Part shown: positions 1 to 56,808 of the stretch, one piece after another
How the letters are laid out: each line of letters begins with the position of its first letter
Position numbering within the stretch: the stretch's first letter is position 1
NCBI GenBank assembly: GCA_020629875.1
Contig: JAHDCL010000006.1
Coordinates: 1-56,808, forward strand
DNA from: Hellea sp.
GTDB lineage: Bacteria; Pseudomonadota; Alphaproteobacteria; Caulobacterales; Maricaulaceae
Length of the DNA: 56,808 nt
Reading direction: 5' to 3'
Translations under genes and position numbers: made by a program
Notes under the pieces: model-generated
What the model was told of the DNA's origin: nothing
Seen by the model: the letters and a program-made list of their open reading frames with translations, nothing else
Databases searched by the model: none

Positions 1-476
1 TCTATCGCGTCAAAAGAAAAACTCGCCCATGGCGTGGGCTGAACGGAGCGGTGATGCCCCTCATGCGTCCATTTAAAAAGCTTGCGGTGATGCATGACGC
101 GGTGCGTCCAATAAAACCATGTATCCTGCGCAAAGAGATATATGAACGCACTGGCAAGCACCCAAGCCCATCCACTTAGGCCTGCGGGCATGCCGCTATA
201 CATGGCTGTACCGCCCGCCTTCCACATTTCCAGAACAATTGCGGCAGGCGCGGCATAGATGAAAGCACTAATGGTAGAGAGCTTTATTTCATTGCGAATA
301 GTCGCAACGGTTGGCTCGCGTTTAGAGAGCCTGCGCGCCCTTACCTTTTCCGCGGGGCGTTTCCAGAGTGCCCAATGTATCGGCCAGACAATCAGAAAAT
401 AGCGCCCAATAATTATTGCGGTAAATGCAATATATGTAACGAGCGTTTGCCCTAACGGTATTGGCCAACCTTCCAT
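1..476 (-). CDS. Sterol desaturase / fatty acid hydroxylase family protein (partial, C-terminus beyond window start)
   Basis: Reverse-strand reading MEGWPIPLGQTLVTYIAFTAIIIGRYFLIVWPIHWALW...DTWFYWTHRVMHHRKLFKWTHEGHH; His-box motifs HRVMHH and HEGHH. Confidence 0.8.
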   Translation of the reverse strand, partial: MEGWPIPLGQTLVTYIAFTAIIIGRYFLIVWPIHWALWKRPAEKVRARRLSKREPTVATIRNEIKLSTISAFIYAAPAAIVLEMWKAGGTAMYSGMPAGLSGWAWVLASAFIYLFAQDTWFYWTHRVMHHRKLFKWTHEGHHRSVQPTPWASFSFDAI

Positions 477-479
477 CCT

Positions 480-1970
480 TTAAGAGGTATGCGAATTAAA
501 CCACTCCGTAAATGCATCTTTTTCCGCATCGCTTAAATGTACGCCCAATTTGGTGCGCCGCCACATGATATCATCTGCGGAAGTCGCCCATTCATGATTG
601 ATGAGGTAACGCGCCTCCACCTCATAGAGGCCCTGTCCAAAATGTCGACCAAGTACGGGCGCCGGCGTTCCGTCACCCAAAACAAGCGTCACTCGTGTCC
701 CGTAAGCATGACATAAGCGCAACAGTAAAGCCTCACCCATTGTCGGATAGCGCTTTCGCATGCCTGCATAAAAGGCCTCAAAATCTGCGTTAGGGATATC
801 GCCCCCCGGCAAACCGGCAGTTTCTGTCCAGCCTTTTTCTTTATAGCCATAAAAGGGTTGGAGCTGTTCCATCGCATGTTCCGCGAGTTTGCGCGATGTC
901 GTGATTTTTCCCCCGTAAACTGACATGAAAGGCGCGCCATCTGCGAACTCTTCCAAGTCGAGCACATAGTCCCGCGTCACGGCCGAGGCATCTTCTGATT
1001 TATCATCATAAAGCGGCCTCACGCCACTATAGGTCCAAGTAACATCCGCTGGCGTAATGTCGTTCTCAAAATACTCACTTGCCGCCTCACAGAGATATTC
1101 AATCTCTTCCTGACTGATTTTAACTTTACCTTCGCTGGGGTGATAAGGTTTATCCGTTGTCCCGATGAGCGTGTAATCCCGCTCATAGGGAATGGCGAAG
1201 ATGATACGATTATCGGCATTTTGGAAAATGTAAGCATGGTCACCCTCAAAGAGGCGTTTGGTCACAATATGGCTGCCCTTTACCAGGCGAACAGATTGCT
1301 CATTCTTGGTCCGCTGAATTTTCTTGAGAACTTCATCCACCCAAGGACCCGCAGAGTTCACGCAGCCCTTTGCCGTAATGATTTCTGTTTTGCCATCGCT
1401 CTGGATTTCAGCCTTATAGCCTGCCGCATCTTTTTCTATGCTCAGGACTTCTGTGCGCGTACGAATATCTGCCCCGCGATGCGCCGCATCCAGCGCGTTA
1501 AGAACCACAAGCCGCGCATCCTCCACCCAGCAATCAGAATATTCAAAGCCTTCCGTTAATCGGGACTCAAGCACGCCTTTATGCGGAGCTTCGTGAAGCT
1601 TGACCATTTTCGTGCCCGGTAATTTTTCGCGCCCACCCAGACTATCATAGAGAAAGAGCCCTGCCCTTAGCATCCACTTCGGTCGCAGGCCTTTGTCATA
1701 AGGCAAGACGAAACGCATGGGCCATATGATATGCGGCGCGGCGCGGAGCAGGACTTCCCGCTCAATTAAGGCATGACGGACCAGCTTGAACTCATAATAT
1801 TCTAGGTAACGCAATCCACCATGGATGAGCTTGGTAGAACTGGAGCTCGTATGATTGGCCAAATCATCTCGCTCACACAACAGAACTTTAAGACCTCGTC
1901 CAGCCGCATCACGTGCTATTGCGGTGCCATTAATGCCACCTCCAATGATTAACAGATCATAATTGGCCAT
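480..1970 (-). CDS. glpD: Glycerol-3-phosphate dehydrogenase (FAD-dependent)
   Basis: N-terminal [54 protein letters not shown]; start probably at MANYDLL (ORF extends to 1997). Confidence 0.95.
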
Positions 1971-2040
1971 ATCACGCTCATTTTCGTTTTCGAACATTTT
2001 AGGAATTGACGCTATCCACTACCCACGCTTAAAAAGCAAT

Positions 2041-3519
2041 ATGACAAATGTAATTCTTTCAATTGATCAGGGAACAACTAGTTCTCGCACTCTCGTCTTC
2101 TCTCCTGGAGGAGACGTATTATTTACAGCGCAAGAAGAGTTTCCGCAAATCTATCCCGCTGATGGCTGGGTTGAACATGATCCCGAGGCCATATGGGATA
2201 CGACGCTGAAAACCCTGCGGAAAGCCTATCGCTTTGCCCGCGATGAAAAAGCCGATATTGTCGGATTGGGTATCACTAATCAGCGTGAAACAACGCTCGT
2301 TTGGGATAGAAAAACGGGCAAAGCTATTTACAACGCCATTGTCTGGCAGGATCGCCGTACAGCAGAAACCTGCCGCGAGATTAAAGCGCGTTTTGATGAG
2401 GAAAAACTTTCGGCTAAAACAGGCCTATTACTTGACCCCTACTTCAGCGCGACCAAAGCCGCGTGGATTTTAGACCACGTTGAGGGCGCCAGAGGACGCG
2501 CAAAAAATGGTGAACTTGCCTTTGGGACGGTTGATAGCTTTCTAATCTGGCGCCTAACGGGCGGCAAGACTCACGCGACTGACGCGACCAATGCCAGCCG
2601 AACGAATGTTTTCAACATCCACAGTCAAAATTGGGACGACGAGCTTCTTCGCCTCTTTAACGTGCCTGCCTCTATTCTGCCCGAGGTAAAAGACTGCGCA
2701 GATGACTACGGCGTCATGGATGCCGATATTTTGGGGGAAGCCATACCTATCCTGGGCGTTGCCGGAGACCAGCAAGCAGCGGCAATCGGGCAAAGCTGTT
2801 TCGCAAAAGGGGACATAAAAAGCACCTATGGAACCGGCTGCTTTGTAATCCTCAATACGGGCGCTGACTGTATCACCTCAAAAAACCGCTTGCTTTCGAC
2901 TGTCTGTTACCGCCTGAGCGGGAAGACGACTTATGCGCTTGAAGGGTCTATTTTTATCGCTGGGGCCGCGGTACAATGGCTCCGCGATGGCATTCAGATT
3001 ATTAAAGATGCTGCCGAGACTGAGGCCATGTGCGAAGGCTTGGAATCAAACAAAGGCGTTTACCTTGTCCCTGCTTTCACCGGCCTTGGCGCGCCGCATT
3101 GGGACCCCGACGCGCGAGGAGCCATATTCGGCTTAACCCGTGATACGGGCCGCCCTGAAATCGCCCGCGCCACCGTCGAGTCCGTCTGCTATCAAACATA
3201 CGACCTATTCAAAGCGATGAGCGACGATGGCGTGGCGCCTAAATCCCTGCGTGTTGATGGCGGCATGGTTCATAATAGCTGGATGGTTCAGCATCTTTCA
3301 AATGTTCTAAACATTCCTGTCGACCGCCCAAAAGTGCTCGAAACTACAGCCCTAGGCGCAGCTTACCTCGCAGGCCTGCAAGCAGGTCTCTACGATTCCC
3401 TAGAAGAGGTGCAAGCGAATTGGCAAAGAGATAAGCACTTTGATCCTAAAATGGATACCGAGACGCGAAAAGACCTGATAAAAGGCTGGAATAGCGCCGT
3501 GCAAAAAGTTCTAACTTAG
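2041..3519 (+). CDS. glpK: Glycerol kinase
   Basis: [46 protein letters not shown]; start placed at MTNVILS. Confidence 0.96.
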
Positions 3520-3577
3520 CGCAAATTCAGGCTTTGCCTTCCGCTTTCACCGCGCTATAGACCGCTCTCAGACCAAT

Positions 3578-3654
3578 GGGGGGATAGCTCAGTTGGTTAG
3601 AGCCACCCGCTCATAACGGGTTGGTCGGGAGTTCAAGTCTCTCTCCCCCTACCA
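3578..3654 (+). tRNA. tRNA with CAT anticodon (elongator Met or Ile2; variable loop resembles Ile2), CCA encoded
   Basis: Cloverleaf read by eye: acceptor GGGGGGA/TCCCCCT, D arm GCTC-AGTTGGTTA-GAGC, anticodon arm ACCCG-CTCATAA-CGGGT, T arm GGGAG-TTCAAGT-CTCTC, ACCA end. G1-T72 end argues against initiator tRNA. Confidence 0.92.
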
Positions 3655-3671
3655 TTGGGTTTCAATCACCC

Positions 3672-4865
3672 TTAGCTTACTGTCACGTCAAAACCATAAA
3701 GCCAATTCATACGGCGATGGACAATAGATGGAACCAATTTCCCCGCCAGCCACATGGGCCCATAGGTCAGAATCTGACCCAATCGGCGACGCTGGTGAAA
3801 GGTTTTCATATTTCCCTTCGATGCTGCTTGAACCTTGCTTGTGCGCGAGAGACGCATATTTTGATATATTTCTAGGCTCTCTTTAACAGCGCGGTCTTGC
3901 TGAGAAATTTCTCGCGCCAACACCCAACTATCTTCGACAGCCATCGCTGCGCCTTGCGCCAAAAATGGTAACATAGGGTGCGCCGCATCACCCAGTAATG
4001 TCACGTGCCCTCGACTCCATTCCGGCAGGGGTGAACGATCGAATAATGCCCAACGGAAAAGATCATCGGGATTAATTGAATTGATTAATTGAGTGATGAC
4101 CGGGTGCCAATTCTCAAAATCTCTGAGCAGGTCTTGAAGGTCTCCTTTGTCAGTCCAGCTCTCTTCTCTCCAATCATCACGCTCCACCACACCTACGAAA
4201 TTCACTAGCTGCCCGCCACGCAGTCTATAGGTTACCACATGCCGTCCTGGCCCCATCCAAGCACACGCAGTAGGGTTAGGAACATCAGACTTAAGGTGCG
4301 TCACCGGCAGAACAGCTCGCCACGCGACGTTACCCGTAAAATTGGGCCTATCAGCGCCAAATAAATTTTCGCGGATAGCCGAGTGAATCCCGTCCGCGCC
4401 AATCAAAATATCTCCCCGAAACTCTCTCCCATCCTCCAGAGAGAGCGTAACTTCCGCACCGACTTCGCGGAAACTTGCGACGCGTGCACCCAGCTGCAGA
4501 GCCTCCGGCGCGAGGTTCTCTAAAACCTCTTTCAATGCGCTGATATAATCGGCCCGGTGAATATGGAGATAAGATGCCCCCCACATTTCGACGGCATCTC
4601 GCGCAAGCGGAATCTTGAATATCGGACGGCCACTTTCGCCCATTCGGGCTTCAATCGCTTCTGGCTCGAAAGCCTTTTCAGTTATGATATGATCAATTCC
4701 CAGAGCCTTAAAAACTTTCATTGCATTTGGTGGGAGTTGAATACCAGCCCCAATATCACCAAGCGCACTGGCTTGTTCAAATATCGTAACCTCATGCCCG
4801 AAGTGCAAACAGCAAAGCGCAGCAGTCAGACCACCAATCCCGCCGCCAACAATTAAAACTTTCAC
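3672..4865 (-). CDS. FAD-dependent aromatic-ring monooxygenase (salicylate hydroxylase/UbiH-like)
   Basis: MKVLIVGGGIGGLTAALCCLHFGHEVTIFEQ; DGIHSAIRENLFG; LLGDAAHPMLPFLAQGAAMAVEDSWVLA. Confidence 0.88.
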   Translation of the reverse strand: MKVLIVGGGIGGLTAALCCLHFGHEVTIFEQASALGDIGAGIQLPPNAMKVFKALGIDHIITEKAFEPEAIEARMGESGRPIFKIPLARDAVEMWGASYLHIHRADYISALKEVLENLAPEALQLGARVASFREVGAEVTLSLEDGREFRGDILIGADGIHSAIRENLFGADRPNFTGNVAWRAVLPVTHLKSDVPNPTACAWMGPGRHVVTYRLRGGQLVNFVGVVERDDWREESWTDKGDLQDLLRDFENWHPVITQLINSINPDDLFRWALFDRSPLPEWSRGHVTLLGDAAHPMLPFLAQGAAMAVEDSWVLAREISQQDRAVKESLEIYQNMRLSRTSKVQAASKGNMKTFHQRRRLGQILTYGPMWLAGKLVPSIVHRRMNWLYGFDVTVS

Positions 4866-5398
4866 GCAGACGTCCTGTTATTTATGTAGGCTCCAACCTC
4901 GCTCATGACCGCCTCGAACCCATTTTCAATGGAGACAAGAGTTCCATGCTCGCCTTTTTGAAGGGATTCAAGCGTATCGAACTGACTTTGCAATAAAGAT
5001 ACTGGCATAAAGTGATCTTCTCGCTGGGTCATTAGCTTGGCTATGTAATCAAAACTCCCATGCAAATGAATGAAATTTGCATCCGGAACCTGTTTTCGAA
5101 TTTCGTCACGATAAATAGCTTTCAGCGCGGAGCAGGTTACTAAGACGGTCCCCTTATGCCTATCCACAACTGCGCGAGAAGAAAGTTCTTTCAGCCAAGG
5201 TAACCTTTTTGCATCAGTCAACGCGCGGCCAGATGACATTAGCTCTATATTCTCAGGAGGATGAAAATCGTCCCCTTCCAAAAAGAGATAATTCTGTTTT
5301 TCCGCTACCGCCTTAGCTACCGTGGTCTTTCCTGTACCCGCAACACCCATGACAACATAAACAGGGTAGAGTGAGTTTTTTGTGAACGTTTTCCTCAT
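4862..5398 (-). CDS. gntK: Gluconokinase
   Basis: P-loop MGVAGTGKTTVAKAVA, EGDDFHPPENIELMSSGRALTDAKRLPWL; overlaps next gene by 4 nt. Confidence 0.9.
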   Translation of the reverse strand: MRKTFTKNSLYPVYVVMGVAGTGKTTVAKAVAEKQNYLFLEGDDFHPPENIELMSSGRALTDAKRLPWLKELSSRAVVDRHKGTVLVTCSALKAIYRDEIRKQVPDANFIHLHGSFDYIAKLMTQREDHFMPVSLLQSQFDTLESLQKGEHGTLVSIENGFEAVMSEVGAYINNRTSA

Positions 5399-6913
5399 TT
5401 AACGCATGGCCAAGTTTACAAATTCACAAAGCAATTTACGCGTTTCTCGGGGGTCTATGATGTCCTCAACAGCGTAGTGCTCGGCCGTCCGGAAGGGAGA
5501 TGTAACTTTAGCAAGGCGCTCTTTAATTTCAAGCAGCTTCTTCGCAGGATTTTTTGAGGCTTGAATCTCAGCCTGATAAGCCACCTCTACGCCGCCATCA
5601 ATTGGCAGACTTCCCCAATCTCCGCTCGGCCAACCGAACCGATATTGGAACCGCGTATGATCTGACATCGCTGCCCCTGCCACACCATATGCCTTGCGGA
5701 TGATAACGCTGGCCCAAGGGACAGTGGATTTATAAATCGCATTCATCGTCTCAACGCCGCGCCTGATGGTGGCCGTGCGCTCGGCTTCTAGACCAATCAT
5801 AAAACCAGGGTTATCTACAAGGTGAATAACGGGCAATCCAAATTGTTCGGCGAGCGCTGTAAATCTCTTAGCTTTCTCCGCCGTATCCGCGGTCCAAGAT
5901 CCACCTAAAAACGTAGGATCCGAGGCCAGCACGGCTACGGGCCATCCGTCAAATCTTGCAAATGCTGTTATAACGCCCCGCCCCCAACGGCGGCCCATTT
6001 CAAAAACGGACTCCTGATCTGCGATGCTTTCAACGATACGCCTCATATTATAAGCTTTGGATTTTTCTCGCGGCACAATTGAGAGTAGTTTCTCATCAGC
6101 GCGTGTGACAGGGTCATTATTCTCCGCCCGCACCAAATCTGCGCCCACATAGCTGGGAAGGTAAGATAAGAAGCGCTTAGCCATATAAACGGCTTCAGCT
6201 TCATCCTTCGCTTCATCATCAATCACGCCGTTGCGGGTATGAATGATAGATCCCCCAAGGCTTTCTTTATCTTGTGTCTCTCCAAGAGCGGCAACGACGG
6301 CGGGCCCCGCGGTAAATATCTGCGACAGCCCTTTGACCATAACTGAATAATGACTGGCCACCGCTCGCGCTGCCCCGAGCCCTGCCGTAGGACCCAGTGC
6401 TAACGCAACCACCGGCACAGTATCGAGATTTTTTACGACGTGGTCCCAGCCCGGCACATATGGGACATAGGTAAACCCCATATCCTCAATCATCTTGACC
6501 GAACCGCCGCCGCCCGTGCCGTCAATCATACGAATCAGCGGCAAGCGCATCTCATGAGCCATCTGCTCAGCTTGGGTGAACTTCCGATGGATGGCTGCGT
6601 CTGCTGCTCCCCCGCGAACGGTAAAGTCATCAGCGGTAGCCACGACGGGGCGCCCCTGAATATCTCCGCGGCCAAATATAAAATTCGATGGGACAAATTT
6701 TTGCAAATCTCCCTTGGCGTCATAACTCCCTTTACCGGCAATTTTGCCAATTTCACGAAAGGACCCCTCATCTAGCAGCAAATCGATGCGCTGCCGTGCA
6801 TTCAACTTACCCCGTTCTTTCTGGCGTTGCAGTTTCGCTTCGCCGCCCATTTCTTCGGCTTGATTTTGCCGTTTGGCGAGTTCGTCTAATTCGGCTTCCC
6901 AAGAATTTGTCAT
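5399..6913 (-). CDS. Acyl-CoA carboxylase, carboxyltransferase (beta) subunit
   Basis: RQRIDLLLDEGSFREIG, DFTVRGGAADAAIHRK, VVALALGPTAGLGAARAVASH; carboxyl transferase family architecture. Confidence 0.9.
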   Translation of the reverse strand: MTNSWEAELDELAKRQNQAEEMGGEAKLQRQKERGKLNARQRIDLLLDEGSFREIGKIAGKGSYDAKGDLQKFVPSNFIFGRGDIQGRPVVATADDFTVRGGAADAAIHRKFTQAEQMAHEMRLPLIRMIDGTGGGGSVKMIEDMGFTYVPYVPGWDHVVKNLDTVPVVALALGPTAGLGAARAVASHYSVMVKGLSQIFTAGPAVVAALGETQDKESLGGSIIHTRNGVIDDEAKDEAEAVYMAKRFLSYLPSYVGADLVRAENNDPVTRADEKLLSIVPREKSKAYNMRRIVESIADQESVFEMGRRWGRGVITAFARFDGWPVAVLASDPTFLGGSWTADTAEKAKRFTALAEQFGLPVIHLVDNPGFMIGLEAERTATIRRGVETMNAIYKSTVPWASVIIRKAYGVAGAAMSDHTRFQYRFGWPSGDWGSLPIDGGVEVAYQAEIQASKNPAKKLLEIKERLAKVTSPFRTAEHYAVEDIIDPRETRKLLCEFVNLAMR

Positions 6914-6985
6914 AAGTTACTTTCGCAAAGAGCCCATGCAAAAGTAAAGCTTGTTTTCAGCCTCTAGACGCGGAATATCCCTGCT

Positions 6986-7876
6986 ATGTTTACGCTCGAA
7001 GAATTTTTATCCAAGATGCATGTTAGTGAGATTGATGGCTTGCTCTACAGTGGCGAGCCATTGCAAATGGGTTTGCCGCGCGTATTTGGGGGACAGGTCT
7101 TGGGACAAGCTCTCAATGCGGCCGTTCGTACCGTTGAAGAGGAACGCCGACCACATTCCTTGCATGCTTACTTCCTGCGCCCCGGAGATATAACAAGGCC
7201 AATTATATATGAAGTTGACCCCATCCGAGATGGCCGTAGCTTTTCAACGCGCCGTGTGGTCGCGAAACAAAAGGGCAAAGCAATTTTCAACGCCTCAATA
7301 TCGTTCCAAGTTATGGAACAGGGGCTTAACCATCAGATCGATTTACCCTCGCACATTGTGGGTCCCGAGAAAATCCTGCCTGACATTGAACATATAGAGA
7401 AACTGGCAAAGAAAGACGCTTCAATTTCTGTCGAAGGCTTGAAACAAAGGAGCCTGATCTTTAGCCAAGACGTCGTAGAGGTCCGAACGCCGGATTTACA
7501 TAAGGTTGTGACACCCGGAGAATATGACCCCGAATTTGGGTTTTGGTTCAAATTCAACAACGCCATCGGAGACGACCCGATTACTCATCGGACATTGCTC
7601 GCTTTCATCTCAGACAAGGCACTCATGTCAGTTGGCATGATGCCCCATATCTGGAATCGAGATACGCATCGCCTAATTGGAGCCAGCCTTGACCATGCGA
7701 TGTGGTTCCATTCAGAGATTCGCGTTGATCAATGGATTTACTATCACATAGATAGCCCACGCTCAGCCCGCGCTCGTGACTTCGGACGCGGTAGTTTTTA
7801 TACACAGCATGGCGAGCTAATCGCCTCCACAGCGCAAGAAGGCTTAATCCGCATTGTCGAAAAAGACCCTGTATGA
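6986..7876 (+). CDS. tesB: Acyl-CoA thioesterase II
   Basis: RVFGGQVLGQALNAAVRTV, HSLHAYFLRPGD, YHIDSPRSARARDFGRGSFYTQHGELIAS. Confidence 0.9.
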   Translation: MFTLEEFLSKMHVSEIDGLLYSGEPLQMGLPRVFGGQVLGQALNAAVRTVEEERRPHSLHAYFLRPGDITRPIIYEVDPIRDGRSFSTRRVVAKQKGKAIFNASISFQVMEQGLNHQIDLPSHIVGPEKILPDIEHIEKLAKKDASISVEGLKQRSLIFSQDVVEVRTPDLHKVVTPGEYDPEFGFWFKFNNAIGDDPITHRTLLAFISDKALMSVGMMPHIWNRDTHRLIGASLDHAMWFHSEIRVDQWIYYHIDSPRSARARDFGRGSFYTQHGELIASTAQEGLIRIVEKDPV

Positions 7877-7901
7877 TAGCGTCCGGGCGACGGAGGACTT
7901 T

Positions 7902-8618
7902 ATGAAAACACTATTTTTGACGGCTGCTGCAGCTTTGACAATAACTGCGTGTAATTCTGGCGGCCCCACTTATATCACAGCAGGAGAGCCCCCTATGGCT
8001 AAAATACAAGTCTCTGCCACAGGCACTGCGAATATGGCGCCTGACATGGCGACTGTGTCAGCCGGCGTTGTGACACAAGGGAAAACGGCGCGCGAGGCCA
8101 TGATTGGCAATGCAACTAAAATGACCCGTGTTTTTGACGAATTGGACGCGGCGGGTATTGAAAAGAAATTCATCACCACGTCACAATTATCCTTACAACC
8201 TAAATATAATTACCAAAACCGCCAGGCTCCAATTATTGACGGATATGAAGCCCGAAATACTGTTTCCGCAAAAACCTATAATTTGGATGATGTTGGCGAA
8301 ATGCTCGATGCTCTCGTTAAAGCCGGCGTGAACAACATTAATGGCGTTCAATTTTCCATAAAGGACAGCAAAGCCGCCCGTGACAAAGCCCGTGAGGACG
8401 CAATTCGCGAAGCACGTGAGAAGGCTGAAAGCATGGCCGCCGCTGCTGGCGTGAAGCTCGGCAAGCTAAAATCACTGTCCGAGAGCGGCGGAAGCTCTAT
8501 GCCTCGCCCAGTGGCATATGCGATGGAGGCTCGTTCTGCAGGAGGCTCCACCCCTGTCGCCGCCGGCGAGCAAGAAATCAATGTAACCGTTAATATGAGC
8601 TATGATATTATAGAGTAA
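7902..8618 (+). CDS. SIMPL (DUF541) domain lipoprotein
   Basis: Lipobox-like TITACNS, KIQVSATGTANMAPDMATVSAGVVTQGKTAREAM; start at MKTLFLTAAAAL. Confidence 0.85.
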   Translation: MKTLFLTAAAALTITACNSGGPTYITAGEPPMAKIQVSATGTANMAPDMATVSAGVVTQGKTAREAMIGNATKMTRVFDELDAAGIEKKFITTSQLSLQPKYNYQNRQAPIIDGYEARNTVSAKTYNLDDVGEMLDALVKAGVNNINGVQFSIKDSKAARDKAREDAIREAREKAESMAAAAGVKLGKLKSLSESGGSSMPRPVAYAMEARSAGGSTPVAAGEQEINVTVNMSYDIIE

Positions 8619-8637
8619 TACCTATCAGGTGACCCTT

Positions 8638-9126
8638 ATGGACATTTTGATTCTCATAACGGGCGGCACGCTCGATAAAGAACATGACACGGTTACAGAA
8701 GGCCTGATTTTCGCTGATGATGGCGGGACTCAGGTCACGGACATATTACGCGTTGGGCGCTGCTATCATCCCGTTACGCAAATTTTAATGCAAAAAGACA
8801 GCCTGGATATGACTGAGGCTGATCGCGCGCAAATTCTAAATGCTGTTCTAGAAGCCAATCAGGATAGGATTGTAATCACCCATGGAACTGGCACGATGGA
8901 ATTAACCGCCAAATATTTGGAAGAGAAAGTGGGTGACAAAACCGTCATTCTTACGGGCGCAATGCGGCCTCATTCACTTGGAAAATCCGACGCTGGTTTC
9001 AATCTTGGCGGAGCCATAATTGCTGCTCAAACATTAGGCTTCGGCGTTTTCGCTGTTATGAATGGACGAATTTTTGAAGCCCAAAATGTTCACAAAGATA
9101 CCTCGCAAGGACGTTTCGATCTGTAG
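8638..9126 (+). CDS. Short single-domain asparaginase family protein
   Basis: MDILILITGGTLDKEHDTV, IVITHGTGTMELTAKYLEE, VILTGAMRPHSLGKSDAGFNLGGA; only the N-terminal asparaginase domain is present. Confidence 0.85.
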   Translation: MDILILITGGTLDKEHDTVTEGLIFADDGGTQVTDILRVGRCYHPVTQILMQKDSLDMTEADRAQILNAVLEANQDRIVITHGTGTMELTAKYLEEKVGDKTVILTGAMRPHSLGKSDAGFNLGGAIIAAQTLGFGVFAVMNGRIFEAQNVHKDTSQGRFDL

Positions 9127-9196
9127 GCTCAGTGTCCCATAGACAAAAGCCTTTATCTGTTTCACATTACAGGCACAAAAACAGATAGGTGCCACT

Positions 9197-12043
9197 ATGT
9201 CTTCTTTAATTCGCAATCTCACTCTTACTGCGGGCGCATTAGCTCTCGCCGCCTGTTCCGAAGCAGCTCTCGACGCACCTCAAATCACTGAAGTTGCGAA
9301 AACAGACTCTGCTCTTGAGCTGAGTTTTGAAAAGTTCACGCTAGATAATGGCCTGGACGTGATATTTCACATCGATCGTTCCGACCCGGTTGTTGCCATT
9401 GATCTCGCGGCACATGTCGGCTCTGGTCGTGAGGTCCCCGGACGGACAGGGTTTGCGCATCTGTTTGAACATCTCCTGTTTTTGGACTCCGAAAACCTCG
9501 GTTATGGCGGCCTGGACGAAATGAATACTCGCATTGGCGGAGATGGCACAAATGGCTTCACGACAAATGACATGACTCAATACTTCCAGGCGGTGCCCAA
9601 AGATGCCTTGGAAAAAATCATATGGGCCGAAGCCGATAAGCTGGGATGGTTTATCAATACGGTATCACAGGATGTCGTTGATAACGAAAAACAAGTCGTG
9701 AAAAATGAGAAACGTCAACGGGTCGACAATCAACCTTATGGACACAATCTTTATATTGTCTCCAAAGCGCTTTATCCTGAAGGGCACCCCTATAACTGGC
9801 AGGTCATAGGATCCCTTGAAGATCTTGATGCTGCTACTCTGCAAGACGTAAAGGACTTTTATCACAAATGGTATGTCCCGAATAATGTCACGGTGACAAT
9901 CTCCGGGGATTTTGACAAGGCAGATGCAAAAGCAATGGTCGAAAAATATTTCGGCGAAATTCCTCGGGGCGAAGATATACCTCCTTATGATGCGAAACCA
10001 GGTTCCTTGGAAGCAAGTCTCAACTTTTATCACGAAGATAATTTTGCCACGGTCCCGCAGCTATCTCTGACATGGCCCGCCGTCGAACAATATCACCCAG
10101 ACGCTTATGCGCTTGATATTCTACTGAGCTATCTAACCGAAGGCAAACGGGCTCCTCTGAATGAGGTAATGATAGATGAGGACAAAGTCACTTCTCAAGT
10201 TTCAGGTTTTAATTATACCAAAGAAATTGCCGGCGAGCTTTATCTTTTCATCTCCCCAAATGAAGGCGAAGATATTGATGGCCTTATTCCTTCTCTCGAA
10301 AAAGGGTTTGCGCGCTTCGAACAAAACGGCATTTCACAAGAAGACTTGGACCGTATAAAGGCCGGTATCGAAGTCGATTTTTACGGCGAAGTTCAAAGCG
10401 CTCTGGGTAAAGCCATTCAGCTTGGCGAGTATAACGTCTACACAGGTGATCCTGGTTTCTACAAAAAGGACATCGCAAATATCCAAGCGGTCAGTACAGA
10501 TGATGTGATGCGCGTTTACAATAAATATGTAAAAGACAAGCCAAGCATAGCCGTTAGTTTCACACCTAAAGGCGAGCTGGACCTTGCCCTAGAGGGCGCA
10601 GTAAAAGCCAATGTTGTTGAAGAAAAGATAATTTCCGGCGAAGGCGCCGCGCCAGATTTTGACCCTGCGGCTCGTGTCTTGACGGAAACAACGTCCTCTT
10701 CGTTTGACAGAACAGTCGAGCCAGAATTTGGCGCCGCCTATACCCTTCCAACAGCTGATATTTGGCGAGACACCTTTGATAATGGCATGCAAGTGTTTGG
10801 CATCCAATCCGATGAAACTCCGCTCATCAACTTTTCACTCCGCTTAGATGCGGGCCGTCAATATGGCTCCGTTGATAAGCCTGCTGTTGCCGCGCTAACG
10901 GCTGACATGCTCGAAAAAGGTACGGCGAATAAAACAACAGCTGAACTAGAAGATGCTATTAAATCTCTTGGCTCTTCTATTTCTGTCTCAAGCGGAGATA
11001 ATGGTACTTTTATTACCGGGACAACATTGAAACGTAATTTCGACAAGACAGTTGGCCTTGTTATGGAGATGCTGAATGAGCCCCGGTGGGACCCAGAAGA
11101 GTTTGCGCTTTTAAAGTCAAAAACGCTCCAAAGCATAACCCAATCCGAAGGAAACCCGAATGCGATTTCAGCGCGCGAAAACGCCAAACTAAACTACCCC
11201 GCGGATAACATTTTTCACTACACAAGCTACGGCCCCAAAGAAAAACTAGAGGTCGTGACTCTCGACGACCTGAAGTCCTTTCACAGTGCGTATTATGGTC
11301 TCAGCGATGCAAAACTACGGATTGTTGGAGATTACGATCCTGAAAACGTGGAAAGTAAGTTTGGTACGGGCTCAGCTATTGCCCAAGACGACATCAGAGT
11401 TACCCCCGGCCCCGCAAAGCCTGTAACCGACTCTAAAGTCTATTTTTATGATGTGCCGGGAGCAAAGCAATCGGTGCTGCGTATTGAGCGCCCATCGCTA
11501 ACGGCAAAAGATAAAGATTACCCTTTGGCAGAAGCCATCAACTTCCCCCTCGGCGGCATCTATACCTCCAAGCTAAACTCAACACTCCGGGTAGAGAAAG
11601 GTTACACTTACGGCATCCGGTCACGCTTTAATGGCGCCGAAGATCGCGGGACATTTAATGTGCGTTCCTCTGTCCGTTCAAACGTCACAAAAGAGTCGAT
11701 AGAGCTGATCCGAGATATTGTTGGGAATTATGGAAAGAACTTCACACAGGAAGAACTCGACATAATGAAAGGCGCTTTATTGAGAAACCAAGCCCTTAAA
11801 AATGAGACTTTGCGCGATAAGCTCAGCATGTTGGGCGAAATTAGTGCCTATGAATATGCTGATGATTACCGTGCACAAAATGCCAAAGCCATCGAAGCTA
11901 TGACATTAGATGATTTTAAAAGTCTCACAGCAAAATATCTTCGCCCAGATGCAATGAATTACCTTGTCGTCGGGGACGCAGAAACACAAGCTGAAGGACT
12001 GAAAGAGCTAGGCTTTGGCAACCCCATAATGCTCAATGAGTAA
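9197..12043 (+). CDS. M16 family zinc metallopeptidase (lipoprotein-like signal)
   Basis: HLFEHLLFL zinc-binding HxxEH motif, duplicated M16 domains, lipobox-like ALAACSE. Confidence 0.93.
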   Translation: MSSLIRNLTLTAGALALAACSEAALDAPQITEVAKTDSALELSFEKFTLDNGLDVIFHIDRSDPVVAIDLAAHVGSGREVPGRTGFAHLFEHLLFLDSENLGYGGLDEMNTRIGGDGTNGFTTNDMTQYFQAVPKDALEKIIWAEADKLGWFINTVSQDVVDNEKQVVKNEKRQRVDNQPYGHNLYIVSKALYPEGHPYNWQVIGSLEDLDAATLQDVKDFYHKWYVPNNVTVTISGDFDKADAKAMVEKYFGEIPRGEDIPPYDAKPGSLEASLNFYHEDNFATVPQLSLTWPAVEQYHPDAYALDILLSYLTEGKRAPLNEVMIDEDKVTSQVSGFNYTKEIAGELYLFISPNEGEDIDGLIPSLEKGFARFEQNGISQEDLDRIKAGIEVDFYGEVQSALGKAIQLGEYNVYTGDPGFYKKDIANIQAVSTDDVMRVYNKYVKDKPSIAVSFTPKGELDLALEGAVKANVVEEKIISGEGAAPDFDPAARVLTETTSSSFDRTVEPEFGAAYTLPTADIWRDTFDNGMQVFGIQSDETPLINFSLRLDAGRQYGSVDKPAVAALTADMLEKGTANKTTAELEDAIKSLGSSISVSSGDNGTFITGTTLKRNFDKTVGLVMEMLNEPRWDPEEFALLKSKTLQSITQSEGNPNAISARENAKLNYPADNIFHYTSYGPKEKLEVVTLDDLKSFHSAYYGLSDAKLRIVGDYDPENVESKFGTGSAIAQDDIRVTPGPAKPVTDSKVYFYDVPGAKQSVLRIERPSLTAKDKDYPLAEAINFPLGGIYTSKLNSTLRVEKGYTYGIRSRFNGAEDRGTFNVRSSVRSNVTKESIELIRDIVGNYGKNFTQEELDIMKGALLRNQALKNETLRDKLSMLGEISAYEYADDYRAQNAKAIEAMTLDDFKSLTAKYLRPDAMNYLVVGDAETQAEGLKELGFGNPIMLNE

Positions 12044-12055
12044 AGGGTGCCCACT

Positions 12056-13471
12056 CTAGGACGCGCGTCTTTCAACATACGGGATCGGTACACGGTGGGC
12101 CGAGGACGCGCCTTCGGTGGGAACAGCCCGCCTGTCGACACGTAAGGGCAGTTTGAAATAAAAGGTCGTGCCGTGTCCTTCTTGACTAACGACACTCATA
12201 GTCCCGCCCATGGCGATCACAAAATCCCGTGAGATAGTTAGGCCCAATCCCGTACCTTGAACGTCACGTGCAATTCGGGTGTCAACTTGTTCAAAGCGGT
12301 TGAAAACGCGCCCTAGGTTTTCCTCGGCAATGCCGATCCCCGTGTCCCGTACATATATGCCCAAATTAACCCGACCATCCTCTAAAAACTCACCGTCGAC
12401 ATAAATCATAACGGAACCCTTCTGAGTGAACTTCACCGCATTTCCGATAAGATTATTCACCACTTGTCGCAGGCGACCCTCATCCCCCACAAATCGGTGG
12501 GGAACATTCGGTTTATAATCTAAACCAATATACAGGTTTTTCTTATGCGCGGCGGGTTGGTGTAACGCGACCAGACCTCCTAGCATGTTCATGAGGTCAA
12601 AGGGGTGTTCTTGGAGTATCATTCTCCCTGCGTCGAGTTTTGAGAGGTCCAAGACATCATTAATAATCGCTACAAGATTTTGACTCGATTGATTGACAAT
12701 CTCGGCATACTGCCTTTGTTGCGGCGTCAGCTCAGTCTTTAAAAGGAGGCCACTCATGCCAATAACCCCGTTTAACGGGGTCCGTAACTCGTGGCTCATA
12801 TTAGCTAAAAATTGCGACTTGGAATTATCCGCCGATTCCGCGCGCTTGATATTTCCTTCTAAAACCCCAAAGAGTTTATGCATATTTAGGCTGAAAAACG
12901 CAGCAATGGTCGAAACAAGAATAAAGGCAAGAGACGCTTGCATTGCGCGTTGAAAGTTTCGAGTTGCCAAAAATTCTTTATCAACGACCTCGGGCACAAA
13001 TGCGATATAGGAAACAAAATAAAGTAACCACACGACCGTAACCGCCACAAGCGTATACCCCATCACCATGCGCCAACCACTGATAAAGCCATTCATAACT
13101 GCGCCCGCTAAAACAAGCGGCAGCAGCGCCGAGTTAATACCAGTGTTTTGGTCGAAAGAAGAAGCAAGGACACCTAGCAACAAAATTGCAGAGTAGAATA
13201 ACGCGAATCCCGTAAAATTTTTTGTGTAGCGCAAGGAGCTGATGACGCAGAAAACCAAAACACAGCTCGATGCCGAAATAAGGTGATCAGCTGTCCACTC
13301 TTTATAGACCAGGGACATCTGGATCTGATTGATTATTTGCGCCGCGATGAAAGACCAACCAATGAGGTAAACACCACGCGCGCGCATGTAATCCGCCGCG
13401 CTTGAAAGCTGCTCAAAGCGAAGGTGGCGCTCATAAGATTTAATAGCGTTCTTAAAATTCACTGGACCCAT
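12056..13471 (-). CDS. Membrane sensor histidine kinase
   Basis: Multiple TM segments; H-box [21 protein letters not shown]; ATPase [32 protein letters not shown]. Confidence 0.93.
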
Positions 13472-13605
13472 AATCCGCTCAAACTACGGGATTGTTCTCA
13501 GAAAAATGGAAATATTTGATTAAGTGCTAATTCAACGGTGCTGCTAGTCTTGTCATAGCACCCATATGCATATAGTTGCATATAAAACTTTGGGAAAACT
13601 ACGGC

Positions 13606-15036
13606 GTGACTAACAAAATTTCAGCAGACTACCTTATAATTGGCAGCGGGGCGATGGGCATGGCCTTTGCCGATACACTGCTGACGGAGTCAGATGCCAC
13701 CATCATAATCGTTGACAGATTCGCAAAACCAGGGGGACATTGGAACGTCGCCTATCCCTTTGTCACCTTACACCAACCTTCCAATTTTTATGGTGTGAGC
13801 TCACGCGAGCTTAGTCAGGGCCTGAAAGATAAAGTCGGCACGAATAAAGGCCTTGGGGGTCTAGCCTCCGGTCAAAATGTGCTTAGTTATTATGATGATG
13901 TGATGCGCCATCAATTCCTGCCGTCCGGCCGTGTCGAGTATTTTCCGATGTGCGATTACAAAGGCAATGGTACCTTTGAAAACAAACTAAGCGGCGAAGT
14001 CTATAAAGTCACTTATAAGAAGCTCGTCGACTGCACTTATCTTAAAACCAATGTCCCCTCGACCCATAAACCTAATTTTGAGGTTGCAGATGATGTAAAC
14101 TTTATGCCGCTTAATAACCTACCCAAGCTCAAGGAAGCTGCTGATTCCTATAACGTTATTGGTGGCGGCAAGACAGGTATTGATGCTCTTCTCTGGTTGC
14201 TTGAGATGGGTGTTCATCCGGATAAAATTCAGTGGGTCGTCTCACGTGATGCCTGGCTTCTCGACAGGAAGAACACCCAGCCAACATCCGAATTTTTCAA
14301 CTCCACAATGGGCGCGCAAGCGGCGCAATTTGAATCTATTGCGAATGCGGACTCCATTGAGGATATGTTTAATAAGCTTGAGGAGTCGGGGTATTTTGTT
14401 CGCATCGATAAAAATACTCGTCCCGAAATGTTCCACGGAGCCACCATTAGTCAGGCTGAACTTAGCGCCTTGCGCCAGTTAAAGAATATTGTGCGCCTTG
14501 GCCACGTCACAAAAATCGAACCGAACCTCATCACGCTCAAACAAGGCACAGTCCCCACCACGCCGGGCACTGTGCATATTGATTGCTCGGCCAGTGCCTT
14601 GAAAGACGACTTGCCGCCAACGCTCATATTTGAGGGAGATGTCATCACCCCGCAAATGGTGCGCTCCTATCAACCGATCTTCAGCGCCAGCCTTATTGCG
14701 CATATCGAAGCCACCTTCCCAGATGACAATGCAGCCAAGAATGATGTTTGCGGCGTTGTTCCGCTTCCGAATGCCGATATTGATTATATGAAAATGACAG
14801 CGGCATTCATGATGAACCAATATAAATGGAGCCAAAATCCTGAGATACGAGATTGGCTTCTCACTAACCGATTGGACGGGTTTTCAAAAATGGTTTCCGA
14901 AGTTGACCCAGAAGATACGGAAAAGCGCGATATCCTGAAACGCCTGCGCAGCAACGCCATGCCTGCGGCGATGAAGCTGCAGCAATTTATTGCCGAAGTA
15001 GAGGGCCCAGAGAAAAAGCAGGTTAGCCCATCATAG
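13606..15036 (+). CDS. FAD/NAD(P)-binding oxidoreductase of unknown substrate
   Basis: DYLIIGSGAMGMAFADTLLTESDATIIIVDRFAKPGGHWN; ORF starts at 13576, GTG at 13606 more plausible. Confidence 0.8.
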   Translation: MTNKISADYLIIGSGAMGMAFADTLLTESDATIIIVDRFAKPGGHWNVAYPFVTLHQPSNFYGVSSRELSQGLKDKVGTNKGLGGLASGQNVLSYYDDVMRHQFLPSGRVEYFPMCDYKGNGTFENKLSGEVYKVTYKKLVDCTYLKTNVPSTHKPNFEVADDVNFMPLNNLPKLKEAADSYNVIGGGKTGIDALLWLLEMGVHPDKIQWVVSRDAWLLDRKNTQPTSEFFNSTMGAQAAQFESIANADSIEDMFNKLEESGYFVRIDKNTRPEMFHGATISQAELSALRQLKNIVRLGHVTKIEPNLITLKQGTVPTTPGTVHIDCSASALKDDLPPTLIFEGDVITPQMVRSYQPIFSASLIAHIEATFPDDNAAKNDVCGVVPLPNADIDYMKMTAAFMMNQYKWSQNPEIRDWLLTNRLDGFSKMVSEVDPEDTEKRDILKRLRSNAMPAAMKLQQFIAEVEGPEKKQVSPS

Positions 15037-15724
15037 ATTTCACCGCTGCGGCATGTTCCTCTAGCGCCAGAGCGCCTTGGGGGGTTAATCCGTAAATGCC
15101 GCGATCAATCTTCTCAAACCAGCCATAATGATTTGCCGCCATTAGGTTTGTCGCTTTTTCAAACCCCGCCATTTTGGCGACGTAGGAACCTTTACACGCC
15201 CCCTCATCATGCAAGACTTTAGCACAGCGCAGAGCCCCTTGGCGGTAGGACGTCATCTGGCCGACACTCGTCATTCCTCCTTCATTCGGATCGCCATGTC
15301 GGCTTTCGAATTCTGAGAGAAGCTTGAGTTTTCGCTTCTTAATTTTGCGCGGTACAAATGGCGCGGGCTCACAATGCACAACAACTTTATTCTCAGGAAA
15401 CTTAACCGTGATAAGACCAATACCAAGGCGGCGGCAAAGCATCTTATTCCGCCGAATAGCTACTAAGGCTGCCTTCCCTGACTTGCGCGGTACAGCAATA
15501 TACACCTGATCTGACATAGATTGGCGATTAATGGCCTGATGAAAGAGCGAGAGCGTGAACCCGGTCTTGAGCTCCACAATAACCGGCTCGCACCCTTCCG
15601 GTGCTCCTCGGGGAACAGCCACCAAGTCTGCTGCGCCCACTTCGCCCTTAACGTCATAACCCAGCGCCGTGAAATAGGTTTTCACGGGGGCATAGAGCTG
15701 GGTTTCTTTTATTGCGGCGGAGAT
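15023..15724 (-). CDS. DUF2161 / PD-(D/E)XK-like protein (start uncertain: ATC at 15722-15724 proposed, GTG at 15685 is the ORF-track start)
   Basis: LGYDVKGEVGAADLVAVPRG...PVIVELKTGFTLSLFHQAINRQ (VELK nuclease-like motif). In-frame upstream codons read ISAAIKETQLYAPVKTYF. Confidence 0.75.
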   Translation of the reverse strand: MSAAIKETQLYAPVKTYFTALGYDVKGEVGAADLVAVPRGAPEGCEPVIVELKTGFTLSLFHQAINRQSMSDQVYIAVPRKSGKAALVAIRRNKMLCRRLGIGLITVKFPENKVVVHCEPAPFVPRKIKKRKLKLLSEFESRHGDPNEGGMTSVGQMTSYRQGALRCAKVLHDEGACKGSYVAKMAGFEKATNLMAANHYGWFEKIDRGIYGLTPQGALALEEHAAAVKSMMG

Positions 15725-15770
15725 GGAAGACCCTCACTCGAATTTTAAATACAAGCTTACTTTACCCATT

Positions 15771-15794
15771 AAAAAAGCCGCCTCAAGAGGCGGC
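15771..15794 (-). terminator. Intrinsic terminator of rpoD
   Basis: Reverse strand GCCGCCTC-TT-GAGGCGGC followed by TTTTTT, just after the rpoD stop. Confidence 0.9.
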
Positions 15795-15801
15795 CTTCCA
15801 A

Positions 15802-17919
15802 TTATTGATCCAAGAAGCTCCGCAGCTTCCGGCTTCGGCTAGGATGCTTGAGCTTGCGCAGCGCTTTCGCTTCAATCTGGCGGATACGTTCGCGGGTCAC
15901 GCTGAACTGCTGACCAACCTCTTCGAGGGTGTGGTCCGTGTTCATACCGATACCAAAACGCATACGCAGGACGCGTTCCTCGCGCGGCGTGAGCGACGCC
16001 AGCACACGCGTTGTTGTTTCGCGCAGGTTAGATTGAATAGCCGCATCAATTGGCAGGATAGCGTTATTGTCTTCGATAAAGTCACCGAGCTGGCTATCTT
16101 CCTCATCACCAATGGGCGTTTCAAGAGAGATTGGCTCTTTGGCAATTTTCATAACCTTACGCACTTTTTCAAGCGGCATGGACAGCTTAGCCGCCAATTC
16201 TTCCGGTGTCGGCTCACGGCCAATTTCGTGAAGGATTTGACGTGATGTGCGAACAATCTTGTTAATTGTCTCAATCATATGGACCGGAATACGGATGGTT
16301 CTCGCTTGGTCGGCAATAGAGCGCGTAATGGCCTGACGAATCCACCAAGTTGCATAGGTCGAGAATTTATAACCACGGCGATATTCGAATTTATCAACCG
16401 CTTTCATCAGCCCGATATTACCCTCTTGAATAAGGTCGAGGAATTGGAGGCCACGATTTGTATATTTTTTGGCGATTGAAATGACGAGGCGCAAGTTCGC
16501 TTCGACCATTTCCTTTTTGGCTTGGCGGGCTTCGCGCTCACCTTTTTGTACCGTTTGTACAATCCGGCGGAACTCATCGACAGGGACGCCCGTTTCCTGA
16601 GCCAGCTCACCAATTTCAGTACGGATTTTTTCAATAGAGATTTTCTCGCGCTTGGCGAAACGGTCCCACGCCTCTGACGTACTTGCCATCTCTTCGAGCC
16701 AATTGGGGTTTAGTTCAGACCCTAAATAGCTGTGCAAGAATTCTACGCGCGGGACGCCATTACCATCCGCTAGACGCATGAGGCGGCCTTCAAGACTGAT
16801 GAAGCGCTTATTAATCGCATAAAGCTGGTCAATCAACGCGTCGATACGCGCATTGTTCAGGTGAAGCGCTTTGATCTCTTCGATGATTTCCGTTTGAATT
16901 TGATCATATTCTTCAGCCTGAGGCTTGCGGAGCTTCTTACCTGAGAGGCGCGCACGAATAAGCATCTGCTGAAGTTTTTGGAAACGCCCGAAATCTTGCG
17001 AAATCCGGTCAAGCTTGGCCATGATGTCTTCACGGAGTGCCGCTTCCATATTGGCCATGGAGAGGTTTGTTTTATCTTCTTCTTCATCCTCATCGTCATC
17101 GATGGGCTTTTCGCCCTCTTTATAATCACGGTTGATTTCAATTTTGGTTTTACCATTATCGAATTTCTGCGCGAGGTCTTCTTCCGTCGCCTCAAGCTCA
17201 CCCTTTTCGATTTTCTCGCGGCGAACAGCAGCTTGAGAACGGTCTTCTTGGATGTTACCGATCGCCCGATTATAAGTCGTATCCAGGTCGATAATATCGC
17301 GAAGCAAAATGCGACCTTCTTCCAGTTCTTCGCGCCAGACCATAATCGCTTCAAAGGTCAGAGCAGACTCACAAAGACCCTTAATCATTGTATCTCGGCC
17401 GGCCTCGATACGTTTAGCGATGGCGATCTCACCCTCGCGAGAGAGCAGTTCAACAACGCCCATTTCGCGCAAATACATCCGAACAGGGTCGTCTGTACGG
17501 TCGAGCTCGTCTTTAGAGTTTCCGCCTTTGACCGCCGTAGTTTCTTTACGGGCAAGGGTTTTAGATCCGAGTGTCTCTTCCTCAACTTCATCAATAACGG
17601 AAATCCCGAGATCAGAAAGTTGTTGCAATGCCACCTCGATATCTTCCGCTGAGATACCTTCGATTTTAATGTGCTTACCAAGCTCTTCGGTTGTTAAAAG
17701 ACCTGACTTACGGGCAACCGCGACCATACGCTTGGTCTCGATATGTGTCATGTCCAGTTTGTGCGTTAAAACCCGCGGTTTAGCAGCTTCGGCTTCTTGG
17801 ATCGCCAGCGCACGTTCGGCTTCGGCGAGTTCTTCGGCTTTTTGCTTGGCAGTTTTGCGTTTGACAGGTTTCTTAGCGGCTGTCTTTGTCGCAGTCGTCT
17901 TAGTGGCGGCTTTTGCCAT
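15802..17919 (-). CDS. rpoD: RNA polymerase sigma-70 factor RpoD
   Basis: [74 protein letters not shown]. Confidence 0.98.
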
Positions 17920-18035
17920 ATGTATTACTCCGGCTAAAGGGCAGAGTTAAACCCAACCCTTTAAAAATACGTTTAGCCCGCCGCTCTTGCACAAAACTCC
18001 CATGGGAATTTCGCACAGGCCCGGAAGGCGTAATT

Positions 18036-19859
18036 CTACTCTCGGTCCCCGCGTGAGGCCCGCATGCGGCGCTTTAAAGCGTCGCTATTGTCAGTACGGA
18101 TGGCATCCGCCATCAAAGATCTGGTCTCATCGCCGCCGTCGCTAGCCTGGTCTTGCCCGGTCAGGGCGTCGGCCTCATTCATCCAGAGTGCCGTGCGTGT
18201 ATCCAGTTCTGCGTCCGTGCCGCCCATAGCCGCCCTGATCAACAGACGGTCACGCGCAAATTCACGATGAAGTGTTTCCAACCCTTCGGAGGCTATATGG
18301 GTATTTAAGGCGGACTTTTCAACTACTTTTGTGACTCGCCAGTAAGAGAGAAGCGCTCGCTGCATTTGCGCAGCCTGGGCAGACCGAAACTGCAATTCAA
18401 AAAGAGCCTCATCAACGCGCTCCAATAATTCTGGCCATTCCAATATAGCACCAATCAATCGCTTTTCTCGCGCCGCTTCAATAGCTCCAGACTGCATCGT
18501 TGCCTTTAAGGCAGGCGAGGCCTTTCGATTGGACGTTTTTGCCCCCCAAGATCCCCCGCCATATTCTTTCTTTTGCCGGCCAAATTCAGCGTCGAAACGA
18601 TCCAACAAGACGGTTTGATATTGTGCGCGTACATCATCGTGCTGAATTTCCTTAAGCGCTGCAAAGAGTCGGGACTTCAAACCAGCCTTCGCTTCGGGTG
18701 AGTCCAAAGGTTCGGCCTGAAACTCGCGCTCCCAGACCATATCAACGAGCGGCAGAGCGCGATTGAGAACCTCTTCCATCGCTCCGCGTCCCTTAGCCCT
18801 AATAAGATCATCGGGATCTTGACCATCTGGCAGCATCGCAAAACGCAGTGTTTGCCCCGGGCGAATGAGCGGCAGAGCCCGCTCAACGGAACGGAAGGCC
18901 GCGCGTAGCCCCGCTTTATCCCCATCAAAACAAAGAATGGGTTCAGGTCCCGCGCGCCACAAAAGCGCAAGTTGCTCTTCGGTAAGCGCGGTCCCCATCG
19001 GCGCAACGGCGTGCTCAAACCCCGCGCGTGAGAGCGCAATGACGTCCATATAGCCCTCGGCCACGATCATGCCGCGAGCGCCGTTTTGCGGATTCGAGAT
19101 GGCCCGTCTTGCACGATGGTAATTGTACAGCAGCTGCCCTTTTTGGAAAATCGAAGTCTCAGGCGAATTTAGATATTTAGCTTTTGCCTCCTTATCCATC
19201 GCCCGACCGCCAAATGCGACCAAACGCCCGCGGCTATCATGGATAGGAAACATAATGCGATCACGAAAACGGTCCCAAGGCTCCCGCCCCTTATCTTCGG
19301 GCTCAATAACGAGACCGGCCTCTATGAGCATTTTGGCCGAAGCCCCTTGTTGCATCAGTTCTTCTTTGAGGGCGGAAAAATGATTAGGCGCGTAACCCAT
19401 GCCAAAATTCGCAGCAGCCGTTTTCGTTAAGCCGCGTCCTTTTAGGTAATCCCGAGCCGCCCCGCCGACATCTCGATAAAGGGATTTTTCAAAAAAAATC
19501 TGCGCCTGCTCCATCCAGCTAATTGTTTTCTTATTCCGTGCGGCCCGTTCTTCAGCGCGTGGATCGGCCTTGGGCATTTCCACCCCTGCCATTTCGGCCA
19601 AACGCTCGACAGCCTCGGGAAATGACAACCCTTCGACTTCCATAAAAAATGAAATCGCATCTCCATGCTTTCCGCTAGAAAAACAATGATAGAAACCCTT
19701 TTCGTCATTTACAAAAAAGCTCGGCGTTTTTTCATTTGTAAAAGGCGAAAGCCCAGCAAACTCGCGGCCCTGACGCTTTAATTTCACATGGCGACCTACC
19801 ACATCCGAAACTCGGACGCGCGATTTAATCTCCTCCATGAAATTTTCACCAAAGCGCAT
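18036..19859 (-). CDS. dnaG: DNA primase
   Basis: SFFVNDEKGFYHCFSSGKHGDAISF, EGYMDVIALSRAG, LCFDGDKAGLRA. Confidence 0.97.
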   Translation of the reverse strand: MRFGENFMEEIKSRVRVSDVVGRHVKLKRQGREFAGLSPFTNEKTPSFFVNDEKGFYHCFSSGKHGDAISFFMEVEGLSFPEAVERLAEMAGVEMPKADPRAEERAARNKKTISWMEQAQIFFEKSLYRDVGGAARDYLKGRGLTKTAAANFGMGYAPNHFSALKEELMQQGASAKMLIEAGLVIEPEDKGREPWDRFRDRIMFPIHDSRGRLVAFGGRAMDKEAKAKYLNSPETSIFQKGQLLYNYHRARRAISNPQNGARGMIVAEGYMDVIALSRAGFEHAVAPMGTALTEEQLALLWRAGPEPILCFDGDKAGLRAAFRSVERALPLIRPGQTLRFAMLPDGQDPDDLIRAKGRGAMEEVLNRALPLVDMVWEREFQAEPLDSPEAKAGLKSRLFAALKEIQHDDVRAQYQTVLLDRFDAEFGRQKKEYGGGSWGAKTSNRKASPALKATMQSGAIEAAREKRLIGAILEWPELLERVDEALFELQFRSAQAAQMQRALLSYWRVTKVVEKSALNTHIASEGLETLHREFARDRLLIRAAMGGTDAELDTRTALWMNEADALTGQDQASDGGDETRSLMADAIRTDNSDALKRRMRASRGDRE

Positions 19860-19917
19860 GAGGACTATTTAGAGGCAAAGGGCGCAATTAGCGAGTCACC
19901 CTGTGGATAAAGACACT

Positions 19918-19945
19918 CTTGAACATGCGGAATAAATTCCTATTT
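19918..19945 (+). promoter_or_regulatory. Sigma-32 (RpoH)-type heat-shock promoter upstream of clpB
   Basis: CTTG (19918-19921), 17-nt spacer, CCTATTT (19939-19945); matches the alphaproteobacterial RpoH consensus CTTG-N17-CYTATNT. Confidence 0.75.
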
Positions 19946-19998
19946 GAATTTTTGACCTTGAGCAAATTTATGCTCTGAAAATTTTTTAGGAGAATATC

Positions 19999-22575
19999 AT
20001 GGATATTCAATCTTATACAAAACGCGCGCGCAGCGTCATTCAAACTGCGCAATCAGAAGCGGTGACACGTGACCACCAACAATTAACGCCATTGCACATT
20101 ATGGCAGGGCTGGCGGCCGAAGATGGCGGCCTGCCAGCGAAGCTCATCCAAATGTCCGGCGCGGATACCGCGCCTCTAACAAGTTTGTTAGAGGCGGCGT
20201 TGGAGAAACTCCCAAAGGTTGAGGGCGGTTCAGGCCTATCCCTCTCAACAGCCGCGGCGAAGACATTTGCCAATGCCGAAAAGGCGGCAAAAAAAGCTGG
20301 AGATGCCTTTGTAACGACAGAGCGCCTTTTACTCGCGACTGTTTTGAATGCAGATAAGGATCTAAAAGCGGTGTTAAGTCAGATTGGCCTCGACGAAACG
20401 CGCCTCACAGAAGCCATTAAATCTGTGCGCACAGAAGGACCCGTCACCTCTGACTCCGCCGAAGATCAGTATGAAGCCCTGTCCAAATATGCGCGCGACC
20501 TGACCGAAGCGGCGCGTGCAGGCAAGCTTGACCCGGTCATCGGCCGCGACGAAGAAATTCGCCGCACCATGCAGGTCCTCTCGCGCCGCTCAAAAAATAA
20601 CCCTCTTTTGATTGGTGAACCCGGCGTTGGCAAAACTGCCATTGCCGAAGGCCTTGCTAACCGCATTGTGTCTGGTGATGTGCCGGAATCTATCAAAGAC
20701 AAACGTCTGCTTGCGCTTGATATGGGTGCACTCATTGCAGGGGCTAAATATCGCGGCGAGTTTGAAGAACGCCTGAAGGCCGTCCTCAAAGAAATAGAAT
20801 CTGCCAATGGCGAAATTATTCTCTTCATTGACGAAATTCACACGCTCGTGGGCGCCGGTAAAGGTGATGGCGCTATGGATGCTGCCAATTTACTAAAGCC
20901 TGCCTTGGCGCGTGGCGAGCTACACTGCGTAGGAGCGACGACGCTGGATGAGTATCGTAAGCATTTGGAAAAAGACGCAGCGCTGGCGCGCCGTTTTTTA
21001 ACGGTGTTCGTCACGGAACCGACGGTCGAAGATACCGTTTCTATTTTACGCGGCCTTAAGGAAAAATACGAGGTCCATCATGGCATTCGGATTTCAGACG
21101 GGGCGATTGTTTCCGCCGCGCAGCTCTCCAACCGCTATATTACGGACCGGTTTTTGCCCGATAAGGCCATCGATCTGATGGACGAAGCGGCCTCACGCCT
21201 GCGCATGCAGGTGGACAGCAAGCCTGAGGCGCTAGACGAAATTGACCGCCGTATTGTCCAACTTAAAATCGAGGTGGAGGCTCTGAAAAAGGAAAAAGAC
21301 AAAGCTTCAAAAGACCGCCTTGCAAAACGCACGGCGGAGATTGAAGAGCTTGAAGGTCAGTCATCAGAAATGACGGCTGAATGGCAGGCAGAGAAAGCCA
21401 AGCTTGCGGGCGCAACCGACGTTAAAGAAAAGCTAGAACAGGCGCGGTTTGAACTGCAGGACGCCGTTCGCCGCGGTGACTACGCCACTGCTGGCAAGCT
21501 GCAGCACGAGGACATTCCGGCTTTGGAAGAGCAAATGGCGAAGTTGGAAGAGGCTGACGATGACGCATCCTCCCTTGCCTCAGAAACAGTAACCTCGGAG
21601 ACGATTGCCGCTGTGGTCTCGCGCTGGACAGGAATACCTGTTGAGAAAATGCTCGAGGGGGAGCGCGAAAAGCTCCTTTCTATGGAGGACGTTTTGGGCG
21701 CCCGCGTGGTCGGACAGGAGAAAGCAGTCACCGCGGTATCAGATGCCGTGCGCCGCGCGCGTGCAGGACTGCGTGATCCCGCCCGCCCGATTGGGAGCTT
21801 CATGTTCCTTGGGCCGACCGGCGTTGGTAAGACTGAACTTACCAAAGCACTGGCAGCCTTTATGTTTGACGACGACAGCGCCATAACTCGTATGGATATG
21901 TCTGAATATATGGAGAAACACTCCGTGGCCCGCCTTATTGGCGCGCCTCCGGGCTATGTCGGATATGATGAAGGCGGGGCTCTCACTGAAGCCGTACGCC
22001 GACGCCCCTATCAGGTGGTTCTTTTTGACGAAATTGAAAAAGCCCACCCCGATGTCTTCAATGTACTTTTACAAGTTCTCGATGACGGCCGCCTCACGGA
22101 TGGTCAGGGCCGCACGGTGGATTTCCGAAATACGCTCATTATTATGACGTCCAATATTGGCGCGCAACATCTATTAAATTTGGCGGATGGCGACAATATT
22201 GAGGGCGCGCGTGTTGGCGTTATGGCAGAAGTCACAGCGCATTTCAGGCCCGAGTTTTTAAATCGTCTTGACGAAATATTACTCTTTGAACGACTGAAAC
22301 CAGAACATATGGGTGCGATTGTCGATATTCAGATGAAAAGGCTTCAAGGTTGGCTCAAGGACAAACAAATTGTCATTGAACTTTCCGATGCCGCCCGCAC
22401 CTGGTTGGGTGAGCAGGGTTATGATCCATCATATGGGGCAAGGCCACTTAAGCGCGTCATCCAAAAAAATGTTCAAGATGAACTCGCCAGAGAGATACTG
22501 GCGGGCCGGATTGAAGATGGTCAACGCATCAAAGTCGATATTGAGAAAGGTAGAATTAAGCTTAGCAGCCTTTAA
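19999..22575 (+). CDS. clpB: ATP-dependent chaperone ClpB
   Basis: Two AAA modules ([30 protein letters not shown]), coiled-coil middle domain, Clp_N repeats. Confidence 0.98.
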
Positions 22576-23807
22576 CTGGTAAGCGCCTCTTCTTCGATGG
22601 CGTCCAGATAGTTTTCGGCCAGATCAACTTTGAATGCTGACCATAAAAGTTGGTGGTCAGACATTTGGTTCTTAAACCGATAGCGATTGAAATAGGCCCG
22701 CATCTGCTCTTTGGTGCGGGTCTTATTTTTAATTGTGCCGTCTACATAGCCGTCCTTTACGACCTCTATGTAATGATCGGCGTCTTCTGGACGAAATACC
22801 GATTTTCGAAAATTAAATGCATTACTCACCCGGTGCTTGATGCGCTCATCCTTTAGGCGGTGAGCAATTTGGTCATAATAACCCACAGTCTTCCCTAAGG
22901 TGGTTGGCATATCCTGAATGTTGTCGGGGACTTTGAATCCGCATTCTGTCAATGCTTTCATGGTTTCGTGCTGCGGGGATACAATGTTAAAGTCACCTAG
23001 TAAGATGTAGTTGGCTTCACTGGGGATGGTATCCCAGCCTTTGGCGCGAAGTTTTTTCTTTTCCTCGCGCCGCTCTTTATCCTGACGGGATTTAAAAAAC
23101 TTAGCCAGTTCTCCGATTTCGGCGCGGCGTAATTGCATATAGGTGCCTTTGATCTCGTCAAACTCTGCCTCGGTCATATCATCTGGTTTTTTCGGATCAT
23201 CACCAAAATAAATATGAACTGTGCAGAGCTTGAACTTAAACCACCCACACTCAAAACCAACAAGGAAGGGAGAGCGTGCAAATTGCTGATGACGATCAAA
23301 GACGTCAACATGATCAAGCTTTGCCGATCCAACAATAGTCTGCCCGTCAGGCAAAACGATTTCACCGGCCAGACGCGAGAAACGTATTTTACCCTTGCGA
23401 TATAAAAAGGCCATGCGCTCATTATTTCCAAGTCCATCACCAGAACTATCCGTTACGATGTAGTCCCACTCTTCGCCCAGATAGTCGTCGATTAAATCTT
23501 GGAGTTGCGTCATATCGGTTTTGACTTCTTGCACAGCCACCAAGTCAAAATGATCGATAATTTCGGCGATATAGAGCATCGCATCTGTTTGCCGCCAAGA
23601 TGCTCCGTCACCCCCAAAATGCATAAGATTCCACGTAGCAAGACGCAGGTCATGCTCATCGGTTTTGTCGGTGACTTCAGATTTCAGCTGCGCCCGGAGG
23701 GCTTTGAGCCGCTGCGCAACATGCACGCGATGGGCTTTGTTTAGAATAGTGCGTAGTTTCCAATACTGTGCCATGTGCGCTCCGGTCCGTAGAGCGCTAC
23801 ATAACAC
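22572..23807 (-). CDS. Endonuclease/exonuclease/phosphatase family protein
   Basis: LRLATWNLMHFGG, VAVQEVKTD, YILLGDFNIVSP, SDHQLLWSAF. Confidence 0.85.
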   Translation of the reverse strand: MLCSALRTGAHMAQYWKLRTILNKAHRVHVAQRLKALRAQLKSEVTDKTDEHDLRLATWNLMHFGGDGASWRQTDAMLYIAEIIDHFDLVAVQEVKTDMTQLQDLIDDYLGEEWDYIVTDSSGDGLGNNERMAFLYRKGKIRFSRLAGEIVLPDGQTIVGSAKLDHVDVFDRHQQFARSPFLVGFECGWFKFKLCTVHIYFGDDPKKPDDMTEAEFDEIKGTYMQLRRAEIGELAKFFKSRQDKERREEKKKLRAKGWDTIPSEANYILLGDFNIVSPQHETMKALTECGFKVPDNIQDMPTTLGKTVGYYDQIAHRLKDERIKHRVSNAFNFRKSVFRPEDADHYIEVVKDGYVDGTIKNKTRTKEQMRAYFNRYRFKNQMSDHQLLWSAFKVDLAENYLDAIEEEALTS

Positions 23808-23832
23808 ATCTTATACGGGAGGGATAGTCAGC

Positions 23833-24294
23833 CTAGCTACAGAGGTGCCCTTTGACCACAGCACCGACCTTGCCCATATCAAGACGTCCGGCATAGTCCG
23901 ACTTTAAGCGGCCCATTATTTTGCCCATATCTTTTAGGCCCGTCGCGCCGCTTTCTTCGATAATCTTCGCAACAGCGGCCTTCATATCCTCGTCCGATAG
24001 TGGCTGTGGCATAAATTCGCGAACGATTTCCATTTCTGTGCGTTCACGTTCGGCCAGTTCAGGGCGACCATTATCCTCATAGGTTTTGGCGCTTTCCTCG
24101 CGTTGCTTCACCATCTTTTGGAGCAATGAAAGAATTTCGCTGTCTTCAATACCTTTGCAGCGATCCTCTGCACGCGCAGCAATATCACGATCTTTGATAG
24201 CGGCCGATATGAGGCGCAATGTTGAGACACGGATTTTATCGCCGCTCTTCATTGCTGATTTAGTGCTCTCGGTGATAGAATCACGTAAGGCCAT
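23833..24294 (-). CDS. GatB/YqeY domain-containing protein
   Basis: RVSTLRLISAAIKDRDIAAR, LLQKMVKQREESAKTYEDNGRPELAERERTEMEIVREFMPQPLS. Confidence 0.9.
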   Translation of the reverse strand: MALRDSITESTKSAMKSGDKIRVSTLRLISAAIKDRDIAARAEDRCKGIEDSEILSLLQKMVKQREESAKTYEDNGRPELAERERTEMEIVREFMPQPLSDEDMKAAVAKIIEESGATGLKDMGKIMGRLKSDYAGRLDMGKVGAVVKGHLCS

Positions 24295-24514
24295 ATGTTC
24301 GTCCCTTCTGAGGCGGCGACCGCGACCATACGCGGTTTAACCGGGTCAAACAGGTCCCCACAACACTGCTTTTCAGGAATTAGGCAAGTTTCATACGCAT
24401 TTTTTGGCTACTTGCCAAGCATCTGTGCATTTGCCTCTTGTGTCCTGCTCGCCCCTCGCTAAAAGACCGCTCAGCTATCTGACCGGCCCTTGCTCAGGGC
24501 GAAGACGGGGATTT

Positions 24515-25681
24515 ATGACTGTGAAAACCGAAAATCAAGCATTTAATGAACTTCCTACAGGGGCCTTAGTCCTTGCAAATGGGGAAGTATTTTACGGGCA
24601 AGGCTGCGGTGCTACCGGCGCGGCCGTCGGTGAAGTTTGCTTCAACACAGCCATGACTGGGTACCAAGAAATTCTAACAGATCCGTCTTATACAGACCAG
24701 ATCATTTGCTTCACCTTCCCTCATATTGGCAATACGGGAACAAATACAGAAGATGAAGAAGCCTCAACTCTGCGGGCGCAGGATGCGGCCCGCGGCGCAA
24801 TCTTTAAATCGCCTATTACGCCTGCGTCTAATTGGCGATCAGACTGTGAGCTCGGTGATTGGCTAGAAAAACGCGGTATCGTAGGACTATCTGGTGTCGA
24901 CACTCGTGCTCTGACCGCATTCATTCGCGATAATGGTATGCCAAATGGCGTAATCGCCCATGCCCCTGACGGCAAATTTGATATTGAAGCGCTCTCCGCA
25001 AAAGCTTGTGGGTGGAACGGGCTTGTTGGCGCTGACCTCGCGAAAACTGTCGCGACAGAAGACAGTTTCGATTGGAAAGAGGCCCGCTGGGTATGGCCAC
25101 AAGGATACGAAGACAAAGAAGGTATCAAATCCGTCGTCGTCATTGATTATGGCGTAAAACGAAACATCCTGCGCAACCTCGTGACGGCAGGAATGAAAGT
25201 CACTGTTGTCCCTCCAACAACACCCGCTATAGACATTTTGGCGTTAAATCCCGATGGTGTTGTTCTCTCAAATGGCCCCGGTGACCCCGCGGCAACAGGC
25301 GAATATGCAATCCCTGTCATTCAAGACATCATTGCGGCCGAAAAGCCTATTCTTGGCATTTGCTTAGGACATCAAATGCTCGCTCTGGCGCTTGGCGCGA
25401 AGACAGTAAAAATGGAGCAAGGCCATCACGGCGCCAACCACCCCGTAAAAGACTACACCACAAATAAAGTGGAAATTGTTTCAATGAACCACGGCTTTGC
25501 TGTCGATCAAAGCAGTCTTCCTGACACTGTAGAGGAAACCCATGTGAGCCTATTTGATGGGTCTAATTGCGGCATTCGCCTTAAAGGAAAACCCGTTTTT
25601 TCTGTACAGCACCACCCAGAGGCCAGCCCTGGCCCTCAGGATAGTTTCTACCTATTTGAGAGATTTGCTGACGCTCTTTAA
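24515..25681 (+). CDS. carA: Carbamoyl-phosphate synthase small subunit
   Basis: [43 protein letters not shown]; class I GATase [17 protein letters not shown]. Confidence 0.97.
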
Positions 25682-26710
25682 TCAGGCTGCCTTTATAGCC
25701 CCGTTCTCAATCAGACTTTCAGCCGCTGCCAAGATTGCCTCTTTGGCAGGGCGTGGGATGACATGGGTAAGGCTATTTACATAAGCACTGTCAGCCTCAT
25801 GAAATGTTCCCAAGTCCGGAAGCACACCTTTCACGCGATCATCAAATAACCCCGCCAAGCGAACGATGAAATTGGGCAAGTCACCTTTAGGCAATTTGGT
25901 AAATTCTGGATACTTAACACGCAGAATCTCGCCTATTGTCGAAAACCATAGAGTCTCTCCAGCCGCCATGAGACGGCGGCCTGCAGCGCCCGTCGCCGTC
26001 ATCGCGGCCACATGAATGGCTGCGCAGTCTCTAACATCTATAATGGGATAAGCAATCTTCGGCGTTCTTGGAAAATCTCCTGCGAACATCGCTAAAAGTA
26101 AACCCAAAGAAGCCCCGCCGTTCTTGTAGGTGTCAGGGCCAAAAACAAGCCCTGGACAAACGGTTGTCAACTTATCGCTCAAGCCCTGCGCTTTCACATA
26201 ATCCCAAGCTGCTTTTTCGGCGCGTGTTTTTGACACTGGATAGGCTGTTAATGGCTTCCAATCGGGGTCAGACCAATCATCTTCTTTAATGAGCATATGA
26301 GCACCGCGTCCCTTCTGCCCCATCATGGAAACCATTGAAGACGTCATCACAATTCGGTCCACACCTGCGCCTAGTCCATGCTCGATGACTCGCATCGCCC
26401 CTGCCCGGGCCTCCGGCACAAGCGCCTCACGGTCACTTGGCGCGTCTAGGGGAAAAGGCGAAGCTATGTGCTGTATGAAGCGACAATTTTGAACCGCTTC
26501 AGACCATCCAGAATCAGAACCCAGATTAGCTTCAACAAGTTCAAGCTTAGACACATCGCTGCCTTTAGCGGCCAGCGCATCAACAATTTTTTGTCCCTTC
26601 GCTTTGTCGCGTACCGTACCCCGGACATCATAGCCTTTAGCAAGTAAACGCTCGGTGACATGCGAGCCGATAAAGCCGGAAACTCCTGTAACAAGGACGC
26701 GGTCTGTCAT
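25682..26710 (-). CDS. NAD-dependent epimerase / dihydroflavonol-4-reductase-like SDR
   Basis: VLVTGVSGFIGSHVTERLLAKGYDVRGTVRD, YPVSKTRAEKAAWD. Confidence 0.85.
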   Translation of the reverse strand: MTDRVLVTGVSGFIGSHVTERLLAKGYDVRGTVRDKAKGQKIVDALAAKGSDVSKLELVEANLGSDSGWSEAVQNCRFIQHIASPFPLDAPSDREALVPEARAGAMRVIEHGLGAGVDRIVMTSSMVSMMGQKGRGAHMLIKEDDWSDPDWKPLTAYPVSKTRAEKAAWDYVKAQGLSDKLTTVCPGLVFGPDTYKNGGASLGLLLAMFAGDFPRTPKIAYPIIDVRDCAAIHVAAMTATGAAGRRLMAAGETLWFSTIGEILRVKYPEFTKLPKGDLPNFIVRLAGLFDDRVKGVLPDLGTFHEADSAYVNSLTHVIPRPAKEAILAAAESLIENGAIKAA

Positions 26711-26711
26711 G

Positions 26712-27602
26712 TTAAAGACTTATCTTATTTGGACAGGACTTGTTGTAAATTTCTACCGCCATAGGCATCCACTTTTTGAAGTCATTCACACGCGTTTGTG
26801 GTGATGGGTGAGTGGATTGGAACTCCGGCGGAGTGGCGCCTGCTTGCGCGCCCATACGCTCCCAAAGTCTTGGAGCCTCGCGCGGATCATAACAGGCCCG
26901 CGACATCAGAATAAGGCCAATATAATCAGCTTCGGATTCGTGCTTGCGAGAGAACGGCAATGCAAAACCATATTGGCTAATTCCGCCAAAGACTCCCATG
27001 ACGGCACGCTGCGCGCCCATATCCATGCCGCCTGCGCCCATAGAAACGCCCGCGCCAACGATACGCTGCATATTTTGTTGCGCCATACGTTCCGCGCCAT
27101 GATGCGCCAAGGCATGAGCGACTTCATGGCCCATGACCACGGCAAGGCCATCCTCATTTTCAGCAATAGGGATTAGTCCCGTATAGACTGCGGTGTATCC
27201 TCCCGGCAAAGCAAAAGCATTAGCTTGCTCGGACTCAATCACGTTAAAGGCCCAATCAAAGCCTGGGTCAGAGTCTGAGGCGGCGCGCGCTATGCGAACA
27301 CCAATTTCTTCAACCGCGTCCTTTACGGGTCCGCTGCGGACAAGACTGCGGGCATTATCTTGAAGAATTTGCTGATAGCTCTGCAGTCCAAGTTGCATTT
27401 CAGCATCAGGTTTCATGGTGCGAAGCTGCTTGCGGCACATCTCCGAGCTAAAGTCACTATTACAGACATAAGGCACAGTTTTTTGGTTCGCAAAATAATA
27501 GACAGCCGCACCAACGGCGAAAAGCAGCATGATCTGCCAACGAAAGCCGCCGCGCCGTCTGCGCATGCCGCCTGTGCGGTTATTCATCGTTCGATAAACC
27601 AT
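26712..27602 (-). CDS. M48 family metallopeptidase
   Basis: VVMGHEVAHALAHHGAERM (HExxH), HESEADYIGLILM. Confidence 0.9.
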   Translation of the reverse strand: MVYRTMNNRTGGMRRRRGGFRWQIMLLFAVGAAVYYFANQKTVPYVCNSDFSSEMCRKQLRTMKPDAEMQLGLQSYQQILQDNARSLVRSGPVKDAVEEIGVRIARAASDSDPGFDWAFNVIESEQANAFALPGGYTAVYTGLIPIAENEDGLAVVMGHEVAHALAHHGAERMAQQNMQRIVGAGVSMGAGGMDMGAQRAVMGVFGGISQYGFALPFSRKHESEADYIGLILMSRACYDPREAPRLWERMGAQAGATPPEFQSTHPSPQTRVNDFKKWMPMAVEIYNKSCPNKISL

Positions 27603-27750
27603 AATTCACCTTTTCCCAATTTTCTTGAACATAACACAGATTCTTTGCGGGGGAATAGTTGCAATTTCATCTGCAAAACTATAGGGGGGGACAATTTGGC
27701 TTTTCTGGCCAGATTCGAACGAGTTTTGCAGCTATTTGAGGCCCCGTTTC

Positions 27751-30700
27751 ATGCCAAAAAGAACCGACATTCAGTCCATTTTAATCATCGGGGCTGGTCC
27801 AATCGTCATTGGGCAAGCCTGTGAGTTTGATTACTCGGGCGTACAAGCCTGTAAGGCGCTTAAAGATGAGGGTTATCGCGTCATTCTCGTTAACTCTAAC
27901 CCCGCAACGATTATGACTGACCCCGGCATGGCGGACGCCACCTATGTCGAACCGATTACGCCGGAATTAGTTGAAAAAATCATCGCTATTGAGAAACCAG
28001 ATGCCATCCTTCCAACCATGGGCGGACAGACAGCTCTGAACACAGCCCTCGCTCTAGAAGAAATGGGTGTGTTGGAAAAATATGGCGTTGAGATGATTGG
28101 CGCTAAGGCGGATGTCATTGATAAGGCCGAAAGTCGTGACCGCTTTGCCAAAGCTATGACAAAAATTGGCCTTGAAAATCCCCGCGCCACTATCATTACC
28201 GCGCCTATTGGCGCAGACGGAGAACCCAACATCGCCGAAGGCGTTGCGGAAGCCGTACGAAAATTGCCCGAAACGGGACTTCCCGCCATCATCAGACCCG
28301 CTTTTACAATGGGCGGCACCGGCGGCGGCGTCGCTTATAACCAAGAAGAATTTGAAGAAATTGTCCGCTCTGGTCTTTCTGCCTCTCCAACCAATGAAGT
28401 GCTCGTCGATGAGAGCCTTCTAGGATGGAAGGAATATGAGATGGAAGTTGTGCGCGACAAAGCCGATAACTGCATCATTATTTGCGCCATTGAGAATATT
28501 GACCCTATGGGAGTACATACAGGCGACTCTATCACCGTGGCCCCTGCTCTGACTCTTACCGACAAAGAATATCAAGTCATGCGCGACGCCTCGATTGCTG
28601 TCTTACGCGAAATTGGCGTGGAAACAGGTGGCTCCAACGTCCAATTTGGCCTGAACCCCAAAGATGGCCGAATGGTTGTCATTGAAATGAACCCCCGCGT
28701 GTCACGCTCCTCTGCCCTAGCCTCTAAAGCGACGGGCTTCCCAATCGCCAAAGTCGCGGCAAAACTGGCTGTTGGCTATACATTAGATGAGCTCGATAAC
28801 GATATTACGGGCGCAACTCCTGCAGCCTTTGAGCCGACAATAGACTACGTCGTCACCAAGATCCCTCGCTTCGCTTTTGAAAAATTCCCGGGAGCAGAGC
28901 CTGTCCTTACCACAGCCATGAGATCTGTTGGTGAAGCCATGGCAATTGGCCGAACCTTCTCTGAAAGCCTTCAAAAAGCGCTTCGGTCTCTTGAAACAGA
29001 TTTGACCGGACTCAACGAGATTATACTCGACCCAACGGGCGAAATGAGCGCGGATGAGCTTAAAAACGCTATGAAGGCCCGCCTGTCTATTCTCGCGCCT
29101 GATCGCCTTTTGGTTATCGCGCAAGCGTTCCGCCAGGGCTTTACTGTCGAAAAGATATTCCAATATACGGGCATTGACCCTTGGTTCCTGCGCCAGATTG
29201 AAGATCTGATAAAGGCTGAAGAGTGGATAAAGTCCAATGGCCTTCCCAAAACGGAAGCCGAGTGGCGGGCGATTAAGTCCGAAGGGTTTGCTGATGCCCG
29301 AATTGGCGAGCTTTGCGGCAAATCTGAAATCGCAGTGCGCAAGGCTCGCCGAAAGGCAGGCGTGCGGCCCGTCTATAAACGCGTCGATACATGCGCAGCT
29401 GAATTCCAGGCCAAAACGCCCTATATGTACTCCACTTATGAAGTCCCCAGTTTTGGCGGAAAAGTGGATGACGAAGCCCGCGTCTCAGACCGCGACAAAG
29501 TCATAATTTTGGGCGGCGGCCCCAACCGTATTGGACAAGGTATCGAGTTTGATTACTGCTGCTGTCACGCGGCATATGCCATGGGCGATATGAATATCGA
29601 GTCCATCATGGTAAACTGCAATCCTGAAACGGTCTCGACTGATTACGACACATCTGACCGACTATATTTCGAGCCTCTGACTGAGGAGGATGTCTTAGAA
29701 CTCATTCTGACGGAAAAACAGTCTGGAAACCTGAAGGGCGTTATTGTCCAATTTGGGGGTCAGACACCGTTAAAACTGGCCGAGGCCCTTGAGGCGAATG
29801 ATATTCCTCTGCTGGGAACAAAGCGCGATGCCCTGGACCGCGCCGAAGATCGTGAGCGTTTCAAAGCATTGGTAGAAAAACTTGGGTTAAAGCAACCCAA
29901 TAACGCCATTGCTCGTAATGCCAAAGAGGCTGCTGAAGCTGCCAAAATCGTGGGTTACCCACTTGTTCTTCGACCCTCAAATGTCTTGGGCGGACGCGGT
30001 ATGGAAATCGTTGACAATGACTCGGAACTAAACCGCTACATATCGGAAGCTGTTAAAGTTTCCGGCAAATCACCCCTCCTGATTGATCAATACCTACGAG
30101 ATGCCATTGAGGTTGACGTCGACGTCATTTGTGACGGCGAACAGGTCTATGTCGCTGGCATTATGGAGCATATTGAAGAAGCTGGCGTTCACTCTGGCGA
30201 CTCTGCATGCTCTCTGCCGCCTTACACATTGTCTGATGCGGTCGTTGCCGAGCTTGGCCGACAAGCAGAATTACTCGCACTAGAACTTGGCGTTATCGGA
30301 TTTATGAACACGCAGTTCGCCGTAAAAGACGATGTAGTTTATCTCATCGAAGTAAACCCTCGGGCCTCACGGACGGTGCCTTTCGTCGCCAAGGCAATTG
30401 GTCAGCCGATTGCGAACATTGCTGCTAAAGTTATGGCTGGTGTCAAACTATCCGAATTTGATCTCAGTGCGAAACCTCAGAAGCATATCGCCGTAAAAGA
30501 GGCCGTATTCCCATTTGCTCGCTTCCCTGGCGTTGATACTGTTCTGGGCCCAGAAATGCGTTCAACGGGTGAAATCATGGGGCTGGCAGAAAGCTTCGGG
30601 ATGGCCTTTGCCAAAAGCCAACTCGGCGGAGGCGTAACCCTTCCCAGCGCAGGAAAAGTCTTCATTTCAGTTCGCGAGCAACATAAACCAATGATGGCGG

Positions 30701-31047
30701 AACTCGCCAAAGACCTCATCGATCTAGGCTTCACCATCATGGCAACTGGCGGAACCACAAAATACCTTCGCGCCCAAGGGTTAGAAGTAGAGTACGTCAA
30801 GAAGTTCCACGAAGGTCGCCCGAACATCATTGACGCCATGAAGAATGGGGACGTAGCTCTTGTGTTCAACACGACGAGCGGAAAGCAGTCTTTAAAAGAC
30901 AGCTTCAGTTTACGCCGCACGGCGCTAACCCAAAAAATCCCATATTTTACAACTGCGGCGGCCTCAAAGGCTACAGTAGAAGCGATTAAAGAGCTCGCGA
31001 AGGGCGATTATGAAGTTGAAAGCTTACAATCCATTGCAGCAGGTTAG
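27751..31047 (+). CDS. carB: Carbamoyl-phosphate synthase large subunit
   Basis: [58 protein letters not shown]; two ATP-grasp halves, C-terminal MGS-like domain. Confidence 0.98.
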
Positions 31048-31088
31048 GAATTAGATTTTTCATTCCCGTAGAGCTATGCGAGACGCAC

Positions 31089-31203
31089 TTGACTCTATTG
31101 TCATATTTCTGCAATCTTTGTGAGTCCTTACTTTTTTATCGTCTCCTTTCGTGAATGAGCAATGGACATTCTAAACGGCAGGGTGGCACCCCTGCCGTTT
31201 TTC
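31089..31203 (+). ncRNA. Candidate small RNA or independent transcript downstream of carB (promoter-like TTGACT-N17-CAATCT, then intrinsic terminator)
   Basis: TTGACT 31089-31094, CAATCT 31112-31117, terminator AAACGGCAGGG/CCCTGCCGTTT at 31173-31200 plus T-run; about 80 nt between predicted TSS and terminator. Confidence 0.35.
31173..31202 (+). terminator. Intrinsic terminator
   Basis: 11-bp perfect stem AAACGGCAGGG-TGGCAC-CCCTGCCGTTT followed by T-run. Confidence 0.85.
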
Positions 31204-31230
31204 ATTGGAATAGCTCATAATGGCGGAAAT

Positions 31231-31257
31231 AAAAAAGCCTGCGAGGAATCGCAGGCT
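31231..31257 (-). terminator. Intrinsic terminator of urcA-family gene
   Basis: Reverse strand AGCCTGCGA-TTCC-TCGCAGGCT followed by T-run. Confidence 0.85.
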
Positions 31258-31281
31258 CCAGATGATGCTTTGATCGTCAGA

Positions 31282-31617
31282 TTAGCTCTGCATTTTCTTA
31301 TAATAATTCGTCAGGCTGTTATCCCCAATGTCCTGTACAAATTCCATTAGTAAGTTCTGCGCGCACTCCTTTTCAAGAGACCTTGCGCCAAGCCCGCGAC
31401 TACCCGACGCCGAACAAGCATTTTCAGCTCGCCGTTCCAGAGCTCGATAAATTTTCGCAACACCTCTCTCGGTCTTAAGGTCCCGAGCATCTATGGTTGT
31501 GGTTACGGTTTCGCCTATTGTAGGTATGGCATAGGCTGGCGTGGTCGCGGCGATTGTTCCGCCGATTAGCGCCGTCGTCGTCAAAATTTTGATGGTATTT
31601 GATAGATGAGTTTTCAT
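31282..31617 (-). CDS. UrcA family protein (secreted/periplasmic)
   Basis: Signal peptide ...AATTPAYA; DARDLKTERGVAKIYRALERRAENACSASGSRGLGARSLEKECAQNLLMEFVQDI fits the UrcA pattern. Confidence 0.75.
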   Translation of the reverse strand: MKTHLSNTIKILTTTALIGGTIAATTPAYAIPTIGETVTTTIDARDLKTERGVAKIYRALERRAENACSASGSRGLGARSLEKECAQNLLMEFVQDIGDNSLTNYYKKMQS

Positions 31618-31736
31618 AGTCGTTTTCTCCTTTAATTTATGAAACGACTAAGGATGAACTGGCACGTCCTCCCTAGTCCTATAAGAAGCTGTCCAGTTCG
31701 AAGGGGATTTACTCCTTATTGTTTTTCGATAACTTA

Positions 31737-31781
31737 TAACGTGCCATTTGTCACGTTAATTTATCGTAAATCGATAAATTA
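31737..31781. promoter_or_regulatory. Two adjacent inverted repeats between urcA and the desaturase gene
   Basis: TAACGTG-N8-CACGTTA (31737-31758) and TAATTTATCG-N5-CGATAAATTA (31757-31781). Confidence 0.5.
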
Positions 31782-31872
31782 TTGGTAAGGTATTCGACAG
31801 AAACCTAGAACAGCGAACGTTAAGCTCACATCAAGGATTTCAGACTACCCCTAAAAACAGCACGGGGGTAAA

Positions 31873-33027
31873 ATGAGCAAACAAACTGAATACGATTATC
31901 CAGAGCGCATCATCGAGCCCATGGAGCACCGTCAATTTAAACTCGGCCAAGGAAAAATATCAGCAAGCCTGGCGTGCAGCCTCGGTATTTTGAGCTTTCT
32001 GGCCGTCCTCTGTTTCAAGTTCCCAACTTATTTGACAACAGCTGAACTGCGGGAAACGTATAATCTCACTTTTTTACGCTCGATGCTCCAATATGGCATC
32101 GTTGGTGCCCTTCTCTTTGGCTTACTCACCTTCGTAATCGGAAATTATCGCCGGATAGCGGCGACTGGCATTCTCTTTTGCATTGGAGCTTTGGCAATGG
32201 GCGGACATAGAGTTGAAACCGGGCCCGTCAATGATACTCCCATTGCATTTGGGCTAGATTGGCTCGTATTAGCCTTCATTTTTTCCGCCATTTTATTCAT
32301 ATTTTTGGAGAAGGTCTTCCCAAAATATAAAGAGCAAGCTATTCTAAGACCCGAATGGAAGCTGGATGTCTTCTATTTTGCCTTCAACCACCTGCTCATT
32401 ACCGTTCTGCTTTTAACCGGAAACTTCTTTGTTGCCTCCTATTTTGGCTGGGCGGTCAGCGATACATTCCAGGCTTGGATACAAAGCACGCCAATTTGGG
32501 CCCAAGTGATACTCTTATTACTCTGTGCTGACTTCGTTCTCTATTGGTCTCACCGTACATTTCATGAAGATGAAAAGCTCTGGAAAATTCACGCAGTTCA
32601 TCACTCAGTCGAGCATATGGATTGGATGGCGGGGTCCCGAAATCACGTCATTCAAATGTTCGTCGATCGCTGCCTCGCCATGGTTCCACTTTATCTGTTG
32701 GGTGCAAGTAAAGAGGCCCTTGATATCTACGTGGCAATCGCCGCGTTCCAAGCCGTTTACGTTCATGCGAATGTTCACATCCCAGTCGGGCCTCTGAAAT
32801 ACGTCTTTTGCACCCCGCAATATCATCATTGGCATCATAGCTCCGAGACGCCGGCCATAGATACGAATTATGCAGTTCATCTACCGCTATATGATATGAT
32901 TTTTGGAACTTATCATATGCCTGGTGATAAATGGCCCGCGCATTACGGCACGGTCAGGCGCCTCCCCCGCACATTCTTATCACAACTCTTCTACCCATTT
33001 AAAAGCACCCCGCCCCCGAGCGACTAA
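31873..33027 (+). CDS. Sterol desaturase / fatty acid hydroxylase family membrane protein
   Basis: His boxes SHRTFHEDEKLWKIHAVHHS and QYHHWHHSSE; several TM segments. Confidence 0.88.
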   Translation: MSKQTEYDYPERIIEPMEHRQFKLGQGKISASLACSLGILSFLAVLCFKFPTYLTTAELRETYNLTFLRSMLQYGIVGALLFGLLTFVIGNYRRIAATGILFCIGALAMGGHRVETGPVNDTPIAFGLDWLVLAFIFSAILFIFLEKVFPKYKEQAILRPEWKLDVFYFAFNHLLITVLLLTGNFFVASYFGWAVSDTFQAWIQSTPIWAQVILLLLCADFVLYWSHRTFHEDEKLWKIHAVHHSVEHMDWMAGSRNHVIQMFVDRCLAMVPLYLLGASKEALDIYVAIAAFQAVYVHANVHIPVGPLKYVFCTPQYHHWHHSSETPAIDTNYAVHLPLYDMIFGTYHMPGDKWPAHYGTVRRLPRTFLSQLFYPFKSTPPPSD

Positions 33028-33096
33028 CCTTACCCCTTGATTATCGCGTAAAATCCCTTATCTCTGCGCGGCTTAGGAATTTTGGAACTTACGACA

Positions 33097-33570
33097 ATGC
33101 AAAAATACCCGATGACAGTTGGCGGCCATGCCGCTCTAGAGGCTGAACTGAAAAATCTAAAGTCCGTTGAACGGCCTTACATCATCAATGCAATATCAGT
33201 TGCGCGCGAGCATGGTGATTTATCCGAAAACGCCGAATATCATGCTGCCAAAGAGAAGCAGGGCTTTATTGAAGGTCGCATTCAAGAGCTTGAGTCAAAA
33301 TTATCACTGGCTCAGGTCATCGACACGTCGAAAATGGACGGCGACACCGTAAAGTTCGGCGCGATTGTCAAAATCGTCAATGAAGATACGGATGAGGAAA
33401 GCACTTACCAGATCGTTGGCGAAGATGAGGCTAGCGTTAAAGATGGAAAAGTCTCAATCACTTCACCGATTGCTCGTGCCATGATTTCCAAAGAAATTGG
33501 TGATACGTTTGAAGTCATCGCGCCTGGCGGGTCCAAAGGCTATGAAATCTTGGAAGTTAGCTACAAATAG
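33097..33570 (+). CDS. greA: Transcription elongation factor GreA
   Basis: [62 protein letters not shown]. Confidence 0.97.
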
Positions 33571-34551
33571 ATGGCCAGGGACCCCCTCACCTGTTTCGTC
33601 ATAAGTGACGGACGGCGCGGGATTGAAAATCAGGCTTTGGGACTAGCCGAAGCCGCCAGCCGCTTTCAACCACTCAACATTATTCGGCACACAATTGAAA
33701 ACGGCGCGGCCTTCAAAGCCGCTTCGCCAATATTACAATTCACCATGAAGTCAAATCTGGCCGATTATGGCCTGGAGGGCGCCCCCCCACACATTGCTAT
33801 AGGCTGCGGCCGTCAAGCAATCGCTCCGCTTCTCGCGCTTAAGAAACACCACTCTGAGACATTCACCATCTATGTCCAAGATCCGCGAATGGACCCAAAT
33901 CGTTTTGACCTCGTAGTCGCGCCAGAACATGATAATCTTTCAGGCCGGAATATCGAAAGGATGATTGGCTCGCCCAACCGTTTGACGGAAACCGAACTCA
34001 TCGGACAAATGCTAAGCTTCGCCGACGAGCTCGCAGCGTTGCCGATGCCGCGCGCAGCCATATTAGTTGGCGGCAACTCCAAAACACACAAACTTAGCAA
34101 AGCCGAACATACGACCCACCTGAAAGCGGCGCAGGATTTGTTGGAAAAAGGGTATTCCTTGCTCATCACGACCTCGCGGAGGACGCCTGAATGGGCTTTG
34201 AAAGACTATAAATTGCTCGATTCTGATAATAATAAAGTTTGGGCCTATTCGGGCGAAGGCCCCAACCCCTATTTTGCCTTTCTTGGAGGCGCCGACATTA
34301 TCCTTGTTACAGAGGATAGCACAAACATGCTGACCGAAGCAGCGAGTACAGGAAAGCCTGTTTATACACTGCCCATGCAGGGCAAAGCCGGAAAATTTAA
34401 ACAGCTATATGAGAGCCTGGAAGAACATTGTAATATCCGTCCGTTTGACGGAAATCTAAACTTAGAAAAATATGCGCCCTTGGAAGAAACCCAGCGCATA
34501 GCTCAGCGGTTATGGGCACATTACGAAGCCCGTACCGCTTCAATTAATTAG
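33571..34551 (+). CDS. ELM1-like (mitochondrial fission ELM1 / DUF1022) family protein
   Basis: CFVISDGRRGIENQALGLAEA, PHIAIGCGRQAIAP, VQDPRMDPNRFDLVVAPEHD, VTEDSTNMLTEAASTGKPVY. Confidence 0.85.
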   Translation: MARDPLTCFVISDGRRGIENQALGLAEAASRFQPLNIIRHTIENGAAFKAASPILQFTMKSNLADYGLEGAPPHIAIGCGRQAIAPLLALKKHHSETFTIYVQDPRMDPNRFDLVVAPEHDNLSGRNIERMIGSPNRLTETELIGQMLSFADELAALPMPRAAILVGGNSKTHKLSKAEHTTHLKAAQDLLEKGYSLLITTSRRTPEWALKDYKLLDSDNNKVWAYSGEGPNPYFAFLGGADIILVTEDSTNMLTEAASTGKPVYTLPMQGKAGKFKQLYESLEEHCNIRPFDGNLNLEKYAPLEETQRIAQRLWAHYEARTASIN

Positions 34552-35452
34552 AGCAGCCCTGTCCTTCAGAATCAGTCTTTTTCGCCGTCCAATTCAGCGC
34601 ATTTTTTAGAATTGCGATAGCCTCTTTCACCTCATAAGTCTCATGACCATGGCCCATGGCCGTGAAGACAATTCTAGACTGATTTTCGCCGATACATTTA
34701 GCCCAAATAATCGGGTGGTCCTTAGGCTCGGGTCCCATACGTAAATCGGACACATCCCCATATACATTATTCACCGGACTGTAGGTACTCTCGTCAAGCC
34801 CTGCTAGAACTACGAACTCATCGCCAGGCGGCGCTTCAAAAGTGTACCATTCATCACTCACTCTAAACTCTGATCCGATACCAGCCATAACGGGATGCGT
34901 TTGATTTAAAACCTCCACCCGCGCCATTTGGAATTGCGGATCCATGGGGTGACTGACAAAAGTCGCACCCAACATATCGTTGTGATAAAAGTCCCAATCT
35001 TGATGGGAGGCATCACCCGCGCCATGAATGAGAACGGCCCCTTTACCTTGCGCTAACCATGCCTCAAAAGCCGCCTCTTGCGTGGGGGTTAAGGCATCAC
35101 CTGTCATATTGTTGAAAACAACAACATCAAATTTTGCGAGCTCTTTTGCGTTGAAAATGGCACTATGAGACGTTGTAAAGTACCCCAGCCCCATATCCTT
35201 GGCGATTTTCATAATTGCCAAATCCGCTCCGGCAATCCCTTCTTCATGTCGCCAGTCTCGAGTTTCAGAAAAGATCAAAATAGAGGGCGTGGGAACATAG
35301 TCAAAATAACGCCCGGTTGTCGGCGGAGCTTCAAATGTTGGTCCCGTTACAGCGTCAGCCTTGCCGTCATTTTCGAGAGGCGCTTTAGCCGCGGAACATC
35401 CCATCATAACAGCTGAAAAAACAATAAAGGCAAGCGCGGAAAAATATTTCAT
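34544..35452 (-). CDS. ThuA-like domain lipoprotein
   Basis: SILIFSETRDWRHEEGIAGADLAIMKIAKDMGLGYFTTSHSAIF, GKGAVLIHGAGDASHQDWDFY; lipobox VMMGCSA. Confidence 0.82.
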   Translation of the reverse strand: MKYFSALAFIVFSAVMMGCSAAKAPLENDGKADAVTGPTFEAPPTTGRYFDYVPTPSILIFSETRDWRHEEGIAGADLAIMKIAKDMGLGYFTTSHSAIFNAKELAKFDVVVFNNMTGDALTPTQEAAFEAWLAQGKGAVLIHGAGDASHQDWDFYHNDMLGATFVSHPMDPQFQMARVEVLNQTHPVMAGIGSEFRVSDEWYTFEAPPGDEFVVLAGLDESTYSPVNNVYGDVSDLRMGPEPKDHPIIWAKCIGENQSRIVFTAMGHGHETYEVKEAIAILKNALNWTAKKTDSEGQGCSN

Positions 35453-35560
35453 ATTTCTGCTTAACCTAGCTTATTGTCATACACAATGTTGTGTTTGACG
35501 CTTATTGCGAATCTAGCTCTGTGTCCCTATGTGTGAGGGACAGAATTTACGAGAGTTTCC

Positions 35561-36523
35561 ATGCCAGATACAACACACCATAAAGTTATTATCATCGGGT
35601 CGGGCCCAGCCGGCTACACCGCGGCCGTTTACGCTGCTCGGGCGATGTTAGAGCCAGCGATTATTGCGGGCCTACAACCGGGTGGTCAGCTGACAATTAC
35701 AACCGAAGTCGAAAACTACCCTGGATTTCCCGAAATCCAGGGTCCTGAATTGATGGAAAAATTCAAAGAGCACGCGTTGAAATTTGGCACGAGTTTCTAC
35801 GAAGATACTATCATCGATGTAGATTTTACCACACGCCCTTTTAAGATGATGGGAGACAGCGGAACGACCTATACATCAGATGCCGTCATCATTGCCACCG
35901 GTGCTCAGGCGAAATGGTTAGGCCTGCCAACTGAAGAAAAGTTCCAAGGATTTGGCGTTTCAGCATGCGCCACGTGCGATGGCTTTTTCTATCGCAATAA
36001 GGAAGTCGTCGTCGTGGGCGGCGGTAACACTGCTGTCGAAGAAGCTCTCTTCCTGACGAATTTCGCCTCACGCGTGACTCTGGTTCATCGCCGCGACAGC
36101 CTGCGTGCTGAAAAGATTTTACAACACCGCCTGCTTAATCATGACAAAGTAGAGGTCCTTTGGGATACAACACTTGAGGAAATTTTGGGCGATGAAAATC
36201 CACTCGGAGTTACGGGCGTTCGATTGAAAAATGTGAAGTCGGGTGAAGTCTTTGACCGTGAAACACATGGTGTTTTCATTGCCATTGGACACAAACCTGC
36301 GACTGAAGTTTTCAAAGGCCACGTCGAAATGAATGAAGGCGGATACATTACTACCGCGCCAGACAGCACCGCGACAAATATCCCGGGCGTGTTTGCCGCG
36401 GGTGACGTTTCTGATGAGACCTATCGTCAAGCTGTTACAGCCGCAGGCCTAGGCTGCATGGGCGCTCTCGAATCTGAGCGTTTCCTGACAGAGCAAGCGG
36501 CTATGGCTGAAGCAGCAGAATAG
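35561..36523 (+). CDS. trxB: Thioredoxin-disulfide reductase
   Basis: [54 protein letters not shown]. Confidence 0.97.
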
Positions 36524-37425
36524 TGGACACACTCGATTGGGATAAGGTCAAAACCTTTCACGCAGCGGCCGAGACAGGTTCTCTCACCGCCGCGGCAGAG
36601 CTTTTGAAAATATCCCAGTCAGCCGTCTCGCGGCAGATTACGGCCCTAGAGGAGAGCCTGGATACTCCCCTCTTTCACAGACATGCTCGGGGCCTGACCC
36701 TTACTGAACAGGGGCGAATTCTCTATAACACCGCACACGAAATGGCGCATAAAGTTGCGCTGGCACAAGCCTCAGTTATAGATAGCCGTAACAAACCTCA
36801 AGGCACCTTAAGGGTCTCTTCTCCAATCTCATTGGGGGCAAATTGGCTAACATCAGTATTACCCGAATTTATTGAGGCTTATCCTGAAATTGACGTGCAG
36901 CTTATCCTCGAAGATGAGGAACACGACCTCTCCGCCTTTGACGTAGACGTAGCGCTTCGCCCATGGCCCTCCACCCAAGGCGACGTCATTGAGCGAAAGC
37001 TAGGGTCAATTTCGCAAAGCCTTTATGCTTCCCATGCGTATCTGGCAAATTACGGCGCCCCAACATCCGCAGAAGATTTAGACAACCATAAGATTATCGC
37101 CTTTGGAGACCTCATCCCGAAACGCCTCCATAGTGCGAATTGGGTTTTAAAGGCCGGCCGAAACGGAACGCCCAGAGAGCCGGTTTTGTGTGTGAATAAC
37201 CTGCATGGTATCATGCGCGCCGCTGAGGCTGGTATTGGGCTCGCCGGCATCCCCGACTATATGACTGCGCTCTCACGAAGGCTTGTTCGCATTTTACCGC
37301 AGGTCAAAGGCGAGTCTTTTGACGTCTTTTTTGTTTACCCGAGCGAGCTTAGAGGGTCGGTTAAAGCGAAGGTTTTCCGTGAATTTTTAATGCGCGTGAC
37401 CAAAAACTGGCAGTCTGAGGACTAA
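36523..37425 (+). CDS. LysR family transcriptional regulator
   Basis: DWDKVKTFHAAAETGSLTAAAELLKISQSAVSRQITALEESL; GTG start overlaps trxB stop by 1 nt. Confidence 0.92.
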   Translation: MDTLDWDKVKTFHAAAETGSLTAAAELLKISQSAVSRQITALEESLDTPLFHRHARGLTLTEQGRILYNTAHEMAHKVALAQASVIDSRNKPQGTLRVSSPISLGANWLTSVLPEFIEAYPEIDVQLILEDEEHDLSAFDVDVALRPWPSTQGDVIERKLGSISQSLYASHAYLANYGAPTSAEDLDNHKIIAFGDLIPKRLHSANWVLKAGRNGTPREPVLCVNNLHGIMRAAEAGIGLAGIPDYMTALSRRLVRILPQVKGESFDVFFVYPSELRGSVKAKVFREFLMRVTKNWQSED

Positions 37426-37530
37426 TTAATCGCTAAAAGGCCTCAAAACCGCCCCAGCTATGCAAAAACGCATAGGTAGTCTGCTGTTCTATCTGTTCTT
37501 ATTTCCCATCAGCTCCCCTATTTAGAGTTC

Positions 37531-37654
37531 ACAAGACAAGCAAGCGTCCTCCCCTTTAGTTTCCTTGTCTTCTTATACCGCGAACAATTCCTCCCCGAAT
37601 GTTCTGCGAAGACTTTAGCCGGGCCCGGATATTCCGAGAGCCCGGCTTTTTTTT
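37531..37654 (+). ncRNA. Candidate CCUCCCC-loop trans-acting sRNA (anti-SD / alpha-r14 / CcsR-like architecture)
   Basis: Hairpin 1 stem AAGACAAG/CTTGTCTT (37533-37540 / 37564-37571) with CCTCCCC in loop (37548-37554); hairpin 2 CGC-GAACA/TGTTC-(T)-GCG (37579-37608) with CCTCCCC loop (37590-37596); terminator 37618-37654. Confidence 0.7.
37618..37654 (+). terminator. Strong intrinsic terminator
   Basis: GCCGGGC ... GCCCGGC with inner CGGA/TCCG, followed by T8. Confidence 0.93.
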
Positions 37655-37700
37655 GGGTTTTGTTAACCCCTGCTAGATACTCAAGGCTACGCGGCATTTT

Positions 37701-40190
37701 ATGCCTGCGGTGATGTTGGGGAATCCAATGGGAGATAAAATCGGAAGAGCGCTACCAGCTATCGACACAGCTGTCGATACCGGTCTCTATCGTCATAACA
37801 TTGCCCCAGGTCAGGACGGGCTCTTTTTGCGTGCCCTTTGCGATGCCCTAGATGTCGGCGTTAGCATCCTAGACGAAAATTTGGACTATCAGTTCATCAG
37901 CGATGCGGTTTTTCGCGACCTGGGTATGAAGCACGGTGAGCTCTCAATCGGAGACAGCTTAAGCAAATGTCATGAATTGATGATGGCAAAGGGTCTGCTA
38001 ACCCCCGAACTATTGGAACAGAACAAACTATCTGCCGAGGAACAAAGAGCCCATATTGAAAATCATGAGGAAGATCTCCCGACGATTGTCAGGCTAGGCA
38101 ACGGAACAACGCACAAATTCATCCGTAAAACCCTCCCAAATGGGTTCACTGTTTCAATGTCCTACGACATTAGCGAGCTCGTAGAGAAGGACAGAATCTT
38201 AGACGAAGCCTTAGCATTGGGGAATGCAGGATATTGGACCTACGACTTCACAACCAAGGAATATTATCTAAGCCATTCGCTAAGGAATAATTTTTCCAAA
38301 GAAGATCAAGCTAAAATTTCGACGCTAGGTATATTGGCTATCGTTCACAAAGAAGACAGGCATCTTTTCAGGGAGGCCATGAAACGTCTAAGCAAAACAA
38401 ATGATACTTTCGAAGTAACCTGTCGATCAAATACGAAAGACGGAGAAGAGCGCTGGAGCCAAACAACAGGGCAAATCATTCGAGGCCCAAAGGGCAGGCC
38501 ACAACGGTTACGCGCTTTTGTGAAAGACGTAACGCGAGATCGTCACCAAGCTAAGGAATTGGAGCGTGCAAAAGACGAAGCCATCGCCGCCTCCCACGCA
38601 AAATCTGAGTTTTTGGCAAATATGAGTCATGAAATCAGGACACCGATGAATGGTATTCTGGGCATGGCAGAGCTTTTGGCAAATTCCGAAATTAGTGAAC
38701 GGCAACGCGATTTTGTGAACGTCATTAATAGCTCAGCAAGCGCACTTCTGACGATTATCAATGACATTTTAGATTTCTCCAAAATCGAGGCAGACGCCTT
38801 TGAATTGGACCCCATGCCCTTTAATTTGAAGAACTGCATCAATGATGTCTCGTCGATGCTGACCTCTCAGGCTTGTGATAAGGGTCTCGAACTCATCATA
38901 AACTACCCCCCCGAATTTAATACAAACTTCATCGGCGATGAAGGGCGGCTACGTCAGGTCATGACTAATCTTGTTGGAAACGCTATCAAATTTACCGAAG
39001 CAGGACACATCGTCACAAATGTGGAAGTGGGCAGCCCCCGAAATGGGACAGCTTTTGTCACCATCAGTGTTACAGATACCGGCATTGGCATAGAACCCGA
39101 AAAGATAGATCAAGTCTTTAATAAATTCACACAGGCCGACGGCAGCACAACGCGAGTATATGGCGGAACAGGTCTTGGCCTTTCAATTTCAAAAGCCATT
39201 ATTGAGATGATGGATGGGCGCCTCACCGTAAGCTCGGAACTCGGAAAGGGCTCCACCTTTACCGCTCAGATTCCGATGAAGATAGATAACGCCGCGGTTG
39301 AGAGAGTCTTCGACACATCAATCCTTCACGGTAAAGAAGCGCTCATAGTTGATGACATTGCTGTTAACCGACAACTTTTGACTGAACAATTAGCAAATTG
39401 GGGCATTAAATCTGATACCGTCAAAGACGGCATTGAGGCCATTACACAGCTCAAAAACAGCGCAGCTGATGGGCGCTATTATGACCTTATTCTGCTCGAC
39501 TTCCTCATGCCTGGAATGAACGGAAAAGAGTTTGCGACGATTATATCTGAAACAGAGGACCTCGGCTCCCCGCCTATCGTCATGTTGTCATCATGCGATC
39601 AACCCGTTTCAAGCCAGGAACTGAATAAAATCGGCATTCACTCCTATTTAGTGAAGCCCGCCCGGGAGGCTCGGCTCTACGAAGCTTTGGTGAGCACATT
39701 GAGTGCTAAGGAAGATATCTCACCAGCGCCCGAAAAGCAATCATTTGTGCAAAAATCCGCGGTGAGTTCCACCCGAGTAAAAACCGAAATTCTTGTTGCC
39801 GAAGATTTCCCCCTCAACCGCGATGTGGTTAGCCTGATGCTCGCAGACACCGAGTATAAACCCGTCTTCGCGACCAACGGCCTGGAGGCTGTAAAAATCT
39901 ACAAAGAAGCGCCAGACCGCTTCCCAATCATAATTATGGATGTCTCCATGCCTGTCATGGACGGACACGAAGCGACCTCTCTGATACAGCAGTTTGAACG
40001 AGACAATGACATTTCCCAAAAACCTATCATTGCGCTCACCGGACATGCTTTAAAGAATGACCGCGATGAATGCCTAGAAGCCGGAATGTGCGATTATCTG
40101 AGCAAACCCGTTAAGCAGTCCGAACTTTTGGAGAAACTAGAACTTTGGCTTAATGGTTCAAAGTCAGCGAAAGACTGCAGAGCTGGTTAA
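37701..40190 (+). CDS. Hybrid sensor histidine kinase with two receiver domains
   Basis: [42 protein letters not shown]1 LILLDFLMPGMNG, REC2 IIIMDVSMPVMDGHEA. Confidence 0.93.
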   Translation: MPAVMLGNPMGDKIGRALPAIDTAVDTGLYRHNIAPGQDGLFLRALCDALDVGVSILDENLDYQFISDAVFRDLGMKHGELSIGDSLSKCHELMMAKGLLTPELLEQNKLSAEEQRAHIENHEEDLPTIVRLGNGTTHKFIRKTLPNGFTVSMSYDISELVEKDRILDEALALGNAGYWTYDFTTKEYYLSHSLRNNFSKEDQAKISTLGILAIVHKEDRHLFREAMKRLSKTNDTFEVTCRSNTKDGEERWSQTTGQIIRGPKGRPQRLRAFVKDVTRDRHQAKELERAKDEAIAASHAKSEFLANMSHEIRTPMNGILGMAELLANSEISERQRDFVNVINSSASALLTIINDILDFSKIEADAFELDPMPFNLKNCINDVSSMLTSQACDKGLELIINYPPEFNTNFIGDEGRLRQVMTNLVGNAIKFTEAGHIVTNVEVGSPRNGTAFVTISVTDTGIGIEPEKIDQVFNKFTQADGSTTRVYGGTGLGLSISKAIIEMMDGRLTVSSELGKGSTFTAQIPMKIDNAAVERVFDTSILHGKEALIVDDIAVNRQLLTEQLANWGIKSDTVKDGIEAITQLKNSAADGRYYDLILLDFLMPGMNGKEFATIISETEDLGSPPIVMLSSCDQPVSSQELNKIGIHSYLVKPAREARLYEALVSTLSAKEDISPAPEKQSFVQKSAVSSTRVKTEILVAEDFPLNRDVVSLMLADTEYKPVFATNGLEAVKIYKEAPDRFPIIIMDVSMPVMDGHEATSLIQQFERDNDISQKPIIALTGHALKNDRDECLEAGMCDYLSKPVKQSELLEKLELWLNGSKSAKDCRAG

Positions 40191-40654
40191 CTCGCGGTCG
40201 CACGCAGCATCCAAGCCGTCTTCTCATGCAATGTCACACGCGGCGCGACAACATCAGCTGTCGCATCGTCTCCCACCTCTTCAGCCACACGTAGGACTTC
40301 GCGAGCGGTCTTGGCGACCTGCTCATGGCCCTTGGCGAGGTTTTTGACCATGTCTTCCCAAGAAGGCTCTGAGCTTTCTTCCGCGATTGATGAAAGCTTG
40401 GACATCGCCCCGTATGACGCAGGCGCGTAATAGCCCAATGCCCGAATACGTTCGGCCAAATCATCCACCGCGGTCCACATTTCAGTATACTGTTCCATGA
40501 ACTGAATATGCAGCTGCTGGAAATGCGGTCCCTCCACATTCCAATGATAACCATGCGTTTTCAGGTACAGCGTATAAGTGTCCGCCATGAGGCGAGAAAC
40601 AGCCTGTGCGGATTTCTCTCGGTCAGCTTTTTGAATGCCAATATTGATATCCAT
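40187..40654 (-). CDS. dps: Dps family DNA-binding ferritin-like protein
   Basis: LMADTYTLYLKTHGYHWNVEGPHFQQLHIQFMEQYTEMWTAVDDLAERIRALG. Confidence 0.93.
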   Translation of the reverse strand: MDINIGIQKADREKSAQAVSRLMADTYTLYLKTHGYHWNVEGPHFQQLHIQFMEQYTEMWTAVDDLAERIRALGYYAPASYGAMSKLSSIAEESSEPSWEDMVKNLAKGHEQVAKTAREVLRVAEEVGDDATADVVAPRVTLHEKTAWMLRATAS

Positions 40655-40680
40655 TTGTGTCTCCTATGTTCCACATTTTT

Positions 40681-40729
40681 AATATAGGGTCACAACTCCG
40701 ATAAACAAATTGATAGTTTCAATGTTTAT
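40681..40729 (-). promoter_or_regulatory. dps promoter with overlapping dyad operator (possible OxyR/LysR-type site)
   Basis: Reverse strand TTGTTT-N16-TATATT (-35 at 40703-40708, -10 at 40681-40686); dyad ATAAACA...TGTTTAT (40701-40729) with inner ATTGA-TAGTT-TCAAT. Confidence 0.45.
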
Positions 40730-40747
40730 AATAGGCAGGGCCTAATG

Positions 40748-42770
<2,023 letters not shown>

Positions 42771-43331
42771 TTAATTAAAGGCCCTAAAATATTGTTCCGT
42801 CAAAATACCGTCCAGACGTTGATCGTACTTATCCGTTGGCAGGCTTGCCGCTTCTTGCGCAGCATAGGCAATACCGCAAGCAAAAACCTCGGCCTTCTCT
42901 TTAAGGGTCGCCAAGGTACGGTCATAAAACCCGCCGCCATAGCCCAGCCGCTCTCCATAATTTGTGAAGGCCAAAAGCGGAACCAGAACGAGGTCAGGTT
43001 TCACTTTGCCCTTTTCAGGATAAGGCTCTCGCGTCCCATATGGCCCAGCCTTTAAGTCATCAAAGGGAGTCCAGCGTCGAAAAATGAGCGGGTATCCTTT
43101 GCGGGGTGTACAAGGCAAGGCAAGCTTATGCCCCTGCGCGTGGCAGGCTCGCAAAAGAGGTCGAATGTCCAGCTCGCCCGATAAAGGCCAGTAACCCCCT
43201 ATCACGCATCCTTTAAAAATATGGGCAGGCACATGTTCCAAAAGTTGCACAGCCCCCAGTGCATTATCGGCCTCCGCGCGCCTCTGTTTGGCTTGCAGCC
43301 GGGCGCGCATTTTTTGGGTTTTGATGTCCAT
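42771..43331 (-). CDS. 5-formyltetrahydrofolate cyclo-ligase
   Basis: GYWPLSGELDIRPLLRACHAQGHKLALPC, PDLVLVPLLAFTNYGERLGYGGGFYDRTL; start MDIKTQKMRARL. Confidence 0.92.
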   Translation of the reverse strand: MDIKTQKMRARLQAKQRRAEADNALGAVQLLEHVPAHIFKGCVIGGYWPLSGELDIRPLLRACHAQGHKLALPCTPRKGYPLIFRRWTPFDDLKAGPYGTREPYPEKGKVKPDLVLVPLLAFTNYGERLGYGGGFYDRTLATLKEKAEVFACGIAYAAQEAASLPTDKYDQRLDGILTEQYFRAFN

Positions 43332-43800
43332 GGAATATAAATGCCACGTAGAGAGAAAGAAGGGAAATGATAATCTCCACGGCAAATGTCCAGTGCGTTA
43401 GGAAAGACAAATACCATTTTGAATGGGTCGCAGGAACGGTAACGAGACTAAACCCTTGGTTTGAGAAAGGCCAAAGCCATTCAATCGCCCCCGCCATGCT
43501 GTCCAATACAAGATGTGAAAGCACAGTCGCGAAAAAGACGAGTGGTAATTTTCCAAACGGTCTTCGTAAAATCTTTAAAATAATGAGCCAGCCCAAAATA
43601 ATGAACCCCCAAACTCCGGGAATATGGGTCCAATAATCGTGATGGTGCCGCTGATGATTATCCAAGAGATAAAATCGAATGAGATCAAGGTCTGGAAATA
43701 TTGCGCCAAGGGTGGCTACTATCAGGACGGGGACTGTAAGCTTACGACGGATTATGAGCTTCGACAAAGCTAGACCAACAGGAATATGAGCTAAGAACAT
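43264..43800 (-). CDS. Membrane-bound metal-dependent hydrolase (YdjM-like)
   Basis: MFLAHIPVGLALSKLI, LGAIFPDLDLI, HHHDYWTHIPG, LSHLVLDSMAGAIEWLWPFS; 3' end overlaps start region of the cyclo-ligase. Confidence 0.8.
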   Translation of the reverse strand: MFLAHIPVGLALSKLIIRRKLTVPVLIVATLGAIFPDLDLIRFYLLDNHQRHHHDYWTHIPGVWGFIILGWLIILKILRRPFGKLPLVFFATVLSHLVLDSMAGAIEWLWPFSNQGFSLVTVPATHSKWYLSFLTHWTFAVEIIISLLSLYVAFIFHGHQNPKNARPAASQTEARGGR

Positions 43801-43835
43801 AAAGCCTCCGATGAAGAGGCTCTATGTTCTTTTTT
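43793..43835. promoter_or_regulatory. Long hairpin covering RBS and start codon of the hydrolase (minus); reads as intrinsic terminator on plus
   Basis: AGAACATA-A-AGCCTC-CGATGAA-GAGGCT-C-TATGTTCT followed on plus by TTTTT; on minus SD GGAGG and ATG are inside the stem. Confidence 0.75.
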
Positions 43836-43986
43836 CACGGCTAAAATATGCTTGGAAAAAGACGAAATCGCGAAAACTGCCTGACAGTCCTTTTTTATGA
43901 CGTTGCAAACCGTATTTATTTCAACCCCTTACAAAATAATCACGCGAACTCATCCTTGGTTATTGGAGGTGTGATAGTATTAATCT

Positions 43987-44565
43987 GTGAAGTTTGAGAC
44001 TTTGACATATCAAGTGCCACTGACTGATTTTTCGGTTAGCCGCGCTTCGGGCCCATCGGAGGCCCGTTCGACAGAGTCCAGGCAGGCTGCGCGAGAGACA
44101 ATTGCGTCTGCCTGTATGACAGAGGCCATGGCCACCTTTCTCTGGCGGCTGGCGGCCTATTTTCAAGGCTATCTCTTCAGGCTTCCGATTATGAAGCAGC
44201 CTGAGGGTAAGCACCTGATGATCGCGGATTGTGCGGTTGATGAAACTTCCGAGCCCTTGCAACTCGTGCGCCTGAACCGTCATCTCTCGCGGCGTTTGCG
44301 CTGGCTTATCCGGCGAGGCCGCGTAGAGAGTTCGGGCAATATGCGTCTGGCCACAGAGGATGATAAAGCGCGCTGCACCCTCACCCCCGGGCAGTTTAAT
44401 GAATATTGCATTCGGGTTCATCGCTGGAGCCGCATTCATGTTTACGGCATGGGGCTGGGGCGCCGTGCCTTACGGCGTATCGTGATCAGCGCCAAAGCCT
44501 TGCAAGGAGATGCCCTATCCTTGCGCAGAGCCGCGATGTGTCTTGCGCCCCTGATGCCCGATTAG
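43987..44565 (+). CDS. Hypothetical protein (strand and start uncertain)
   Basis: 192-aa ORF with GTG start; basic Arg-rich C-terminus; competing 159-aa minus ORF; no family recognised. Confidence 0.35.
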   Translation: MKFETLTYQVPLTDFSVSRASGPSEARSTESRQAARETIASACMTEAMATFLWRLAAYFQGYLFRLPIMKQPEGKHLMIADCAVDETSEPLQLVRLNRHLSRRLRWLIRRGRVESSGNMRLATEDDKARCTLTPGQFNEYCIRVHRWSRIHVYGMGLGRRALRRIVISAKALQGDALSLRRAAMCLAPLMPD

Positions 44566-44738
44566 CAAAGCGCTTTTCCTTTAAATGCCAATACAACATC
44601 ACGCGCAAAGTCATTTGCGTGAACCTATTCCCCTGCTCATGATATGTGTCAATTCGATGAAATTTTATTTCGGTGCATGACATTCAAACTTGCACGCGCT
44701 AATTTTGCCATGAACCGTTAAGAATCGAGGAGAAGGTG

Positions 44739-45959
44739 ATGAAGGTAGCAGTCTTAGGGGGAGACGGATTTGTTGGGTGGCCGACGGTCTTACACCTCTC
44801 AAATCTTGGTCATGAGGTTCACATCATTGACAACCTATCACGCCGCTGGATTGACACAGAACTGGGTGTTCAGTCTTTAACGCCGATGGACTCTATTCAA
44901 GAACGCTGCCGCATTTGGTATGAACTGACAGGTCGGCGCCTGCACTTTCATCTCATTGACATCGCGAAGGATTATCAGCTTTTCCGTCAATGGCTGGCCG
45001 AGAACAAACCGGACTCAATTATCCACTTCGCGGAACAGCGCGCTGCGCCTTATTCTATGAAATCTGACCGGCACAAAGTTTATACTGTGAACAATAATGT
45101 AAATGTCACCCATAACCTTCTAACGGCTTTGGTAGAGACTGAGATTGACGCTCATCTTGTTCACTTGGGGACGATGGGTGTCTATGGTTACTCCTCTGTC
45201 GGGGCAGCTATTCCGGAAGGTTATCTCGATGTCGAAATAGAGAATCTTGCGGGTGAGAAAAAAGAGATGGAAATTCTCTACCCCACTAAGCCGGGCTCGG
45301 TCTATCATATGACGAAGAGCCTCGATCAGATCATGTTTCAATTTTATGCCCAGAATGACGGGCTTAGAATTACAGATTTGCACCAAGGCATTGTCTGGGG
45401 CACGAACACGGATCAAACCGCGCGGCATGAGCAGCTCATCAACCGATTTGATTATGATGGAGATTACGGAACGGTGTTAAACCGTTTCTTGATACAAGCC
45501 GCTATCGATTATCCGCTGACCGTCCACGGTACGGGCGGACAAACGCGCGCCTTTATCCACATACAGGATACAGTGCGCTGTATCGAGCTCGCACTGTCTG
45601 ATGCCCCCAAAGCTGGTGATCGGGTCAAGATATTTAATCAGATGACAGAGACACACCGCGTAAGAGACCTAGCGGAAATGATCTCGAAAATGACGGGCGC
45701 AAAAATTGCCAATATCCCTAACCCGCGCAAAGAAGCCCCTGAAAATGATCTCATTGTAAAAAATGATCAGTTCTTAGCACTGGGTCTTAACCCGATAACC
45801 TTAAAGCAAGGGCTCTTATCCGAGGTTGTCGATATTGCTAAAAAATATGCGCACAGAATTGACCGCAAACGCGTGCCCGCTGTTTCTGCTTGGACGAAAG
45901 ACATCGCAACTCGCGTGGAAACTGATCCTGAAGGAACCCGCCTGAAGTCAGTTTCGTAG
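44739..45959 (+). CDS. sqdB: UDP-sulfoquinovose synthase (SqdB-like NAD-dependent epimerase)
   Basis: GGDGFVGWPTVLHLSNLGHEVHIIDNLSRRWIDTELGVQSLTP, HFAEQRAAPYSM, LGTMGVYG, LHQGIVWGTNTDQT, GGQTRAFIHIQDTVRCIELAL: close to plant SQD1 / bacterial SqdB motifs. Confidence 0.9.
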   Translation: MKVAVLGGDGFVGWPTVLHLSNLGHEVHIIDNLSRRWIDTELGVQSLTPMDSIQERCRIWYELTGRRLHFHLIDIAKDYQLFRQWLAENKPDSIIHFAEQRAAPYSMKSDRHKVYTVNNNVNVTHNLLTALVETEIDAHLVHLGTMGVYGYSSVGAAIPEGYLDVEIENLAGEKKEMEILYPTKPGSVYHMTKSLDQIMFQFYAQNDGLRITDLHQGIVWGTNTDQTARHEQLINRFDYDGDYGTVLNRFLIQAAIDYPLTVHGTGGQTRAFIHIQDTVRCIELALSDAPKAGDRVKIFNQMTETHRVRDLAEMISKMTGAKIANIPNPRKEAPENDLIVKNDQFLALGLNPITLKQGLLSEVVDIAKKYAHRIDRKRVPAVSAWTKDIATRVETDPEGTRLKSVS

Positions 45960-45962
45960 GGT

Positions 45963-46772
45963 ATGATGGGCAAACATGCCTATATAACGCTCGTTACGAA
46001 TAAGGATTACGCTATGGGGGCCAAAGCCCTCATGCGCTCCATCATGTTGACCGGGTCAAAGGCGGATAGAGTGGTCCTCCATACAGCAGCCGTGCAGCAA
46101 ACTGACCTTGAGCCACTTCGCGCTTATGGCGTGCGCCTCGTTCAAACAGACCTACTGCCGACAAGCGACGTCTTTAATGCCCGGCATTCCCGCAAAGCCC
46201 AACATGCAGCGGCTCCATTTACCAAAGGGGAGAAGCCGAAATTCCATACCCCGCTCGATAATTTTGCGAAGCTTCGTCTTTGGGAGCTCACTGAATATGA
46301 CTCCGTCGTCTTCATTGATGCCGACGCCCTGATGCTGAAAAATTGTGATAGACTATTTGAATATCCCGAATTTTGCGCAGCGCCCAATGTCTATGAACAT
46401 GTGGCGGATTTTCATCGTCTAAATTCTGGGGTTTTCACAGCCCGCCCCTCAAAAGATACTTTCGCGAAAATGTTAAGCGCGCTCGACGCCCCAGATGTTT
46501 TCTGGCGCCGAACTGACCAAACATTCCTTGAGCACTTCTTCCCTGACTGGCACGGCCTGCCCGTCTTTTATAATATGCTGCAATATGTCTGGTTTAATCT
46601 GCCCGAACTTTGGGATTGGAATTCAATTTATATTCTCCACTATCAATATGAAAAACCTTGGCAGTTAGATCATCCCAAAAAAGACAAACTCGCCCCTTTA
46701 GTTGAGCTATGGTTTCAATTTTTAGATGACGCGGTCATGCCCGATCTAAGCCAGTTCAATAACCCCGCATGA
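45963..46772 (+). CDS. sqdD: GT8-type glycosyltransferase (glycogenin-like), SqdD-like
   Basis: AYITLVTNKDYAMGAKALMRSI, DSVVFIDADALMLKN; position directly after sqdB. Confidence 0.75.
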   Translation: MMGKHAYITLVTNKDYAMGAKALMRSIMLTGSKADRVVLHTAAVQQTDLEPLRAYGVRLVQTDLLPTSDVFNARHSRKAQHAAAPFTKGEKPKFHTPLDNFAKLRLWELTEYDSVVFIDADALMLKNCDRLFEYPEFCAAPNVYEHVADFHRLNSGVFTARPSKDTFAKMLSALDAPDVFWRRTDQTFLEHFFPDWHGLPVFYNMLQYVWFNLPELWDWNSIYILHYQYEKPWQLDHPKKDKLAPLVELWFQFLDDAVMPDLSQFNNPA

Positions 46773-47614
46773 AACTCTTGATAACAGGAAGCAGCGGCTA
46801 TGTTGGCCGCTTCATCGTCAGCAACGCTCAAAAACACGGCGATACCGTTATTCATATGTCCCGTAAGGAACCACAATTTGGTGAATGGTTAGAATTTGAC
46901 CTTTCTCGTCCTATCTCTTCCCCGCCCAAGGCTGATGCTCTTATTCATTGTGCTTTTGATCATGTGCCGGGAAAGTATCGCGGCGGCGAAGGTAGCGACC
47001 CTGAAGGTTTTCTCAAACGTAATCTCGAAGGCTCCATCACCCTGTTTAAAGCGGCCAGAGACGCGGGTATTCCAAAGATTATCTTTCTCTCGTCGCGGGC
47101 TGTTTATGATGGGTATGCGGCAACGGAACTGCTGGTTGAAACGCTGCCTCTTAATCCCACGTCCTTGTATGGACAGCTAAAGTGGGAGCTCGAAAAATCG
47201 CTTTCAGCGCTAAATCTAATTGATGTTAGTTTCCGCGCCACCGGCATTTATGGCCAGGCAGAGCCCGGGGGGTACCACAAATGGGAAACCTTATTTTCAG
47301 ACTTTGAACAGGGCAAAGATATTGCCCCGCGGGCTGGTACAGAGCTGCACGGAGCGGACCTCGCCGCGGCCATTCGGCTCGCCCTCGTCCTGCCAAATAA
47401 GGATATTGCCGGCGAAGTATTTAATGTATCGGATATCATGGTGGATCGTCATGATCTTCTATCAGCCTATGCTAGGCATAAGGGCTTGAAAGGAACTATT
47501 CCTGAGGCTTTGAAGTTTCCGGAAAAAGCCGCAATGGACTGCTCAAAATTAACCAAGCTAGGATGGAGGCCGAGAGGGCAGTCAGGGCTAGCGAGCTTTA
47601 TTCAATCACTTTAA
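46769..47614 (+). CDS. sqdC: NAD(P)-dependent epimerase/reductase, SqdC-like
   Basis: MKLLITGSSGYVGRFIVSNAQKHGDTVIHMSR, IIFLSSRAVYDGY, SLYGQLKWELEKSL; order sqdB-D-C; 4-nt overlap with previous gene. Confidence 0.65.
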   Translation: MKLLITGSSGYVGRFIVSNAQKHGDTVIHMSRKEPQFGEWLEFDLSRPISSPPKADALIHCAFDHVPGKYRGGEGSDPEGFLKRNLEGSITLFKAARDAGIPKIIFLSSRAVYDGYAATELLVETLPLNPTSLYGQLKWELEKSLSALNLIDVSFRATGIYGQAEPGGYHKWETLFSDFEQGKDIAPRAGTELHGADLAAAIRLALVLPNKDIAGEVFNVSDIMVDRHDLLSAYARHKGLKGTIPEALKFPEKAAMDCSKLTKLGWRPRGQSGLASFIQSL

Positions 47615-47634
47615 CATCAATCGAATGAGGTGAC

Positions 47635-47815
47635 GGTCCCACCTGGTCCGTGGAGGCTTAAAAATCCTCGTGAACCTAAGGTTCAAGTGGGCGTCGGAAT
47701 TAAACAGACCACGATCTGCACAGAGCCAACTCCCGAGGAGTATATTAAGGTCCGGTGGATTAGTGCTTCTCACGAAACCCGCAGTAACCGTCGAAACGCT
47801 ATGTGGGGGGGAATG
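47635..47815 (-). ncRNA. ssrS: 6S RNA
   Basis: Located just downstream of zapA on the same strand. Reverse strand contains GACGCCCACUUGAACCUUAGGUUCACGAGGAUUUUUAAGCCUCCACGG, resembling E. coli 6S GACGACACAUUCACCUUGAACCAAGGGUUCAAGGGUUACAGCCUGCGG; terminal CCCAC/GUGGG pairing. Confidence 0.8.
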
Positions 47816-47839
47816 CCGCGGAAGGCAAGAGGAAAGACA

Positions 47840-48205
47840 CTAGCCTTTTTCAGCTAGTCGTTCTGCCAGTCTTTCAATCCGTACGGCAGCGTCCAAAAGA
47901 CTATCCGCAGCCTTTGTTTCCGTTTTCGTCGCTAGCCGCGTAGCCGCTTCTGTTTCTTTTCGCAGCGTACCAATCCGCTTATCAACTTCGTTATCCACGG
48001 ACTTGTTCATTTCTTCGAGTTCGTCGAGCATTGTTATTCCGGCCATGACAAGAAGCCGCAAATCCCCAATTTGGCCAAACTGATTGGCCATATTATTCAC
48101 GCGATCATCGAGCTTCTGCCCAAGGCGCATCAGGCGCTCTTCTTCACCATCATCGCACCCAAGAGCATATTTGCGGCCATTAATATTCAGACTTACCTTT
48201 GCCAT
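47840..48205 (-). CDS. zapA: Cell division protein ZapA
   Basis: MAKVSLNINGRKYALGCDDGEEERLMRLGQKLDDRVNNMANQFGQIGDLRLLVMAGITMLDEL. Confidence 0.92.
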   Translation of the reverse strand: MAKVSLNINGRKYALGCDDGEEERLMRLGQKLDDRVNNMANQFGQIGDLRLLVMAGITMLDELEEMNKSVDNEVDKRIGTLRKETEAATRLATKTETKAADSLLDAAVRIERLAERLAEKG

Positions 48206-48208
48206 AGC

Positions 48209-48505
48209 CTAGCCCTCCCCTAATGCCGTGCGAACTTGACGAATGACACGATCTAGTTCTTGGGTTGTTTCATCGGCTAGAACGGTGAACTCTTTTTCCC
48301 GAGCTGCAAAGTTTTCTTCTTTAGCTTTGCTATCATCGAGTTTGGCTGCGAGCTCCGCGCGGTCCACATTCATCGCTTCAGCTTCCTTGGCTTCTGCCTC
48401 CAAGCGCCCTACTTTATCAAGCAGCGGACTCAGTGACCCCTCCAAAGAGCGCAGGGCTGACTGCAATCTTTCAGCTGCCGTTTTGATGTCAGCGCTGTCA
48501 TTCAT
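48209..48505 (-). CDS. Small coiled-coil protein (DUF4164-like) upstream of zapA
   Basis: Heptad-rich 98-aa ORF directly upstream of zapA, as is common in alphaproteobacteria. Confidence 0.7.
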   Translation of the reverse strand: MNDSADIKTAAERLQSALRSLEGSLSPLLDKVGRLEAEAKEAEAMNVDRAELAAKLDDSKAKEENFAAREKEFTVLADETTQELDRVIRQVRTALGEG

Positions 48506-48658
48506 GTCATTTCCCGAATCTTAACCTAATGCCCTTAGAATGGCGCAATAATTGCTCTTCAACAAGGGATAATTAGTTGACTCAGATTGTCCCTCGCGCC
48601 ATTGCGGGCGGGCTTTTAACTAACCCTGAAAGCCACACTCATGTGGTAGGAGTTTTGA

Positions 48659-49672
48659 ATGGCTATTCGCATAGGCATAAACGGCTTTGGTCGTATAGGA
48701 CGTCTCGTTGCCCGTGCCCTCTCTGAGTATGACATTAAAGATATTGAGCTCGTTGCGATAAATTCACCGGGAGCTGCTTCGACTTCTGCTCATTTGCTGC
48801 GCTATGATTCCGTCCATGGTCGATTTGGGGTTAACGTCATAGAGGGTGAGGGTTATATCGATTATGGCCGCGGCAAAGTCCGCATGACCCATGAACGTGA
48901 TCCCGCCAAGATTGCCTGGGGTGATCTGGATGTGGATGTTGTCATGGAATGTACAGGCATTTTCCGTTCAAAAGACGCCGTGCAGCCCCACTTTGAAGCT
49001 GGAGCCAAAACAGTTTTGATATCGGCTCCAGGCCAGAATGTTGATAAAACCATTGTATATGGCGTAAACCACAAAAGCCTTACCAAGGATGATGTCGTCG
49101 TTTCTTGCGCCTCTTGCACGACAAATTGTCTGGCGCCGATTGCCAAGGTCATCATGAACGCAGTAGGCATTCGCCGGGGCTTCATGACGACTGTGCACAG
49201 CTATACCCAAGATCAACGAATTCTTGATAATTCGCATAAAGATCTTTATCGCGCCCGCGCAGCTGGCTTGAACATGATACCAACGAGTACAGGCGCGGCG
49301 AAAGCTGTTAGCCTGGTTATCCCTGAACTTGAAGGCAAACTATCCGGATCCGCGGTACGCGTGCCCACGGCGAATGTTTCCATGATTGACTTGGCGTTCC
49401 AACCCGAAATGCAAACGACCGCGGAAGATCTAAACGCCGCTATGAAACACGCAGCCCAAAACGAGATGAAAGGCGTTATTTGCTATAGTGAAAATGCGCT
49501 CGTTTCATCTGATTTAAACCACGACCCTAATTCAGCGACCTATGCCTCACTGTTGACAAAAGTCTTGGACGGTCATCTCGTCAAAGTTATCGCTTGGTAT
49601 GATAATGAATGGGGCTTTGCCAACAGAATGATTGATGTCGCCCGCGAAATGGGCACACATCTAGAAGGATAG
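48659..49672 (+). CDS. gap: Glyceraldehyde-3-phosphate dehydrogenase, type I
   Basis: IRIGINGFGRIGRLVARAL, SCASCTTNCLAPIAKV, WYDNEWGFANRM. Confidence 0.98.
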   Translation: MAIRIGINGFGRIGRLVARALSEYDIKDIELVAINSPGAASTSAHLLRYDSVHGRFGVNVIEGEGYIDYGRGKVRMTHERDPAKIAWGDLDVDVVMECTGIFRSKDAVQPHFEAGAKTVLISAPGQNVDKTIVYGVNHKSLTKDDVVVSCASCTTNCLAPIAKVIMNAVGIRRGFMTTVHSYTQDQRILDNSHKDLYRARAAGLNMIPTSTGAAKAVSLVIPELEGKLSGSAVRVPTANVSMIDLAFQPEMQTTAEDLNAAMKHAAQNEMKGVICYSENALVSSDLNHDPNSATYASLLTKVLDGHLVKVIAWYDNEWGFANRMIDVAREMGTHLEG

Positions 49673-49678
49673 AAACTC

Positions 49679-50860
49679 ATGGACTTCAAACGCCTCAAAG
49701 GAACTCGGCTAAAAGGGAAAACCGCTCTCGTCCGTGTGGATTTTAACGTCCCCCGAAATAAGGATGGTTCGATTTCAGACGATACCCGCCTACAATCTGC
49801 CCTACCCACAATTCAACATCTGCAAAAGGCAGGCGCAAAAACGGTTCTTTTATCCCATTTCGGTCGCCCTAAGGGGAAAGCGAACGATAAAGACTCCTTA
49901 CGTTTTATCGTGGCTCCATTGGCAGAAGCATTGGATTGCGAAGTTCTATTCTCACCAAGCTTGAATCCCAATGCTGTCGACCTCCTGGAGCCCGGGGGTG
50001 TCATGCTCATGGAAAATACGCGCTTTCACAAAGGCGAAACAGAGGGCGACAAAGCTCTAGCGCAAGAATTTGCGGCGCTCGGTGACATCTTTATCCAAGA
50101 CGCTTTCTCAGCAGCCCACCGCAATCACGCATCCTCCGCTGTGGTTGGCGAAATTTTGCCATCTTATGCGGGACTCGCAATGGAACGAGAACTGGATCAT
50201 ATTTCGCAGGCTCTCATTAATCCAAAGTCTCCCGTCATGGGCGTGGTTGGAGGCGCTAAGGTTTCAACGAAGATAGACTTACTAAAGAACCTTGTTGCTA
50301 AGCTCGACATTCTCGCCATTGGCGGCGGAATGGCGAATACTTTCCTCTATGCGCAGGGTCACAATGTCGGGGCCTCACTTTGCGAAACAGAGTTCAAGGA
50401 CACCGCCCTCGAAATCATGGCCAATGCCAAGAAAGAGAAGTGTCAGATTATCCTGCCCGCGGATGTTGTGGTCGCCAAAGAATTTAAAGCCAATGCGAAA
50501 CACCGTCAATGCGGGCTGGATGATGTCAAGGGCAAGGACATGATCCTCGACTGCGGCACCGCGAGCGTGGAGAAACTAATGGACGCAATGGACTCCGCTA
50601 AAACACTTATCTGGAATGGACCGCTTGGGGCATTTGAACTTACCCCATTTGACACCTCTACGGTCGAAGCAGCCAAATACGCTGCCAAACTAACGAAAAA
50701 AGGACAACTGGTCTCTGTCGCTGGCGGCGGTGATACGGTTGCCGCCCTCAAACACGCCGGCGCAGCGGATGATTTTACATTCATATCAACAGCAGGAGGT
50801 GCCTTTCTAGAATGGATGGAAGGCAAGCCTCTCCCCGGTGTTGAGATACTCAAGAAATAA
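49679..50860 (+). CDS. pgk: Phosphoglycerate kinase
   Basis: GKTALVRVDFNVPRNKDGSISDDTRLQSALPTIQHL, SHFGRPKG, GPLGAFE, GGGDTVAAL. Confidence 0.98.
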   Translation: MDFKRLKGTRLKGKTALVRVDFNVPRNKDGSISDDTRLQSALPTIQHLQKAGAKTVLLSHFGRPKGKANDKDSLRFIVAPLAEALDCEVLFSPSLNPNAVDLLEPGGVMLMENTRFHKGETEGDKALAQEFAALGDIFIQDAFSAAHRNHASSAVVGEILPSYAGLAMERELDHISQALINPKSPVMGVVGGAKVSTKIDLLKNLVAKLDILAIGGGMANTFLYAQGHNVGASLCETEFKDTALEIMANAKKEKCQIILPADVVVAKEFKANAKHRQCGLDDVKGKDMILDCGTASVEKLMDAMDSAKTLIWNGPLGAFELTPFDTSTVEAAKYAAKLTKKGQLVSVAGGGDTVAALKHAGAADDFTFISTAGGAFLEWMEGKPLPGVEILKK

Positions 50861-50871
50861 GGATTAAACGA

Positions 50872-51912
50872 ATGGATATTCAAGCACTTAACGACATTGC
50901 TGTAAAAATGGTAGAGCCCGGCAAAGGTATTCTTGCCGCCGACGAATCTACTGGCACAATCAAGAAACGCTTTGATAGCATCGGAACGGATAGTTCTTTT
51001 GATAAACGCCGTGATTGGCGTGAAATGCTGTTCCGGACGGAACCAGCAATGACAAATCACATTTCCGGCGTCATTCTCTATGATGAAACCATTCGGCAGG
51101 ATGCCGCTGACGGGACACCCCTTGTAGAGCTCATTCAATCGTCAGGCGCGATCCCAGGAATCAAAGTTGATACGGGCGCAAAGCCATTGGCGGGACGTCC
51201 CGGCGAAACCATTACGGAAGGGCTGGACGGACTACGCGCTCGCCTCGCCGAATATTATGAGCTTGGAGCTCGGTTTGCGAAGTGGCGCGCGGTTATTGAA
51301 ATCTCCCACCCTGATCAATATGTTGGCATGACCCCCACAATTGGCGGCATCAAGGCTAACACTCATGCGCTAGGCCGCTATGCCGCCCTTTGTCAGGAAG
51401 CGGGCATTGTTCCAATCGTGGAGCCCGAAGTACTCATGGGTGGACACCACAATGTTGCGCGCTGCCACGAGGTAACAGAAAATGTTCTTAATGCCCTCTT
51501 TACAGAGCTGTACGAGCAAGGCGTGAAACTTGAAGGAACCATCCTGAAACCGAACATGGTCGTCGCAGGTAAGAAATGTACGCTCCAACCCTCACGCGAA
51601 GAAATTGCTGAGCGCACCATCAAAGTCCTGAAAGACACTGTCCCTGCCGCTGTACCCGGTATTGCCTTCCTTTCTGGCGGACAAGATAATGAAGAAGCTA
51701 CGCGGAACCTTGACATGATGAACAAAATTGGTGGCTTCCCTTGGAAGCTCACCTACTCATATGGCCGCGCCTTGCAACAATCCGCCCTATTTGCTTGGAA
51801 TGGTAAAAAGGAAAATTACGATGCCGCTCAGGCCGCATTTAACCATCGCGCTAAAATGAATGGGCTTGCGAGTAAGGGTGAGTGGACAGAAGCCTTGGAT
51901 GCAGCGGGCTAA
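50872..51912 (+). CDS. Class I fructose-bisphosphate aldolase
   Basis: GKGILAADESTGTIKKRF, FAKWRAVIEI, LEGTILKPNMV, FLSGGQDNEEAT. Confidence 0.96.
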   Translation: MDIQALNDIAVKMVEPGKGILAADESTGTIKKRFDSIGTDSSFDKRRDWREMLFRTEPAMTNHISGVILYDETIRQDAADGTPLVELIQSSGAIPGIKVDTGAKPLAGRPGETITEGLDGLRARLAEYYELGARFAKWRAVIEISHPDQYVGMTPTIGGIKANTHALGRYAALCQEAGIVPIVEPEVLMGGHHNVARCHEVTENVLNALFTELYEQGVKLEGTILKPNMVVAGKKCTLQPSREEIAERTIKVLKDTVPAAVPGIAFLSGGQDNEEATRNLDMMNKIGGFPWKLTYSYGRALQQSALFAWNGKKENYDAAQAAFNHRAKMNGLASKGEWTEALDAAG

Positions 51913-51941
51913 ACTCAACCGAAATTTTATGAACTAAATAA

Positions 51942-51969
51942 AGGCCGAGCCGGGGCACTGGCTCGGCCT
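51942..51969 (+). terminator. Hairpin terminator-like structure after aldolase gene
   Basis: AGGCCGAGCC...GGCTCGGCCT 10-bp perfect stem; no clear T-run. Confidence 0.55.
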
Positions 51970-52111
51970 AACTGATGCTTCCGCGCCCCACTAAGCCTCC
52001 AGCTTTCTCTTTTTACCGCAATTGAGAATAGGCGTATTGACATAAACGAACTATTTGTTGGACATTTCAGGCCAATTTCTAATAATGCTCTTTTAGAAAA
52101 GTGAGTGTTCA

Positions 52112-53125
52112 TTGAAAACTCTGTCTGCAAATTACTACTTTTATATTCTCAAAATTATTGAGGGCATGGGATTAAACCGAGCGGAAGTCGCCCATATTGT
52201 TCCATTAGAGCTCGAAATCAATCCGGACCCTAAAATCCGTATCGAGATGAGAGCTTTACAGGACCTCTTTATTTTTGCGGAAGATAAGCTGGGTGACCCG
52301 CATGTGGGCATGCACGTCAGTCATAATTTCCGGATTTCAAATTATGGCTACGCGGGAGGCATTTATGCCATGTGCGATAATATAGAGCACTCAATGGCCT
52401 TAAGCCGAAAATATGGCTGCCTTGCGCACACATTCGGCGAATTTCTGGCAAGCCCGACATCCAACCTGATCAACGACACAGTCACCTATATTTGGTCTCC
52501 TTATTTTGAGCTGGGTAATGATACTAGCCTCCGACAAATCACTGAATGTGTTGTGATGAACTATGCGCTTACAATCAATTGGCTCGCTTGGAGCTTTCCA
52601 GAAGGAATCAAAAAAATCACCTTCCGGCACAGAGCTACAGAGCCCATTTCCGAGTATAGCAAAATATTAGGCTGTGAAGTTGAGTTCGGCGCCGAGGTCA
52701 ACAGTCTTGTTCTTGATAGGTCAGCTCACGCTGCACCTCTTCCTACAGCTAACCCGATAAAACTATCAAAGCTTCAGACAACGCTAAATCAGCGCCTCGC
52801 CGCATATGCTCAATCCAGTGACCTTACTCCCCGTGTGAAACAGAGCATTCAAAAAATAATTGAACTCCAACGCCCGACTTTATCCCTCGTCGCTCAGCAA
52901 CTCTCGCTGTCGGAGAGGACGCTAAAACGGCATCTCAGAGCCGAAGACACAAGCTTTCAAAGCGTCTTACGCGAGTTAAAAATGGAACTCTGCGCAGGCT
53001 ATATGAAAGAAGGCCTCGCATTTTCTGAAATTGCTCAACGCCTTTGGTATTTTGACCAAAGCGCGCTGACTCGTGCCTATAAAAGTTGGCATGGGATCGC
53101 TCCGACGCATCACAGAAAAAATTGA
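52112..53125 (+). CDS. AraC family transcriptional regulator
   Basis: C-terminal HTH RPTLSLVAQQLSLSERTLKRHLRAEDTSFQSVLRELKMELCAGYMKEGLAFSEIAQRLWYFDQSALTRAYKSWHGIAP; N-terminal arabinose-binding-like domain. Confidence 0.9.
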   Translation: MKTLSANYYFYILKIIEGMGLNRAEVAHIVPLELEINPDPKIRIEMRALQDLFIFAEDKLGDPHVGMHVSHNFRISNYGYAGGIYAMCDNIEHSMALSRKYGCLAHTFGEFLASPTSNLINDTVTYIWSPYFELGNDTSLRQITECVVMNYALTINWLAWSFPEGIKKITFRHRATEPISEYSKILGCEVEFGAEVNSLVLDRSAHAAPLPTANPIKLSKLQTTLNQRLAAYAQSSDLTPRVKQSIQKIIELQRPTLSLVAQQLSLSERTLKRHLRAEDTSFQSVLRELKMELCAGYMKEGLAFSEIAQRLWYFDQSALTRAYKSWHGIAPTHHRKN

Positions 53126-53171
53126 GAACCATTGACCTATCTCGGGCGGGATAAGCCCCCAAAACAAAAGT

Positions 53172-53197
53172 GCCCGGTATCATTGCTGATACCGGGC
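53172..53197 (-). terminator. Hairpin, probable terminator downstream of ggt
   Basis: GCCCGGTATC-N6-GATACCGGGC perfect 10-bp stem; reverse strand continues ACTTTTGTTTT. Confidence 0.6.
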
Positions 53198-53340
53198 GGT
53201 ATTATATCAACGGGGCGCAATGTTGATATAATTAATGCGTCATCCCACATAATGACTTTTGGGTCATTTGCCCCCCAGGCAAATCACTTGAGGCGGTGTA
53301 TATGATACTTATATGAATGCCAGATGAACAATTTTCAAGC

Positions 53341-55158
53341 CTAATCTAACCCTACTGCCGTGCCTTCACGTCTTGGGTCAGCGCCGCCTAATAAGCTGCC
53401 ATCAGCGTTACGATAAATTATGTGCAGCCCACTAAATTCGCCTTTCGAGCGGCGCACTTTATGCCCCTTTGCCTCCAACGCAGCGACGAGTTCTTCTGAG
53501 AGCCCAAAAGTTTCACCCGGGCTACCACGGTCTATTTCATCCGTCTCTTCGTCTTTAATCCCTTTAGATTCTACGGCAACCCGACCGTTCCGGGCGATGA
53601 GGTTTGGAAGTTCAATTGCCTCTTGCGGTGTAAGCCCCCAATCAATGATGCCGATAATCGTTTTGGCCGTGTAGGCTATGATTGAATTCCCTCCGGGGGA
53701 CCCAGTTGAAAAAAGAAACTTACCTTCTGGGTTAAAAACTATTGTCGGCGCCATTGAAGACCGAGGGCGTTTACCTGGCGCCGGCGCATTGGCAATTGGC
53801 AATCCCTCTGCGTCTACCGCGCGAAACGAGAAATCCGTGAGTTGGTTATTGAGCATAAAGCCCGCCACCATCCGTTGGGAACCAAATGGTGCCTCAACGG
53901 TGGTGGTCATTGAGACGACCAATCCATCTTTGTCGACTATAGTAAAATGAGAGGTCCCAGGGTTATCAGGGGTCGCGTCTTTTCCGCGAACAAAAGCTGA
54001 CGGGTTCCCGGCTTTCACATCGCTCATAACCTTATCCATTGAAATGAGAGCCGCGCGGGATTTCAAATATTCTTTATTGAGCATCAATCCCGTCTCAACG
54101 GATACAAAATCCGGATCACCTATATATTTATCGCGGTCCGCATAGGCTAGAAAACTAGCCTCTGCGAAAGCATGCCATCCGGCAGCGCTCGGCCCAAGAG
54201 CGCCCATGTCAAAATTTTCAAGCGTACGTAAAATTGACTGAACGGCGACAGGGCCACTACTGGGTGGCTGTGCCCCGCAAATAATATGCTCACGGTAGGT
54301 CGAACAAAGCGCCTCCGTTTTTTGTGGCTGATATCCCGCCATATCCTCAAGGGTCAAACTCCCCGGCAATGGGGGCTCTTGAATTTTTCGGATAATTTGT
54401 TCAGCGATAGGCCCTTCTAACAAAGCTCGAGGGTTTTCCTGTATTGCGCGCAAGGTATTAGCATAGGGTTGATTAACTCGAATGAAACCCGCTGGGATAG
54501 TCTCATCGCTGCCATTAAGATAAAAGTAATCGCGGGCTTCCTTGTCATTTTTTAAAACAAATCGTCCCATGCGCGCTGTAATACCCGCCATGCGCGGCGA
54601 AACGGCAAACCCCTCTTCCGCTGTTTTTATGGCGGGTTCCATTTGTGGTCCCCACTCTAATCGCCCATAGTCTTTATGTGCTTTGTGGAGCATCACAACG
54701 GCTCCTGGCACCCCCGTTGAAATGCCAGAGGCTATTCCGGCGAAGCGGCGCAGTGGTTCACCTGTTTCAGGATCCAGAAATATCTCTGGCGTAATAGCTG
54801 CGGGCGCTGTTTCGCGGCCATTATAGGACCATACCTTCGCTGTCTTCGGGTCATAAACTACCATGAAGGCTCCACCGCCCAAGCCGGAGCTTTGCGGCTC
54901 TACTAGTCCTAGCATCGCCTGAACGGCAATCGCCGCGTCCACGGCAGACCCGCCAGCTTTAAGGACCTCCACGCCCGCTTGCGTTGCTAGCGGGTTGGCC
55001 GAAGCAACCATGCCTTCTGAATTCGCGTCTGTGGAAGAGATGGTGTACTCAGCAGAGGCGTCAGAATTCAAAACCACTTCTGAGGTTCCGCATGCTGAAA
55101 GGGATACAGCGGTACCCAGAAAAAGAGCAGAAAAGAGTTTCATAACAATATCTTTCAA
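53341..55158 (-). CDS. ggt: Gamma-glutamyltransferase (Ntn hydrolase)
   Basis: GMVASANPLATQAGVEVLKAGGSAVDAAIAVQAMLGLVEPQSSGLGGGAFMVVYD, GTSHFTIVDKDGLVVSMTTTVE, RPRSSMAPTIV; lipobox SLSACGT. Confidence 0.95.
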   Translation of the reverse strand: MKDIVMKLFSALFLGTAVSLSACGTSEVVLNSDASAEYTISSTDANSEGMVASANPLATQAGVEVLKAGGSAVDAAIAVQAMLGLVEPQSSGLGGGAFMVVYDPKTAKVWSYNGRETAPAAITPEIFLDPETGEPLRRFAGIASGISTGVPGAVVMLHKAHKDYGRLEWGPQMEPAIKTAEEGFAVSPRMAGITARMGRFVLKNDKEARDYFYLNGSDETIPAGFIRVNQPYANTLRAIQENPRALLEGPIAEQIIRKIQEPPLPGSLTLEDMAGYQPQKTEALCSTYREHIICGAQPPSSGPVAVQSILRTLENFDMGALGPSAAGWHAFAEASFLAYADRDKYIGDPDFVSVETGLMLNKEYLKSRAALISMDKVMSDVKAGNPSAFVRGKDATPDNPGTSHFTIVDKDGLVVSMTTTVEAPFGSQRMVAGFMLNNQLTDFSFRAVDAEGLPIANAPAPGKRPRSSMAPTIVFNPEGKFLFSTGSPGGNSIIAYTAKTIIGIIDWGLTPQEAIELPNLIARNGRVAVESKGIKDEETDEIDRGSPGETFGLSEELVAALEAKGHKVRRSKGEFSGLHIIYRNADGSLLGGADPRREGTAVGLD

Positions 55159-55189
55159 AGCTAAGGTGCTACCTTAGACAGTTGGGGTT

Positions 55190-56176
55190 TTGGAGCAAGT
55201 ACTGATGGGCATAATAGCTGGAACATCGAACAGCATTCTTGATGTTGGAGGTTTGCAAATTGGCCAATCCTACGATGCCAAGGTAAAGACCGGCGTAACA
55301 GTGATCATCCCGGATCAAGCTGCTCGCTGCGCCGTAGATATTCGCGGCGGCGGTCCAGGAACTCGTGAAAGTGCTGCGCTGCAAGATGGCGGCATTATTG
55401 ATAGTGTGCACGCCATAACGCTCGCTGGGGGTTCAGTTTATGGCCTTGCGGCGGCTGACGGCGTTACGTCGTTTTTGGGAAGTAAAGGTGTGGGCTATAT
55501 GGCAGGACCTGCCCCTATTCCTGTCTCGCCGATCGTGCCAGCCGCTATTCTCTTTGATAACGCCAATGGCGGCGATAAAAATTGGAGCAATAATCCACCC
55601 TTTAGAGGACTAGGGTTCGCGGCTTGCCATGCTGCTGGAGATACGGTTCTTCAAGGCGCGGCTGGCGCAGGATATGGCGCGACGGCAGGCCTCTATCCCG
55701 GCGGTCTTGGAACGGCTTCAGAACAAGTTGGCGACATCACAATCGGCGCCATCATTGCCGCCAACCCCGTCGGCTCACCTTATTTGCCGGGCACAAAATG
55801 TTTCTGGTCCTGGCCTTATGAAGTAGATGGAGAATTTGGCGGGCAACGCCCACCCTCCGATTATACCTATCAACTGCCTAAAGACAGCAAATTGGAATTT
55901 TTGAAAACCGGTGGACAATCTACTATTATTGGAGCTGTTGCAACGAATGCAAGCCTGAGCCAGAAAGGCTTGAAGCGCCTCGCCATCATGGCACAAGATG
56001 GTATAGCAATGGCAGTACAGCCAAGTCACACACCATTAGATGGGGACACAATTTTTACTCTCTCTACGGGGGATAAGCAGTGCATGTCTCCGCCTCACCT
56101 TGCGGAACTTGGCGCCGCGGCTGCGCGCTGCGTGGCCCGTGCGATTGCCAAAGGAATTTTTGAAGCCTCAAAATGA
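55190..56176 (+). CDS. P1 family peptidase (DmpA / S58-like); start could be 55205
   Basis: TSNSILDVGGLQIGQSYDAKVKTGVTVIIPDQAARCAVDIRGGGPGTRESAAL, ALAGGSVYGLAAADGV-type core, GAIIAANPVGS. Confidence 0.9.
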   Translation: MEQVLMGIIAGTSNSILDVGGLQIGQSYDAKVKTGVTVIIPDQAARCAVDIRGGGPGTRESAALQDGGIIDSVHAITLAGGSVYGLAAADGVTSFLGSKGVGYMAGPAPIPVSPIVPAAILFDNANGGDKNWSNNPPFRGLGFAACHAAGDTVLQGAAGAGYGATAGLYPGGLGTASEQVGDITIGAIIAANPVGSPYLPGTKCFWSWPYEVDGEFGGQRPPSDYTYQLPKDSKLEFLKTGGQSTIIGAVATNASLSQKGLKRLAIMAQDGIAMAVQPSHTPLDGDTIFTLSTGDKQCMSPPHLAELGAAAARCVARAIAKGIFEASK

Positions 56177-56646
56177 TAGGGCCCATTCTACAAACCCACC
56201 ACGCTAAAATATTGCGCATGAATGACGAGTTCGTTTATTGGCTTTCCCCGTTAAACCAAGACGCGCTAGCCAACCTTCTCAATCTCGCACACTACAAAAA
56301 ACAAGCTGATGATGCCAACGGCATACTTATCGGCTACGCTCATGATGTTGACTATGATCACAAAAACTTAAAATGGCTGCGCGCTCGCTTTAATCAGTTT
56401 TACTACATTGATCGCATTATCATCAGCGCCGCTGCCCACGGAAAAGGACTAGGGCGAGCCCTTTACGCTGATTTTGAGGCTGAAGCTCGGCGCAAAGGCT
56501 TGTCTCGTCTGGTTTGCGAGGTGAATACAAAGCCTAATAATCCCGGCTCTCATTATTTTCACGAAAACCTCGGCTTTAAAGCCATTGGGGACGTCGATTA
56601 CCCAGACTTCAATGCCAGCCTACGCTATTATGAAAAACCGCTATAG
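56173..56646 (+). CDS. GNAT family N-acetyltransferase
   Basis: FYYIDRIIISAAAHGKGLGRALYADFEAEARRKGLSRLVCEVNTKPNNPGSHYFHENLGFKAIG. Confidence 0.88.
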   Translation: MIGPILQTHHAKILRMNDEFVYWLSPLNQDALANLLNLAHYKKQADDANGILIGYAHDVDYDHKNLKWLRARFNQFYYIDRIIISAAAHGKGLGRALYADFEAEARRKGLSRLVCEVNTKPNNPGSHYFHENLGFKAIGDVDYPDFNASLRYYEKPL

Positions 56647-56758
56647 CACCGTTTTAGAATTAACCAATTCTCTTCATTATATCGGAAAAAAAGGCTTGCA
56701 ATTACATGCCCAAAGCGCTTTAACGCGCCCTCGTTACCGAGCTCGCTCGATAACAAAC

Positions 56759-56808
56759 GCACCGGTAGCTCAGCTGGATAGAGTACTTGACTACGAATCA
56801 AGGGGTCG
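56759..56808 (+). tRNA. tRNA-Arg (ACG), truncated by window end
   Basis: GCACCGG-TA-GCTCAGCTGGATAGAGT..., anticodon arm CTTGA-CTACGAA-TCAAG with anticodon ACG. Confidence 0.88.

Follow-up and report, generated by a model that had tools for sequence, protein, structure and literature searches.

Between a lysR gene and a hybrid sensor-kinase gene on the same strand, the 56,808-nucleotide stretch of Hellea sp. DNA analysed here (the window) carries an intergenic region with the outline of a small RNA gene. The locus raises the question of whether such an RNA is a gene in its own right, which regulator would control it, and how it relates to the known C-rich RNAs of Alphaproteobacteria. On the evidence presented below, we consider it likely, with a probability of roughly 0.7, that the region is a stand-alone small RNA gene activated by the LysR protein, whose product depends on Hfq and acts in trans through anti-Shine–Dalgarno (anti-SD) sequences, working like rhizobial AbcR1. 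The features of the locus, which reads trxB-lysR-[sRNA] followed by the kinase gene, are compiled in Table 1; a ferritin-fold, Dps-like gene (40187-40654, minus strand) lies downstream of the hybrid kinase.

Table 1. Positions of the features at the trxB-lysR-small RNA locus of the window
Feature	Position	Strand	Description
trxB	35561..36523	+	Thioredoxin-disulfide reductase, opens the conserved trxB-lysR pair; TIGR01292, 409.7 bits, above cut-off
lysR	36523..37425	+	LsrB/VtlR-type LysR regulator with LysR Pfam domains; proposed activator of the RNA
Palindrome TATGC-AAAAAC-GCATA	37459..37474	.	Proposed LysR recognition site; centre about 64 nt 5' of the predicted start
-10 hexamer TATTTA	37519..37524	+	Position and sequence kept across homologues
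Small RNA, ~124 nt	37531..37654	+	Predicted from folding z-score of -3.88, covariation and occurrence beside lysR
Hairpin 1	37533..37571	+	Anti-SD loop CGUCCUCCCC
Hairpin 2	37579..37608	+	Anti-SD loop UUCCUCCCCGAA; most conserved element of the RNA
Intrinsic terminator with T8	37617..37654	+	Preceded by AAGACUUU

Fold and conservation of the RNA

The initial annotation of this DNA had described two hairpins with C-rich loops and a terminator ending in T8, and the sequence bears this out. In hairpin 1, AAGACAAG (37533-37540) pairs with CTTGTCTT (37564-37571), and CCTCCCC at 37548-37554 lies wholly unpaired in the loop. Hairpin 2 is formed by CGC-GAACA with TGTTC-T-GCG; here the first C of CCTCCCC (37590-37596) closes the loop, leaving CTCCCC unpaired, so that the annotated exposure of the motif in both loops holds for the entire sequence in hairpin 1 and for all but one base in hairpin 2. 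A GC-rich hairpin (37617-37646) then runs into the eight T residues (37647-37654). Folding of 130 nt starting at position 37531 gave a minimum free energy of -43.3 kcal/mol, and none of 200 dinucleotide shuffles folded as well. CCTCCCC itself occurs four times in the window, compared to about six occurrences expected by chance, and its significance therefore lies in its conservation rather than in its rarity. Among homologues, CUCCC is predicted to be open in both loops, with a mean unpaired probability of 0.97 for the 34 motifs of hairpin 1 and of 0.92 for the 49 motifs of hairpin 2; the few values from one mis-cut locus, L116, are to be disregarded. Several genera lack the loop motif of hairpin 1 or carry a shorter form of it.

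BLASTN matches to the RNA region came from 18 of 61 relatives, a tally that includes the genome of the window, all belonging to the same family, which named records place around Hellea, Litorimonas, Robiginitomaculum and Algimonas. All 18 show the order trxB, lysR, RNA, and the RNA follows lysR in 50 loci. A covariance model built on hairpin 2 plus the terminator (R1) found matches in 81 of 137 family genomes; for the class outside the family, only two marginal matches were obtained in 385 genomes. A LysR protein at least 69% identical to that of the window is encoded in 57 family genomes, and after pairing the two genome lists by hand, 56 of these have a strong R1 match (E below 1e-10), with the remaining one showing a weak match of 20.7 bits at the same place (G074). 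No R1 match was obtained in six genomes that belong to the same genera but lack this LysR; this carries little weight, as some assemblies are incomplete and lysR and the RNA are adjacent. Some weaker R1 matches in other genera, located away from lysR, may be unrelated. Hairpins with UCUCCUCCCC loops occur at the same place in other genera of the family, several of them matching R1 at 33-46 bits; at L326-L330, from some other genera of the family, it is the terminator-like hairpin whose loop carries CUCCUCCCC.

Compensatory changes were present when the fold was checked across homologous regions. In an alignment of 51 copies (A5), both sides of a pair had changed in 115 cells, compared to 24 in shuffles and at most 43 when partners were slid; 95.9% of cells were paired versus 78.1% in shuffles, and the covariation score was 0.514 versus 0.170. 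This alignment was fitted to the structure and hence leans toward pairing, with the slide control remaining far lower. RNAalifold applied to unfitted alignments also recovered hairpin 2, in which both partners had changed in four pairs. Across the 51 sequences, both-side change was seen in four of the seven stem pairs of hairpin 2, and compensatory change in all seven stem pairs counted for the terminator. As judged from sequence, the fold, the covariation and the homologues support the proposal of an intergenic riboregulator of about 125 nt that has anti-SD loops and was not previously described in this lineage.

The region could also be merely the terminator or 3' untranslated region of lysR, or the 5' leader of the kinase gene, with no role in trans, given that it lies between the two genes on the same strand and that read-through from lysR is possible. 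We regard this as improbable, because the RNA has its own conserved -10 element and a phased palindrome (see below), its strong terminator ends before the kinase gene, and the conservation of the loops exceeds what a terminator needs. Moreover, the downstream gene in the 18 homologues is usually a sensor kinase, with an aminotransferase gene in three, and where the kinase is replaced by such a gene on the opposite strand (L005, L007 and L010), the RNA is retained.

Upstream region and the LysR regulator

The initial annotation had placed a promoter of the type TTCTTA-N17-TATTTA in front of the RNA. Its -10 sequence is backed by conservation, with most homologues carrying CTATATA, CTAAATA or CTATTTA, whereas no conserved TTGACA-type -35 appears across the homologues, and a consensus scan detected no sigma-70 promoter at the RNA. 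We defined the predicted start as 12 nt past the first base of the -10, which would place the 5' end in the window near 37531. Upstream of the RNA, a TATGC-N6-GCATA-type palindrome was found by a loose pattern in 49 of 50 homologous loci, one or two of these matches being doubtful; in the window it begins 34 nt past the lysR stop codon. Measured from the palindrome centre, the predicted start falls 63 or 64 nt downstream in 41 of 47 loci, and 60-66 nt downstream in 46 of them. The arms of the palindrome hardly vary, in contrast to its spacer, and a TG follows at a fixed distance. Owing to these properties and the lack of a clear -35, the region resembles a promoter that depends on an activator and carries a LysR-type site. 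Genome-wide, the palindrome showed no enrichment over the reversed control and no regulon was seen; the case for a candidate LysR box is thus built on its position and conservation.

The LysR protein of the window shows 45% sequence identity with S. meliloti LsrB, rising to 64% within the first 66 residues, and its best PDB match, at 280 bits, is 9HH1, the structure of A. tumefaciens LsrB (PMC11975290). The R. leguminosarum homologue is annotated as VtlR and is likewise encoded after trxB. Considering this identity, LsrB as the top PDB match, the single copy and the adjacent trxB, the protein is probably an ortholog of LsrB/VtlR. S. meliloti LsrB has cysteines C142, C234 and C271, whereas the relatives of the window protein keep the equivalent of the first only, some having C223 in addition; the window protein itself has Val at position 143, a site occupied by a conserved Cys in its relatives and in LsrB, and of these cysteines it has only C223. 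The redox-sensor cysteines of LsrB were not found in the window LysR, and since they are mostly absent, the signal that it senses may differ from that of LsrB.

Proposed mechanism and candidate targets

In the mechanism that we propose, the LsrB/VtlR-type product of the upstream gene would bind TATGC-N6-GCATA about 64 nt before the RNA start and activate a promoter that has a good -10 but no clear -35. Transcription would yield an RNA of about 124 nt ending at its own terminator. Together with Hfq, the gene for which is present in the genome, the RNA would display its C-rich sequences in the two hairpin loops, and these would pair with the G-rich Shine–Dalgarno regions of several mRNAs, blocking their translation or hastening their decay.

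Potential pairing sites of the form GGGGAGG-N3-12-ATG number 34 in the genome, compared to 6 in the reversed control, with candidates including lptA (11-nt match), a gene for a DctP-type solute-binding protein (9 nt) and zapA. The extended dctP and lptA matches are not conserved in relatives, and therefore we claim no target. In the window, a GGGGAGG Shine–Dalgarno sequence before a ZapA-like gene (48203-48220, minus strand) is a candidate pairing site. Alternatively, the RNA could be a sponge or a protein-binding RNA, its loops capturing G-rich RNA or protein instead of the Shine–Dalgarno regions of mRNAs, in line with the lack of conservation of the targets tested and with the Caulobacter ar8 RNAs SisA-D (UUUCCUCCCU), to which the sponge CrfA binds (PMC12559287), indicating that C-rich stretches can have RNA partners. 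However, mRNA leaders are the pairing partners of the C-rich stretch in AbcR, NfeR1 and SisA (PMC8844928, PMC12559287), and we consider a sponge or protein-binding role unlikely.

Relation to known RNAs of Alphaproteobacteria

The initial annotation had assigned the RNA to the ar14/NfeR1 or CcsR families, a membership that we reject: an Infernal search of Rfam returned neither at E≤10, using a library confirmed to hold CcsR1 and ar15, with ar14 lacking a positive control. NfeR1 (ar14) and CcsR (RF02791) do resemble the Hellea RNA in having anti-SD motifs in several C-rich hairpin loops, and its -10 context, CCCCTATTTA, resembles an RpoH-type -10 (CCTATAT, PMC8844928), as would suit CcsR, an RNA made under RpoH control from a place downstream of a DUF1127 gene. 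The motifs and neighbours are different, with two CCUCCCC loops versus three or four CCUCCUCCC (PMC3927594), and with lysR and trxB as the upstream neighbours; the annotation had correctly seen no DUF1127 gene there. As membership in either family would also leave the lysR linkage and the palindrome unexplained, we hold it to be very unlikely. The ar8/suhB-mmgR RNAs (RF00519), which include SisA-D of Caulobacter, share CCUCCC and GACUU before a GC-rich terminator, but they contain just one such motif, which is single-stranded (PMC12559287), sisA is found elsewhere, downstream of CCNA_00780, and the model scores 19.9 bits on the window RNA, under its gathering score of 41. GsrN is marked by a sigma-EcfG promoter and by proximity to phyR (PMC5869019), neither of which was seen at the Hellea RNA. 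Matches to DnaX (reverse strand), betaproteobacterial toxic sRNA, anti-hemB, SorX and RcsR1 were below gathering scores and largely driven by the terminator.

AbcR is regarded as an RNA of the Rhizobiales. A 2025 study called LsrB unique to the same order (PMC11975290), and in the open-access literature, to which our search was confined, no LsrB- or VtlR-linked small RNA has been reported outside Rhizobiales. At E≤1e-40, a LysR protein of the LsrB/VtlR kind was detected in 185 of 289 genomes of the class. Among 89 loci outside the window's family, trxB was detected in the fetched stretch in 75. An ATGC-N6/7-GCAT palindrome within 160 nt past lysR was found in 35 of the 89, compared to 0.9% of background windows and 0.4 loci expected from shuffles, and all 35 palindromes are followed by CUCCC motifs; some trxB-lysR loci are without palindrome or CUCCC RNA. 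The commonest RNA at the outside trxB-lysR loci, captured by model R3 (sequence ACGUCUCCCAGACGUGAAGCCUCCCUGUU), is like the Hellea RNA in its locus, CUCCC motifs and terminator and, in many cases, the palindrome, but differs in sequence; R3 found no match in the window RNA (8.5 bits, E 3.5).

Two arrangements in the class deserve mention. At L136, L137, L141, L155, L183 and other loci from many families, trxB-lysR is followed by a highly conserved ACGTCTCCCAGACGTGAAGCCTCCCTGTT plus a terminator, an element matching no Rfam family at the cut-off save for one marginal SorX match. At L158, L166 and L167, lysR is followed by a tandem array of two or three CUCCC RNAs, recalling abcR1/abcR2, and some of them have their own ATGC-N7-GCAT palindrome.

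A LysR regulator with a neighbouring CUCCC RNA and a probable operator is seen in free-living marine relatives and in many other alphaproteobacterial families, and a circuit so far described from rhizobia and their relatives alone seems to span much of the class. If so, a circuit known from work on virulence and symbiosis would be a general one, and the RNA to probe, together with its controlling regulator, could be predicted genome by genome. It would also offer a case of an RNA changing its sequence while retaining its control and pairing principle.

The closest comparison is with AbcR (ar15, RF02345). We read the order trxB-lsrB-ATGCGCAAACGGCAT-abcR1-abcR2-arsR directly from the S. meliloti sequence, where both RNAs are called ar15 by Rfam, and also read the order in R. 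leguminosarum; the window RNA and its homologues occupy the corresponding location downstream of trxB-lsrB/vtlR. Upstream of S. meliloti abcR1 there is an ATGC-N7-GCAT palindrome, and its centre lies at about -65 according to the LsrB box that was placed at -61 to -49 in earlier work (PMC8844928). In A. tumefaciens, abcR1 is activated by VtlR (PMC7486931), whereas for S. meliloti 1021 one Northern test saw no effect of LsrB on AbcR (PMC7486931), contrary to PMC8844928. Common to AbcR1/AbcR2 and the Hellea RNA are the trxB-lysR-sRNA order, the length of about 120 nt, the intrinsic terminator, and a two-motif design in which the loop of the first hairpin displays an anti-SD motif and another C-rich motif is present; the LsrB-type palindrome near -65 is shared with AbcR1. 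The Hellea RNA differs in that its box has a spacer of N6 instead of N7, its second anti-SD motif is in a hairpin loop and not between hairpins 1 and 2 as in AbcR (PMC5461406), and it is present in single copy as opposed to the tandem abcR1/abcR2.

With the ar15 model, no match was listed for the window at E≤10, although ar8 and ar15 belong to the same Rfam clan and only the best clan match (suhB) is shown, so that a lower-scoring ar15 match may have been masked; true AbcR/ar15 RNAs score 97-127 bits with the same library. Our own AbcR model (R2, six rhizobial sequences) gave 24 matches over 423 kb, of which 22 are at the RNA locus, with a best score of 31.4 bits in Litorimonas and 12 bits (E 3.3) on the window RNA. 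This signal is locus-specific but weak, and the shared design could explain part of it. The Hellea RNA most likely has the same place and control as AbcR and works like it, while on present evidence it is no member of ar15 by sequence. We give even odds to the further possibility that it is a true, sequence-diverged ortholog of AbcR, in which case the LsrB/VtlR-type LysR and the adjacent anti-SD RNA would form an ancient module of Alphaproteobacteria, where the RNA sequence has turned over (AbcR, R3 type, Hellea type) and the gene order, the operator and the C-rich motifs have been kept.
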